Made by a program: the position numbers and the translations under genes. This document shows, piece by piece, positions 1-49,473 of a DNA stretch of 49,473 bases (the first letter of the stretch is position 1; each line of letters begins with the position of its first letter). Location of the stretch: assembly GCA_903935195.1 (NCBI GenBank), contig CAIZQW010000154.1:1-49473 (forward strand). The letters run 5' to 3'. Origin of the DNA: an uncultured bacterium. GTDB lineage: Bacteria > Verrucomicrobiota > Kiritimatiellia > RFP12 > UBA1067. The notes beneath the pieces were generated by a model. It saw only the letters and a list, made by a program, of their open reading frames with translations. It searched no databases and had not been told where the DNA came from.

Positions 1-62
1 ATCGGTTAGGACATCAGGTTCTCATCCTGGAAAGAGGGGTTCGACTCCCCTTGGGGGTGCCA
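1..62 (+). tRNA. tRNA-Glu (CTC anticodon), 5' end outside the window
   Basis: The sequence holds a D arm, an anticodon stem (TCAGG/CCTGG) with loop TTCTCAT, a T arm (AGGGG/CCCCT with TTCGACT) and a 3' acceptor strand ending in an encoded CCA at 60-62. The anticodon at positions 34-36 of the loop is CTC, which reads GAG (Glu). Roughly the first six bases of the acceptor stem lie before base 1. It is followed eight bases later by a second tRNA, so the two are probably co-transcribed. Confidence 0.9.
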
Positions 63-69
63 TTCGTTG

Positions 70-145
70 GCCAACGTAGCTCAGTTGGTAGAGCAGTTCA
101 TTCGTAATGAACAGGTCGTCCGTTCGATCCGGATCGTTGGCTCCA
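70..145 (+). tRNA. tRNA-Thr (CGT anticodon)
   Basis: This is a complete 76-base cloverleaf. The acceptor stem is GCCAACG (70-76) with CGTTGGC (135-141), followed by discriminator T and an encoded CCA (143-145). The anticodon stem GTTCA/TGAAC carries loop TTCGTAA, giving anticodon CGT, which reads ACG (Thr). It lies directly after the tRNA-Glu and before a terminator-like hairpin. Confidence 0.95.
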
Positions 146-156
146 TTTGTCTGCCT

Positions 157-197
157 CGAAAGCCCAGTGTTGGTGGGTTTCGGGGTTTTTGTTTTTG
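157..197 (+). terminator. Probable rho-independent terminator of the tRNA pair
   Basis: The arms CGAAAGCCC (157-165) and GGGTTTCG (175-182) pair with one bulged G and are followed by a T-rich run (GGGGTTTTTGTTTTT, 183-197). It lies just after tRNA-Thr and ends about 15 bases before the next start codon, so it may insulate the ACT-domain gene from tRNA transcription. Confidence 0.65.
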
Positions 198-211
198 AGG
201 AGACATAAAAC

Positions 212-769
212 ATGCAACGATTCATCACATCTGTGTTTCTGAAGGATCGCGTGGGTATCTTGAGGGATATCACTCAGGCCGTCTTTTTGCTGGAGGGGAA
301 CATTGGGAGCATCCGCCAGACCGTGGTGGAGGGCTTCTTCACGCTGGTTTTTAGGTCTGAACACCCCGACAAGGTGAGCCAAACGGATCTCAGAACCAAG
401 ATTGGCGCAGCGCTAGGACCCCTCGCAGTCGTGACGGTGGTGGCGTGTCCAGAGGTCGTCGAGCCCGTAGTCGCTTCAGGCTCTCGTTTTGTTGTCACAA
501 CCCGTGGCGAAGATAAACCAGGAACCATTTTTGCTATCACCTCGTTTCTCGTTGAGCATGGTATCAATATTGAACACTGGCTGGTTGAGGAGGATGCCGG
601 GCAGATTGTCTATATTGCGCAGATCATTATTCCTGATACTGTCGACTTCCGCAAGATCCAAGAGACGTTTCGAGACGCTATGGCACAACGTGGTCTTTCC
701 GCGTTGCTCTGCCATGAGAACATCTTCCGGGCGACTAATGAAATCGGCCCGATTAAAGCGCTACTATGA
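212..769 (+). CDS. Protein with two ACT domains (UPF0237/GcvR-like)
   Basis: This 185-residue protein has two ACT-like regulatory domains, about residues 3-75 (beginning RFITSVFLKDRVGILRDITQ) and 92-170 (FVVTTRGEDKPGTIFAITSF). ACT domains usually bind amino acids or similar small ligands. UPF0237 proteins are generally single-ACT proteins of about 90 residues encoded just upstream of UPF0210/DUF711, so this is a duplicated version of that partner. A good SD (GAGGAG) precedes ATG 212 by nine bases. The TGA stop (767-769) overlaps the first bases of a short-period repeat, and a four-helix-bundle gene now separates this gene from its usual DUF711 partner at 1255. The ligand is unknown. Confidence 0.8.
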   Translation: MQRFITSVFLKDRVGILRDITQAVFLLEGNIGSIRQTVVEGFFTLVFRSEHPDKVSQTDLRTKIGAALGPLAVVTVVACPEVVEPVVASGSRFVVTTRGEDKPGTIFAITSFLVEHGINIEHWLVEEDAGQIVYIAQIIIPDTVDFRKIQETFRDAMAQRGLSALLCHENIFRATNEIGPIKALL

Positions 770-1242
770 TTTTAGATTTTAGATTTGTGATTTTAGATTT
801 GAGGCTTTAAAATCATAAATTTAATTTGACGGGGCTAAGTTTATGACAGAGCAAGAGTTGAAAGACCGAACCAAGCGTTTTTCATTGCGAGTGTTAAAGG
901 TGGTCAATGCTTTACCTGATACAGTGGCTGGCCGGGCTATTGGGGGACAGTTGATCAGATCGGGTGCTTCAGTGGCTGCGAATTATCGAGCAGCATGTAT
1001 CTGCCGGTCAAAAGCTGAATTTATTGCAAAGTTAGGGATTGTGCTTGAGGAAGCAGATGAGAGTTGTTTTTGGCTTGAATTTATCATTGAAGGCGAACTT
1101 CTTGACGCAAAAAGGGTCGAGTCTCTTCTTGCTGAAGGCGAAGAGCTGAGAGCCATCTTTATTTCTTCAATCCGTAGTGCTAAGGGATGATAGCCTTGGC
1201 AGTAGTTACAAATCACAAATCACAAATCTAAAATCTAAAATT
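768..1242. mobile_element. Inverted-repeat element carrying an IVS-type four-helix-bundle gene
   Basis: Two AT-rich arms face each other around the gene at 843-1190. The left arm (768-803) is a run of 7-base units such as ATTTTAG and ATTTGTG. The right arm (1208-1242) is the reverse complement of the same unit series. About 23 bases at the outer ends match perfectly and most of the remaining arm matches too. The left arm begins inside the TGA stop codon of the upstream ACT gene, and the right arm ends just before the SD of the DUF711 gene. IVS-type proteins are known from intervening sequences inserted in bacterial 23S rRNA helices. Treating this as a mobile cassette is inference; no transposase is present. 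Confidence 0.6.
843..1190 (+). CDS. Four-helix-bundle protein (23S rRNA intervening-sequence protein family)
   Basis: This 115-residue, mainly helical protein matches the pattern of the IVS/S23 family (TIGR02436-like): an N-terminal helix (RFSLRVLKVVNAL), a conserved RSGASVAANYRAA stretch around residues 45-57, then SKAEFIAKLGIVLEEADES and a C-terminal helical segment. Members form small, often pentameric, bundles. Some are encoded in 23S rRNA intervening sequences, and a related protein (Avd) assists diversity-generating retroelements; no reverse transcriptase is present here. It sits between AT-rich inverted arms inside what is normally a two-gene operon. Its function in this setting is unknown. 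Confidence 0.8.
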   Translation: MTEQELKDRTKRFSLRVLKVVNALPDTVAGRAIGGQLIRSGASVAANYRAACICRSKAEFIAKLGIVLEEADESCFWLEFIIEGELLDAKRVESLLAEGEELRAIFISSIRSAKG

Positions 1243-1254
1243 GTCGAAGGAATC

Positions 1255-2628
1255 ATGATTACGAGACAGAATGTACTTTCAACGATCCGCATGGTGAGGG
1301 AAGAGAACTTGGATGTTCGCGCGGTGACCTTGGGGATCAACCTCAATATCTGCGCCAATCCCAATCCTGACCAATTGGTCAAAGCGGTGTATGACCGCAT
1401 TGTGGACAAGGCGCAGCATCTGGTGCGTTTCTGCGATGAAGTGAGCGTGAAATATGGACTGCCTATTGTCAATAAGCGTATCGCGGTCTCGCCAGTCAGC
1501 ATTCTCTTGGAAGGTCACACGGTCGAGACGGCCATCCGCGTGTGCAAGGCACTGGACCAAGCGGCTGAGGCTGTAAAGATTGATCTGCTCGGTGGCTATT
1601 CCGCACTTGTTCAGAAGGGGATGACGCCTGGGGAGCGGACCCTGATCAACTCCTTGCCTCAGGCTTTGACAGCCACAAAGCGTGTCTGCTCCTCGTTTAA
1701 TGTGGGAACGACCAAGGCAGGCATTAATGTGGATGCCACGAATCTGATTGCCCAGAAGATTATTGAGACTGCCGAGGCAACGTCCGATACGCAGGGCTTT
1801 GGCTGCGCCAAGATCGTTGTTTTTGCTAATATGCCAGAGGACAATCCCTTCATGGCGGGCGCGATGCTCGGCTCTGGCGAAGCGGAGTGTGTCATCAATG
1901 TGGGCGTGAGCGGTCCAGGGGTGGTCAAGCGTGCGATTGATCGGTTGGTGCAGAACTCCCCGAAAGCAATGCTCAATGAGATTGCAGAGGAGATTAAGCA
2001 CACGGCCTTCCGAGTGACGCGCACAGGAGAACTCATTGGCCGCGAAGTGGCTAACCGCCTCAAGATTCCCTTTGGCGTGGTGGATCTCTCTCTGGCGCCC
2101 ACCCCGCGTGTGGGCGATTCCGTTGGCGAGATTTACCAGAGCATGGGAATCCGACTGATTGGCGCGCCTGGAACCACTGCGGCTGTGATGCTACTGAATG
2201 ACGCGGTTAAAAAGGGTGGCGCGTTTGCTTCGAGTTCGGTGGGCGGACTTTCCGGCGCCTTCATTCCAGTGATGGAAGACCACGCGCTCTCAAAGGCAGT
2301 TGCCGACGGGACGCTGACGCTGGAGAAGCTCGAGGCCATGACCGCAGTCTGTTCTGTTGGCCTTGACATGATCCTCCTGCCAGGATCAACCACAGCAGAA
2401 ACCATAGCAGGTATCATCCTTGATGAGGCGGCCATCGGTATTACGAACCGTAAGACCACAGGCGTGCGTGTCATTCCTGTGCCGGGTTCGAAACCGGGGG
2501 ACTTTATAGATTTTGGCGGTCTTTTTGGTTCGGGTGTGATTATGAATCCGGCGAGCCCTGAAGGTGCGGAGTGCTTTGTGCGCCGCGGCGGACAGATCCC
2601 CGCACCGATTCACAGTTTGATGAATTAA
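1255..2628 (+). CDS. UPF0210/DUF711 family protein (PFL-like fold)
   Basis: The protein has 457 residues, close to the roughly 450 usual for DUF711 (also called PFL family). The N-terminus MITRQNVLSTIRMVREENLD and the segments FGCAKIVVFANMPEDNPFMA, GVSGPGVVKRAID and CSVGLDMILLPGSTTAETIA are typical of the family. ATG 1255 is chosen because GAAGGA lies just upstream and the family N-terminus begins there; reading further upstream would run into the repeat arm. It is predicted cytoplasmic, with a fold related to glycyl-radical enzymes but no proven activity. Its usual partner, an ACT protein, lies at 212-769 on the far side of the inserted cassette. A NusG-like gene follows after one base. Confidence 0.85.
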   Translation: MITRQNVLSTIRMVREENLDVRAVTLGINLNICANPNPDQLVKAVYDRIVDKAQHLVRFCDEVSVKYGLPIVNKRIAVSPVSILLEGHTVETAIRVCKALDQAAEAVKIDLLGGYSALVQKGMTPGERTLINSLPQALTATKRVCSSFNVGTTKAGINVDATNLIAQKIIETAEATSDTQGFGCAKIVVFANMPEDNPFMAGAMLGSGEAECVINVGVSGPGVVKRAIDRLVQNSPKAMLNEIAEEIKHTAFRVTRTGELIGREVANRLKIPFGVVDLSLAPTPRVGDSVGEIYQSMGIRLIGAPGTTAAVMLLNDAVKKGGAFASSSVGGLSGAFIPVMEDHALSKAVADGTLTLEKLEAMTAVCSVGLDMILLPGSTTAETIAGIILDEAAIGITNRKTTGVRVIPVPGSKPGDFIDFGGLFGSGVIMNPASPEGAECFVRRGGQIPAPIHSLMN

Positions 2629-2629
2629 G

Positions 2630-3115
2630 ATGAAACACTGGAAAGTATTGTTTGTAAAGCCTCGGACAGAGAAGAAGGTTGCAGAGTACTGCAAGCTCTA
2701 CGGCATTGATGTCTATCTTCCGATGCGGGAAAGTACACGCGTGATACAGCGCCGTAAGATTTCGGTGCTGACGCCGCTCTTTTCAGGCTATGTGTTTGTT
2801 CGTCTGCTACCGTCGCAGAAACTACAACTTCAGCAAACCAATCTGCTCGTCCGTATTTTGGAGCCATCAAATCCACGCAAGATGTTACGTGATCTCATCA
2901 TGGTCCGGCGTGCGCTGTGTGCGAATCCAGCCTTGGCGCCTGCCAAACCGCTGACAAAGGGACGTTACGTTCGCATTATAGATGGTCCCTTCCAAGGCAT
3001 CGAAGGCCGTGTCGCACGTCTGACCTCAAAGATGAAGGTCGTCTTGAATATTGATATGATCGGCCAAGCTACGGCGGTTGAGATCGAGTCTGATTACGTC
3101 GAAGTCTTGGACTGA
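2630..3115 (+). CDS. NusG-family transcription elongation factor (specialised paralogue)
   Basis: This 161-residue protein has an N-terminal NGN domain (KHWKVLFVKPRTEKKVAEYC through PLFSGYVFVRL, about residues 2-100) and a C-terminal KOW domain (KGRYVRIIDGPFQGIEGRVA, about 108-160). NGN binds RNA polymerase and limits pausing; KOW recruits partners such as ribosomes or Rho. It is shorter than housekeeping NusG and is not next to secE or rplK, so it is more likely an RfaH/UpxY/LoaP-type operon-specific factor. It begins one base after the DUF711 stop, suggesting translational coupling. The 3' end overlaps the convergent Nudix gene by 22 bases. Its target operon is not visible here. Confidence 0.8.
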   Translation: MKHWKVLFVKPRTEKKVAEYCKLYGIDVYLPMRESTRVIQRRKISVLTPLFSGYVFVRLLPSQKLQLQQTNLLVRILEPSNPRKMLRDLIMVRRALCANPALAPAKPLTKGRYVRIIDGPFQGIEGRVARLTSKMKVVLNIDMIGQATAVEIESDYVEVLD

Positions 3116-3621
3116 GAAAGACATTTCAGTTGGTGCCAGAGCATCAGCTCACCCTCAAAAACGAATTGCGCTTCAAAGCGCGTGCCTTCCAGCATGAGTG
3201 GAAGCCAGAGTCGGTCATCGCTCCACATCTGCTCATAAGGGATAGCCTCTTCTTCACACCAGAAGGGAAGGGCCTCGTCGGTCTCACGCATTTCGCCTGT
3301 GCAGTTGTTCGCTGTGAACACATGCGCTTGCAGGGAGTAACCATCGGTAAAGGCGAAGTCGAGGCGCCCTGCAAAAACAAGTCCGATAGGGGTCAGGCCG
3401 ACTTCCTCTTGACACTCGCGGACCGCAGTCTGTTCGAGGGTCTCGCGCTTCTCCTGGCGTCCGCCGGGCGCATTAATCTTGCCTTTGCCGAGGCCGCGCT
3501 TCTTGTGGATCAAAAGCAGTTTACCCTCTTTGCGTATAAAGCATAACGTAGCAACATCGACCGGCATCCACGTGTCCCAGTCGATGTTGAAGGATTCGTT
3601 CAAAGAAGTTTTGAGAATCAT
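3094..3621 (-). CDS. Nudix hydrolase, MTH1-like (8-oxo-dGTP diphosphatase type)
   Basis: The protein has 175 residues. The Nudix box is complete: a Gly-Gly pair, a Glu six residues on, then RECQEEVGL, fitting GX5EX7REUXEEXGU, at about residues 53-76. The flanking segments LLIHKKRGLGKGKINAPGG and, near the end, WSDDRLWLPLMLEG with FVFEGELMLWHQL closely follow human MTH1/NUDT1, which removes oxidised purine nucleotides from the pool. It begins by a one-base overlap (TAATG) with the stop of the upstream secreted-protein gene, so the two are co-translated. Substrate preference is inferred from family similarity. Confidence 0.85.
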   Translation of the reverse strand: MILKTSLNESFNIDWDTWMPVDVATLCFIRKEGKLLLIHKKRGLGKGKINAPGGRQEKRETLEQTAVRECQEEVGLTPIGLVFAGRLDFAFTDGYSLQAHVFTANNCTGEMRETDEALPFWCEEEAIPYEQMWSDDRLWLPLMLEGTRFEAQFVFEGELMLWHQLKCLSQSKTST

Positions 3622-5270
3622 TAATCCCCGGCCTCTGCTACAAAGTCCGTAACTTCAGGGCGATCCAGTTCAGCATACGAGCTCCAGATCAGCTCGGCAT
3701 TCAGGGACTCTGAATAGGAGACGAAGTTCGCCAAGGTGTAAGCTTCAGGTGAATAGTTAAATTCACTGCCACAGGCATACTCACAGATGCACGGCACTTT
3801 GCCGTTACATTTGCAGGCGCAGAGGCAACGTGTAGGCTGCTCAGCCACCGCGTTCGCTTCGTCACGTGCTACCGTGGCGGGCGTTTGAGGCGCGGGGGTT
3901 GCAGGTGCAGGAGCCGCTACGAAGTCCTGGTTTTGCACCACAGGTTGTGCGGGCTGGTTGTAGATGATGACCTGCGGTGCAGGTTGCTGGATCACAACGG
4001 TCTGGGGCTCCTCATACAGGTAATAGGTACGATAGACCGGGTAGGGATTGAAGATATACGAGAAGCCGCCATACCAGCTTGAACGCCAGCCCCCATAGTA
4101 GACATGGGAGTGCTGCCAGCCATCGTGATAGTACCATGAGGAGGTAGAGTAATAGGGGCGATAGGTGTAGACCGGATAGGATGAACGGGTTGAAACCGAG
4201 AATGCGAAATGGTCATTTCCCCACGTGGTGGTGACTGTGCGGGCCGGATAGGGGGCGTAGACATTCGCCACATAGAACGGAGCAATCAAGGGCGCGGCCA
4301 TTGTAAAAGCAAAGGCGTCCCAGAACGCGTCGCGCCTCGAATAACAGGTCACAGGCCGGTAGGGTTGATGATAGCTCGGATAGTGATGGGAATAGTATCT
4401 ACGTGTCTCGGGTTCGTGGTGAGCCGTACGGACAGGGGTGGGTGTGCGTTGTACCGCGAGTTCGTATTGGGGACGCTCCTGCCGAGAAGAGATGGCCTTT
4501 TGCGCAGGGGTCCTGGGCTGCGGTGCGCTCTCATTGAAGAGGAAGGGAGATGCTTCCTTCGCCTGTGTGCGCGAAGGGGTCCGCGTAGGAGCTGTTATTT
4601 GAACACGTTGCGAATCATTCGGTCGCGCGGTCCGCTCTCTGTTGGAAAGCTCGGTGGGACGCTGGGAGGTTCTCTCGCGTTTGGGTTCTGCTTGCGTCAC
4701 GGGTTGCAGATCGCTTGGCTGACGTACCCGTGTGGTACGGCCTCGTGTTGTCACCTCGGGTTGTGCAGGAGCAGGTTCGGCGACGGTTTCAGGAGTCGTA
4801 GGTTTATGCTCCCGCTGGACCCGTGAACGCGGTTGCTCCGTGTCACGCGCCGTCTCGACGCGAACGGGTTCTGTCGTGACTGTTGTTTTACGTTCGCGCT
4901 GGGGGGCTGTGAACGGGGAGGTCGCTGGTGTCTCATCCCGTGTTGAGGTCTTCTGCTGAACAGCTTCCGATGTATTTTTCTCAGTACGTCCTTTGTAGGA
5001 CTCGCCACGATATACAGGCGTGGAAGGCGTGTAGGTGCGAGGTGTCGCAGGTGCAACAAAGGTCGAAGCAGGCGTTGGCGTGCTGGGGGTTCGTACGGAG
5101 TATCCAGGGGTAGCAGTACGGGTGGGGGCTGGAGTTGCCTCTGTGGTGACGCCACTTGAAACTCCTGAGGAGTCAGGTGTCCCCGCTTTGCTACCGTCGC
5201 TGTTGCGTTTCGCAGCAACATGCAGCGTCAGTGTGCCAGTGAGTAACACGATGGTCAGGGTCCTATTCAT
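3621..5270 (-). CDS. Secreted low-complexity protein, Thr/Pro/Arg-rich then Tyr-rich, with a Cys cluster
   Basis: Function not recognised. The 549-residue product starts with a signal peptide (MNRTLTIVLLTGTLTLHVAA). ATG 5270 is preferred because AAGGAG stands seven bases before it. Residues of about 25-300 are dominated by Thr, Pro, Ser, Arg and Gln and look disordered. About 300-440 is rich in Tyr, Trp and His (for example YYSTSSWYYHDGWQHSHVYY) with one hydrophobic stretch near FAFTMAAPLIAPFYVANVYA. Then comes a Pro/Gln-rich linker and a cluster of seven cysteines (CLCACKCNGKVPCICEYAC), followed by an acidic C-terminus. It could be a surface or matrix protein. It is co-translated with the Nudix gene. 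Confidence 0.7.
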   Translation of the reverse strand: MNRTLTIVLLTGTLTLHVAAKRNSDGSKAGTPDSSGVSSGVTTEATPAPTRTATPGYSVRTPSTPTPASTFVAPATPRTYTPSTPVYRGESYKGRTEKNTSEAVQQKTSTRDETPATSPFTAPQRERKTTVTTEPVRVETARDTEQPRSRVQREHKPTTPETVAEPAPAQPEVTTRGRTTRVRQPSDLQPVTQAEPKRERTSQRPTELSNRERTARPNDSQRVQITAPTRTPSRTQAKEASPFLFNESAPQPRTPAQKAISSRQERPQYELAVQRTPTPVRTAHHEPETRRYYSHHYPSYHQPYRPVTCYSRRDAFWDAFAFTMAAPLIAPFYVANVYAPYPARTVTTTWGNDHFAFSVSTRSSYPVYTYRPYYSTSSWYYHDGWQHSHVYYGGWRSSWYGGFSYIFNPYPVYRTYYLYEEPQTVVIQQPAPQVIIYNQPAQPVVQNQDFVAAPAPATPAPQTPATVARDEANAVAEQPTRCLCACKCNGKVPCICEYACGSEFNYSPEAYTLANFVSYSESLNAELIWSSYAELDRPEVTDFVAEAGD

Positions 5271-5306
5271 AACATGCTCCTTTCTAAGAAGCGTTTGATA
5301 CATAAT

Positions 5307-5335
5307 ACAGTACGTGATTTTAGCGGTATCGTCAA
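5307..5335 (-). promoter_or_regulatory. Sigma-70 type promoter for the secreted low-complexity protein operon
   Basis: On the minus strand TTGACG (5335-5330) and TACTGT (5312-5307) are separated by 17 bases. The predicted start site falls about 30 bases before ATG 5270. The -35 box matches consensus at five of six positions, the -10 box less well. Confidence 0.55.
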
Positions 5336-5447
5336 GATCAGCACAGTAGAACTGTATCTATCCCAATAAACGTTTGAAGGGTTCAATTATTGCCTTGCAC
5401 AGAAGCGGGGTTTATGGGATTGTTTAAACACACTTAAGGTTCAGCTG

Positions 5448-7280
5448 ATGAATGTTTTATTAATTACTCCGCCTTTGTTGCAATTGAACACGCTCTACCC
5501 CGCCACACCTCTCTTGGCAGGCTATCTTGCTGGGCGAGGCGACTCGGTTGTTCAGGTGGACCTTTCGCTGGAGTTGGCGCTGAAGCTCTTCTCTCGCAAG
5601 GGGTTAGAGCTTGTTGTGGAAGCGTGTCACAGCAAGTCGCGCAAGACGCCGAAGGTGAAGAGATTTCTCGCACGGGCAACAGATTACCTCCGAACCATTG
5701 ACTCGGCAGTCTCTTTTCTGCAAGGCAAGGCGCCTGAGCTGGCTGAACGTATCGCGCAACGCTCCTTTTTGCCGGAGGGTCCGCGCCTGGAGTCCATGAC
5801 CTCGGGGTCGGGCCTCTCGTCTGAAGAGGCATGGGCTGTTTTGACCCAGGGACTGGATCTCGCGGAGCAGGCAGCCTTTCTGGCCTCCCTCTATCTTGAT
5901 GATCTTGCAGATGTCATTCAAGAGGGCGTGGATCCTGATTTCGGTTTTTCACGTTATGCTGAACGTTTAGGTGTCGCCATGCCGACCTTGACGCCCTTGC
6001 TAAAAAAGCTTCGGGCTCCGTCTACGTTAGTGGGAAGGCTGATTGATGAGCTGACCGCTGAGGCGCTCGCGAAACACAAGCCCGCTGTCGTCGGGCTGAC
6101 CGTCCCTTTTCCCGGAACGGTCATGGGTGCTTTCCGGATTGCGCAACAGGTCCGTCGCCTCCTTCCGAAAACACGGATTGTGATGGGCGGTGGCTATGTG
6201 AATACGGAGTTGCGGAATCTGACGGATGAACGTCTCTTCCAGTTCGTGGATGACCTCTGTTTTGATGAGGGATTCTCGGCGTGGGATCAGCTTATCTCAG
6301 GGTCTGCACCCGACGTGAAGCACAGAGCGAGTTTGCAGGGCAGACGCCAGATGCCTCGGCCCTGTTATGACGGGATTGATTTTTCGCGCTATATCAACGT
6401 GATGGAGACCACCAATCCGATGCATCGGATCTGGTCGTATGGCAAATGGCTGAAGCTACAGGTCGCCAATGGCTGCTATTGGCATCGCTGCGCCTTCTGT
6501 GATGTGGGGCTTGATTATATTGGTCGCTATCAGCCACCTAAGGTAGAGGAGCTGGTTGAGCAGATGGCGCGTATGGTTCGTGAGACAGGGCAAACCGGTT
6601 TTCATTTTACAGATGAAGCTCTGGCGCCGGCTTTCTTGCGACAGCTTAGCGAAGCATTGATTCAGCGTCAGTTGAAGGTGACCTGGTGGGGTAACATCCG
6701 TTTCGAAAAAGCCTTCACACCTGAGCTGGCGAACGTGATGGCGCAGGCAGGATGTATTGCTGTCACGGGCGGACTCGAATGCGCAAACGACCGCCTCCTC
6801 GCTTTGATGAACAAGGGCATCACCTGCGCAGGTGCGGCGAAGGTCTGCCAAGCTTTTTCACGCGCGGGAATCCTTGTTCACGCCTATCTCATGTATGGCT
6901 TCCCGACGCAGACACGCCAGGAGATTGTGGATGCATTGGAGTATGTGCGGGGCATTTTTGAAAAGGACTACATACAATCTGCTTATTGGCATCGCTTTGC
7001 CTTGACGATTCATAGTCCGATTGCCAAAGAGCCGAAGGCGTTTGGCGTGAAGCTGGTGGGTGGACACCCTTTGCCGGCGGCGCATGGGTGCAAGGTGTTG
7101 ACACGGGAGGCACTGGAGGCGCGATTCAAGGGGCCTCGGTGCTTTGCGTTGAACGAGATCCCCTTCACGGTGTCACGGGCTCCTGATTATGATCGCCTGG
7201 GACAAGGTCTTCGAGCCGCGCTCTATAATTACATGCTCGGTCTCGGTTTCGAGGTGCCTGTTCACGCATGGTTCAGGTAA
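5448..7280 (+). CDS. B12-binding-domain radical SAM protein
   Basis: The protein has 610 residues. The N-terminus (MNVLLITPPLLQLNTLYPAT, then LLAGYLAGRGDSVVQVDLSL) and the segment VVGLTVPFPGTVMGAFRIAQ to IVMGGGYVNTEL form a cobalamin-binding-like Rossmann domain spread over about residues 1-290. The radical SAM core follows with cysteines 343, 348 and 351 (NGCYWHRCAFCD), a CX4CX2C spacing instead of the usual CX3CX2C. Later segments (FHFTDEALAP, VTGGLECANDRLLALMNKGI, HAYLMYGFPTQTRQEIVDAL) fit the TIM-barrel core. The substrate is unknown. It faces away from the secreted-protein gene and runs into the histidine kinase gene, leaving a single base between their stops. Confidence 0.8.
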   Translation: MNVLLITPPLLQLNTLYPATPLLAGYLAGRGDSVVQVDLSLELALKLFSRKGLELVVEACHSKSRKTPKVKRFLARATDYLRTIDSAVSFLQGKAPELAERIAQRSFLPEGPRLESMTSGSGLSSEEAWAVLTQGLDLAEQAAFLASLYLDDLADVIQEGVDPDFGFSRYAERLGVAMPTLTPLLKKLRAPSTLVGRLIDELTAEALAKHKPAVVGLTVPFPGTVMGAFRIAQQVRRLLPKTRIVMGGGYVNTELRNLTDERLFQFVDDLCFDEGFSAWDQLISGSAPDVKHRASLQGRRQMPRPCYDGIDFSRYINVMETTNPMHRIWSYGKWLKLQVANGCYWHRCAFCDVGLDYIGRYQPPKVEELVEQMARMVRETGQTGFHFTDEALAPAFLRQLSEALIQRQLKVTWWGNIRFEKAFTPELANVMAQAGCIAVTGGLECANDRLLALMNKGITCAGAAKVCQAFSRAGILVHAYLMYGFPTQTRQEIVDALEYVRGIFEKDYIQSAYWHRFALTIHSPIAKEPKAFGVKLVGGHPLPAAHGCKVLTREALEARFKGPRCFALNEIPFTVSRAPDYDRLGQGLRAALYNYMLGLGFEVPVHAWFR

Positions 7281-7281
7281 A

Positions 7282-8880
7282 CTAGCGCAACTTTCCTCTG
7301 GAGGCCAATGAGAGGGTCTTGGCGAGGTCGGAGGCTGTCCACGGCAGGGTGAAGTAGAAGATCGCATGTTGGCGGTAAAATTCAAGATCAGAGCGGGAGA
7401 GGGTTGCCTCGCCAAAGATAATGATCGGAAGGCGTTTTGTCTTTTGGTTTTCTCGGAGTTGCATGAGAAACTCTCGGATGTCAAACGTGGTACTCCGGCC
7501 ATCCAGTAATAGCAGGGATGGGGGTTGCCTCAGACAGGCTTCGCACAACGTGGTGGGTTTTTCAAAAAAGGCTACGTCGTAGCCCAGCTTCTGAATATGC
7601 GTTGCTAAAAACGTTTGAGCCGCTTTTTCTGGAACGCAACTCATGATGCGAGGCGGTTGCGCTAAGGGAATCTCGACATAGACGGCGGTTCCGCAGGTTG
7701 TTCCAGGGACCGGACTTTCAAAGGTGATGGTTCCCCCATGAAGCTCGACGATCTCACGGGAGATGGCTAAGCCGAGTCCGGTACCAGCGACATGGTCGCC
7801 TGCGCGGACGAATCGTTGCGTCAACTTCGGGAGCAGTTCTGGTGGCACGCCAGTTCCGGTATCACAGACCGCGAGGCGTGCCGTGGATGTTTTGCCCATG
7901 GATTGCTCAAGGGTAATCGAGATCCTGCCCTTCTCGGGGGTAAACTTGATGGCATTGCCCACGATATTCAGAACCACACGTTCCAGTTTCTGAGTATCGC
8001 AATGACAAAAGAGTTCTGGCGGATCGAGGATGAGTTGAAGGTCAATGTGCTTAGCTTCGGCTTGGATCTGTACGGGGTTGACCCCCTCGCGAATAACAGC
8101 GCTGAGGGGCACAACCTGCTTGGTCAGGACAAGGCTCTTATTCTCGATTTGGCTGATATCTAAGATATCATTGATTGTCGCTAAAAGTCTTTGGCAGTCA
8201 GACTGCAAACGCTCAAGATAGCTAATAGCCTTTTCAGGCATGGTTCCTACCACACCCCGGATCATGTTGTTGACCGCATAGACCATGGAGGTCAAAGGGG
8301 TGCGGAGCTCATGAGAGACATTCGAGACGAACTCAAGGCGCGCACGGTCATGGGCTTGGAGACGTTCGTTGGCATTCTGCAAGGCGCAGAGCGCATTGTG
8401 ACGCACGGTCATGTCGCGAATGAAGAAGCAAAGTTGGCCTTTGGTGTCTAGGTCCACCTTGTTGATCGCAATTTCAGCAGGGAAGGATGTGTTGTCTGCT
8501 CGCTTGCAATTGGCCTCGACGAGCGTATATTTTTGGTCCGCCAAATTGGCCTGGACGGTCGTGATCAACGAGGGGGTTGCACCCGAAATCAACCGAACGA
8601 TCGACTGGTCGAGCAGTTCGAGAGAGGAGAGAAGAAAAAATTCCGAAGCGCGATGGTTGCACTCCAGAATTTTTCCCTCAAGGTCCGTAATGAAGACCGC
8701 ATCATACACGCTCTCAAGTAACTTAAAAAAGGGCGTGCTGCGTTCGTTTGAATGAAGACGCCAAACACTCCGAACCCTCAACCTTGAAACCTTTGTTTGC
8801 GTTGGCTTTGTCTCAATAACATTTGGAATGATATCGAGACACAAGGTTCGGGAATTCGGAAGATTGGCGTCCGTGGACAT
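7282..8880 (-). CDS. PAS-domain hybrid sensor histidine kinase with degenerate receiver
   Basis: The 532-residue protein has no clear membrane segment. A PAS domain (about residues 50-165, LESVYDAVFITDLEGKILEC) is followed by HisKA with phosphoacceptor His190 (SNVSHELRTPLTS), an HATPase domain with N box (NIVGNAIKFTP), G1 (DTGTGVPPE) and G2 (GTGLGLAIS), and a C-terminal receiver-like domain (about 410-530). That last domain keeps an Asp (LLLLDGRST) but lacks the N-terminal acidic pair and has Leu where the conserved Lys belongs (YFTLPWT). Its ATG overlaps the stop of the RRM gene (TAATG). The first 45 residues include a stretch encoded by a GGTTTCAAGGTTGAGGGTTC-type repeat. The cognate regulator is not visible. 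Confidence 0.85.
   Translation of the reverse strand: MSTDANLPNSRTLCLDIIPNVIETKPTQTKVSRLRVRSVWRLHSNERSTPFFKLLESVYDAVFITDLEGKILECNHRASEFFLLSSLELLDQSIVRLISGATPSLITTVQANLADQKYTLVEANCKRADNTSFPAEIAINKVDLDTKGQLCFFIRDMTVRHNALCALQNANERLQAHDRARLEFVSNVSHELRTPLTSMVYAVNNMIRGVVGTMPEKAISYLERLQSDCQRLLATINDILDISQIENKSLVLTKQVVPLSAVIREGVNPVQIQAEAKHIDLQLILDPPELFCHCDTQKLERVVLNIVGNAIKFTPEKGRISITLEQSMGKTSTARLAVCDTGTGVPPELLPKLTQRFVRAGDHVAGTGLGLAISREIVELHGGTITFESPVPGTTCGTAVYVEIPLAQPPRIMSCVPEKAAQTFLATHIQKLGYDVAFFEKPTTLCEACLRQPPSLLLLDGRSTTFDIREFLMQLRENQKTKRLPIIIFGEATLSRSDLEFYRQHAIFYFTLPWTASDLAKTLSLASRGKLR
8770..8792. repeat. Short-period repeat inside the 5' end of the kinase gene
   Basis: CCGAACCCTCAACCTTGAAA (from about 8770) is built from 7-8-base units of the AACCCTGA kind and resembles CCCTGAACCCTGAAACC at 26001-26017. 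It lies in frame in the kinase gene and encodes part of the basic, apparently unstructured N-terminus before the PAS domain. The match is short and could be coincidence. Confidence 0.35.
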
Positions 8881-9308
8881 TATTCGTGTGACTTATTCTT
8901 AGCTTCGTTGATACGGAGCTTGCGTCCGAAACTGTCCTTGTCGTGAAGCGACTTAATGGCGGCTTCAGCTTCAGGACGGTTCGGCATCTCAACGAAACCG
9001 TATCCCTTAGACTTACTGTTGAAACGGTTGGTGATAATGCGAGCGGATTTGACTTCGCCAAAGCGTTCAAACTCCTTGCGCATCTGGGCTTCCGTCATGT
9101 CGTAGCTTAGGTTGCCGACATAGATTTCGACGCACGAGCCGTCTCCGTAGCTTTCGCCTGAACCTCTGTTGCTCCTGCGACGACTGCCAGAGCCTGCTTT
9201 CGCGATGAGGATGCCGAGGAGGATGCCGATGAGGCCTGTTGCGGCCAAGATTCCGGCCGAGATAGGGTCTTTGACCATGTCGGTCAATGTGGTGATGAGC
9301 TGATTCAT
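8880..9308 (-). CDS. Membrane-anchored RRM RNA-binding protein
   Basis: The protein has about 142 residues. Residues 15-40 (ISAGILAATGLIGILLGILI) form one clear membrane helix. A basic Gly/Ser/Arg linker follows, then a single RRM domain (about 60-138) with RNP2 (IYVGNL) and RNP1 (KGYGFVEM). Cytosolic one-domain RRM proteins are common in cyanobacteria and several other phyla; a membrane-anchored one is unusual. Two starts are possible: ATG 9308, given here, or TTG 9314, which is better spaced from AAGGA. The gene lies between rpoD (44-49 bases upstream) and the kinase gene, with which it overlaps by one base. RNA targets are unknown. Confidence 0.8.
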   Translation of the reverse strand: MNQLITTLTDMVKDPISAGILAATGLIGILLGILIAKAGSGSRRRSNRGSGESYGDGSCVEIYVGNLSYDMTEAQMRKEFERFGEVKSARIITNRFNSKSKGYGFVEMPNRPEAEAAIKSLHDKDSFGRKLRINEAKNKSHE

Positions 9309-9357
9309 ACTCAAGAGTTTTCCTTGATGTTTGTGTGTTGGATAAGGAAGGTCATGC

Positions 9358-11685
9358 TTAACGCGTTTCCAAGAAACCTTCCAGTTTACGCATACGGGTG
9401 GGATGTCTCAGTTTACGGAGCGCTTTCGCCTCAATCTGACGGATACGTTCACGCGTCACATTAAACTGCTTGCCAACTTCCTCCAGCGTCCGGGAGTACC
9501 CATCGGTCAACCCGAAGCGATAATCCAAGACCTGTCGTTCACGGTCGGCAAGGGTTGTCAGCACCTCCTGCAGACGTTCCTTCAGCATGCTATATGCGGT
9601 CATCTCTGAAGGACTTTCTGCGGATTTGTCTTCAATGAAATCGCCGAAGTAGGCATCATCGCCATCGCCAACCGGGCTCTGTAACGAGATCGGTTGTTGT
9701 GCCATGCGGTACACCGCACGGACGCGGTCAACGGGGATGTCCATCTCTTCAGCGGCTTCTTCAGGCGTCGGTTCACGTCCCAGTTCCTGCACCAACTTCT
9801 TTTGGACGCGGAGCAGCTTGTTGATGGTCTCAATCATGTGAACAGGGATGCGAATCGTGCGGGCTTGATCTGCGATTGCACGTGTCGCTGCCTGACGGAT
9901 CCACCACGTGGCATACGTGCTGAACTTGTAGCCACGGCGGTATTCGAACTTCTCGACGGCTTTCATCAGACCCGTGTTTCCTTCTTGGATTAGGTCAAGG
10001 AATGAAAGCCCACGATTCATGTATTTCTTAACAATACTGATCACGAGTCGAAGGTTGGCTTCGACCATCTCAGTACGTGCCTTCTGGCCGTTACGCAGGA
10101 TCTCGCGCAACGACTCGAACTTCGTCATGAACTCCTTGGGGTCCATTGCGAATTCATGTTCAATCGCAGTGACCCGTGTGGAGATATCTTGAAGTTGCTG
10201 GTCACGCTTCTTGGTGGGACGTTGCTTTAAAAGCTTCGTCCGTTCGGTCAGCATGTTTTTATACGGTCGGTAGATCTTTTCATCTGCCTCCGTACAAAGG
10301 CTCTCCAGGATTTTTTGTTTGAAATTTAAATTGTAAAAGACTTCGACGAGGTCATGACGCGCTTTCTCAAGGGTCTTGGTCGCCTTTTTGACCTTGTCTT
10401 CTTTCTTGCCGGCTGAACAGAGGTCCTCGAAGGCTTTCAACAGTTTTGCCTTGGCGTGGTGCAGGCTCTTTTTGACCTTGTCGACACCCTCCATGTAAGC
10501 ATCACGACTGTCAACAAACTTGTCGGTGACGACGCGATCAAAACGCTCGACGCCAGTCTCTAAACGGTCGATCAGTTCAAGATACAGGCGGGGGGTAAAG
10601 GCAAACTGGTTGAAAATTTCGCGTTCCTTGCTCTCAGCATATTCAATCCGCTTGCAGATTTCGACTTCCTGTTCGCGTGTCAGCAAGGGGACTTGCCCCA
10701 TCTGGTGCAAATACATGCGAATGGGATCATCAAAAAAGTCCATGCGACTGCCACGGCCGACACGTGTTCCTTCACTCTCTTGCTCGCTACGGAACCGTTC
10801 AACCTCTGACGCGTCAATGATCTCAATATCCATGCCGCGCAGAATGGCGAGGTAGGATTCGATGTCCGTGTCTCGGATAAGGGAGTTCGGCAGCGCCTCG
10901 TTGATATCATCGTAGGTGAGGTAGCCACCCTGGTTTTCGGCACGCTTAATCAGGGACTTGATACGTTCAGTACGCTCCTCGCGCTTCGCCTTTGCGTCAG
11001 CGGCATCTGCATCGAGAACCAGCTCAGTTTCATAGCCGACGGAAAATTCGGTACCGTCGCCCACCTCAAAGGTCATCTCCTCAGGTTCAGCGGCTTCGGG
11101 TTCTGCCGTAAAGGTATCCGCTTCATCAATCTCCCCGTCCAGGGCAATGTCGTCAGGGAAGGGACGTACGCGTTCGCTTTCCGCTGCTTGATTGTAAAGC
11201 TCCTCGGCATCAAAATTTAAATCTTCAGGTGTTGGTTCCTCGTTGTCACCTCCGATATCGAGCTCTGAGGCTGGCTTCTTGTGAGACTTAGAAGAGAGGG
11301 GAATAACCTTCTTTTTGGTGGCCTTCTCCTCTTTTGAACCGCTCGCCTTGATAGGTTTTGCAACAACGGCTACGCTCTTCTTCTCTGTCTTGATCGGAAG
11401 GACCTGCTTTTTTGCTACCTGCTTGGATTTCACCTGCTGGGGCGTCGCCTTTTTAAGTATTGCCTTCTTGGGCGTTTCTTTCTTCGGCGTCACCTTCGCT
11501 TTTGACAGTTTGGCTGGAGTCATGGGCTTCGGGAGCTTTTTAGGGCTCTTGGCAGCTGGCTTGGCACTCTTCTTCGCCACAGGATGGTCGGCCTTTTTTA
11601 GAGGTTTATGGACGGGCGCGAGCTTCTTGACGAGCTTTTTGGGGGCTATCGCTTTCTTCTTCTGGGGTGTCTTCTTTGCTGCCAT
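9358..11685 (-). CDS. rpoD: Primary sigma factor RpoD with Lys-rich N-terminal extension
   Basis: The protein has 775 residues. Sigma-70 regions are clear: region 1.1-like (about 230-300), region 1.2 ([20 protein letters not shown], about 316-335), regions 2.1-2.4 ([20 protein letters not shown] through [20 protein letters not shown], about 540-610), region 3 and region 4.2 ([19 protein letters not shown] near the end). It directs housekeeping transcription. The first 138 residues or so are very rich in Lys, Ala and Pro ([20 protein letters not shown]), like a histone H1 tail, followed by an acidic stretch. ATG 11685 is chosen because AAAGG lies five bases upstream. Well-formed promoter elements for the gene are at 11779-11807. 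Confidence 0.95.
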
Positions 11686-11778
11686 ACGTGCCTTTGCTCC
11701 CTTTTCTAAGATCAAACCAGGTTAAATTCCATCAGTTTTTGACAGAGTTCACCTATTATAGAAAGAAAATGAGCGAGT

Positions 11779-11807
11779 AATATATATCTTTTTGGGTTTT
11801 AAGTCAA
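11779..11807 (-). promoter_or_regulatory. Sigma-70 promoter of rpoD
   Basis: On the minus strand TTGACT (11807-11802) and TATATT (11784-11779) are separated by 17 bases. Both boxes match consensus at five of six positions. The predicted transcript starts about 85 bases before ATG 11685. Confidence 0.7.
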
Positions 11808-11916
11808 CGGCAGAATCAAATTCTAAAAATTCAAGCTTGATTTGTTCAACAAAAAAGGCAAAAATGACTCAACCGTTTGTTCGGTATGGTTAATAACGCA
11901 TGAAAGAATACGTATA

Positions 11917-12807
11917 ATGCTCGAAAATGAAATAAAACTTATCCGTGACCTTGTCGATGCAGGTGGCCCACTGCCGTCGCAATACCCCTTTGTTCACATA
12001 TTCTTCCATGATATCATGCAACGCTATCGTCTTGGGGAAATTGCCGCCGAAGATATCTCCTCCCTCAGGACTATTTTCGGCGACGATATTTCACACAAAA
12101 CCATGCAGGGATTCGTTGCCCGGAAGCCCCATGGGTATCATGGCGATTTCGAGGTTATTGACAGAATTTACACGCAGTGGATCTCCTCTGATCCTAAAAT
12201 GGCGAACTGGGATCACTTCTTCCACTCCTGTGACGCTTCGACGGCTGTGCGGAATCGGAAGGATTTCTTCCATATGGTCTTGGACGCGATGAGGGAGTCT
12301 ATTCCTGACCGGCAACTAAACATCCTCTCGGTCGGTTCCGGTCCTGCTCGGGATGTCGCCGAGTTTCTCGCGAGAGACACGAAGAAGAGATTTCGCTTTA
12401 CCTGTCTGGATCAAGACCCACGCGCGATCGCTCATGCGGAGTCGCTTTGCAAGCCGTGGGCAGATCAGGTGACGTTTGTTAAAACGGATGTCATTCGGCG
12501 TTTGCCTGATGAAACCTTCGATCTTGTCTGGTCGGCCGGACTCTTCGATTACTTCTCCGACCGGATCGTTGTCTTGATGTTGAAGCGCCTTTCCAAGCGC
12601 GTCGCACCAGGCGGGCAGATGATCATTGGGAATTTCGGGCCTGAAAATTCCAGCCGCGATTATATGGAGTTTGGCGGTTGGTATCTCATTCACCGCACCC
12701 CCGCAGAACTGCTGTTGCTCGCGACACAAGCAGGCATCCCGAAAGATGCCTGCATCGTCAAGTCCGAGTGCCAAGGGGTCAATTTGTTTCTCGAAGTGAA
12801 ACACTAA
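11917..12807 (+). CDS. Class I SAM-dependent methyltransferase
   Basis: The 296-residue protein has a helical N-terminal part (about 1-120, with KPHGYHGDFEVIDRIY) and a Rossmann methyltransferase domain: motif I ILSVGSGPARDVAEFLA, an acidic residue ending the second strand (FTCLDQDPRA), motif IV-like FDLVWSAGLFDYFSD and post-motif LSKRVAPGGQMIIGNF. The arrangement resembles enzymes annotated as making the extracellular factor 3-hydroxypalmitate methyl ester (PhcB-like), but I cannot confirm the substrate. ATG 11917 is preferred; an in-frame TTG at 11842 lacks an SD. It is divergent from rpoD and ends 67 bases before xseB. Confidence 0.75.
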   Translation: MLENEIKLIRDLVDAGGPLPSQYPFVHIFFHDIMQRYRLGEIAAEDISSLRTIFGDDISHKTMQGFVARKPHGYHGDFEVIDRIYTQWISSDPKMANWDHFFHSCDASTAVRNRKDFFHMVLDAMRESIPDRQLNILSVGSGPARDVAEFLARDTKKRFRFTCLDQDPRAIAHAESLCKPWADQVTFVKTDVIRRLPDETFDLVWSAGLFDYFSDRIVVLMLKRLSKRVAPGGQMIIGNFGPENSSRDYMEFGGWYLIHRTPAELLLLATQAGIPKDACIVKSECQGVNLFLEVKH

Positions 12808-12836
12808 GAACCGTGAAACAAGGTGTCCGTTCCCCG

Positions 12837-12861
12837 TTATTCCGCCAATCCATTATTCCAG
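12837..12861. repeat. Short-period repeat arm upstream of xseB
   Basis: TTATTCCG, CCAATCCA and TTATTCCA follow each other with an 8-base period. The run is close to the reverse complement of the left arm at 13130-13165, so xseB is flanked by facing arms. Confidence 0.55.
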
Positions 12862-12874
12862 TGAGGTGATCTGT

Positions 12875-13117
12875 ATGGCAAAAAAAGAAGAGAGTCCTGT
12901 TGGTTTTGAGCAGGCGTTGAAGCGCTTGGAGGAGATTGTCGCCGGCATGGAGTCCGGGACGCTGGACCTGGATAAGATGATCGCTTCGTTTGAGGAGGGG
13001 CAGCAGTTGCTGAAATTCTGTTCCGGTAAGCTGGACGAGGTCGAGAAGCGGATCGAAAAGATCGTCAAGGAGAGCTCTGGGGCTGTGGGGGTCGAGCCTT
13101 TCTCTGTCGGGCAATAG
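12875..13117 (+). CDS. xseB: Exodeoxyribonuclease VII small subunit
   Basis: This 80-residue, mostly helical protein carries the XseB pattern: GFEQALKRLEEIVAGMESGT, then LDLDKMIASFEEGQQLLKFC and KLDEVEKRIEKI. XseB subunits bind XseA to form the nuclease that degrades single-stranded DNA in both directions. ATG 12875 follows GAGGTGAT by a good distance. The length is typical. The catalytic partner xseA is not in the window, and the gene is bracketed by GGAATA-type short-period repeats on both sides. Confidence 0.9.
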   Translation: MAKKEESPVGFEQALKRLEEIVAGMESGTLDLDKMIASFEEGQQLLKFCSGKLDEVEKRIEKIVKESSGAVGVEPFSVGQ

Positions 13118-13129
13118 TCAGTCGCGAGA

Positions 13130-13222
13130 GGAATAATGGAATACAGGAATAGTGGAATAGTGGGATTTTTAAGAACCGACTCATTCCAACATTCCATTAT
13201 TCCAGCATTCCAGTATTCCATT
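13130..13222. repeat. GGAATA short-period inverted repeat (hairpin)
   Basis: The left arm (13130-13165) is four 8-base units of the form GGAATANN. After about 15 bases, the right arm (13181-13222) is the inverted series (TATTCC/CATTCC units, five copies). The RNA could fold into a long, imperfect hairpin. It fills the gap between xseB and the HAD gene and ends just before the SD of the latter. There is no T-run, so it is not an ordinary terminator. Confidence 0.75.
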
Positions 13223-13240
13223 TAGTTTTAGGTGTTCTAT

Positions 13241-14119
13241 ATGGCTGTGTCACTTTTAGAAAAGCGTCATGATTTTTTTGTCGGCATTGATTCGGATGGC
13301 TGTGTCTTTGATTCGATGCGCGTGAAACAGTGTATCCACTTCCATCCCCTGATCATTAAATTCTGGGGATTGGAGTCCTTCGAAAAGCCGCTCCGTGCCT
13401 GCGCGGAGTTCGTGAACCTCAACTCAAAGTCCCGTGGCAGTAACCGATTCGCCGCGTTGATCCGTCTCTTTGACCTACTCAAGACCTATCCAGGTGTCCC
13501 GTCCGATGCAATCGACTTCCCTGTTTTTACTGCCTTGAAAGCCTATTTGGCCTCGGGCGTGCCGCTGGGGAATCCGACATTGAAAGAGGCTGTCGCAAAG
13601 ACAGGTGATTCTGAGCTGAAGCGTGTTTATGCGTGGAGTCTGGCCATTAACGAAGAGATCAATACGAACATGAAGCCAATCCCGCCCTTTTCTGGAGCCG
13701 TGAAGGCGCTTCAATTGATGCAGGCCACGAGCGATGTGGTTGTCATCTCCCAGACGCCTGAAGATGCCTTGGTTCGCGAGTGGGAGACGCATGATATCCG
13801 AAAATATGCTGGCATGGTGGCGGGTCTCGAATTTGGAACAAAGGCGGAGCAGATCCGCGCGGCCTCGGAGGGCCGTTACGACACTTCGCGGATGCTGATG
13901 CTCGGGGATGCCGTCGGTGATCAAAAGGCGGCGCAGGAAACAGGTATCCTCTTTTATCCGATTATGCCTGACCAGGAGGATGCCTCCTGGGAGCGGTTTG
14001 TTTCCGAAGCCTATCCGCGCTTCTTGGCGGGGACCTATGCGGGTTCTTATTCCGATTCATTAGCAGCAGCCTTTGATGCCGCGCTTCCGGAAACTCCGCC
14101 GTGGCAAAGGGGAAAATGA
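13241..14119 (+). CDS. HAD-superfamily hydrolase
   Basis: The 292-residue protein has HAD motif I (GIDSDGCVFDSM, two Asp with nucleophile Asp first), a motif II-like strand (VVVISQTPEDALVREW) and motif IV (RMLMLGDAVGDQKAAQ). Phosphatase activity is the likeliest role; the substrate is unknown. A large helical cap lies between motif I and motif II (about residues 40-165). ATG 13241 follows AGGTG by six bases. Its stop overlaps the start of the U32 gene (ATGA), so the two are probably translated together. Confidence 0.8.
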   Translation: MAVSLLEKRHDFFVGIDSDGCVFDSMRVKQCIHFHPLIIKFWGLESFEKPLRACAEFVNLNSKSRGSNRFAALIRLFDLLKTYPGVPSDAIDFPVFTALKAYLASGVPLGNPTLKEAVAKTGDSELKRVYAWSLAINEEINTNMKPIPPFSGAVKALQLMQATSDVVVISQTPEDALVREWETHDIRKYAGMVAGLEFGTKAEQIRAASEGRYDTSRMLMLGDAVGDQKAAQETGILFYPIMPDQEDASWERFVSEAYPRFLAGTYAGSYSDSLAAAFDAALPETPPWQRGK

Positions 14120-16464
14120 AACCTGAACTCTTAGCACCTGCCGGTGGATATGATGCCGCGTTAGCGGCCTTCCAATATGGCGCGGATGCAGTGTATGTCG
14201 GCCTGCCACGCTTCTCCGCACGTGCGGAAGCTGAAAATATCTCCTTCGAGCAACTGGGCCTCCTGCTGGCGTATGCCCGATCCTTTACACCTGCGAAGAA
14301 GGTCTATGTCACTTTCAATACGTTGGTGCCCGAGACCGATTTCCCCGCTGTGATCGAAGCCTTAGCCGCTCTTGAAGAGCTGGCTCCGGATGGGGTGATC
14401 ATTCAGGATCTCGGTGTTGCACGTCTGATCCGGGATTATTTCCCAAGCCTTACGCTTCACGCCAGTACGCAATTGGTAGCGCATAATGTGGATGGCGTTT
14501 TGGCTTTAAAAGAACTGGGTTTTAAACGTGTCGTGCTGGCTCGTGAATTAAGCTGCGCTGAGATCAAAGAGATTGTTGAGGCGTGCGCTGTTGAGATCGA
14601 GGTTTTTGTTCACGGCGCACTCTGCTACAGCACCAGCGGACTCTGTCTCTTCTCCGCGATGACGCACGAACGGAGCGGTAATCGAGGACGTTGCGCCTAT
14701 TGCTGTCGCGAGGGGTTTTCGTGCGACAGCGAAAAGGGTACACGCTATCCCTTCTCCATGAAAGACCTCGCGTTGGCGCCGATGTTGGACAAGGTCGTCA
14801 AGACAGGCGCACATTCGCTGAAGATAGAGGGGCGCATGAAGAGTCCGCTCTATGTGGCCTGCTTGTGTGATTACTATCGGAAGAAATTGGATGGTGCCTT
14901 GACTCCGCAAGCGGAGGGACAATTGATCCAGGATGTGCAGACCGTCTTTAGCCGTCCGTGGACCACACTTTATGCTGAGAGTCGGACCGCAGCGCCTGAG
15001 ACGATCATTGATCCTGTGGCGATTGGACATCGGGGTGCTCGGATCGGCGAGGTCGAGGCTATTCTCAACGAACAGGAGCGGGGACGCTGGTTGCGGTTCA
15101 AGACAGGGCGCGCCCTGGAAAAACATGATGGCATCCAAGTCGAACTGCCAGGGGGCGGAAAACCCTTTGGCTTTGCCGTCACCCAGATGCGCCTTAAAGG
15201 GCGTCCCCAGACCGTAATTACCGCTCCTGCCGGGGCTATTGTCGAACTCGCCTTGCCAGAGGGAGTGCCCTTTATTCCTCAAGGGACGCCAGTCTTCTGT
15301 TCAGCTTCACAAGCTGTTCGGCGTCGCTATGAGATGCGCTCTGTACGCGAATCCGACCTGAAGGTTGGCATGGCCGTTGATTTTGATATTCTTCTCAAAG
15401 CCGATGGAATTACTGTTGTGGCGACGGTTCCAACGTGGAAAGAGGAGCGTGCCGAGGAGAAGGTCTCACTCTTCCTTCCTTTGACCCTTGAGAAGGCCCA
15501 GCAACCTGAGCGTACGCCCGATGCTGTGCGCAAGGCGTTTGAACGTCTGGGCGAGGCAGCTTGGACATTGGGGACGTTGACGGTAAAAGACCCAGATGGA
15601 TGTTATGCACCTGCCTCAAAGCTGAACGAGCTTCGGCGTCAAGTCATCGCCCGCTTGGACGAGACGCAGGCGCGGAAACGAGCTGAACGTCTGGAGCATG
15701 TTTCGCACGCGGTTGCAGAGGCGGGCGCAGGCAGGCCACAAGGGGACTTTGCGGGACGCACGCTTAAAGTACGTTGTTCGGGCAGTCGTCTTTTTTCAGC
15801 GGCGCAGAAACAGCAACTTCTGGAAGGGGTTGATGAGCTTGTCCTCCTTCTTGAACACGCGTCCTATGATACGCTGAAGGGGTGCATTGATGCGTGGCGG
15901 GATGCGTGCAACACTGTGCGTCTACGTCTTGCGCTGCCGCTTATTTCCCATGACAAGGAGAGGCGTGAACTCACGAAGACAGTTCAGCAGTTGATCCGCG
16001 ACGGGTGGAAAAGCTGGGAGTGTGCCGATCTGGCAGGTTGGCATCTTCTTAAAGCGTGCGGGATTAAAACAATGTCAGCGGACTGGAGCCTATATGCCAT
16101 TAACCGCTTGGCCATTGAAGAGCTCCGGAGTCTCGGGCTCTCCTCTTTTGTGCTCTCGCCAGAATGTGACCTTGCGAATATGTGCGCACTGGCTGAGAGT
16201 GCTCTCCCAGCAGAACTCTTGGTCTATCAGCAGGTGCCACTCTTCATCTCCGAGACGCAACCTTGCGTAGAGGGTGGCCTGTCTTCAGATGAAGCGACCT
16301 CCTTGACTGACCGGCGGGGTAGGGTGTTTGTGACGCATGAAATGGATGGACGATGGATTACGAACGCCTCGATCCCGCTAGATCGCCGGAATGAAGCGCA
16401 GCAGCTACCTTTTCTGCGTACCCGTGTCGACCTTTCCTGGTCTGCTGATCCCAAAATGAATTAA
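14116..16464 (+). CDS. U32-family protein, RlhA/YdcP-like
   Basis: The 782-residue protein opens with a U32 domain (KPELLAPAGGYDAALAAFQY; GADAVYVGLPRFSARAEAEN). The U32 signature follows at about residues 165-200 (EVFVHGALCYSTSGLCLFSA, then a Cys-rich RGRCAYCCREGF). A DUF3656-like region lies at about 310-525 (WTLGTLTVKDPDGCYAPASK). This order matches RlhA, which hydroxylates C2501 of 23S rRNA in E. coli, rather than true collagenases. RlhA is about 650 residues, so the last 230 residues here, which look like a second barrel, are extra. ATG 14116 is taken because AAAGGGG stands just upstream; a GTG at 14101 is the alternative. Confidence 0.8.
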   Translation: MKPELLAPAGGYDAALAAFQYGADAVYVGLPRFSARAEAENISFEQLGLLLAYARSFTPAKKVYVTFNTLVPETDFPAVIEALAALEELAPDGVIIQDLGVARLIRDYFPSLTLHASTQLVAHNVDGVLALKELGFKRVVLARELSCAEIKEIVEACAVEIEVFVHGALCYSTSGLCLFSAMTHERSGNRGRCAYCCREGFSCDSEKGTRYPFSMKDLALAPMLDKVVKTGAHSLKIEGRMKSPLYVACLCDYYRKKLDGALTPQAEGQLIQDVQTVFSRPWTTLYAESRTAAPETIIDPVAIGHRGARIGEVEAILNEQERGRWLRFKTGRALEKHDGIQVELPGGGKPFGFAVTQMRLKGRPQTVITAPAGAIVELALPEGVPFIPQGTPVFCSASQAVRRRYEMRSVRESDLKVGMAVDFDILLKADGITVVATVPTWKEERAEEKVSLFLPLTLEKAQQPERTPDAVRKAFERLGEAAWTLGTLTVKDPDGCYAPASKLNELRRQVIARLDETQARKRAERLEHVSHAVAEAGAGRPQGDFAGRTLKVRCSGSRLFSAAQKQQLLEGVDELVLLLEHASYDTLKGCIDAWRDACNTVRLRLALPLISHDKERRELTKTVQQLIRDGWKSWECADLAGWHLLKACGIKTMSADWSLYAINRLAIEELRSLGLSSFVLSPECDLANMCALAESALPAELLVYQQVPLFISETQPCVEGGLSSDEATSLTDRRGRVFVTHEMDGRWITNASIPLDRRNEAQQLPFLRTRVDLSWSADPKMN

Positions 16465-16487
16465 TTACCTTTGATAGTCTTTTAGGA

Positions 16488-16504
16488 GATAAACAGAGTT
16501 TATC
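16488..16504. repeat. Small perfect inverted repeat before the sulfatase gene
   Basis: GATAAAC (16488-16494) and GTTTATC (16498-16504) are perfect 7-base arms with a 3-base centre. They lie 20-37 bases before GTG 16525. The site could be an operator or a small leader hairpin; nothing else supports either reading. Confidence 0.35.
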
Positions 16505-16524
16505 ATGGAGTGGAGTAAAAAGAA

Positions 16525-17997
16525 GTGAAGGTATATTGCGAGATTGTTGCAGGTATTTTATGTTGCTGCTCGATGGGGGCTCTGGCGGCGCAACAACGTC
16601 CGAACATTTTGTTTGTCATGTCGGATGACCATGCTGCTCATGCGATCAGCGCCTACAGCGATAAGCTCATCCAGACGCCCAATATCGACCGCTTGGCCAA
16701 AGAGGGGATGAAGTTCAATCATGTCTTTGCTGCGAACTCAATCTGCACACCGAGCCGTGCGACCATTCTGACCGGCCAATACAGTCATATCAATGGTGTT
16801 CCAGTCTTCAATGCGCTAGACACGAACAAGGTTACTGTGGCTCATCGCATGTCGAAGGCTGGATATTACACGTCCATGATCGGTAAGTGGCATTTGGGAA
16901 CGGATCCGCAGGGCTTTGATCACTGGGAAATTCTGCCGGGACAGGGCGATTATCAGAATCCTGTTCTGTACACGCGTGAAGGATCTAAGAAGTATCAGGG
17001 CGAGTATGTGACAGAGGTGATCACAAAATTAGCGATTACGGATTTGAAGGCGCGACCCAAAGACAAGCCCTTCTTTATGATGATGCACCATAAGGCGCCA
17101 CATCGTTCCTGGGATCCGAAAGAGGAGGTCGCTAAGAAGTGGCGGGCCAAGACGATTCCTGAACCTGCGACCCTTTTTGATACCTACGAGGGGCGTGCCG
17201 ATGCAATCCGTGAGCAGAAGCAAAGCATTGCCCGCAATCTCAACAAGCGGGATGTCAAAGGCGAACCTCCAGCGGGTTTGACAGGGGATGCGTTGACACG
17301 CTGGTGTTATCAACGCTACATGCAGGATTATCTCGCCTGCATTGAAAGCGTGGATGAGAGTGTAGGCGAAATGCTGAAGTTCCTAGAGAAAGAGGGTGTC
17401 CTGGAAGACACCGTTGTCATTTACACCAGTGACCAAGGATTCTTCTTGGGGGATCATGGGTTATATGACAAACGGTTTATGTACGAGGAGAGTATCCAGA
17501 TGCCCTTTCTCCTACGTTGGGGTAAAGGGATCAAGCCGGGGTTGACGCAAGATGCAATTTGTGTAAATTGTGATTTCGCTCCGACCTTCCTGTCTCTGGC
17601 AGGAGAGAAAGTGCCCGAAGAGATGCAAGGGGTGAGCCTGATGCCCCTTTTCGATGGAAGTCAACCAGCTAACTGGCGGTCGAGTATTTATTATCGTTAT
17701 TACCATACCCCTGGCGACCACAATACTGCTCGGCATTATGGTGTGCGTACCGCAACCCATAAGCTCATTCACTTCGACGGCAAGGATCAATGGGAGTGTT
17801 ATGATCTGGTGAAAGATCCTGCGGAACTTTGTAACATCTATGACAAGCCAGAGGCTCAGGCTGTTATTGCGGGCCTTAAGCAAGAGCTGCTGAGACTGCA
17901 AAAAGATCTGAAAGACACGGATAACCTCTATGCTGATCCAGCGACATGGCCTAAGAATTCATCCTACCGCCAGGCGCCCTCCGTTAAAAAAAGGTAA
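16525..17997 (+). CDS. Secreted Cys-type sulfatase
   Basis: The 490-residue protein starts with a signal peptide (VKVYCEIVAGILCCCSMGAL, cleaved near ALAA). The sulfatase core begins with the metal-binding strand RPNILFVMSDDHA. The signature SICTPSRATILTG places Cys74 as the residue converted to formylglycine. A second metal-site region is TVVIYTSDQGFFLGDHGLYD. Such enzymes remove sulfate from glycans, and multiple sulfatases are typical of Kiritimatiellota and Planctomycetes. GTG 16525 is the only plausible start, with GGAG nine bases upstream. No formylglycine-generating enzyme is visible in the window. It resembles arylsulfatase/iduronate-sulfatase types, but the substrate cannot be told. 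Confidence 0.9.
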   Translation: MKVYCEIVAGILCCCSMGALAAQQRPNILFVMSDDHAAHAISAYSDKLIQTPNIDRLAKEGMKFNHVFAANSICTPSRATILTGQYSHINGVPVFNALDTNKVTVAHRMSKAGYYTSMIGKWHLGTDPQGFDHWEILPGQGDYQNPVLYTREGSKKYQGEYVTEVITKLAITDLKARPKDKPFFMMMHHKAPHRSWDPKEEVAKKWRAKTIPEPATLFDTYEGRADAIREQKQSIARNLNKRDVKGEPPAGLTGDALTRWCYQRYMQDYLACIESVDESVGEMLKFLEKEGVLEDTVVIYTSDQGFFLGDHGLYDKRFMYEESIQMPFLLRWGKGIKPGLTQDAICVNCDFAPTFLSLAGEKVPEEMQGVSLMPLFDGSQPANWRSSIYYRYYHTPGDHNTARHYGVRTATHKLIHFDGKDQWECYDLVKDPAELCNIYDKPEAQAVIAGLKQELLRLQKDLKDTDNLYADPATWPKNSSYRQAPSVKKR

Positions 17998-18170
17998 GAC
18001 CGGAGAGTTTGGCAAGCCTACGCTTGAACATGCATTATATGGCGACCTCCTTTTTACCGTTTGGCGAGGGCCTGCCTTGCCTCTGCAGGGACACAACGTC
18101 GCTTTCTGAATCTGGAAAAATGGGCTGCCAGCACCGTTCAGTTTTATCCAAAAGTTTTCCCCGTCTCCGC

Positions 18171-18200
18171 TTGACGGATTGTGTAAAAATAAGATATAGT
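18171..18200 (+). promoter_or_regulatory. Sigma-70 type promoter for hppA
   Basis: TTGACG (18171-18176) and TATAGT (18195-18200) are separated by 18 bases. They match consensus at five of six positions each. A transcript from here would start at about 18207 and carry a 95-base leader. Confidence 0.65.
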
Positions 18201-18219
18201 AAAATCCCAGCAAGTTTTC

Positions 18220-18244
18220 AGAGACATGATGAGTCTCTTTTTTT
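18220..18244 (+). terminator. Terminator-like hairpin in the hppA leader
   Basis: AGAGAC (18220-18225) and GTCTCT (18233-18238) form a 6-bp stem with a 7-base loop, followed by six more T residues. It lies only about 13 bases downstream of the predicted hppA start site. It may end read-through from the sulfatase gene or act as an early attenuator. Confidence 0.5.
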
Positions 18245-18301
18245 ACCGTCATGGCATGGGGTAGATTAGCATCTGAGGGCTTTTAAAAGGAGTACAAACG
18301 A

Positions 18302-20692
18302 ATGGATAAGCGTCAATGGGCTGTAGCCCTGTCGAGTCTGGTTGTGGCTGGAGTCTCCCAGGCACAAGAAGTCGGGTCAACATCCACAGCGATTTGCGGT
18401 ACCCCGGTTATCTGGGCAATCGCTCCGATCGCCTCTCTCTTGGCGTTGGTCATGGCTTGGGTCTTTTACAAGGCGATGATGAAGGCCAATCCCGGCAATG
18501 CGCGCATGGTGGAGATCGCTGGTTATGTACGTGAGGGTGCGATGGCCTATTTGCGCCAACAGTATACCCGCGTGGGCATCGTGTTTGCGATTCTCGTTGT
18601 CCTCTTCTGCGTTCTGGCAGCCATGGGCGTTCAGAACCCCTTTGTCCCAGTCGCCTTTTTGACGGGTGGTTTCTTCTCGGGTCTCTGTGGTTACCTGGGC
18701 ATGAAGACGGCGACAAGTGCTTCCTCGCGCACAGCACAGGGCGCAAGCGAGAGCCTGAACCGCGGATTGCAGGTCGCCTTCCGCTCGGGGGCGGTGATGG
18801 GTCTTGTCGTGGTTGGCTTCGGTCTGCTTGACATCTCGATCTGGTATTGGGTTCTGGATCGTCTGGTCTATACAGCCGACCACATGAAGTCTGGCATGGG
18901 AAATATCGTTGGGAGCATCTGGCTGGTTCATCCAGGGATGGATCCTTCTTCCAAGCTAATCGAGATCACCACAACCATGCTGACCTTCGGTATGGGCGCA
19001 TCGACACAGGCGCTCTTCGCCCGTGTGGGTGGCGGCATCTATACCAAGGCTGCTGACGTCGGAGCTGACTTGGTCGGCAAGGTGGAGTCCGGAATCCCCG
19101 AGGATGATCCTCGCAACCCTGCGACGATCGCGGATAATGTCGGTGATAATGTCGGCGACGTAGCGGGTATGGGCGCAGACCTCTATGAATCCTATTGTGG
19201 CGCGATCCTGTCCACGGCGGCATTGGGCGCCTGTTTGCCGATTGTGGCTGGAACCTTCTGTGGTGTGAATGCGGTTATCGCGCCGATGATCCTCTCGGGC
19301 ATTGGTATCGTTCTCTCGATCGCCGGCATGTTTGCGGTTCGTTGTAATGACGATAAAGCCAGTATGATGACACTCCTCAAGGCCCTTCGTTTGGGAACGT
19401 GGGGAAGTTCAGCGCTGATTGTTGTCGCGGCGGCAGTTCTTGCTGCAGTCAATATCATCACGTGGGGAATCTGCGGTGCTGTGATCGCGGGTTTGGTGGC
19501 TGGCGTGATTATTGGTTATTCCACCGAATACTATACCTCGGATGAATATGCGCCGACCAAGAGTGTTGCCAAGCAGGCGAACATGGGCGCGGCCACGGTC
19601 ATTATTGATGGTTTGGCTGTTGGTATGATGTCTGCGATGATCCCTGTGCTGACTACCGTGCTGGCGATCCTTGTCGCGTTTGGTTTGACAGGCGGTTTCC
19701 ATGACACGGCTGCAGGTCTCTATGGTATCGCTTTTGCGGCAGTCGGTATGTTGGCCACGTTGGGCATCACGCTTGCGACCGATGCGTATGGCCCGATCGC
19801 TGACAATGCAGGAGGCAATGCGGAGATGTCACACCTGCCTCCTCATGTTCGTGAGCGCACGGATAGCTTGGACATGTTGGGCAACACGACAGCCGCCACA
19901 GGCAAGGGGTTTGCGATCGGTTCTGCAGCCTTGACGGCAATGGCGCTACTGGCGGCTGAAATTCAAGAGGTCGATGTTTGGATGCGCAAGTTGGCTGCAA
20001 AAGGGGATGTCATCTTTGACATGAACGCTTACAATGCTGCATCGGATAAGCTCCGTTTCTTCGTGAACTATCTGGACCTGACCATTATGAATCCATTCAT
20101 GCTCTGTGGCATGTTTATTGGCGCAATGATGGCCTTTGTCTTTTGTGCGATGACGATGAAGGCTGTGGGCCGTGCGGCAGGTTCGATGGTGGATGAAGTT
20201 CGTCGCCAATTCAAGGAAAAACCTGGCATCATGCTGGGGACGGATATTCCAGATTACGCTCGCTGCGTGGCGATCTCGACCAAGGGTGCGCAGCGCGAAA
20301 TGCTTCTGCCAGCACTGATGGCCATTTTTGTTCCCGTAGCAACAGGCCTTATTTTAGGTGTTGTCGGAATTATGGGACTTCTCGCTGGTGGATTGACCGC
20401 TGGCTTCTCCTTGGCCTGTCTCCTGAACAATGCCGGTGGAGCCTGGGATAATGCCAAGAAGCATATTGAAAAGGGCAACTACGGTGGCAAGAAGTTGCCG
20501 GATGGTTCCAAGAATCCTGTGCATGGTGCTGCAGTCACAGGTGATACGGTGGGTGATCCTTGCAAGGACACCTGCGGCCCGTCCCTGAACATTTTGATCA
20601 AGCTGATGAGCATGGTAGCGATCGTCTTTACCCCAGTGATTCTTAAGTTCTCGCCGATGATTCAGCAGTTTTTGGGTCTGGCTACGAAGTAA
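18302..20692 (+). CDS. hppA: Membrane-bound pyrophosphatase, K+-dependent type (ion pump)
   Basis: The 796-residue membrane protein has about 16 hydrophobic segments. The substrate site is clear: [20 protein letters not shown] followed by [20 protein letters not shown], later [16 protein letters not shown], and near the end [14 protein letters not shown]. The motif [20 protein letters not shown] has Ala and Gly at the two positions that are Lys and Thr in K+-independent enzymes, so this is the K+-dependent class. Members pump Na+, H+ or both; I cannot decide which by eye. The N-terminus has an extra signal-like segment, and an insert lies at about 545-585 ([20 protein letters not shown]). A strong terminator follows. 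Confidence 0.93.
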
Positions 20693-20718
20693 GGATCTTT
20701 TCCCGCAAGGAAAGAATA

Positions 20719-20760
20719 AAAAAGGCGGCTTGTGTTTTAGACGCAGGCCGCCTTTTTCTT
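20719..20760 (+). terminator. Rho-independent terminator after hppA
   Basis: AAAAAGGCGGC (20719-20729) and GCCGCCTTTTT (20747-20757) form a perfect 11-bp stem followed by CTT. It starts 27 bases after the hppA stop. The A-tract on the 5' side would let it work in both directions. Confidence 0.9.
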
Positions 20761-20767
20761 GCTTTTC

Positions 20768-20889
20768 TCACAGAGGTCACGGAGAAATCCAGTAGAAACA
20801 TCATTTATCTGTGGAACAGGGCAAGATAGAAGGTCATTATCATTCAGTATACATATTTCTCTGTGCCCTCTGTGTCCGGCAGCTGCCGG
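20768..20889. repeat. CACAGAGG-type inverted repeat with adjoining palindrome
   Basis: The left arm TCACAGAGGTCACGGAGAAA (20768-20787) and the right arm TTTCTCTGTGCCCTCTGTGT (20856-20875) are inverted copies matching at 17 of 20 positions. Each arm is made of two 8-9-base units. Between them are 68 bases with no gene. Directly after the right arm is the perfect 14-base palindrome CCGGCAGCTGCCGG (20876-20889). It lies between the hppA terminator and the 3' end of the PfkB gene. Confidence 0.75.
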
Positions 20890-20918
20890 ATGAGGGCTAC
20901 ACATTTAATTAACATGCT

Positions 20919-21863
20919 CTAGTCTAAGCTCTCCCTCCGGATCTTCTTATAAAGTCGGGTGGCGAGTTGCGGATCGAAGTCAGCCGGGGTAGGGGTCATG
21001 GCGTTCGCAGTGCCACAGGCTAATCCAAAGGCGAGCGCTTCTAGGAGCGGTCTACGCTTCAGGAGCTTGCAGACAAGACCGGCGGTCGTGCAGTCGCCAC
21101 TTCCAATGGGGTTGACCACCTCTGCGAGCCGAGGTGGTAACAGACGATAAAAGGTGCCATCCTGTGTCAGAAGATACGTGGCCTTGGCCCCTTGGGTAAT
21201 GACGACGTTTTGGGCACCTAAAGCAACGAGTTCCATCATGTCACGTTTGAGCTGGTTCTCCGTCTTGAGTGCATGCTGGAAGGTTGTTTCCAGTTCGTGC
21301 CAGTTGAGTTTGACCAGTAAAGGCTTCTCCGGTAACAGATGAAGCAATGGAGCTTTATGGGAGTCGATGATGACAGGCAGGTGCTGCGCAACCGCCTTAT
21401 GGACGAAGGACTGATAAAACGTCTCGGTGGCAAACGGGGGCAAGGTTCCGCTGATGACTAATGCCGAAGCATTTGATAGACGTTTCAGGTTTGCTTGCTT
21501 AAAACGCCTGAGCGTAGTTTCTCCCGGGTCAGGGGCCTCTTCAACAAGTTCTGTGATGGTCCCCTTCTTTAGATCAATCAACGTCGTACAGATGCGGGTC
21601 TCAGCCTTCATGGCGGTCTGCGCTGACACCACTCCGTACTTCTTCAAGAAGGCTTCTATTTTGCGTCCGGTTGAGCCGCCGTTAAGTCCTGCCACTTCTG
21701 CTGGCATGGATAGCGTAGAGAGGGCTCGCGCGGTATTAAGGGCCTTTCCAGCGGCGCTCTCAATGACACACGTTGCGCGATTGACGCTGTTGATATCAAG
21801 CGCGTCAAAAAGGAGAGTGCGTTGGAGAGCAGGGGTTAAACCGAGGCAAAGAATTTTTTTCAT
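20919..21863 (-). CDS. PfkB-family sugar kinase (1-phosphofructokinase type)
   Basis: The 314-residue protein opens with MKKILCLGLTPALQRTLLFD, typical of the 1-phosphofructokinase/tagatose-6-phosphate kinase branch. It continues with GKALNTARALSTLS and AGLNGGSTGRKIEAFL, and carries the C-terminal PfkB signature VVNPIGSGDCTTAGLVCKLL with the catalytic Asp in GSGDC. It would phosphorylate a sugar or sugar phosphate with ATP. ATG 21863 is preferred; an upstream in-frame TTG at 21890 lies inside the terminator of the ompA-like gene. No obvious SD is seen. No PTS or sugar transporter gene adjoins it, so the substrate is open. Confidence 0.85.
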   Translation of the reverse strand: MKKILCLGLTPALQRTLLFDALDINSVNRATCVIESAAGKALNTARALSTLSMPAEVAGLNGGSTGRKIEAFLKKYGVVSAQTAMKAETRICTTLIDLKKGTITELVEEAPDPGETTLRRFKQANLKRLSNASALVISGTLPPFATETFYQSFVHKAVAQHLPVIIDSHKAPLLHLLPEKPLLVKLNWHELETTFQHALKTENQLKRDMMELVALGAQNVVITQGAKATYLLTQDGTFYRLLPPRLAEVVNPIGSGDCTTAGLVCKLLKRRPLLEALAFGLACGTANAMTPTPADFDPQLATRLYKKIRRESLD

Positions 21864-21868
21864 GGCGG

Positions 21869-21907
21869 AAATAAAAGAGGCGTGACTCAACTGAATTGAA
21901 TCACGCC
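21869..21907 (-). terminator. Rho-independent terminator of the OmpA-like gene
   Basis: On the minus strand GGCGTGA and TCACGCC form the outer 7-bp stem, extended by TCAA/TTGA pairs after one mismatch, followed by TCTTTTAT. It lies 25 bases after the ompA-like stop and just before the PfkB start, so the two genes are probably separate transcripts. Confidence 0.8.
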
Positions 21908-21931
21908 TAAACTTGTTATCGTCTTGTCAGA

Positions 21932-23029
21932 CTATTTCTTACGCAGCTCGTTACGGCTGGCTTCATCACCGACGCCATGGATGAAGACATCCACGCGGCG
22001 ATTTTCAGGTGTGCCGTTGACGAGATCATGCGGGACTTTGGGGCGGCTGAAGCCGTAACCCACGGTTGACATCTTCTGTCCTTCGCAACCTGTGCTGACC
22101 AAATACCCCTTGACGACTTCCGCGCGACGCTCCGAGAGCTTCTGGTTGTAAGCAGCCAGGGATTTCTGACGGCGATCTGCATGACCTTCTACAGAGACAG
22201 TCACATTCGGATTCTTAACCGTAGCTTTCTTGATCACGCGAGCGATCTCGTTCAAGGCCGCAGTGTACTCGGGCTTGATGACGGTCTGGTCATAGTCGAA
22301 ATTGATGTAGACCTCAAGGATCATCACGTCTTGTGCGCCTACAGGTGTCGCATCTACGATGATGCCAGGGGCGGGATCGTATTTAGGCGCTTCGACAGGT
22401 GCACTCGCTTTTTCGCCACCACCGAAACGGTAGAGCATACCGAGCTCAGCCGTGGTGATGATGCCTTCAGCCGTGTTGTTTGCGGCAGGCTGAATGCCCG
22501 TCTTGCCCTCAACGCGAACCGCGAGGTTATCGTTGATGTGATAGGCCAGTCCAACACCTACGCGAGGAGCGATAAACCCATAGCTCTCCTCGTCGGCCAA
22601 GGTGTCGCCATTCGAGAAAAGGAAGGCTGCGCCTGCGGTGAGGTAAGGGTCAAACTTGTAGTCCTTCTTCAAGAGATGGAAGAGGACGTCGGCTGTAACA
22701 CCGCCTAAGCTATAGCTGGTGTGTCCGCCACGTTCGCTAATAGAGGGGCTGTAAAGCATGCCACCTTCGACAGAGATCCGATCCGTGACGTCATACCCTA
22801 AACGTGCGCTGAAATAGACGGGCTCATTTCCTGCTGAACCATCCATGATCATCACGCCGACACCAGGGGCGATATAGAGACGGTTAGCGCCATCCTCTTC
22901 GGTGGTGGTAGCTTCAGACATGCTAATCGCTGATTTAGGAGCTTCAGCAGCCTGCTTCTCTGTGACGACTTGAGCAAGTGAGACACTTGCGACGGAACAT
23001 GCAAATAATGTTGAGAATAATGATTTCAT
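21932..23029 (-). CDS. OmpA-like outer-membrane protein
   Basis: The 365-residue protein begins with a signal peptide (MKSLFSTLFACSVASVSLAQ). Residues of about 50-220 form alternating beta-strand segments like an eight-stranded OmpA barrel (VYFSARLGYDVTDRISVEGG; APRVGVGLAYHINDNLAVRV). After a Pro-rich linker, the C-terminal OmpA domain (about 245-360) binds peptidoglycan; its core is VSVEGHADRRQKSLAAYNQK, LSERRAEVVKGYL and ENRRVDVFI. It links the outer membrane to the cell wall. ATG 23029 has an excellent SD (GGAGG). It has its own promoter (23057-23085) and terminator. Confidence 0.9.
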   Translation of the reverse strand: MKSLFSTLFACSVASVSLAQVVTEKQAAEAPKSAISMSEATTTEEDGANRLYIAPGVGVMIMDGSAGNEPVYFSARLGYDVTDRISVEGGMLYSPSISERGGHTSYSLGGVTADVLFHLLKKDYKFDPYLTAGAAFLFSNGDTLADEESYGFIAPRVGVGLAYHINDNLAVRVEGKTGIQPAANNTAEGIITTAELGMLYRFGGGEKASAPVEAPKYDPAPGIIVDATPVGAQDVMILEVYINFDYDQTVIKPEYTAALNEIARVIKKATVKNPNVTVSVEGHADRRQKSLAAYNQKLSERRAEVVKGYLVSTGCEGQKMSTVGYGFSRPKVPHDLVNGTPENRRVDVFIHGVGDEASRNELRKK

Positions 23030-23056
23030 AGTTTCCTCCTTTTTGAAAACGGTCAT

Positions 23057-23085
23057 ATAATAGTTGGTTTTCTCTTTTTACGCAA
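23057..23085 (-). promoter_or_regulatory. Sigma-70 promoter of the OmpA-like gene
   Basis: On the minus strand TTGCGT (23085-23080) and TATTAT (23062-23057) are separated by 17 bases. The strong -10 box and the A-rich surroundings suit a highly expressed outer-membrane protein gene. Confidence 0.7.
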
Positions 23086-23142
23086 TAGAAAAATAATAAA
23101 ATGTGAGAGAAAGTGTCTGTTTTTACTTTGTTTCAACACACC

Positions 23143-23302
23143 AAGAATGCAGAATTCAGGAGGCAGAACGCAGACAGAATTCTTTATGACTTACGCATGA
23201 AAGTGCTTCCATATGAGGTATGCCCGGAAAAGAAGCCTTGAATAGGGGCATAACCCTTTGGTTCTCAACCCCTAACTTCTGAATACAGGCTTCTACATTC
23301 TG
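23143..23302. repeat. Degenerate CAGAAT short-period inverted repeat
   Basis: The left part (23143-23182) is rich in GCAGAATTC, GGCAGAACGCAG and CAGAATTC units. The right part (23276-23302) holds TTCTGAATACAGGCTTCTAC and ATTCTG, the inverted sense. The arms match only partly. The gene-free stretch 23030-23434 otherwise holds the OmpA promoter, the ilvE promoter and about 90 bases in which I see nothing. A 71-codon open frame on the minus strand here is not convincing. Confidence 0.45.
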
Positions 23303-23358
23303 TGCGAGTTCACTATTTTGAAATTCTACCCCTTTGAGGGTCATGAATAGGGATCGGC

Positions 23359-23386
23359 TTGACTTTGGCATAAAACCTGCTATTCT
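23359..23386 (+). promoter_or_regulatory. Sigma-70 promoter of ilvE
   Basis: TTGACT (23359-23364) and TATTCT (23381-23386) are separated by 16 bases, with both boxes matching consensus at five of six positions. The predicted start lies about 40 bases before ATG 23435. Confidence 0.65.
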
Positions 23387-23434
23387 GTGCCAAAACGTTT
23401 TTCAAGGTTGTTCTGCGCGTAGTGAGGAAATGGG

Positions 23435-24445
23435 ATGAAACAGATTGATTGGAGTTCGCTGGGCTTTAAATACATGGATACGGATTGTCACATCCGGTAT
23501 ACTTGGAAGAATGGTTCTTGGGACAGCGGGGAGCTTGTCAAAGAGCCTTATCTTTCGATGCATATTGCAGCATCCTGCCTCCATTACGGACAGGCGGCGT
23601 TTGAGGGGATGAAGGCCTTCCGTTGCGCGGATGGCAAGGTTCGCGTCTTCCGCCCGCAGGAGAATGCTTTTCGTCTGGCGACCACCTCGCGCCGCATCTG
23701 TATGCCCGTGGTGCCAGAAGCGCTCTTTCTGGATGCACTTTCACGCGTAATCAAGGCGAATGAGGAGTATATTCCGCCCTACGGGACGGGCGGGTCGCTC
23801 TATTTGCGTCCGTTGCTGATCGGTACAGGGGCGCAGATCGGTGTTGCACCTGGCCAGGAATACACCTTTATTGTGCTCGTTGTGCCGGTGGGACCCTACT
23901 ACAAAGGCGGATTACAACCCGTGAGAGCGGTCATTTATGATGAGTTTGATCGTGCGGCACCCTTAGGCGTGGGACATGTGAAGGTGGGCGGAAACTATGC
24001 GGCCAGCCTTTTTGCGCATGAGAAGGCGAAGCATGAGGGGTATCCCGTGGAGCTCTATCTGGATGCCAAGGAGCACAAGTATGTCGAGGAGTTCGCGACG
24101 TCGAACTTTATTGGCATTAAGAATCAGACCTATGTAACCCCCGAGTCACCCTCCATCTTGCCGAGTGTCACGAACAAGACCTTAAAGCAAATTGCCGCGG
24201 ATATTGGGCTAAAGGTCGAGGTGCGCCCAGTGCCTTTTGAAGAGTTGGGATCCTTTAGTGAAATAGGAGCTTGCGGAACAGCCGTAGTGGTAACCCCTGT
24301 TTGCGAGATCAGGCGTGGCGAGACCGTGCTACGCATTGGCTCTGATACGGGGTGTGGTCCCGTGTTGCAGAAGCTCTATGAACGGGTTCAAAGCATTCAA
24401 TACGGGGAAGTCCCCGATCAGCATGGCTGGTGCTGGGAAGTGTAA
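23435..24445 (+). CDS. ilvE: Branched-chain amino acid aminotransferase
   Basis: The 336-residue class IV PLP enzyme transfers amino groups between glutamate and the keto acids of Leu, Ile and Val. Segments typical of the long (BCAT-2/eukaryotic-like) form are CLHYGQAAFEGMKAFRCADG, FRPQENAFRL, GSLYLRPLLIGTG and VKVGGNYAASLFAHEKAKHE, where Lys183 is the PLP lysine. Further on are VEEFATSNFIGI and SEIGACGTAVVVTPV. It is monocistronic or co-transcribed with rpoN, which starts nine bases after its stop. An SD (GAGGAAA) precedes the ATG. Confidence 0.93.
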   Translation: MKQIDWSSLGFKYMDTDCHIRYTWKNGSWDSGELVKEPYLSMHIAASCLHYGQAAFEGMKAFRCADGKVRVFRPQENAFRLATTSRRICMPVVPEALFLDALSRVIKANEEYIPPYGTGGSLYLRPLLIGTGAQIGVAPGQEYTFIVLVVPVGPYYKGGLQPVRAVIYDEFDRAAPLGVGHVKVGGNYAASLFAHEKAKHEGYPVELYLDAKEHKYVEEFATSNFIGIKNQTYVTPESPSILPSVTNKTLKQIAADIGLKVEVRPVPFEELGSFSEIGACGTAVVVTPVCEIRRGETVLRIGSDTGCGPVLQKLYERVQSIQYGEVPDQHGWCWEV

Positions 24446-24454
24446 TTAACGATC

Positions 24455-25903
24455 ATGTCAGGTGTCTCACTCAGTCTTGTGCAGCAGCAGCGTCAAATCA
24501 TGACGATGGTGCCGCAGTTACGACAGTCTCTGGAGTTGTTGCAGAAACCGATTCTTGAGCTACAGCAGGTGCTTAAGGCGGAGATGGCGACGAATCCCGT
24601 GATCGAGGAGATTGTTTATCCGAATGAGATTCCGATGTCTACCGTGCTGCCGAATCCCGAAGTAAAACATACGACGGACGAGGGGCTTGATTTTGATCCA
24701 AAAGTGGATGCTATTCTCCAGCAAGATGACGAGTGGCGTGACTACTTTTTACAAGGCATGGAGAATGCACCCTCCAATTCGGACGAGGAGGAGAGGCGCC
24801 AGTTCTTTTATGACTCCATCCCCCAGCAGGTCTCCTTGCAGGAGCATCTCACACAACAACTCACCCTTGTCACTCTCTCAGAGGAGGATATGGGTCTTGC
24901 GCACCTCATGATTGGCTATATCAATGATGATGGCTATTTTGAGGGAAGTCTTCCAGACCTGATGATGGTTACGGGACGTCCAGAGCGTGACCTGCTCAAC
25001 ATTCTCAAACTGCTTCAGTCCTTCGACCCTGTCGGTGTGGGGGCACGCAATCTTCAGGAGTGTCTCTTGTTGCAGTTGAATGAAGTGGAGGACTCTCCTT
25101 GGGAAGATGAGGCGCGTCTGCTGATCGAGAAGTATTTGGAGCGGTTGGCTGCACATGATGAAAAGTTTCTTTGCAAGGTGCTCGCGATTGAACCGCATGA
25201 GCTTAAACAGCTGACGTCTTTTATTCAGACCTTTAATCCGCGGCCGGGTCGTGACTTTGAACCTACCTCGGTTCAGCAGTATGTCGTACCAGAAGTTTTT
25301 ATCGTCCGTAAGCAGGGTAAATATGTGGTTCAGCTCGATAACAAATTACTCCCGCATATTCGCATTAGTAAGCATTATCGAGAGATGTTGGGGAATCCTG
25401 CAGTTTCTGCAAAGGATAAGTCTTATATTCGAGAGCGGATTCGCTCAGCAGCTTTTTTTATCAATAGCAAATATCAACGCCAAGAGACGATCCGAAAGAT
25501 CTCGCAGGTGATTGTGGATACGCAGACGCCCTTCTTCGACAAGGGGGTTTCGGCATTACGGCCTTTGACGATGTCTGAGGTGGCCACGAAGGTGAGTATG
25601 CATGAGACAACGGTCAGTCGGACCGTCTCCGGAAAATATATCCAAACGCCACGAGGTCTTTTCGAGTTAAAGTATTTCTTTATGGCAGGACTAAAGACCA
25701 CAGATGGTGGGTCGGTGTCAAACAAGTCCATTCAAGATCAAATCAAGCAGTTGGTGGAGGCGGAAGATTCCTCAGAGCCACTCTCGGATCAGGCGATTGA
25801 GGCTAAGTTGAAGGAAAAAGGAATGACCGTCGCCCGCCGTACCATCGCCAAATATCGCGGCATCCTCAAGATCGCCCCCTCCCATCAGCGCAGGCGTACG
25901 TAA
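24455..25903 (+). CDS. rpoN: Sigma-54 factor RpoN
   Basis: The 482-residue protein has the Gln-rich activator-interacting region I (SLSLVQQQRQIMTMVPQLRQ, then SLELLQKPILELQQVLKAEM), an acidic linker, the core-binding domain (about 120-300, with LQSFDPVGVGARNLQECLLL), an HTH region (LTMSEVATKVSMHETTVSR) and the RpoN box ARRTIAKYR near the C-terminus, which recognises the -24 element. It needs AAA+ activators, none of which is in the window. It follows ilvE closely and its stop is immediately followed by a repeat-rich spacer. Confidence 0.95.
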   Translation: MSGVSLSLVQQQRQIMTMVPQLRQSLELLQKPILELQQVLKAEMATNPVIEEIVYPNEIPMSTVLPNPEVKHTTDEGLDFDPKVDAILQQDDEWRDYFLQGMENAPSNSDEEERRQFFYDSIPQQVSLQEHLTQQLTLVTLSEEDMGLAHLMIGYINDDGYFEGSLPDLMMVTGRPERDLLNILKLLQSFDPVGVGARNLQECLLLQLNEVEDSPWEDEARLLIEKYLERLAAHDEKFLCKVLAIEPHELKQLTSFIQTFNPRPGRDFEPTSVQQYVVPEVFIVRKQGKYVVQLDNKLLPHIRISKHYREMLGNPAVSAKDKSYIRERIRSAAFFINSKYQRQETIRKISQVIVDTQTPFFDKGVSALRPLTMSEVATKVSMHETTVSRTVSGKYIQTPRGLFELKYFFMAGLKTTDGGSVSNKSIQDQIKQLVEAEDSSEPLSDQAIEAKLKEKGMTVARRTIAKYRGILKIAPSHQRRRT

Positions 25904-26020
25904 GGCCGCCGCGTGGATCGGCAGCCACCTTCGCCAAGGCTACGGCGGCCAGAGTAGCAGTCGGCAGTGGCAGTTGGCAGTCTCGTAGTAACGGACAGTA
26001 CCCTGAACCCTGAAACCTCC
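25904..26020. repeat. Composite repeat spacer after rpoN
   Basis: GGCCGCCG (25904-25911) and CGGCGGCC (25943-25950) are perfect 8-base inverted arms 31 bases apart. Then CAGTCGG, CAGTGG and CAGTTGG units follow with a 6-7-base period (about 25958-25981), and CCCTGAACCCTGAAACC lies at 26001-26017. The rest of the gap to 26136 is A/T-rich with no gene. The units differ from other repeats in the window but share the short period. Confidence 0.55.
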
Positions 26021-26135
26021 TCTTCCTGATTTGTCGCACGCACGTAAAACAGTATGAATATGCGCGTGACAAGTGCTGAGGATTTTGAGAGAATAAAAAT
26101 TCATTGCTTACATCATTATTAATAACCGTAATACT

Positions 26136-28328
26136 ATGAACACGACACAACTCACGTTTCTCATCTCGGGCCGCTTGATCGCGGTGGTCACCATCAGCAT
26201 GTTCCTGACGGGGGTCCTCGCTAAGCCTTTGACCAGTTCTAATACAAAGAATCAGGGTGTCAAGACAGCTTCACTTTCGTCATCCGCTACGAAGGTTAAG
26301 GGTGTCCCTGATGTTTGGCCCCCCGCAGACGAAAAGCGCTATGCTGGCGCGAGACTGGAGGGGGGCTTCACCTCCGAATTGAAATCACTCAAAGATGTCA
26401 TTACCCGTGCGCTGCCCAAGGTTGGTGGCAAGGCTGTGGCAGATTTTGAGAAAGTGGGAAATGTAGCCGCCGAGGCTGAGGCCAAGGCTGCAGCCGCGCA
26501 GAGGGAGTTGGGCCAGATCGCCGCCGCCAAGGGAATGATCGACCACGCCAAAGGCAAGTGGATCGGCGGTGCGAATAAAAACATCGCCAGTGCAAAGGAA
26601 GCGTTGAAAAATGCCAAAACTGCCTCTGAGCGCGCGGCCGCCGAGAAGAGCCTCGCCGATGCGCAGAAAAACCTCGCCGACGGCGAAGCCGCCCTCAAGG
26701 AACGCACGGCGCTCTATGAACAAGCCAAGGCTAAGGAGCCCGCCCTCAAGCGCGCCCATGAAGAGGCCCAGGCCGCACTGGCTCAGGCCAAGACGCGCGA
26801 GGCCGATACGGCCAAGGGCCTCATGGGGTCCATGGGTTCCTTTCTCACCAGTGATGCCCTTGACGGGAAGCTTGCCAAGGCCTATATACTCACCTCGGCC
26901 ACACCGAAAGGACTCGCCGAGTTCGGCGAGCTCAGCTCTGAAAAGGCCGCATTGGTGAAGCAACTGCTTGCCAACGAGGCCCTGATGAAGGATATGGTCG
27001 CGGCCGGGGGGGCCAGCTTCGGGAAATACGGCCAGGCGATGGAGATTTTCAGCACTATCCTCAAGATCAGTCCGCAGGCGAAGGAGGGGGTGTTGTACCG
27101 TCTCGCGCTAGCCACCAGTCTTGAGCACGCCAAACCGATCGGTCAGTCAAACTGTGCCAACATCCCTAACCAAGACAGCAATGTGAATCCCATCAAACGC
27201 TATCTGCATTACGAGACAGCATACTTGAATAATGAATTGGATCCCGCCTTCAAGAGCCTCACCGCGTGGGAGATGCGGCATGTTGTAAACTGTGACGCAC
27301 CGGATGAGGTTCTTAGTTGGGGACGTGAAATGCTCCGGACTTACCGTCCGGACTACATGTTGGGCGACTACGGCTGGCGTTATGTTTCCAGCGTGAAGGG
27401 GGAGGTGCCGTATGGGTCGAAAAATGTCCATCTCGATGACCCGGCCAATCATAAATACCAGAACATCATCCGTAATGGTGGGGTCTGTGGACGCCGCGCG
27501 TTTTACGGACGTTTCATCCTTCGCTCCTTCGGGATACCCACCTGGGGCGTCACTCAACAGGCTCACGCCGCCCTCAGTCACTGGACACCCAAAGGCTGGG
27601 TGGTCAACCTCGGCGCCGGCTTCCAGCACAGCTGGTGGGACAAGGACGATGTGCGTCTCAGCGGCAACCAGTTTCTTCTCGAAACCAAAGCCCGCGCCCA
27701 TGAAAAGGAATACAAGAAAGTTCAGCGCGCGGAAATGGTCAGCTGCATTCTTGGCGAACCCGCCTACAACGAACGCTGTAATGTAGAGGGTGGCTTCTGG
27801 AGCAATGTGGCGCTTCAACAGTCCCGCACGCTCGCAGCAAGCGCTGTCGAACTCGGAGCGCTAGGGCAGGAACTCGGCGAGGCGAACGAGAAAAATCAGA
27901 AACTCCAGTCGGAAGCCGCCGCCAAGGCTGATCGTGAAGTCCTGGAAAAAGACGGTCAGATCATCATCCCGGCGGTCGCACACGAAAATGCCACTGGCAA
28001 AGCGGCCACGATGCGCTCGTTTGAGGGCGGTATGCAAATACACGCCTTCGGCGGTTTCAAAACAGAATATAAAATCAAAGCCCCACGGACAGGGGATTAT
28101 CTGCTGACGGTCAAGGTCGCCACGGCTCAGACTGGTCAGAAATTCCTCTTGGGTACGAACGGCGGGCAGACAGTCGAACAACCCGTGCCCTACACGATTG
28201 GCGTTTGGAAAAATTCCGATGGCATCCCGGTCAAACTCAAGAATGGAATGAATACCCTGCAGTTCGAAATCGCCCCGGGTAGCCGGGGTGTGACCATCAA
28301 AAGCTTCACGTTCACACCGGTGAAATAA
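26136..28328 (+). CDS. Secreted coiled-coil protein with transglutaminase-like domain
   Basis: The 730-residue protein starts with a signal peptide or anchor (about 9-30, SGRLIAVVTISMFLTGVLA). Residues 85-230 are an Ala/Lys/Glu-rich coiled coil. A transglutaminase-like core lies at about 350-500: Cys451 in NGGVCGRRAFYGRFILRSFG, His477 in TQQAHAALSHWTPKGW, and Asn491 where Asp is usual. A second coiled coil follows at about 565-600, then a beta-sandwich at about 630-730 (TEYKIKAPRTGDYLLTVKVA) like carbohydrate-binding modules. Enzymatic activity, whether protease or cross-linking, is uncertain. Codon use is richer in GCC and CTC than that of neighbouring genes. It is followed by an esterase gene 37 bases on. 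Confidence 0.7.
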   Translation: MNTTQLTFLISGRLIAVVTISMFLTGVLAKPLTSSNTKNQGVKTASLSSSATKVKGVPDVWPPADEKRYAGARLEGGFTSELKSLKDVITRALPKVGGKAVADFEKVGNVAAEAEAKAAAAQRELGQIAAAKGMIDHAKGKWIGGANKNIASAKEALKNAKTASERAAAEKSLADAQKNLADGEAALKERTALYEQAKAKEPALKRAHEEAQAALAQAKTREADTAKGLMGSMGSFLTSDALDGKLAKAYILTSATPKGLAEFGELSSEKAALVKQLLANEALMKDMVAAGGASFGKYGQAMEIFSTILKISPQAKEGVLYRLALATSLEHAKPIGQSNCANIPNQDSNVNPIKRYLHYETAYLNNELDPAFKSLTAWEMRHVVNCDAPDEVLSWGREMLRTYRPDYMLGDYGWRYVSSVKGEVPYGSKNVHLDDPANHKYQNIIRNGGVCGRRAFYGRFILRSFGIPTWGVTQQAHAALSHWTPKGWVVNLGAGFQHSWWDKDDVRLSGNQFLLETKARAHEKEYKKVQRAEMVSCILGEPAYNERCNVEGGFWSNVALQQSRTLAASAVELGALGQELGEANEKNQKLQSEAAAKADREVLEKDGQIIIPAVAHENATGKAATMRSFEGGMQIHAFGGFKTEYKIKAPRTGDYLLTVKVATAQTGQKFLLGTNGGQTVEQPVPYTIGVWKNSDGIPVKLKNGMNTLQFEIAPGSRGVTIKSFTFTPVK

Positions 28329-28365
28329 CACGCAGACTATTTCAAAAAATAGAAGGGAAAACACA

Positions 28366-29853
28366 ATGCATACACTGACAAAACAGGTCTTCGTTACTGT
28401 CGCCACATGGGGTGTTGCGACAGGACTCGCGCTTGCGGCCAGCCAAATTCCTGATCCGATACCGCGTTCGGATGGAAAGCCCGCAGATATGAGTAAGCCA
28501 GTAAAGGTTTTCATACTGCTCGGACAATCTAACATGCTCGGCTTCGGCAAGATCAACGGCGGTGAGGGTTCCCTTGATAATGCGGTTAAGAACAAGGGTA
28601 AATATGCCTACCTCGTTGACGCCACTGGTGCCTGGGTGGAGCGAAAGGATGTCCGCTTTGCGCGGTATATGTCTGGCAGAGGGCCGCTCGCCAATGAATG
28701 GATGGGCATCAAGGGCGGCAGCATAGGTCCTGAGATCGGAATTGGATTTATACTTGGGACTCAAATCGATGCTCCGGTGCTGATCCTCAAGTGCTGTATC
28801 GGAAATCGGAGTCTTGGTTGGGATCTTCTGCCTCCAGGCAGTGAGCCTTATGATGGGCAGCCGGGGTATCGCGGTACGCCCCAGGATCTTAAGGGTAACG
28901 GCGAGATTCCTGCAGGGGCCGGCTGGTATGCCGGCAAGCAGTGGGATGATGATACCGGCGATGCTAAGAGAGCGCTTGCCGACCTTGCAACACACTATCC
29001 TGAGGCGAAGAAGTATGAGGTAACCGGATTCTTCCTGTGGCAGGGTGAGAAGGACGGCGGAAACCCGGTCCATGCCGCTAATTACGAGAAGAACCTCGTT
29101 GCCTTCATCAAGGCCCTCCGCAAGGAGTTCAATGTTCCTCAGGCGAAATTCGTCTGCGCGACTATGGGAGAAGCCACGAAGGGCAGCGGCAACAAGGTCA
29201 TGGAAGGCCAGTTAGCGGTCGACGGAAAGGAAGGCAAGTATCCAGAGTTTAAGGGTAATGTGGCGACCGTCTATTCCAATCCCCTGTCGATGGGTGGCAG
29301 TGGAAACGGGCACTATAGCGGCAACGCGGAAACGTATATGAACGTCGGTGAAGCCATGGGTCGCGCCATGGCGGAGTTGGTGGCGCAGGATGGTCCCAAG
29401 GGCAGCCTTATGGGCAAGGGAGGGAAGTCTAGCACCGCAGCACCTGTGCCTGAACTGCGGAAAGCCCGCAAGCTAGCCGCAGGAAAGGAGGCGGAACTCA
29501 ACCAGCTCTTACTGAAGACTTTGATCACATTAAACGATGCGAAACTGTTGAAAGCGATGCCGATCCCGTTGAGTGTGACCCAAGCCAAGGTTTCGCTGGT
29601 GTCGGTCAAGGCTGATAAAACCCTGACCTTCCGTTCGGATTCCGGAAAAACAGCCGACTTAAAATTCGACACGCTCAAGACAATCGACTACGCCAACCTC
29701 GCGATTTTAGCCGCACTACTGAAGCCGGACAACGAGGTTACTGCGCTCTCAGGTGTATACCTCGAATGCGCAGGACGCGTAGAGTCCGCTGATAAGAAGT
29801 ATGCGGAAGCCGGAGAGAAAGCAACGCAGAAACTGCAAGCCTTCTTCGAATGA
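28366..29853 (+). CDS. Secreted SGNH hydrolase, sialate O-acetylesterase-like
   Basis: The 495-residue protein starts with a signal peptide ending near GLALAA. The esterase domain (about 45-345) has the block I motif VFILLGQSNMLGFG with Ser55 as nucleophile, then GPEIGIGFILG, FFLWQGEKDGG and GNGHYSGNAETYMNVGEAMG containing a probable catalytic His. This fits the SASA/DUF303 family, which removes acetyl groups from sugars. About 140 residues at the C-terminus (after a Lys/Ser-rich linker) are of unknown function. It pairs with the transglutaminase-like protein upstream and ends before a clear terminator. Confidence 0.82.
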   Translation: MHTLTKQVFVTVATWGVATGLALAASQIPDPIPRSDGKPADMSKPVKVFILLGQSNMLGFGKINGGEGSLDNAVKNKGKYAYLVDATGAWVERKDVRFARYMSGRGPLANEWMGIKGGSIGPEIGIGFILGTQIDAPVLILKCCIGNRSLGWDLLPPGSEPYDGQPGYRGTPQDLKGNGEIPAGAGWYAGKQWDDDTGDAKRALADLATHYPEAKKYEVTGFFLWQGEKDGGNPVHAANYEKNLVAFIKALRKEFNVPQAKFVCATMGEATKGSGNKVMEGQLAVDGKEGKYPEFKGNVATVYSNPLSMGGSGNGHYSGNAETYMNVGEAMGRAMAELVAQDGPKGSLMGKGGKSSTAAPVPELRKARKLAAGKEAELNQLLLKTLITLNDAKLLKAMPIPLSVTQAKVSLVSVKADKTLTFRSDSGKTADLKFDTLKTIDYANLAILAALLKPDNEVTALSGVYLECAGRVESADKKYAEAGEKATQKLQAFFE

Positions 29854-29963
29854 AACATTCGGGGGTGAGGTGTAGTTGTTGCTTGTACTTGTAATTGTTT
29901 AGTCTAAAGCGAGCAGTTCAACTGCCGAGTCTAAATTTAGCTCAGCAGGAATCTTTAACGTAG

Positions 29964-30006
29964 GGGGCAGGCATCGCGAAGGCGGAAAGCCTGCCCCTTT
30001 GTTATT
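29964..30006 (+). terminator. Rho-independent terminator after the SGNH hydrolase
   Basis: GGGGCAGGC (29964-29972) and GCCTGCCCC (29989-29997) form a perfect 9-bp stem followed by TTTGTTATT. Its tail overlaps the end of the convergent permease gene. Confidence 0.8.
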
Positions 30007-31249
30007 CATGCCGCAGGGCGATGAGGGGATCGAGGCGTGCGGCCTTCCAGGCGGGATAGGTGCCGAAGGTGAGTCCGGTGATGACGGAAACCGCCAGTGA
30101 GACAAGCAGGCTTTCGGGCGTAATGATAGCCTGAATCGTCAGGTCGCCATTCCACTTGGCGAGGGCCTCTGCACCATAGGCCGTCAAGATACCCACACCG
30201 ATCCCCAGCGCGCCTCCAAAGAACGTCAACACAATCGATTCCGCTAAAAATTGGAGTAGGATGTCACGCCGCGTGGCACCTAGTGCTCGCCGGATGCCGA
30301 TTTCACGGGTACGCTCAAAGATATTGGCCAGCATGATGTTCATGATGCCAATGCCGCCGACCAGCAAGGAGATCGCGGCGATCGAGGTCATCACGAGGGT
30401 AAAGATCCGCTGTGTCTTCTCGGCAGCCCGCATCAGTTCATAAGGAACCTGCAACTCATAGTCCACATTGACATGGGAGGTCGAGAGATAGCTCTTCAAA
30501 CGTGCGACCAACTCGGGAACATGTTCAACCTCTTTAACCCGGATATAGAGGTAATTATAAGGGACAGAAGAGGACTTGCCCCAGATGGCTTCGGCCATAG
30601 CTATCGGAACATAGATGACATTGTTGATGCTGTGCGCGCCACCGATGCGCCCTTGTCCATCCCCTTTCAACAGACCGATGACACGAAAGGAATAGCGGCC
30701 GATCCCGATCTCTTGATTTAAGGGGTCGCGATGGCCAAAGAGCTTGCGCGCCGCATCGATGCCGAGGTAGCAGGAGGGTAAAAAGATCCCATTGTTTTTC
30801 CCGGGAAAGGGCTTGCTGCGCGAATCGGCGAGTGTGCAGTTGATGACATCAAAGAGAGCCCGTTCGGTGGAGAGGACAAAGATATCCGTCCGGTTTTGTC
30901 CGCTGTAAACCCCGGCGTCAAACTCCTGGATGGGAACGATCTGTTCAATATGGTTGAACGTTGTGGAGATGTGGTTATAGTCTTTTTGCGTGATCCCATA
31001 GGTGAAAATCCTGCGCTTGTCCATCTTGGGATCAGCCAAGGTCTCGGGCTTGACACTTTTAAGAATGATATTGTTGATGCCCTGCGCCTTGATCTGATCA
31101 ATGATGCCACGCTTGCCCCCTTCGCTGATCGCGAGCATGGCTACGACGGCCGCAATGCCGAGAACAATACCCAACGTCGCCAGCAACGCACGGATGATGT
31201 GGCGCGAGAGGCTGGCATAGACGGTTTTGAATAGTTCAAGGATGGACAT
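30002..31249 (-). CDS. MacB/FtsX-type ABC transporter permease
   Basis: The 415-residue protein has one N-terminal membrane helix (ALLATLGIVLGIAAVVAMLA), a large periplasmic domain (about 45-275) and three C-terminal helices in an FtsX domain (about 285-410: ISLLVGGIGIMNIMLANIFE, RTREIGIRRALGATRRDILL, FLAESIVLTFFGGALGIGVG). This is the layout of MacB without its ATPase. MacB-type proteins move substrates within the periplasm using mechanical force rather than through the inner membrane. It is the last gene of a four-gene operon and starts 18 bases after the ATPase stop. Confidence 0.88.
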   Translation of the reverse strand: MSILELFKTVYASLSRHIIRALLATLGIVLGIAAVVAMLAISEGGKRGIIDQIKAQGINNIILKSVKPETLADPKMDKRRIFTYGITQKDYNHISTTFNHIEQIVPIQEFDAGVYSGQNRTDIFVLSTERALFDVINCTLADSRSKPFPGKNNGIFLPSCYLGIDAARKLFGHRDPLNQEIGIGRYSFRVIGLLKGDGQGRIGGAHSINNVIYVPIAMAEAIWGKSSSVPYNYLYIRVKEVEHVPELVARLKSYLSTSHVNVDYELQVPYELMRAAEKTQRIFTLVMTSIAAISLLVGGIGIMNIMLANIFERTREIGIRRALGATRRDILLQFLAESIVLTFFGGALGIGVGILTAYGAEALAKWNGDLTIQAIITPESLLVSLAVSVITGLTFGTYPAWKAARLDPLIALRHE

Positions 31250-31267
31250 GGTCGTGGGAGGGTTTCT

Positions 31268-31960
31268 TTAAGCGGGGTGGGAGGGGAACTTTTCGTTTTT
31301 AAAGCTGACGTTTCCGTCATGGATGGTGATGCGATGGGTGGCGTAGGCTTCGTAAGACGGGTTATGCGTCACGAGGATGATGGTCTTTCCTGCGCGGTGT
31401 AAGTCGGAAAAGATTTGCATGACCTCCAAACCTGTTTGCTCGTCGAGATTGCCCGTCGGTTCGTCAGCAAGGATGACGGGCGGTTCGTTCGCAAGGGCAC
31501 GTGCAATCGCAACACGTTGGCACTGGCCACCAGAGAGCTGTGTCGGTTTTGAGTCGTAACGCCCTTGGAGACCCAGTTGATCGAGGAGTGCCCGCCCTCT
31601 TGCCTTCATGGTGGAGTGGCGATCCCGTGCATACTGCATGGGCAGACAGACATTTTCTAAGCAGGTGAGGTGAGAGAGCAGGTTAAAGGATTGGAAGACC
31701 ATGCCGATCGTCTGGTTGCGAACGTGCGACGTTTCATCATCGGAAAGGGAGGAGACCTCCTTGCCGTTCAGCTTGTAGGCACCTGTCGTGGGGTGTACGA
31801 GCAAGCCAAAGAGGTTGAGAAGTGTTGATTTGCCGGAGCCTGAGGGTCCCATGACCGTCAGGAAAGCCCCCTGAGGGATAACTAAAGAAGTGGAACGAAG
31901 CGCGTCAATGGTTACGCCTCCAGCATGATACTGCTTGGAAAGTTTGAGGAGTTCGATCAT
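31268..31960 (-). CDS. ABC transporter ATPase (MacB/LolD type)
   Basis: The 230-residue ATPase has Walker A GPSGSGKST, Q-loop VFQSFNLLSHLTCLENV, signature LSGGQCQRVAIARAL, Walker B VILADEPTGNLD and H-loop ILVTHNPSYEAY. The sequence between Walker A and the Q-loop is typical of the LolD/MacB group that pairs with FtsX-fold permeases. It starts two bases after the adaptor stop and is followed by the permease, so the subunits are made together. Confidence 0.93.
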   Translation of the reverse strand: MIELLKLSKQYHAGGVTIDALRSTSLVIPQGAFLTVMGPSGSGKSTLLNLFGLLVHPTTGAYKLNGKEVSSLSDDETSHVRNQTIGMVFQSFNLLSHLTCLENVCLPMQYARDRHSTMKARGRALLDQLGLQGRYDSKPTQLSGGQCQRVAIARALANEPPVILADEPTGNLDEQTGLEVMQIFSDLHRAGKTIILVTHNPSYEAYATHRITIHDGNVSFKNEKFPSHPA

Positions 31961-31962
31961 AA

Positions 31963-33507
31963 CTACAGGGAAGTCCGTATGAGGAGGAGGCGATCACCTT
32001 CGGCTATTCCTTCTGTGAGTTCGATGAAGTCTGCTGAGAAACGTCCAGTCTTGACCTTTCGCTCCTCGGATGACTCCTTGCCCGTCTCGATCTTGACATA
32101 GGTGGTTCCTTCGCGCGTATAAACAGCTTCAACAGGGACATACAGGGTGTCTTTGATGGTCTCGACAATAATTTCAAGCTGGACGGACATGCCCGAGGTG
32201 ACGCGCGGATCAGAATTGTCAGTTGAAATCTTGGTCGCATAGACCTTAGGGCTTTGTGGATCCCAATGGCTGATGGATGTTGCAGCAGCGGCGATCTCCT
32301 CAATGGCCCCCTTGAGGAGGAGATCCGGGATTGCCTTGGCCTTGATGTGGACCGGCTGGCCGACCTTGACACGGGAGCGGAACTCTTCCGGGATGCTTGT
32401 CTGGACACGGAAACTTGACATGTCTGGGATATAGGCGATGGTTTGTCCAATCCAAACTTCCTTGCCTTCGCGAAGCGGACCCCGTGAATCATCGTAATAA
32501 GACGACTCCCCCGGTTGTCCATGGTAAAGTGTTCCCGTGACAGGAGAACGAATATCAAGTTTCTTCAGATCGGCTTGAATTTTTTTGAGCTCAAACGCCA
32601 GTTCCTCGATGGACCTCTGCTCCATCTCCAGTTCGATCATCTTTTTGGTCAGACGTGTCTCATTGTTCACGATACCCCGTTGAACTGCAATAGTGTTACG
32701 TTTGACAGTTTCACGTGAGGACTGGAGCTTTTCCGGATGCTCATAGCGCTTAAAGATGCGCAACTCATGAAAGGCGGAATCAACATCCTGTTTAGTGCTA
32801 TCCACTTTTATCACGGCTTCGTTGACTTTGCTTTCTGCCTCCATTTGCTTATATTCATCCATGGCGTAGGCATCGGAGAACGCCTTGCGGGCCAGCGTCA
32901 GATCCGTATCAGCCTTTTCCATGGCATTGATCTTTGCTTCGACGCTTAATTGGAGCTCTCGTTTTTTCTTTGGAGCATCTTCTTTGTCGTACTTGTTGAA
33001 GGTGTCGGCAGAGGTCTTCAGCGTATCCAGCGCAGTTTTTAAGTCATTGATGTTGTCCGCCCGGATCATCTCGATGTCCTTCTCTGCCATGGCGATGCTG
33101 CGCTCACCGGTCTGAATTTTTTGCAGCATATCGGTTTCCATTTTCTTGAAATACTCATCGGAGATACGAAAGATGACATCGTTTGACTTGACCGCCGAAT
33201 GGGCCGGGGTCACGAAGGTTAGTTTTAATTGATCGCCCCCTCGCATACCTTCAAACGCGATGCTATGGTTTTTGATGGCGCCGAGTTGTCCGTCGGACCG
33301 GAAGACCACGGAGAAGTCCCCGCGCTTGACCGTAAAGAAACGGTTGGAGGCTTGCGTCTTATTGGCAGAAGCCCCCTTATCGCATCCGGTAACGAACACG
33401 AGTGAAATAATGCTCGTTGAAGCGACAGCGTAAACCATTCGGCGAATGCCGAAAGCGAAGCGGTAATAACGCACTAATGAACTAATGAACTTCTCTCTCC
33501 TGCTCAT
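31963..33507 (-). CDS. Lipoprotein periplasmic adaptor (HlyD/MacA-like)
   Basis: The 514-residue protein has a lipoprotein signal ending SLVFVTGC, with Cys at residue 42. A long helical hairpin (about 130-310), a lipoyl-type domain (LKKLDIRSPVTGTLYHGQPG) and beta-barrel segments (GQPVHIKAKAIPDLLLKGAI; VTSGMSVQLEIIVETI) match membrane-fusion adaptors. It would bridge the permease to an outer-membrane channel. ATG 33507 overlaps the secretin stop (ATGA) and has AGAAGG upstream. The unusually long 24-residue basic region before Met24 is encoded by repeat-like DNA (33436-33492), so Met24 may be the original start. Confidence 0.82.
   Translation of the reverse strand: MSRREKFISSLVRYYRFAFGIRRMVYAVASTSIISLVFVTGCDKGASANKTQASNRFFTVKRGDFSVVFRSDGQLGAIKNHSIAFEGMRGGDQLKLTFVTPAHSAVKSNDVIFRISDEYFKKMETDMLQKIQTGERSIAMAEKDIEMIRADNINDLKTALDTLKTSADTFNKYDKEDAPKKKRELQLSVEAKINAMEKADTDLTLARKAFSDAYAMDEYKQMEAESKVNEAVIKVDSTKQDVDSAFHELRIFKRYEHPEKLQSSRETVKRNTIAVQRGIVNNETRLTKKMIELEMEQRSIEELAFELKKIQADLKKLDIRSPVTGTLYHGQPGESSYYDDSRGPLREGKEVWIGQTIAYIPDMSSFRVQTSIPEEFRSRVKVGQPVHIKAKAIPDLLLKGAIEEIAAAATSISHWDPQSPKVYATKISTDNSDPRVTSGMSVQLEIIVETIKDTLYVPVEAVYTREGTTYVKIETGKESSEERKVKTGRFSADFIELTEGIAEGDRLLLIRTSL
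33436..33492. repeat. Short-period repeat within the 5' end of the adaptor gene
   Basis: ACTAATGAACTAATGAAC (33473-33490) is an 8-base tandem unit in two copies. Next to it TTCGGC-GAAT-GCCGAA (33438-33453) is a perfect 6-bp hairpin. Together they encode the extra basic residues before the lipoprotein signal. It resembles the other short-period elements in period rather than in sequence. Confidence 0.45.
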
Positions 33508-34811
33508 TCCGCGACCTTCTTAAGTGCTTGGGGACCCTGGGGCGTTCCAAGGGATTGCCCTTTATCATAGATATGACCTTCGATTTCCTGCATCTTTAAC
33601 CGCAGTTGCTCCGATATCTTTCCGGCCTGGGCCTTGTCACGGAGTGGGGCGGTCTCAGGGGTGATCAAATAGGGGGTCATGAAGATGACCAGTTGAGTGG
33701 TGATCGAGCGCGTATTTTTGCCGGTGAAAAACCAGCCAACAAGGGGGATGCGCCACAGGTAGGGGACATGCGTGTCTGTCTCCCGCTCCTCTTTGCGGAG
33801 GAGTCCGCCCAGGATGATCATCTCGCCAGATTTTGCTTCCAGTTCAGTGGAGGCTGAACGCAGGGCGATGTAAGGTGCCTTGCTGACAAGGTCATAACGG
33901 GCGATGTTTGAAAATTCTGGATTGATCCGCAGGCGGATCCGTTCGCCCGAAATCATAACAGGACGGACGATGAGTTTGACCCCGACGTTTTCAAAACGTG
34001 TTGATTTGCTGATACTGCTTCCTGTGGTGGTCTCCGTCCCGATCGGAACCTTTTCGCCTGTTGTGATGTTGCCGTCAGCCCCACGACGAATGACAATATT
34101 TGGCGAAGTGAGGAGTCGTGCGCAATCCTTGGTCTGAAGATAGTTAATCAGGCCCCAGATCTTAAAACTGTCATTACCGCCAAAGAGCCACGTGCGTCCA
34201 CTTGAGCCACCTCCTGCTGAAGCCTCCACGTCGTTGACGCTTGTTCCAATGGCATCGTAGCCCGGAAGGATCAAGTTGCTGAAGACTCTTCGGAGCTGCT
34301 CTGAATCGCCCATCTTTGTGAAGCCGATCTCGACCTCCTTGTTCAGGGCGTCACTCAATTCAAACTCCACGATTCGCGCCTCTACGAGGATTTGAGGCAC
34401 GGGCTGATCAGCATCTGCGACGATCTTTTTGATCTGCTCAATACGTTCAGCGGTGTCAGAGATGACCAGCAGATCATCCTCCCCGCTGCAGGCGGCGGTC
34501 CCGGCCGGCGAGAGAAAGCTCTCGACAAGGCGCCGAAGCGTCTCTGCGCTGACAAACTGGCAACGGACGGTATGCAGGATGAATTTTTCTTGTTGGTCAG
34601 CGAGAAACTTTTCAAGGAGTTGCGAATAGTTTGCTTCGCTTTTGGCCGCAGCGGAGGGGGCGTTAGATGAAACAGTTGCTGAAACGGCTTCAGTCAAATT
34701 TGTGATTTTGTCCTCCTCTTTGTCTTCTTTGTCCTGCGCCAACAGAAGCGGGGTGTAGAGGGAAAGTGTAAAAAGGAGTGATCGCCACAGAAGAGAAGAG
34801 GACGGTTTCAT
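33504..34811 (-). CDS. Secretin-family outer-membrane channel
   Basis: The 435-residue protein starts with a signal peptide (SLLWRSLLFTLSLYTPLLLA). One N1-type ring domain (about 75-145: VSAETLRRLVESFL to DLLVISDTAERIEQIKKIVA) precedes the secretin domain (about 145-405), with ILVEARIVEFELS, TRFENVGVKLIVRPVMI and the C-terminal signature IPLVGWFFTGKNTRSITTQL followed by VIFMTPYLI. It is short compared with GspD and PilQ. It is the first gene of the operon with adaptor, ATPase and permease. No other type II, type III or pilus gene is nearby. An SD (AGGAA) is seen six bases before the ATG. Confidence 0.85.
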   Translation of the reverse strand: MKPSSSLLWRSLLFTLSLYTPLLLAQDKEDKEEDKITNLTEAVSATVSSNAPSAAAKSEANYSQLLEKFLADQQEKFILHTVRCQFVSAETLRRLVESFLSPAGTAACSGEDDLLVISDTAERIEQIKKIVADADQPVPQILVEARIVEFELSDALNKEVEIGFTKMGDSEQLRRVFSNLILPGYDAIGTSVNDVEASAGGGSSGRTWLFGGNDSFKIWGLINYLQTKDCARLLTSPNIVIRRGADGNITTGEKVPIGTETTTGSSISKSTRFENVGVKLIVRPVMISGERIRLRINPEFSNIARYDLVSKAPYIALRSASTELEAKSGEMIILGGLLRKEERETDTHVPYLWRIPLVGWFFTGKNTRSITTQLVIFMTPYLITPETAPLRDKAQAGKISEQLRLKMQEIEGHIYDKGQSLGTPQGPQALKKVAE

Positions 34812-34915
34812 AAGAAATTCCTAGATTGAATGATTTTGATACTATGCCAAACATCAGGGACAAGAAGCAAGGATTTTTGGTACAACGGCTGGGAGTCGAG
34901 GATGACAACCTACTC

Positions 34916-34945
34916 TTGCCTTTTGGGGGCTGAGTCGGGTATACT
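34916..34945 (+). promoter_or_regulatory. Sigma-70 type promoter for the rsmD operon
   Basis: TTGCCT (34916-34921) and TATACT (34940-34945) are separated by 18 bases. The -10 box is strong. The start of transcription would fall only a few bases before ATG 34956, giving a nearly leaderless message. Confidence 0.5.
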
Positions 34946-34955
34946 ATAACCAACT

Positions 34956-35528
34956 ATGAGGATATCAGGTGGAGCTTGGTGCGGACGTAAGCTGAAGGCA
35001 CCTTCCGGTGATGCGGTCCGCCCTACGCAGGATCGTGTGCGGGAGGCTATTTTCTCCATGCTCATGACAGTGACCCCAGACTCGACCTTTTTAGACCTTT
35101 ATGCAGGCTCGGGGGCTGTTGGCTTTGAGGCCCTGAGCCGAGGAGCGAAATCGGCGACATGGGTCGAGAAGGAACCCCGTCATGTTGCGGTGCTCAAAGA
35201 GAACTTGGCTCTATTAGGAAGCGATAAGGGTGAGGTCTTCTGTTTAGAGGTGATGCGGTGGGTGAAGGGGCCCGGACGCGGACGGGCGTTTGACGTGATC
35301 TATGCGGATCCGCCATACCAGCAGGCGCATGAGGCGGGGTTTGGTGAGTTGATGACGGCATTGGCCGAGCAACAGGTTGTTGCCAAGCGTGGTTTTTTTA
35401 TTGCAGAGATGGGCGAGCGCCAGAAGGCAGAGACAGTGCCGGGCTGGGGAATTTTACGTGATCGCACCTACGGACATACGCGTGTGGTGCTCTATAGAAA
35501 GGAAGATGTGGTTTTATGTACAGAATAG
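34956..35528 (+). CDS. rsmD: 16S rRNA (guanine(966)-N2)-methyltransferase
   Basis: The 190-residue protein has the RsmD start MRISGGAWCGRKLKAPSGDA, then VRPTQDRVREAIFSML, SAM-binding motif FLDLYAGSGAVGFEALSRGA and catalytic motif DVIYADPPYQQ. It methylates G966 of 16S rRNA. The gene overlaps coaD by 13 bases; the rsmD-coaD pairing is common in bacteria. Confidence 0.93.
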   Translation: MRISGGAWCGRKLKAPSGDAVRPTQDRVREAIFSMLMTVTPDSTFLDLYAGSGAVGFEALSRGAKSATWVEKEPRHVAVLKENLALLGSDKGEVFCLEVMRWVKGPGRGRAFDVIYADPPYQQAHEAGFGELMTALAEQQVVAKRGFFIAEMGERQKAETVPGWGILRDRTYGHTRVVLYRKEDVVLCTE

Positions 35529-36067
35529 CGGTTTATCCGGGAACGTTTGATCCCCTCACGCTGGGCCATTTTGATTTGGTCGTCCGCAGCGCGGCCCTCT
35601 TTGATAAGGTGATTGTCGTGGTGGCGGGTGTCTCGGTCAAGGCGACGGGCATGTTCTCCCTCGAAGAGCGCATGTCGATGATCCGGAAGAGCATTGAAGA
35701 TGCCGGCCTTAAGAATGTTGAGGTGGATCGTTTGGACTGCCTCTTGGTGGAATACTGCCGTCCCCGTAAAATCGGGGTGGTTGTACGTGGCTTGCGCGTC
35801 TATTCTGATTTCGAGTATGAATTCCAGATGGCGCTCACCAATCGAAAGCTGGCTCCTGAGATTGAGACCCTCTTCATGATGCCAAACGAGAATTATAGCT
35901 ATGTTACCGCCAGTACGATCCGTGAAATCGCGCGTTATGGCGGCGATACGAGCTCCTTTGTGCCCGAGAGCGTCCAGGGGCATGTTGAACAGTACTTAAA
36001 GATGCATCCGGAGCACCAGCTTCGGACAGGAGGTGCCGTTGGAAACACAGGCGCGTTTGATCGTTGA
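35516..36067 (+). CDS. coaD: Phosphopantetheine adenylyltransferase
   Basis: The 183-residue protein carries the nucleotidyltransferase motif YPGTFDPLTLGHFDLV, the segment VVVRGLRVYSDFEYEFQMAL and the C-terminal motif SYVTASTIREIARYGGD. It makes dephospho-CoA from 4'-phosphopantetheine and ATP, the penultimate step of CoA synthesis. It overlaps rsmD upstream and the DUF177 gene downstream (by 29 bases), so the three are one operon. Its C-terminus is about 20 residues longer than the usual 160. Confidence 0.95.
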   Translation: MYRIAVYPGTFDPLTLGHFDLVVRSAALFDKVIVVVAGVSVKATGMFSLEERMSMIRKSIEDAGLKNVEVDRLDCLLVEYCRPRKIGVVVRGLRVYSDFEYEFQMALTNRKLAPEIETLFMMPNENYSYVTASTIREIARYGGDTSSFVPESVQGHVEQYLKMHPEHQLRTGGAVGNTGAFDR

Positions 36068-36512
36068 TGTTGCTCGGCTTGATGAGGACGGGGAACGGTA
36101 TCAAGGTGAGCTATCCCTCGCGTTGCTCGATCTTGGGGCGAGTGAGGTCTTTGCCCCAAAGGGAGCTCTTGCTTATGATCTTTTTGCGCAGGCTCTGGGT
36201 ACGGAGTTGTTGGTCCGTGGCACCCTGAGCCTGCCCCTTAACTGCATTTGTGTCCGGTGTGGGGGGGAGTTTCAAAAAGTTGTCCAAGATCGTGATTTTG
36301 TCACCTCCATAGAAATTTCCGAGGCAACTGACTTCCTAGACTTGACCGATGAGGTCAGAGAAGCTATTATACTCGACCTTCCTAGTTATCCGGTCTGTAG
36401 CGATACCTGCAAAGGACTTTGTATGACCTGTGGGAAGAACCTCAACAAGGAGATCTGTGCTTGCCAGAAGGCGGGAAGTGATCGCCGGTGGGCTACGCTG
36501 GAGGGATTGTAA
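36039..36512 (+). CDS. DUF177/YceD family protein
   Basis: The 157-residue protein has the DUF177 pattern: an N-terminal part with ELLVRGTLSLPLNCICVRCG, the segment DLTDEVREAIILDLPSYPVC and a C-terminal Cys-rich stretch (CSDTCKGLCMTCGKNLNKEI) that probably binds zinc. YceD proteins precede rpmF in many bacteria and are linked to 23S rRNA accumulation. TTG 36039 is chosen because AGGAGG lies five bases upstream; the alternative GTG 36033 would lie inside that SD. It overlaps coaD and is followed by rpmF. Confidence 0.85.
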   Translation: METQARLIVDVARLDEDGERYQGELSLALLDLGASEVFAPKGALAYDLFAQALGTELLVRGTLSLPLNCICVRCGGEFQKVVQDRDFVTSIEISEATDFLDLTDEVREAIILDLPSYPVCSDTCKGLCMTCGKNLNKEICACQKAGSDRRWATLEGL

Positions 36513-36601
36513 GATCATCCAGTGTGTTCGCATTGAGGTGTGAAACATGATTTGGACTGTGCAAAGCACAGTTGCTGAGAAGAACAAGGAGAAATGAGAA
36601 A

Positions 36602-36781
36602 ATGGCCGTACCAAAAAGGAAGAAGTCGAAAATGAGAATCCGCCAGCGCAAGGGGCATATTAAGGCAGAACTGGCTCAAGTGCAGACCTGTCCGAATTGC
36701 GGCGGAATGCAGCAGTCTCATCGTGTGTGCCACTCGTGTGGTATGTACAAGGGACGTAAGGTGCTGACGATTGAGGCTTAA
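36602..36781 (+). CDS. rpmF: Ribosomal protein bL32
   Basis: The 59-residue basic protein starts MAVPKRKKSKMRIRQRKGHI and has the zinc-binding Cys set CPNCGG ... CHSCGMYKGRKV. ATG 36602 has AAGGAG ten bases upstream. The order yceD-rpmF-plsX is conserved in many bacteria. A strong hairpin follows before plsX. Confidence 0.95.
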   Translation: MAVPKRKKSKMRIRQRKGHIKAELAQVQTCPNCGGMQQSHRVCHSCGMYKGRKVLTIEA

Positions 36782-36818
36782 AGAAGTCTCGCGAGGGTGA
36801 CAATTTTATTTGTGATAT

Positions 36819-36851
36819 AAGAATTAAGGACAGATTCTGTTCTTAATTCTT
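36819..36851. promoter_or_regulatory. Long hairpin between rpmF and plsX
   Basis: AAGAATTAAGGACAG (36819-36833) and CTGTTCTTAATTCTT (36837-36851) pair along 15 positions with one G-T wobble and a 3-base loop. Only a short T stretch ends the 3' arm, so it may be a weak terminator, a processing site or an mRNA-stabilising hairpin that sets plsX expression apart from rpmF. Confidence 0.6.
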
Positions 36852-36876
36852 TAACAGTGTTTATAGGGGGATTCCC

Positions 36877-37902
36877 ATGCGGATTGCTTTGGATGCAATG
36901 GGCGGTGATCATGCACCCGGTGAGATTGTGCATGGAGCTGTTGAGGCTACTGTAAAGCCCCACGGTACCATTACGCGTGTCTTGCTGGTCGGTGACGAGC
37001 AAGCGATACATGCAGAGCTTTCTAAATATCCTCAGGCGAATATGAGCCGGCTTCAGATTGTTCATGCTCCTGAAAATATCAACATGGATGAGTCTCCCGC
37101 CGCTGCTGTTCGCAAAAAGAAGCAGTGCTCGATCAATATCTGTATGGATTTGATCAAGAAGGGTGAAGCGGATGCCATGGTCTCCGCTGGAAATTCCGGT
37201 GCTGTTGCCGCGGCAGCTGTCTTTGCCTTGGGACGGATCCCAGGTGTGATACGCCCAGCCATCGCTGCGGCGCTTCCGACACGTCGTCGCGATCGGCCCA
37301 TGCTCTTGCTTGACGCAGGGGCAAACATGGATTGTTCTGAGGACTGGATTGCTCAGTTCGCTGTGATGGGTGCTGCCTATTCAAAGGCGGTCTTGAAACA
37401 ACAAGATCCTGTTGTAGGGCTGCTGAGCATCGGCACGGAGGATGGCAAGGGCAATGAAGTGACGAAGAAGGCCTTCCCGCTCTTGCAAAAGCAGAACTTC
37501 AGGTTCCGTGGAAATATCGAAGGACATGACCTCTTCATGGGGGAGACCGATGTGGCGGTTTGCGATGGCTTTGTCGGAAATGTCGTCTTGAAGACCTCTG
37601 AGAGCGTTGCCCACGCATTGGGATTTTTGATGAAGAAAGAGTTCTTCATGGATCCCGTGCGGATGTTTGGAGCCTTACTCCTGCGTGGCGCCTTGCAGAG
37701 TGTCAAGAAGCACATGGACCCTGAGATTTATGGAGGGGCGCCCTTGCTGGGTGTTCCCGGGGCTGTGATCATTTCACATGGCTCTTCTTCTTATCGTGCG
37801 GTTTATCATGCGCTGGTTGCCGCCGCTGCCGCAGCATCAAACAATCTGACCGATGAGATTGCTTCGCGCATTGCCGCGATGGACCTCTCTAAGCCAGAGT
37901 AG
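36877..37902 (+). CDS. plsX: Phosphate acyltransferase PlsX
   Basis: The 341-residue protein starts MRIALDAMGGDHAPGEIVHG and has the family segments AMVSAGNSGAVAAAAVFALG, LLDAGANMDCSEDWIAQFAV, VGLLSIGTEDGKGNEVTKKA and FVGNVVLKTSE. PlsX converts acyl-ACP to acyl-phosphate for phosphatidic acid synthesis at the membrane. GGGGG precedes the ATG. No fab genes follow; the next gene is a secreted DUF1080 protein. Confidence 0.95.
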   Translation: MRIALDAMGGDHAPGEIVHGAVEATVKPHGTITRVLLVGDEQAIHAELSKYPQANMSRLQIVHAPENINMDESPAAAVRKKKQCSINICMDLIKKGEADAMVSAGNSGAVAAAAVFALGRIPGVIRPAIAAALPTRRRDRPMLLLDAGANMDCSEDWIAQFAVMGAAYSKAVLKQQDPVVGLLSIGTEDGKGNEVTKKAFPLLQKQNFRFRGNIEGHDLFMGETDVAVCDGFVGNVVLKTSESVAHALGFLMKKEFFMDPVRMFGALLLRGALQSVKKHMDPEIYGGAPLLGVPGAVIISHGSSSYRAVYHALVAAAAAASNNLTDEIASRIAAMDLSKPE

Positions 37903-37991
37903 GGCGGAGGTTGGTGTCGCCAATAACACCTCAACCTCGTTTCCTGTCATCTTTGCAGTCCAACGTTATCGTGTAACAAGGAGATTGAATA

Positions 37992-38687
37992 ATGAAAAAG
38001 ATTGTTTGTGTGGCCGGAATGATTCTGGCGTCGCTTGTTATGCGTGCTGAAGAGAACGTCTTGACGGAGCAGGAGAAGAGTGAGGGGTGGACGATGCTGT
38101 GGGACGGCACCACCACTGCTGGCTGGAGAAGCATCAAAACCAACGCTTTTCCTCAAAAGGGCTGGGAGATCAAGGACGGGATCCTGTCGGTACTCAAGGA
38201 AGTCTATGCGGGGGATGTCATTACCGAGAACGTCTACTCGAATTTCACATTGAAGTTGGAATTTAAGCAGACGCATGCATCAAACAGTGGCATCAAGTAT
38301 TTTTTTAACCCAAAGCTCAATGGGGGAACTGCACCTGAGTTCCAAATTTTGCACCCTGACCACCCCGATGCGAAGTTGGGTAAGAATGGCTCACGCAAAG
38401 TCGCCTCCCTTTATGATGTGATGCCCGCTCCTGAGGCTAAACTGCGTCCTGTAGGTGAGTGGAACGTGGTCATGATCGTCTGTCACGGGAGGCAGGTGGA
38501 ACATTGGTTGAATGGGGAGAAGGTTCTCTCCTTCGAACGTGGCAGCGAGGCCTTTCGTGCAGCTGTCGCCAAAAGTAAGTTCAGTAAATCCAAAAACTGG
38601 GGTGAAGCTGAGAGCGGTCATATTTTGCTCCAGGATCATGGAGACAACGTCTCGTTTCGCAATATCAAGATTAAGGTCTTGAAGTAA
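37992..38687 (+). CDS. Secreted DUF1080 protein (3-keto-disaccharide hydrolase domain)
   Basis: The 231-residue protein has a signal peptide (MKKIVCVAGMILASLVMRAE) and one concanavalin-like beta-sandwich domain of the DUF1080 type: EGWTMLWDGTTTAGWR, WEIKDGILSV, NFTLKLEFKQTHASNSGIKY, APEFQILHPDHPDAK and a final VSFRNIKIKVL. Members are abundant in PVC and Bacteroidota and act on sugars, some as 3-keto-glycoside hydrolases. No oxidoreductase partner adjoins it. AAGGAG precedes the ATG by nine bases. The RnfG-like gene starts 19 bases downstream of its stop. Confidence 0.85.
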   Translation: MKKIVCVAGMILASLVMRAEENVLTEQEKSEGWTMLWDGTTTAGWRSIKTNAFPQKGWEIKDGILSVLKEVYAGDVITENVYSNFTLKLEFKQTHASNSGIKYFFNPKLNGGTAPEFQILHPDHPDAKLGKNGSRKVASLYDVMPAPEAKLRPVGEWNVVMIVCHGRQVEHWLNGEKVLSFERGSEAFRAAVAKSKFSKSKNWGEAESGHILLQDHGDNVSFRNIKIKVLK

Positions 38688-38706
38688 GTATTTTTTGAGT
38701 TTAGCT

Positions 38707-39246
38707 ATGTTTAGGCTTGTAACAGTTTTGACGGTCATTTGTGCAGTTAGTTCTGCATTGCTGGCGGCTGTCTACAAGCTGACCCAAGAGCCGATCGCGC
38801 AGGCCCTTGAGGCTCGCACCAAGGCTGCAGCGAGCAATGTCATGCCCGCAGGGCTTCCCCTCCCTGAGAAGGTGGAGGTTGTTCAGGACGCTGCCACAAA
38901 TAGCTTCTATGTCGCTAAACAGGATGGAAAGATTGTCGCTGTTGCAGTCGAAGGGCGCTCGAAGAATGGGTACAGTGGCGAGGTTGTGCTCATGGTTGGA
39001 CTGAGCGCGGATGGAAAACTGATTAATTATGAAGTTTTGAGTTCTAACGAGACTCCGGGACTCGGAACCAAGATTGCCGGAAATAGTTTTAAGGACCCCC
39101 TGAAGGGCCGTTTTTTGAAGGACAATTGGATTGTTAAGAAGGACGGCGGACAGGTTGATGCTGTGACCGCTGCAACTATCTCTTCCCGGGCGGCACTCGA
39201 CTGCATCCGTGATGCAATCGCCAAAAGCAAGGCCCTTCAGCTCTAA
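38707..39246 (+). CDS. RnfG-like FMN-binding protein
   Basis: The 179-residue protein has one N-terminal membrane helix (VTVLTVICAVSSALLAAVYK) and a periplasmic FMN-binding domain: GYSGEVVLMVGLSADGKLIN, SSNETPGLGTKIAGNSF and VDAVTAATISSRAAL. In RnfG and NqrC the Thr of a DxxSGAT-like motif carries covalent FMN; here the motif reads DAVTAAT with Thr157 as candidate and Ala in place of Gly. RnfG is part of the Na+- or H+-pumping Rnf complex, but no other rnf gene adjoins it. An upstream TTG (38695) is a possible but weaker start. Confidence 0.8.
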   Translation: MFRLVTVLTVICAVSSALLAAVYKLTQEPIAQALEARTKAAASNVMPAGLPLPEKVEVVQDAATNSFYVAKQDGKIVAVAVEGRSKNGYSGEVVLMVGLSADGKLINYEVLSSNETPGLGTKIAGNSFKDPLKGRFLKDNWIVKKDGGQVDAVTAATISSRAALDCIRDAIAKSKALQL

Positions 39247-39267
39247 ATCATTTTAGTCATGAGAAGC

Positions 39268-39308
39268 AAAAAAACTCGTCCTGCCAGTGTGGCGGACGAG
39301 TTTTTTTT
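39268..39308. terminator. Bidirectional rho-independent terminator
   Basis: AAAAAAACTCGTCC (39268-39281) pairs with GGACGAGTTTTTTT (39294-39307), with a further GCC/GGC inside. The T-run on both strands lets it end the RnfG-like gene from the left and the small basic protein gene from the right. Confidence 0.9.
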
Positions 39309-39351
39309 ACAAAGGATTGCCTTGTGGCAAAACGCTTTGACCGTGACGATT

Positions 39352-39507
39352 CTAGACTTCCGGCTTGGTCTTACGCAGTCCCAGACCACGATCGCCATCT
39401 TTCCACTGACCACGCTTCTTCAACAGATTGACGCGCTCGAAACGCTTCAATACATTACGCTTTGCTGTGATCTTGCCCGAACCCTTTAAGCTGCTATGCT
39501 GACTCAT
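39352..39507 (-). CDS. Small basic protein of the Chlamydiae/Verrucomicrobia type
   Basis: This 51-residue gene starts at ATG 39507 behind a near-perfect SD (GAGGAG, six bases). The product reads MSQHSSLKGSGKITAKRNVL, then KRFERVNLLKKRGQWKDGDR and GLGLRKTKPEV. This closely matches, from memory, the small basic protein (TIGR04137) conserved in Chlamydiae and Verrucomicrobia and thought to be ribosome-associated. It is strongly basic and hydrophilic. It lies alone, ahead of a bidirectional terminator. It is the clearest taxonomic marker in the window. Confidence 0.88.
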   Translation of the reverse strand: MSQHSSLKGSGKITAKRNVLKRFERVNLLKKRGQWKDGDRGLGLRKTKPEV

Positions 39508-39617
39508 GATATTCTCCTCTTGTCGCCCGCGCTACCTTCTGTCGGGCATGAAGTTGTATACTTTACCAAACTGGCCTTGGCTTTTCAATCGCGTTTTTTC
39601 ATTTTCTCAAATCTTTT

Positions 39618-41282
39618 TTACTGCCGCTGTTTTTTGAAGAATCGTTGAGGTTTCAAATGGAACAGCGCGAGCAGAATCGCCAAAAGAGCTCCAGGAATTG
39701 CTAGTAACCAGTCTCCGGTAACTGTATAAAGAGAGGGTAAGGGGCGTGTAGGGACAGAGACAGGCTGGACCAGAAACCCATGAAAATCGGCCTGCTGTTT
39801 ATCCGCGGAGAGGCGTGTTGTGCGCCCGACAGGGTCTACGGTCGCGGAGACGCCAGAGTTGGCGCAACGGACCATGGGAACCCCATTTTCAATGGATCTG
39901 AAGATGGCTTGGTGAAGATGTTGGACCGGCTCAATGGAACCGTTGAACCACGCGTCATTGGTCACCAATGCGAGGATCTGAGCGCCCGCCCGCACCGCTT
40001 TACGGCTTAATTCGGGAATGGTGTCTTCAAAGCAGACCAAAGCCCCGATATCGAGTGTGTCGCCAGTGGGACGCTGGAGTCGCATGATGCTTGCATCGCG
40101 GCCAGGCATGCAGGAAATGCCGGTCGGTGCGAGCTTCTGCAGGATCGGGAAGGTTTTATCCAAGGGGATAAACTCCCCGAAGGGGACAAGGTGTTGTTTG
40201 CGATAAGCGCCGAGGGGTTTCCCTTCTTTGTCAAACAGCCAGGCGGCATTGTAATAGTTAACGCCCGCGGGTGCACTTCGGGAAACAGGGACCTTCTCTG
40301 CTTCCATGACGCCCGACAATATAGCAGAGCCTGTGTTGTCCGCGCCACGCTTGATGAACGTGAATGCAGCAGGGTCTTCAGGAACAAGATAAGGGACGGA
40401 TGTCTCATGCCAGATGGTCAAATCGGGATTGGCCAACTTCGCCATTTGATTTTGCTCATGGAAGATTGCGCGTTGTTGCTTAATCAGCTCTTTGTTATTG
40501 AGAAAACGACAGGGAATGTTCGGCTGAATAATCGCCATACGCCAGATCGGATGGGTCTGCTCGGTTTTGATCCAGGTGTTCACACGGTTGAGTCCCCAGG
40601 CCCAGCAACAGAAGACCAGTCCAAAGGGGAGGAGGCTTTCGATCGAACGGAGCAACCGCTCGGGAAAGGCCGGGGCAGTGAAGGGTTGCCTCTTGTAACG
40701 GGCGATAAAGGGATCTGTCGTCCGAACCATTATGCTGGTGATGGCACCATTGGCAAGGATGACGAGTGCGGAAACACTGTAAACGCCCAGCACAGAGGCA
40801 ATCTGTATGAGAGGCAAATTTGTGACTTGACTGACCCCGAGAAAGTTCCACGCGAAGCCGGTGAAGACTTTTCCTCGCAGGTATTCGGTGCCGGCCCAGA
40901 GCAATGGGTCAAGGAGCGTGACAATGAGGATGCGCTTGAGGCTGCCCTTTGTTCCTGCCCACGCCCAGACAAAGGCAGACGCATAAGCAAAGAGACCAAA
41001 GAAGAGGGCACACCACGCAGCGAGGGCCACCTGGCCAAGGACGACCAGAATCCAAGGGCCGCCATTCTTGATAATGGCAGGGAACCAGCTTAATGTTGCG
41101 GACCAGAAGAGCAGACCCGTCAGCCAAGCCCAGACAAAGGCTCGCTTAGGGGGATGGGTCCGGATGATCAGCATCAGCGGAACCAATGCAAACCAGATGC
41201 TTTGGGATTGGGAGGAAGGGGGGAATGCAGACCACAAAAGCAGGGCACTGAACAGTGTAGCCGTAAGCTTTAGAATCATCAT
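39618..41282 (-). CDS. lnt: Apolipoprotein N-acyltransferase
   Basis: The 554-residue protein has about seven N-terminal membrane helices (residues 5-230) and a C-terminal nitrilase domain (about 250-515) with the triad Glu in TIWHETSVPYL, Lys in YRKQHLVPFGEFIP and Cys in GALVCFEDTIPE. It also has LVTNDAWFNGSIEPVQHLHQ. It adds the third acyl chain to lipoproteins in the inner membrane, which fits a diderm with lipoproteins such as the adaptor at 31963. It starts six bases after a small HTH-like gene. Confidence 0.93.
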   Translation of the reverse strand: MMILKLTATLFSALLLWSAFPPSSQSQSIWFALVPLMLIIRTHPPKRAFVWAWLTGLLFWSATLSWFPAIIKNGGPWILVVLGQVALAAWCALFFGLFAYASAFVWAWAGTKGSLKRILIVTLLDPLLWAGTEYLRGKVFTGFAWNFLGVSQVTNLPLIQIASVLGVYSVSALVILANGAITSIMVRTTDPFIARYKRQPFTAPAFPERLLRSIESLLPFGLVFCCWAWGLNRVNTWIKTEQTHPIWRMAIIQPNIPCRFLNNKELIKQQRAIFHEQNQMAKLANPDLTIWHETSVPYLVPEDPAAFTFIKRGADNTGSAILSGVMEAEKVPVSRSAPAGVNYYNAAWLFDKEGKPLGAYRKQHLVPFGEFIPLDKTFPILQKLAPTGISCMPGRDASIMRLQRPTGDTLDIGALVCFEDTIPELSRKAVRAGAQILALVTNDAWFNGSIEPVQHLHQAIFRSIENGVPMVRCANSGVSATVDPVGRTTRLSADKQQADFHGFLVQPVSVPTRPLPSLYTVTGDWLLAIPGALLAILLALFHLKPQRFFKKQRQ

Positions 41283-41288
41283 GGCGGA

Positions 41289-41531
41289 TTAGTAGTTAAA
41301 CAAGTCTGAGAAGGCGTAGGTTTTGCCAGTGACCTGTTGAAGTGCATTTAGAACGATGTTCTTTGTGTTGGCCGTACATTTCCGGCCCTTGCAGGCACGG
41401 GATACCATCTTGTGCGTCATGGGCACCTTGGAGGCGCTGACAAGGTCATGTGCCTTGATTCCTGCCTTGAGCATCAGGCGCGCAATAGGTTGTTCGCCCA
41501 ATTCGAGAGTTGAGTCAGTTGAAACAGTCAT
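41289..41531 (-). CDS. Small helix-turn-helix-like protein of unknown function
   Basis: The 80-residue product (ATG 41531) is not assigned. Its middle (PIARLMLKAGIKAHDLVSAS, then KVPMTHKMVSRACKGRKC) reads like a Cro/repressor-type helix-turn-helix, followed by NIVLNALQQVTGKTYAFSDL. No SD is obvious. It lies six bases upstream of lnt in the same direction and may be co-transcribed with it. DNA binding is inferred from pattern only. Confidence 0.6.
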   Translation of the reverse strand: MTVSTDSTLELGEQPIARLMLKAGIKAHDLVSASKVPMTHKMVSRACKGRKCTANTKNIVLNALQQVTGKTYAFSDLFNY

Positions 41532-41622
41532 AGTTCGGGAAAGTATACGCAGGTTTCCCTGCGCTTTCAAGCCGATTCGTCAGGCGAAGGAGTTCTCTTT
41601 CAGAAAACTGACTGTATGGGCA

Positions 41623-42363
41623 TTAATAGGCCGTCAACATGTCTTTGACTTGTTTGGTTCCCCAGATACTCACCTCATCAATCACGCAATTTTCAGGAAC
41701 ATCAATGCAGTGAACGAGGGTACGCGCAAAATCCTCGGCTGTCGGGTAACCGGTCATCCAGCTGTCATCAATCTTGGCATTTGCGCAGAAGTTTGTTCGC
41801 GCGGCGCCAGGAATGAAGCAGGTCGCCTTGCCACCCCACACTTCCATCTCCTTGTGCAGGCAACGGGTATATCCGACCATGCCTGCCTTCGCCGCCGTGT
41901 AGACCGCCCAGGAGGGCCAGGCAAAGTGAGCGCATCCGCTGGAGACGTTGATGATGTGGCCAAACCCTGATTTGCGCATCTCCGGGATGACGGCACGTGC
42001 GCCCTTCATAATGGAGGTCAAATTGGTATCTAAAACCTTCTGGAAATCATCGTCGGTCATGGACTCAACGTTTGCAATCTTAATGCCACAGCCATGATTA
42101 CACACCAGCACATCAATACGTCCAAAGGCCTTGACGGTCTGCTTGACAACCTTGCTCCAGTCCTTGGTCACGGTTGCATCGGCCTGCACCGCGATCCAGG
42201 TCTTAGGCGAGAGTTTTTTGCCCACGGCGTTCAATGTCTTCAGTGTGCGTCCTGTCAAGACCAGCTTGGCGCCCATCTCATTGAGCATATAAGCCGCAGC
42301 CTCGCCAAATCCGGATGAGGCGCCTGTAATGATGATAACTTTTCCTTCAACGTAGTGTTTCAT
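41623..42363 (-). CDS. Short-chain dehydrogenase/reductase
   Basis: The 246-residue SDR has the cofactor motif TGASSGFG (about residues 13-20), the structural motif CNHG in place of NNAG, catalytic Ser in INVSSG and the YTAAK catalytic pair. Arg in LVLTGRTLKTLN suggests NADP(H). Its substrate is unknown. Its ATG overlaps the stop of the sulfatase gene (ATGA), so both are translated from one message, and it may act on a sugar or alcohol released by desulfation. Confidence 0.9.
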   Translation of the reverse strand: MKHYVEGKVIIITGASSGFGEAAAYMLNEMGAKLVLTGRTLKTLNAVGKKLSPKTWIAVQADATVTKDWSKVVKQTVKAFGRIDVLVCNHGCGIKIANVESMTDDDFQKVLDTNLTSIMKGARAVIPEMRKSGFGHIINVSSGCAHFAWPSWAVYTAAKAGMVGYTRCLHKEMEVWGGKATCFIPGAARTNFCANAKIDDSWMTGYPTAEDFARTLVHCIDVPENCVIDEVSIWGTKQVKDMLTAY

Positions 42364-43715
42364 AATTTACCTTTCTTCTTCGAAGCTTCTTTCATTGGCC
42401 AGTTGGGATCGTCAACACGTGCTTGGAGCATCAACTGTTCGGCTTGCTTAACCTTCTCCGGTTGAGATGCTGCGAGGTCATGCCGCTCAGCACTGTCTTT
42501 ACTTAAATCATAGAGTTCAATATTGCCATTGGGTCCATTGCGGACGGCTTTCCAGTTTCCAAACCGGATGGCTTGCTTGAAGGATCCTTCATGCAGTTCC
42601 CAGTAGAAGCATTCGCGCTGAGGTGCAGACCCGCCTTTGAGGAAGGAGGCCAGGGAGAGCCCGCACGGTTTAAAGTCCGCTGGGTAGGTTGCACCAGAGA
42701 GCTCCGCGCAGGTCGGCAAAAAGTCCCAGAAGGCCCAGGGCTCCTCGCTCACGCGTCCGGAGGGAACAGTTCCGGGCCAGTAGGCAAGGGAGGCTTGGCG
42801 AAGTCCCCCTTCGTACATGCCGCGCTTAAAGCCGCGCAACTTACCGCTCATCGGCTGGTTGAAAAAGGTGGAGATTGCAGACGCTTCGCCAAAGGAGGAG
42901 CCGTTGTCGCCAGCGAAGAGAATGAGGGTGTTCTTCTCAATGCCCATCTTTTTCAGGAGTGCCACGAGTTCACCTACGTTGCTGTCTAGGCGTGTCACCA
43001 TCGCGGCGTAGGTCTTGGCCTCTTGAGTCCACCCCTCCTTGTCTTTATAGATGCCAAGATCGTCAATCTCATAAGCTCCATGGGGGAGGGTGGTCGCATA
43101 GAAGAGGAAGAAGGGCTTGTCCTTCTGCTGTTCGACCCAGGCGAGGACGTCCTTCTGGATGAGCTTGTCAGCATATGTCTTTTTGCCCGCCAGGTTCTCG
43201 GGGAGCTCAAAACGTTTATCGTTTTCAAAGAGATAGGGCGGAAAGTAGCTGTGCGCATGGCGCTGGCAATTATACCCGTAAAAGTGATCGAAGCCCTTCT
43301 TGAGCGGACTGCCCGTCGTGTCGAACATACCCATGCCCCATTTTCCCATACAGGCAGTTGCATAGCCTTGTTGCTTAAGGAGTTCGGCGACGGTCAGGGT
43401 CTTTTCTGGCAGAGGCATCTGGCCATTATTAATCTGTCGGTTGGCGCGGACAGGGGAGTGCCCCATGTCGAGACCTGTCATCAGCGAGGTGCGGGAGGGG
43501 GCGCAGACCGTGGTGCCGGAATACGCCTGTGTGAAACGAGTGCCTTCAGTGGCTAACCTGTCTACATGAGGGGTTTTGATCTTTTGCTGGCCATAGCAGC
43601 CAAGGTCCCCTTGCGCAAGATCATCGGCAAGGATGAAGATGATATTCGGTTTTTCGGTCGCGAGGAGAGCCGTTGTGTACAACAAGAACGCTAAGAGGCA
43701 ACCTGTTCGTTTCAT
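42360..43715 (-). CDS. Secreted Cys-type sulfatase (second)
   Basis: The 451-residue protein has a signal peptide (MKRTGCLLAFLLYTTALLAT) and the sulfatase core PNIIFILADDLAQGDLGCYG, with the CAPSR signature at Cys71 (SGTTVCAPSRTSLMTG) and the second metal-site segment LILFAGDNGSSFGEA. It is distinct from the sulfatase at 16525 and closer to arylsulfatase A-like types. The start ATG 43715 has AGGG nine bases upstream; ATG 43721 is the alternative. It is coupled to the SDR gene and divergent from the decarboxylase gene. Confidence 0.92.
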   Translation of the reverse strand: MKRTGCLLAFLLYTTALLATEKPNIIFILADDLAQGDLGCYGQQKIKTPHVDRLATEGTRFTQAYSGTTVCAPSRTSLMTGLDMGHSPVRANRQINNGQMPLPEKTLTVAELLKQQGYATACMGKWGMGMFDTTGSPLKKGFDHFYGYNCQRHAHSYFPPYLFENDKRFELPENLAGKKTYADKLIQKDVLAWVEQQKDKPFFLFYATTLPHGAYEIDDLGIYKDKEGWTQEAKTYAAMVTRLDSNVGELVALLKKMGIEKNTLILFAGDNGSSFGEASAISTFFNQPMSGKLRGFKRGMYEGGLRQASLAYWPGTVPSGRVSEEPWAFWDFLPTCAELSGATYPADFKPCGLSLASFLKGGSAPQRECFYWELHEGSFKQAIRFGNWKAVRNGPNGNIELYDLSKDSAERHDLAASQPEKVKQAEQLMLQARVDDPNWPMKEASKKKGKL

Positions 43716-43913
43716 AACCATGTTCCCTGTAGTGAATTAACCGGTCAAAGTATCACAAGAATGGCTTTAAAATACAAGTGTTTTTAGGTAAAAATCATGA
43801 TGTCTTTTTTCGTTTTCTTCACGACAAGGTCCCGAGCATTTGATATGCTTAAAATCTTTTTCGACACCCTATTTAATTTTTAAGGATGAAAGGTAGCTAC
43901 CCTTAGGTCATTT

Positions 43914-46088
43914 ATGAATGAATTAACCATCGTTCATTTGCAGAGCAAGTTGGAGGATCAAGCGACTCTCCATGCCAAGTCAAACGAGTTTTCAGATCTA
44001 TTCAGGACATTCTGTGATGCGACCTTCCCTTCGGAGGAGCCGATTGACTGGCCTTTGGTGCGCATCGTGCCTGTGACAAGTGCTGAGGCCTTAGCTCAAG
44101 TTATGTTTGTAGATGGTGACAGTGCAAATGGACATTTAAACGATGATGCAAAGAACTGTATCATGTTTTTGCTGGATGACTGTTTTGAGACAGAGACGGG
44201 AGAAAGGGTCTTCCTTCATCAGCTCTCGGCCGAGGGAATGTTTATTCATCAATGGTTGAATACCTATTTTCCTGTCCAGCCCAAAATTGTCTTGATCTCC
44301 TGTCAGGACGGCAAGTTTACGCATCCCTCCAAGCGCTGGACCTTCAAGCCTGCAGGGATCTTTGATCACATGGCCATCTATGAACAACGGATCCTGCATC
44401 TCTTCAGGTCGTTATGGGAGCCTCGCTTCTGGCATCAACTTCGTGAGTACGTGATCAATGATGCGGGTTCTTCCTGGCATACACCCGGCCATAATTCTGG
44501 CCATGCATTCACCAACTCTCTCTTTTTACAAGGGTTTCGCTGTGAGTTTGGAAGCATGAGTTTCCGTTGCGACATCAGTTCCTCGGTGCATAGCCTTGGA
44601 GATCTCTCGAAACCTGAATCACACACGCCTCTGGCGGATGCCCAACGCTTAACCGCTGAAATTTTTGGTGCCGCGCAAAGCTGTTATATTACCAATGGTT
44701 CGTCAACAGCTAACAAGGCGATGCTGATGACGCTCTTACGACCAGGCGAATATGTGCTTCTCGATCGGAATTGCCATAAGTCCGTTCATCACGCGGTGGT
44801 GATGTCTGGGTCGATTCCTGTCTATCTACCTGCCCAATTTAATGCTCGCCTGGGCGTCTGGGGACCGATCTCCATCGCGGACCTCGGCAAGGCAATTACT
44901 GCGAATTATCCTGAGGAACAAAAACCTCGTATGGTGATCTTGACGACTTGCACATACGAAGGGATTCTTTATCCCGTATGGGAGATTGCCCGACTTTGCG
45001 AGCGCAATGGGATGCTCTTCTATGCCGACGAGGCGTGGGCGCCGTATCTGAGTTTTCACCCCTATTACACGTGGGTGACTGCGGATGGCCGCCGTGTGCG
45101 CTACAATGCCATTCATGAAACCACCAGCGCGCACTTTGCCGTCCACTCGACGCATAAGACCATGGCCGCCTTTAGTCAGTCCTCGATGATCCATGTCTCC
45201 TTCCGCTTTAAGCAGCTTTTTGAAACGGAGTCTGCAGACTGGCAATGGCTGAGGTCGCGTTTTGCCATCAACGGACATGGTTCCTATTCCAAGTTCTCCC
45301 ATGATCTTCATGAAGTGTTGCGTTATTGGCACTCCACCTCGCCCCATTATCCCATGATGGCGACGCTCGATTGTGCAGGCGTGCAAATGCGCTTGGAAGG
45401 CATGCGCCTGATTGAGGAACGGTTGCGCTGGATTAAGAGCTTTAAAGAGCGTGTCACGCATGGCTGTGGACTTTCAGAGGCTGAATGTTTTGTCGGACTG
45501 AGAGAGGTCGTTGGCGAGGAAAAGGCTGACGAATATGAACGTGCTGGGTATATGCATGACCCCTTAAAGTTGACGATTTCGTTTAAGACCCCAGAAGGCT
45601 GCAGTGCCTTTAAGGCGTTGTTGCGCAAGTCGCGGATCCAGTGGGAAAAGTCAACGCCAGTGACGCTCCTCTTCTTGGTCTCTATGGGAACTGTGGAAAA
45701 TCATTTTGAGTATCTTTATCGAGCACTCTTTCAGATGAAGGATGCGCTGGGACGTCCCGAGAAGGATGCCTTTGCAAGCAGTGTCGTGGATGCAGTCAAG
45801 GGACAGAACGTCATTGTGCCACGCGATGCGGCGCTGTGTGACGGTGAGCTGATGAAGCTTGAAGATACAGAAGGGCGTATCAGCAGTCAACTCCTCGTTC
45901 CCTACCCGCCCGGTATCCCGCTCTTCCTGCCCGGACTCCAAATTACCCGTCCCATGATTGATATTGTGCGTTCGGTTGCAGAGAAGGAGGGCGCGGACTC
46001 TGTCCATGGACTCTTCGAGCGCAACGGCGATTTCTATGTTGAAGTGATCCGTGATGACGAACTCGTCAAGCTGAGACTTTTAAAATGA
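43914..46088 (+). CDS. Orn/Lys/Arg-type PLP decarboxylase
   Basis: The 724-residue fold-type I enzyme has an N-terminal flavodoxin-like wing domain (about 1-150), a PLP domain (about 165-480: SWHTPGHNSGHAFTNSLFLQ, ITNGSSTANKAMLMTLL, ADEAWAPYLSFHP and STHKTMAAFSQSS with PLP Lys415) and a C-terminal domain ending with SQLLVPYPPGIPLFLPG. These match prokaryotic lysine, arginine and ornithine decarboxylases, which make polyamines or buffer acid stress. The exact amino acid cannot be told. Its stop overlaps the next start (ATGA). Confidence 0.9.
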   Translation: MNELTIVHLQSKLEDQATLHAKSNEFSDLFRTFCDATFPSEEPIDWPLVRIVPVTSAEALAQVMFVDGDSANGHLNDDAKNCIMFLLDDCFETETGERVFLHQLSAEGMFIHQWLNTYFPVQPKIVLISCQDGKFTHPSKRWTFKPAGIFDHMAIYEQRILHLFRSLWEPRFWHQLREYVINDAGSSWHTPGHNSGHAFTNSLFLQGFRCEFGSMSFRCDISSSVHSLGDLSKPESHTPLADAQRLTAEIFGAAQSCYITNGSSTANKAMLMTLLRPGEYVLLDRNCHKSVHHAVVMSGSIPVYLPAQFNARLGVWGPISIADLGKAITANYPEEQKPRMVILTTCTYEGILYPVWEIARLCERNGMLFYADEAWAPYLSFHPYYTWVTADGRRVRYNAIHETTSAHFAVHSTHKTMAAFSQSSMIHVSFRFKQLFETESADWQWLRSRFAINGHGSYSKFSHDLHEVLRYWHSTSPHYPMMATLDCAGVQMRLEGMRLIEERLRWIKSFKERVTHGCGLSEAECFVGLREVVGEEKADEYERAGYMHDPLKLTISFKTPEGCSAFKALLRKSRIQWEKSTPVTLLFLVSMGTVENHFEYLYRALFQMKDALGRPEKDAFASSVVDAVKGQNVIVPRDAALCDGELMKLEDTEGRISSQLLVPYPPGIPLFLPGLQITRPMIDIVRSVAEKEGADSVHGLFERNGDFYVEVIRDDELVKLRLLK

Positions 46089-47491
46089 AAAGATTGCATA
46101 GTTTATGGGCTCTTGCCCTAGGGCTATTCTTGGGAATCAGCAGCGTGAATGCCGCAACGGGCGTACCAGTTGCGCGATATGATTTTGGTAAAGACCCGAT
46201 GCGCTATCTGGAGAATAGTCGTCTGCGCCTTGGGGTTGATCTAAGTTTGGGTGGAGCCGTGACCCTCTTGGAGGATAAAAAGAACGGCAATGTGAATATG
46301 ATCAATAGCCACGACTGGGGACGCCAGATTCAGATGTCCTACTACAGTGGTCCGATTCCGTACATAGGCCCGAAGAAAGAAGAGCCCCACAAGGCGTGGG
46401 CGCAATTGGGCTGGAACCCTATTCAATCCGGAAGCGTTGGTCGCATTAAATCCAGAACCCTCGCCTTTGAGAAGCCAGATGCGAAGACCATTCGCGTACG
46501 CTGTGTGCCCATGCAGTGGCCGCATATCAATGTTGAAGGAGATTGCATCTTTGAAGTGACCTACACCCTTGTCTCCGAGAATACGATCCAGATGAAGGCG
46601 CGTATCATTAATCAGCGCCAGGACAAGACTCAATATCCAGGCCGGCATCAGGAGATGCCCGCACTCTATACGAATGGTCCTTGGTATAAGCTCGTGACCT
46701 ATACAGGTGATTCGCCGTTTACAGATGCTCCGACTACAAACATTGTTGACAAAGCAGATGGCAAGGGCTGGCCGTGGAGCTACTTTGAGGCAACGGAACA
46801 GTGGTCCGCGCTCGTGAACGATTCCAACATAGGTGTCGGACTCTATCAGTCAGAGGTTATTCCAGTCACAGGCGGCTTTGCTGGTGGAGACAATAAAAAA
46901 GGCGTGGGCGGTTGCAAGGACATGCAGACAGGTTATATCGCGCCGATCGGCACGCTGATTTTGGATTACAACATTGATTGGACCTATCAAACCTACTTGA
47001 TTGTCGGCAGCGTGAATGAGATCCGCCGCACGGCAAAAGCACTTCATGGTCCACCCGTTGCACCCTCCTGGCGTTTTGAAAATGATCGGAAAGGATTTAC
47101 CTATCGTGGCTCAGCAAACGATTCAGGCTGGCCGATCAAGGATGCGTTGCAGATTACTTACCGTGAAGAAGCACGCGGTGTCATCGCGTCGCCGACTACG
47201 GTATGGCAAGCGGAAAGGATGCCTGTTCTTAATCTGGATGCGGCGTTTACATTCACTTCGACAAATCAAGCCCAGAGGGTGGTTGTGGAGGTGGTTACTT
47301 TTTCCGGGAAACATATCGCTTACCCGCTGAAGGTTCAAGCTGACGGGACGCGGCAGAGTTATTCGATTCCTCTGGCCGTTAATTCTCAATATTCAGGTGC
47401 GATGAAACAGATTCTTCTCTATATGCCCAAGGCCAACGGTACGCTACGGTTGTATGCGTTGCAAGGTGTTTTAGATAAGAAGTCAAAGTAA
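46085..47491 (+). CDS. Secreted protein of unknown function, beta-rich
   Basis: Function not recognised. The 468-residue product starts with a signal peptide (LWALALGLFLGISSVNAATG). The following 330 residues look mainly beta-stranded, with LENSRLRLGVDLSLGGAVTL, then SHDWGRQIQMSYYSGP, and resemble the galactose-mutarotase-like supersandwich fold often found in glycan-acting proteins. The last 130 residues or so look like a second, lectin-type beta-sandwich. It is translationally coupled (ATGA) to the decarboxylase gene and followed by glmS 24 bases on. A sugar-related role is a guess from fold impression and the amino-sugar genes downstream. Confidence 0.6.
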   Translation: MKRLHSLWALALGLFLGISSVNAATGVPVARYDFGKDPMRYLENSRLRLGVDLSLGGAVTLLEDKKNGNVNMINSHDWGRQIQMSYYSGPIPYIGPKKEEPHKAWAQLGWNPIQSGSVGRIKSRTLAFEKPDAKTIRVRCVPMQWPHINVEGDCIFEVTYTLVSENTIQMKARIINQRQDKTQYPGRHQEMPALYTNGPWYKLVTYTGDSPFTDAPTTNIVDKADGKGWPWSYFEATEQWSALVNDSNIGVGLYQSEVIPVTGGFAGGDNKKGVGGCKDMQTGYIAPIGTLILDYNIDWTYQTYLIVGSVNEIRRTAKALHGPPVAPSWRFENDRKGFTYRGSANDSGWPIKDALQITYREEARGVIASPTTVWQAERMPVLNLDAAFTFTSTNQAQRVVVEVVTFSGKHIAYPLKVQADGTRQSYSIPLAVNSQYSGAMKQILLYMPKANGTLRLYALQGVLDKKSK

Positions 47492-47515
47492 CTTTTAAAA
47501 GACAAGGATAGACGT

Positions 47516-49357
<1,842 letters not shown>

Positions 49358-49376
49358 AGATGAAGGGAACTTAAAA

Positions 49377-49473
49377 ATGACGAAACTGTTTGGAACAGAT
49401 GGCATTCGGGGACAAGCAAATCGTTATCCTATCAACGCGGAGTTGGCCCTGAAACTGGGAAAGGCCTTAGGAA
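49377..49473 (+). CDS. glmM: Phosphoglucosamine mutase, N-terminal part only
   Basis: The window ends 97 bases into this gene. The visible product reads [20 protein letters not shown] then [12 protein letters not shown], matching the GlmM N-terminus with its FGTDGIRG motif. GlmM converts glucosamine-6-phosphate to the 1-phosphate, the step after GlmS. An SD-like AAGGGAA lies about ten bases before ATG 49377. Confidence 0.93.

Follow-up and report, generated by a model that had tools for sequence, protein, structure and literature searches.

Within the window (the whole 49,473-nt stretch of DNA that was analysed), a small gene framed by inverted repeats lies between an ACT-domain gene and a DUF711 gene. 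The upstream host gene (212..769, + strand) encodes a 185-aa protein with two ACT domains (PF01842, 1e-13), and the downstream host gene (1255..2628, + strand, ATG at 1255) encodes a DUF711 protein of the PRK05313/UPF0210 type (PF05167, 1e-175; NF003700, 1.7e-200). An earlier note on this DNA had taken the upstream partner for UPF0237: the ACT domains are present, but the protein is a longer, double-ACT form and the PRK00194 (UPF0237-type) model stays below its cut-off. The gene lying between them (843..1190, + strand) encodes, as that note had proposed, a four-helix bundle, here of 115 aa and belonging to the 23S rRNA IVS-protein family (TIGR02436, 5.1e-21; PF05635, 1.8e-12). The inverted arms of 7-base units described on either side of it are real, with five units each: TCAAATC, TAAAATC, ACAAATC, TAAAATC and TAAAATC in the left arm (768..802, - strand), and ACAAATC, ACAAATC, ACAAATC, TAAAATC and TAAAATT in the right arm (1208..1242, + strand). 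The junctions with the host genes are also where they had been placed: the left arm begins at 768, inside the TGA stop of the ACT gene (767-769), which overlaps the first heptamer, and the right arm stops 3 nt short of GAAGGA (1246..1251, + strand), a Shine-Dalgarno-like motif for DUF711 that can be read from the sequence directly outside the arm. Rfam returned only two tRNAs in positions 1-3200 of the window; the cassette site is the ACT/DUF711 spacer and not an rRNA gene.

The arms form an inverted repeat of 33 nt (769-801 / 1209-1241; 94% complementary, spacing 407 nt), which is the top-scoring one in a scan of the 49 kb window. Its score of 28 is far outside what dinucleotide shuffles of both flanks produce (mean 8.0, maximum 14, 0/2000 reaching 28), and chance repeats are ruled out on this basis. 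When positions 740-1270 are folded as RNA, the arms pair into one long stem with the gene in its loop, in both the MFE and the centroid structure (z -3.1), so that the likeness to the 23S rRNA IVS design that had been suggested holds for the protein family and for the predicted RNA alike. A second, small hairpin (813..846, + strand; arms 813-823 / 836-846, 10/11 pairs, MFE and centroid) holds the ATG of the cassette gene (843-845) in its stem, which makes translational control of the cassette gene possible.

Comparison with relatives shows an insertion at the ACT-DUF711 site. In a sister species (G001), whose ACT and DUF711 proteins are 96% and 97% identical to those of the window, the two genes are spaced by 25 nt, compared to 489 nt in the window. 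Nearly all other relatives that have the pair carry the genes adjacent to each other and lack the cassette gene, as expected if the two are usually neighbours (L098 has a gap of 382 nt); a gene kept at this site in all relatives with unrelated flanks, the pattern of a stable operon gene, is not what is found. Short 7-mer arrays of other units, with no gene, occupy the junction at L076-L079. Three further sites differ between the window genome (G000) and its sister: (i), atpH-atpA, with a cassette in G001 and none in G000; (ii), SDR-deoC, with a cassette in G000 and only a solo array in G001; (iii), a third site, where G001 carries a cassette and G000 has a solo array together with a hairpin of heptamers that encloses no gene. 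Sites orthologous to cassettes can thus hold solo arrays or gene-less hairpins. The "empty" atpH site is probably a remnant because the C-terminus of AtpH is already encoded by the array unit in both species, unlike in outgroups. Similarly, the ACT-DUF711 site of G001 holds TTTACGATTTA and may be what was left after a loss rather than a virgin site.

The locus is one case of a family-wide rule across many phyla, which extends the single-locus view of the earlier note. At an arm score of at least 13, arms are found in 139 of the 166 TIGR02436 loci surveyed (84%; the loci include close copies of one another and are not all independent) compared to 14 of 1327 random intervals of those loci (1.1%), the maxima of 43.5 in early controls being random windows that landed on a true cassette. 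The best period is 7 in 95 of these 139 armed cassettes and 8 in 24 of them. Degenerate arms are visible in some of the 27 loci under the threshold and in others there are none. For the weak matches L061-L068, a wider scan finds arms further out at L061, L063, L064 and L066. Other TIGR02436 genes of the window genome, in which a search for further copies had been suggested, have arms of different units (GTGAATA-type, AGTGTCAGTA-type and TAGCATG-type). Armed relatives occur in public genomes of Falkowbacteria, Doudnabacteria, Methylomirabilota, Lentisphaerae, Verrucomicrobia, Planctomycetota, Acidobacteria and Bacteroidetes. Plasmid-borne genes have arms in 22 of 23 cases (Cyanobacteria, Chloroflexota, Spirochaetota, Bacteroidota, Bacillota), in hosts that include Nostoc, Anabaena, Planktothrix, Gloeocapsa, Chlorohelix, Treponema and Monoglobus; the GATTTTA unit of Gloeocapsa PCC 7428 is that of the window, for a protein that is 50% identical.

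The arm unit, usually 7 nt long, varies with the protein clade. Arm composition follows protein identity beyond local base composition, with a correlation that is low in absolute terms (partial Mantel 0.24, permutation maximum 0.04), and mean arm similarity rises from 0.07 below 25% protein identity to 0.53 at 65-85% and 0.93 above 85%. Shuffling the order of the heptamers makes a genuine, if modest, difference (25.5 vs 22.6). This covariation fits joint travel of arms and gene and is not by itself proof of binding. Variants of the layout exist. In a Chlorohelix plasmid (L259), a hairpin-forming stretch of ~100 nt made of the cassette's heptamers stands as a direct repeat on both sides of the gene. 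In a Lentisphaerae MAG (L134, 3289-3768), a GxxExxY protein (TIGR04256, PDDEXK_3 nuclease superfamily) lies between inverted arms of ~9-nt units (AACCACAAAAGAACGCAAGGAACACAAAAAT), and may represent a sister cassette type. Distant relatives (38% and 28% identity) are encoded in two unannotated human gut phage records, MT835590.1 and MT835815.1.

The comparison of arms between related cassettes gives the best evidence that the cell treats the stem as a real structure. Among pairs chosen by protein identity, the complementarity of an arm to its own partner stays at 24-25 as identity falls, whereas complementarity across cassettes drops from 25.1 to 16.5 to 9.7, close to the random level of ~8.6 (p 6e-6 at 16.5 and 1e-10 at 9.7). 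An earlier version of this comparison, in which some pairs had only flanks in common, gave a weak p of 0.04. Since complementarity is kept within a cassette while the arms diverge between cassettes, the arms evolve in concert. Nostoc cassettes show what such change looks like: of three orthologs, two have five units per arm and the third lacks exactly one unit from each arm; in a relative with 88% protein identity, ~30 nt of each arm have been replaced, the two changes mirroring each other; and in one with 72% protein identity CAATTCG has become TAATTCG throughout both arms. This suggests copying of one arm from its partner, via a hairpin intermediate.

That the gene is an ordinary, stable member of its operon beside incidental A+T-rich repeats is extremely improbable. 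Loci below the arm threshold might be read this way, and so might the purifying selection that comparison reveals on the protein (differences of 0.18/0.10/0.47 at codon positions 1/2/3, position 3 being highest in 60/60 pairs), but the shuffles, the contrast with random intervals and the co-evolving arms all speak against it, and the empty sites in relatives rule out a stable operon gene.

Comparison also places the ends of the element at the arms. In 41 homologous cassette pairs with unrelated flanks no match runs more than 31 nt past the outer arm end, and in several of them (L054/L056, L127/L185, L199/L224) it ends within a few bases of both arms, indicating that the arms are the ends of a unit common to different sites. 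By gene calls based on ORF length, the left arm starts a median of ~8 nt after the upstream stop codon and, where both neighbours agree in strand, the cassette gene is sense to them in 44 cases and antisense in 2. Insertion contexts that could be named are drmD/pglX, csx2/cas1, DUF1156/Swt1, helicase/N6-methylase and hsdS/hsdR. Heptamer arrays also lie beside and around a tyrosine recombinase gene at L177 (1862-3266) and L118 (129-1479), the recombinase possibly being a partner enzyme or a nested insertion.

A DNA-level foldback (MITE-like) element could have such ends. The arms would then act as terminal inverted repeats for a transposase or recombinase whose gene lies elsewhere, the four-helix gene would be accessory or a passenger, and the sense orientation would reflect selection because the gene needs a host promoter. 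Inverted ends, gene-less hairpins and solo arrays do resemble autonomous, non-autonomous and remnant forms, tyrosine recombinases adjoin some cassettes or arrays (L262, L269, L118/L177), and concerted arms are equally compatible with RNA and DNA hairpins. Nevertheless, no target-site duplication is found (shared words beyond the arms 3.05, shuffled 3.08, n=131), the arm units are wholly different between clades, unlike the terminal repeats of one transposase, and DNA transposons do not usually insert in one direction with such near-exact placement between stop and start codon. We consider a foldback element rather unlikely.

In the window genome, 16 further arrays of the window (AAATC) unit have no inverted partner nearby. 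They are co-directional with the next gene in 14/15 cases, often ending ≤ ~40 nt from its start, and this placement raises another possibility: the four-helix protein could be a post-transcriptional regulator of heptamer arrays, with the arms serving autoregulation and the solo arrays before start codons forming its regulon. The TAACTGA heptamers of Beggiatoaceae are similarly placed near start codons and have been proposed as regulator sites, by a mechanism that is not known (PMC4679880), and a regulatory role would be compatible with mobility as well. Against regulation, some genomes rich in AAATC solo arrays (G003, G065, G080) have no close window-type protein, 6 of the 16 arrays of the window genome lie inside long ORFs, many are embedded in larger dispersed repeats, and sites turn over rapidly between sister species. 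Across 96 genomes, AAATC arrays occur in 5 of the 7 that bear a window-type gene and in 21 overall, which is suggestive only of a link to a resident gene. A regulatory system is unlikely on balance. Some solo arrays of the window genome have particular surroundings: those of L044 (1-330), L041, L035 and L045 sit within a larger dispersed intergenic repeat (GCCGGCGGAGCCATGCC, array, AACGAAGTTATAGACAAG), beside which other short-unit repeats are found (GCGCAGAGGCGCTGAG, GACAGGATGAACAGGATT), and those of L040 (C134:2814-2841) and L047 (C432:5414-5434) lie in long frames and, by eye, join two cobalamin-type gene parts, as if neighbouring genes had been fused by the array.

AlphaFold2 confidently models the 115 residues of the cassette protein as four helices (pLDDT 97.9), R9, Q36, K63, E70, E73, W77 and E98 are among the residues invariant in 25 relatives, and profile and fold searches of the protein reveal no transposase, nuclease or Y1 catalytic domain; no other gene is present between the arms. 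The best fold matches are 2RLD and 2GSC and, at lower rank, Avd (4DWL, TM 0.76); complexes of the reverse transcriptases (RTs) of diversity-generating retroelements (DGRs) are also matched (8UB7). Longer relatives (~250 aa) are found between arms at L061 (1000-2043), L063 (1009-1865) and L066 (1210-2164); the first combines TIGR02436 with a TIGR04258 suffix domain and a topoisomerase C4 zinc ribbon, thus a nucleic-acid-binding domain fused to the four-helix part, and the other two look similar by eye. At L156 (2001-2338), the returned coordinates contain 11 in-frame stop codons and describe either a copy that has undergone a frameshift or a tblastn match pieced together from parts.

The Avd-like fold, together with the sense orientation in operons, would be consistent with RNA-mediated retro-insertion by an RT acting in trans, the four-helix protein playing the part that Avd has in DGRs. 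RVT_1 has no match at E 1e-8 in the window genome (92% complete, with MAG gaps and transient RTs conceivable), nor in nine further genomes with at least 4 cassettes, and the association between cassettes and RTs is not significant (Fisher p 0.12), the rank correlation of their counts being weak (rho 0.23, p 0.02). An RT in trans is not supported as a requirement, its domain being undetected in these ten cassette genomes, and we regard retro-insertion as distinctly unlikely.

Taken together, we favour, with a probability of about 70%, the view that the feature belongs to a family of minimal mobile elements of about 0.45-0.5 kb (arm, four-helix gene, inverted arm), similar to the rRNA IVS and residing in protein operons. 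Mobility is here inferred from the comparison of sites. We hypothesize that, in the co-transcript of the host operon, the cassette would fold like an rRNA IVS, the gene lying in the loop of a stem, and that the downstream gene would therefore keep its start site, with little harm to the host. The four-helix protein, whose structurally solved relatives are pentamers and whose fold is that of Avd, the accessory protein of DGRs, could bind the heptamer stem of its own cassette. The element might be copied or moved via a single-stranded stem-loop intermediate, of RNA or DNA, in which an arm can serve as template for its partner, which would account for the concerted change of the arms. Cutting and joining would be performed by enzymes supplied in trans, since the cassette protein has no nuclease or transposase domain. 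The more general proposal is somewhat less probable than not: such cassettes would form a separate and widespread class of mobile elements, ending in a heptamer stem-loop specific to the encoded protein, with no transposase, target-site duplication or RT, with arms re-copied from each other, with unexplained heptamer arrays as their remnants, and with the rRNA IVS as the particular case of an element established in rRNA.

Very many "four helix bundle proteins" (TIGR02436) are annotated at NCBI without a function, and heptamer repeats have been described since ~1990, to our knowledge with no origin given. The cassette would join these two separately known puzzles, selfish inserts of rRNA genes and unexplained heptamer repeats, giving the protein a testable function (recognition of its own stem) and the repeats a testable origin. 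The rRNA IVS would cease to be an oddity in the setting of a cassette family, and insertions are tolerated in core operons (atpH-atpA) as well as in defence operons (DISARM/BREX-type, CRISPR, type I R-M). While the protein family, its fold and the IVS precedent were already known, the general link to inverted heptamer arms, operon insertion and solo arrays appears to be new: in the open-access full texts searched (preprints being outside the scope) no prior report was found that connects the four-helix gene with all three, and an earlier report elsewhere is possible.

Among known systems, the cassette is closest to the 23S rRNA IVS with an S23p ORF of Leptospira and Coxiella. Both have a PF05635 protein, complementary ends with the ORF between them (in the window, in the loop of the predicted fold), a size of ~0.45 kb and sense orientation, and upstream of its S23p ORF the Coxiella rRNA IVS even carries tandem GACAGAT heptamers whose copy number varies (PMC4990558). 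However, the rRNA IVS sits in an rRNA gene (helix 9, 25 or 45 of 23S) and the cassette in protein-coding operons, where one genome holds many cassettes that differ in their repeat units, and the cassette is known from sequence and predicted fold. An rRNA IVS is removed from the transcript by RNase III with no ligation afterwards, a step that the cassette RNA might share. Compared to classical transposons and insertion sequences with terminal inverted repeats, both a transposase gene and a target-site duplication are missing; MITEs or foldback elements and RAYT/REP likewise combine short inverted ends with gene-less derivatives, but the cassette protein has no transposase or Y1 catalytic domain, no target-site duplication is seen, and the arms are clade-specific tandem 7-mers. 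The protein shares its fold with Avd, a distant resemblance between the two families having been noted before (PMC10053308), while the window genome yields, at the cut-off used, no RT of the kind that a DGR involves. Finally, the arms have the tandem 7-nt units of heptanucleotide repeats. In cyanobacteria such repeats are the STRR. Like these and the TAACTGA arrays of Beggiatoaceae, the arms are intergenic, near start codons and patchy across distant phyla, but STRR and TAACTGA repeats have been described as direct arrays occurring singly, with no known origin, the TAACTGA study reporting one inverted repeat set only and no link to a four-helix gene (PMC4679880), whereas the arms of the cassette form an inverted pair around a gene.

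What the first reader, a model, noticed from the sequence alone, without database searches (positions are those of the whole stretch)
30002..34811. Secretin in one operon with a MacAB-like ABC exporter: possible TolC-independent export system
Four tightly packed genes (overlap, 2-base and 18-base gaps) encode a short secretin, a lipoprotein HlyD/MacA-like adaptor, a MacB/LolD-type ATPase and an FtsX/MacB permease. Known MacAB pumps use TolC, whereas secretins serve type II and type III secretion, type IV pili and phage export. No pilus or T2SS gene is nearby. The gene order suggests that the secretin is the outer-membrane gate of an ABC-driven periplasmic exporter. I do not recall this arrangement as a characterised system. 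Coupling of the parts is inference from operon structure.
Basis: partly seen in the sequence, partly recalled or inferred. Interest (0 to 1): 0.8.

Follow-up and report, generated by a model that had tools for sequence, protein, structure and literature searches.

The report
Secretin replaces TolC in MacAB-type exporter
A four-gene unit widespread in one bacterial phylum appears to be an ATP-driven export pump that has traded its usual exit pipe (TolC) for a secretin, the wide gate otherwise known from type II and III secretion, pili and filamentous phage, a combination I could not find described.

Summary
The four genes are real and placed as stated. They encode a short secretin, a MacA-like lipoprotein adaptor, a MacB-type ATPase and a MacB_PCD+FtsX permease. 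The arrangement is conserved. Of 67 adaptors of this type read in the phylum, 65 lie directly behind a secretin; one of the other two is cut by a contig end, and the other keeps the same secretin elsewhere in its genome. Where genomes have separated the ABC pair from the secretin-adaptor pair (8 of 15 close relatives), the permease is still present. A parallel TolC-adaptor-ATPase-permease operon exists in the phylum, and in this genome. The two types never mix: secretins, adaptors and permeases of the secretin type each form one group in trees. All 27 TolC-paired adaptors have the shorter hairpin tip with an RLS-like motif; none of the 64 secretin-paired adaptors aligned has it, and all carry an 8-residue longer polar tip. 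T2SS-, T4P- and Tad-type loci carry their own, different secretins. Best reading: a MacAB-like, mechanotransmission-driven exporter of periplasmic substrates that uses a dedicated secretin as outer-membrane gate. Physical coupling, substrate and direction are inferred. I found no paper describing it. New variant of a known kind.

The parts
33504..34811 (-). Short secretin (435 aa): signal peptide about residues 1-25, linker, one Secretin_N domain, secretin core
33663..34139 (-). Secretin core domain (PF00263, residues 225-383)
34392..34571 (-). Only N domain found (Secretin_N, residues 81-140, below Pfam's cut-off); no N0/N1/N2 array as in GspD
31963..33507 (-). MacA/HlyD-like periplasmic adaptor (514 aa), lipobox Cys42 with Asp at +2, long coiled-coil hairpin (about residues 117-315), lipoyl and beta-barrel parts
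32833..32901 (-). Hairpin tip of the adaptor (about residues 203-225): lacks the RLS-like TolC-docking motif and is 8 residues longer than in TolC-paired paralogues
31268..31960 (-). MacB/LolD-type ABC ATPase (230 aa) with Walker A GPSGSGKST, signature LSGGQ, Walker B ILADEPTGNLD, H-loop VTH
30002..31249 (-). MacB-like permease (415 aa): MacB_PCD periplasmic core plus FtsX domain, not fused to the ATPase

Best explanation
A MacAB-type (type VII ABC) exporter that uses a dedicated short secretin, not TolC, as its outer-membrane gate. Proposed working: substrates already in the periplasm enter the chamber between permease and adaptor; ATP hydrolysis drives the periplasmic domains of the permease by mechanotransmission (established for MacB, PMC5985334); the adaptor's hairpin tube leads to the periplasmic end of the secretin, whose single N domain is the likely docking ring; the secretin opens and releases the substrate. 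Shown here by sequence: gene content, order, co-inheritance, separate lineage from TolC-paired paralogues, loss of the TolC-docking tip, independence from T2SS/T4P/Tad secretins. Inferred: physical coupling, direction (export) and the mechanical cycle. A secretin pore is wider than TolC, so bulky or folded substrates are plausible, but no conserved cargo gene marks the substrate.
For: Four-gene order across the phylum. Secretin directly upstream in 65 of 67 adaptors of this type read; secretin-adaptor spacing -44 to +76 nt in 50 loci. All 15 relatives with the secretin+adaptor keep the orthologous permease (one a contig-edge fragment), and in 8 of them it lies at a second locus. The one adaptor without a neighbouring secretin (L169) keeps a secretin of this type elsewhere in its genome, 321 bits against 155 for the other match. 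Parallel TolC-adaptor-ATPase-permease operons, never mixed. Monophyly of secretins, permeases and adaptors of this type. Tip dichotomy 64 v 27. Distances of the four proteins track each other, r = 0.84-0.96 (relatedness alone gives much of this). No conserved fifth gene.
Against: No physical or functional data; structure predictions were too poor to model the contact. TolC homologues exist in all 30 genomes with this system that were tested. The ABC pair is split off in several genera, so coexpression is not universal. RLS is not strictly required for TolC binding in all known adaptors (PMC4446572). Export as the direction is assumed from MacB.
Confidence: 0.77

Rival explanations
1. The ABC-adaptor-secretin unit is one machine but not an exporter: MacB-like mechanotransmission is used to assemble, gate or maintain the secretin, or to extract and place lipids or lipoproteins, as other type VII ABC systems (LolCDE, FtsEX, YbbAP) do.
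For: Type VII ABC proteins do varied envelope work (PMC12646458, PMC5985334); no cargo gene is linked.
Against: Adaptor with a long hairpin and an outer-membrane channel in the TolC position is the exporter architecture; the secretin occupies exactly the gene position of TolC in the sister operons.
Confidence: 0.12
2. An ordinary MacAB pump that docks on a TolC homologue in trans; the neighbouring secretin serves another function.
For: TolC homologues occur in the same genomes.
Against: TolC-paired adaptors in the same phylum are a separate lineage with their own TolC genes; secretin-paired adaptors lack the TolC-docking tip in 64 of 64 cases; secretin and adaptor stay together even where the ABC genes moved away.
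Confidence: 0.06
3. The secretin is the outer-membrane part of a T2SS, type IV pilus or Tad system whose other genes lie elsewhere, and its place beside the ABC genes is incidental.
For: The core is most like GspD by profile.
Against: It lacks the GspD N0-N1-N2 array, fails every curated cut-off, forms its own clade, and these genomes have other secretins, several in T2SS/T4P/Tad-like loci. The association with the adaptor is phylum-wide.
Confidence: 0.02

Closest known systems
MacAB-TolC tripartite pump (type VII ABC exporter)
   Same: MacA-like adaptor, MacB-type ATPase, MacB_PCD+FtsX permease, outer-membrane channel gene; same gene order as the TolC-type operon of the same phylum
   Different: Secretin instead of TolC; RLS-like TolC-docking tip missing and tip 8 residues longer; ATPase and permease are separate proteins (also true of the TolC-type operons here)
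Type II secretion system secretin GspD
   Same: Secretin core and the preceding N domain; GspD structures are the best matches in the PDB
   Different: No N0-N1-N2 array, no GspC/E/F/G partners, below the GspD cut-off, separate clade from the other secretins sampled
Aat lipoprotein secretion system (PMC7943197)
   Same: Known example of a MacB-like ABC exporter rebuilt for another substrate class, accepting it from the periplasm
   Different: Aat keeps a TolC-type channel (AatA)
Filamentous phage pIV, Tad RcpA, PilQ secretins
   Same: Secretins with reduced or different N domains
   Different: None is encoded with an ABC exporter and HlyD/MacA-type adaptor as far as I found

Membership tests
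MacAB-TolC tripartite pumps | MacB-type ABC ATPase plus MacB_PCD/FtsX permease | tested here: met
MacAB-TolC tripartite pumps | MacA/HlyD-family adaptor with hairpin, anchored at the inner membrane | tested here: met
   Pfam/NCBIfam and MacA in the PDB; lipobox, or an N-terminal hydrophobic anchor in G040/G045; anchoring is predicted only
MacAB-TolC tripartite pumps | TolC-family outer-membrane factor as partner | tested here: not met
   A secretin takes its place in 65 of 67 adaptors of this type read; partnership itself is judged from gene neighbourhood and co-inheritance only
MacAB-TolC tripartite pumps | RLS-type TolC-docking motif at the hairpin tip | tested here: not met
   0 of 64 secretin-paired adaptors; the TolC-type tip form is in 27 of 27 TolC-paired ones
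MacAB-TolC tripartite pumps | ATP-driven export of periplasmic substrates | not testable with these tools
   needs experiment
Type II secretion system | GspD with N0-N1-N2-N3 and secretin core | tested here: not met
   171.9 bits against a 351 cut-off; only the C-terminal part matches
Type II secretion system | GspC/E/F/G/L/M genes with the secretin | tested here: not met
   no such neighbour in the window scans or as a conserved neighbour of these loci
Type IV pilus / Tad secretins | PilQ or RcpA family membership and pilus genes nearby | tested here: not met
   below the PilQ cut-off; separate clade; Tad- and T4P-like loci with own secretins in the same genome
Secretin superfamily | PF00263 core with the VPxLxxIPxxGxxF motif | tested here: met
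   E = 2e-36; conserved P350, P356, G359, F362

The most novel reading that the evidence does not exclude
A separate class of one-ATPase secretion machine, in which a MacB-like bellows and an adaptor tube push folded or bulky periplasmic proteins out through a secretin: a minimal four-gene alternative to the type II secretion system.
Probability: 0.35. Interest if true: 0.9.

Novelty: new variant of a known kind. Interest (0 to 1): 0.78.

Why it matters
Tripartite ABC exporters and secretin machines are treated as separate worlds. A conserved hybrid would show that the adaptor can be re-aimed from TolC to a secretin, give a natural set of paired paralogues (TolC-type and secretin-type, sometimes in one genome) for working out what decides adaptor-channel specificity, and offer a four-gene secretion system in a phylum whose secretion is poorly understood.

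Tried and rejected
Structure prediction: one adaptor job on the single sequence (pLDDT 43, only the coiled coil modelled) and one secretin job on two 90%-identical rows (pLDDT 29); neither is usable, so no fold search was run. TolC absence as an argument: tested and rejected, all 30 genomes have TolC-family genes. Conserved LRxFKxY motif of the hairpin as a secretin-specific signature: only in 24 of 65 by the strict pattern, so not used. Conserved cysteines as a secretin-specific link: the permease Cys160 is also in 12 of 20 TolC-type permeases, rejected. Conserved neighbours to name the substrate: none shared by more than 6 loci. Plasmid search found only distant adaptors. Promoter/terminator scans at or below chance level.

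Full report
The four genes are real and arranged as described. On the minus strand lie a 435-aa secretin (33504-34811), a 514-aa adaptor overlapping it by 4 bases (31963-33507), a 230-aa ABC ATPase after 2 bases (31268-31960) and a 415-aa permease after 18 bases (30002-31249). Pfam and NCBIfam assign Secretin, HlyD/RND-adaptor, ABC_tran and MacB_PCD+FtsX; the ATPase and the permease match the two halves of MacB. The adaptor carries a lipobox with Asp after the cysteine. In two relatives of another family (G040, G045) the lipobox is replaced by a hydrophobic N-terminal stretch, which suggests inner-membrane anchoring by either means (inference). The neighbours scanned are housekeeping genes, with no T2SS or pilus gene.

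The arrangement is conserved. In 60 relatives, the orthologous adaptor (clear score gap) occurs in 15 genomes, always behind an orthologous secretin. In seven of these, window included, all four genes stand in the same order, in families f1 and f5 at 23-92% adaptor identity. In the other eight the permease is at a second locus, in seven of them seen paired with the ATPase (the eighth is a contig-edge fragment): separated in position, kept in the genome. A profile search of 388 genomes of the phylum found about 70 adaptors of this type (365 bits or more, apart from two matches at 304 and 263 bits that also proved to sit behind a secretin); the remaining matches are at 265 bits or less. Of 52 of these read with their surroundings, 50 have the secretin directly upstream; 45 show the full order, and 5 are truncated or lack one detected gene, none in another order. 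One (L144) is cut by the contig end. The single true exception, L169 in G178, has another gene there, but that genome keeps a secretin of this type on another contig (321 bits; the other secretin match of the genome scores 155). The system is in 24 of 288 sampled genomes of the window's class and 57 of 149 of a second class, mainly families f42, f48, f60 and f67.

A second, parallel operon type makes the case. Many genomes of the phylum, this one included (contig C424, L064), carry OMF(TolC)-adaptor-ATPase-permease. The lower-scoring adaptors of the phylum search that were read with flanks (L174, L176-L182) all have TolC in the place of the secretin, and so do those of the close relatives whose upstream gene could be read. 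The labels never mix: adaptors of the secretin type (64) and TolC type (27) fall on two sides of one branch (SH-aLRT 99), permeases likewise, with the split-off ABC permeases on the secretin side (98), and the 63 secretins form one clade (100/99) apart from 24 other secretins of the phylum. Some of the 27 adaptors called TolC type come from loci where the upstream gene was not resolved by my ORF picker; they were placed there by sequence. L174 is a TolC-paired locus whose permease scores close to the secretin type.

The hairpin tip follows the partner. In all 27 TolC-type adaptors the tip has the short form with L-x5/6-[LIVS]-[STN], which lines up with the leucine and serine of the RLS motif that binds TolC (motif and role: PMC4446572; my alignment to AcrA is from memory). 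In all 64 secretin-paired adaptors the motif is missing and the tip is 8 residues longer, polar and variable. RLS is not absolutely required in all known TolC-binding adaptors, so this is strong but not conclusive.

The secretin is not a stray part of another machine. It matches GspD only over the N domain next to the core and the core itself, fails every curated cut-off, and this genome has four other secretin genes, among them a GspD-like one, one near a T2SSE-family ATPase and one in a Tad-like locus. Two genomes assembled as one contig have 13 and 14 secretin matches, in T2SS-, pilus- and Tad-like loci among others, besides this one (locus types by inspection and family scores).

[quoted passage not shown] By homology the ATPase and permease here do the same, and the adaptor delivers to a secretin. 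Shown: composition, order, co-inheritance, loss of the TolC tip. Inferred: contact between adaptor and secretin, export direction, substrate. No gene is a conserved neighbour of the unit (largest cluster 6 loci), so it is probably a general exporter with unlinked cargo. TolC-family genes are present in all 30 tested genomes with the system, so TolC use in trans is made unlikely, not excluded. Structure predictions were of too low confidence to use.

Known systems: I found no paper describing a secretin with a MacAB-type exporter; the library is limited to open-licence PubMed Central papers. Phyla outside this one were not searched except through plasmids and the single genome-collection scan, which returned one near relative and one distant adaptor. 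A record matching relative G001 in contig length is labelled Akkermansia muciniphila (CAMBQV010000032.1), a label I would not rely on; I take the phylum to be Verrucomicrobiota in the wide GTDB sense, by inference.

Noticed in passing
G000 contig C424 (L064:14477-19873): The same genome carries the parallel TolC-adaptor-ATPase-permease operon, a built-in control for the secretin-type operon.
   Followed up: yes
L174 (G063:C338) 3659-9239: TolC-paired operon whose permease scores close to the secretin type (483 bits); a possible sister that kept TolC, useful for dating the channel swap.
   Followed up: partly
L049, L051-L054, L057, upstream of the secretin: A conserved ~277-aa gene with a cysteine-rich middle part and what looks like a PTS EIIA-like end sits 5' of the secretin in four genera that have split off the ABC pair; not tested against families.
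   Followed up: no
L086, L087, L088: In one genus the split-off ATPase-permease pair follows two conserved large genes and an ABC-type ATPase, resembling a GldG/DUF4340-type ABC cluster by eye.
   Followed up: no
L203:3795-7144, L204:4501-7631, L207:4812-7865: Tandem pairs of ~480-570-aa secretin-like genes with no obvious secretion machinery beside them.
   Followed up: no
L184:3934-6455: A GspD split into two adjacent genes (N0-N2 part and secretin part) in what looks like a T2SS locus.
   Followed up: partly
L066:7968-11300 (own genome, contig C315): A 1110-aa secretin-domain protein next to coaE-rho, without pilus or T2SS neighbours on its short contig.
   Followed up: no
record CAMBQV010000032.1 (L044): A 91%-identical relative is deposited as Akkermansia muciniphila; that label looks doubtful.
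   Followed up: no
window 26136-28328 (+): 730-aa protein with an N-terminal hydrophobic stretch and no Pfam or NCBIfam match, just downstream of rpoN.
   Followed up: no
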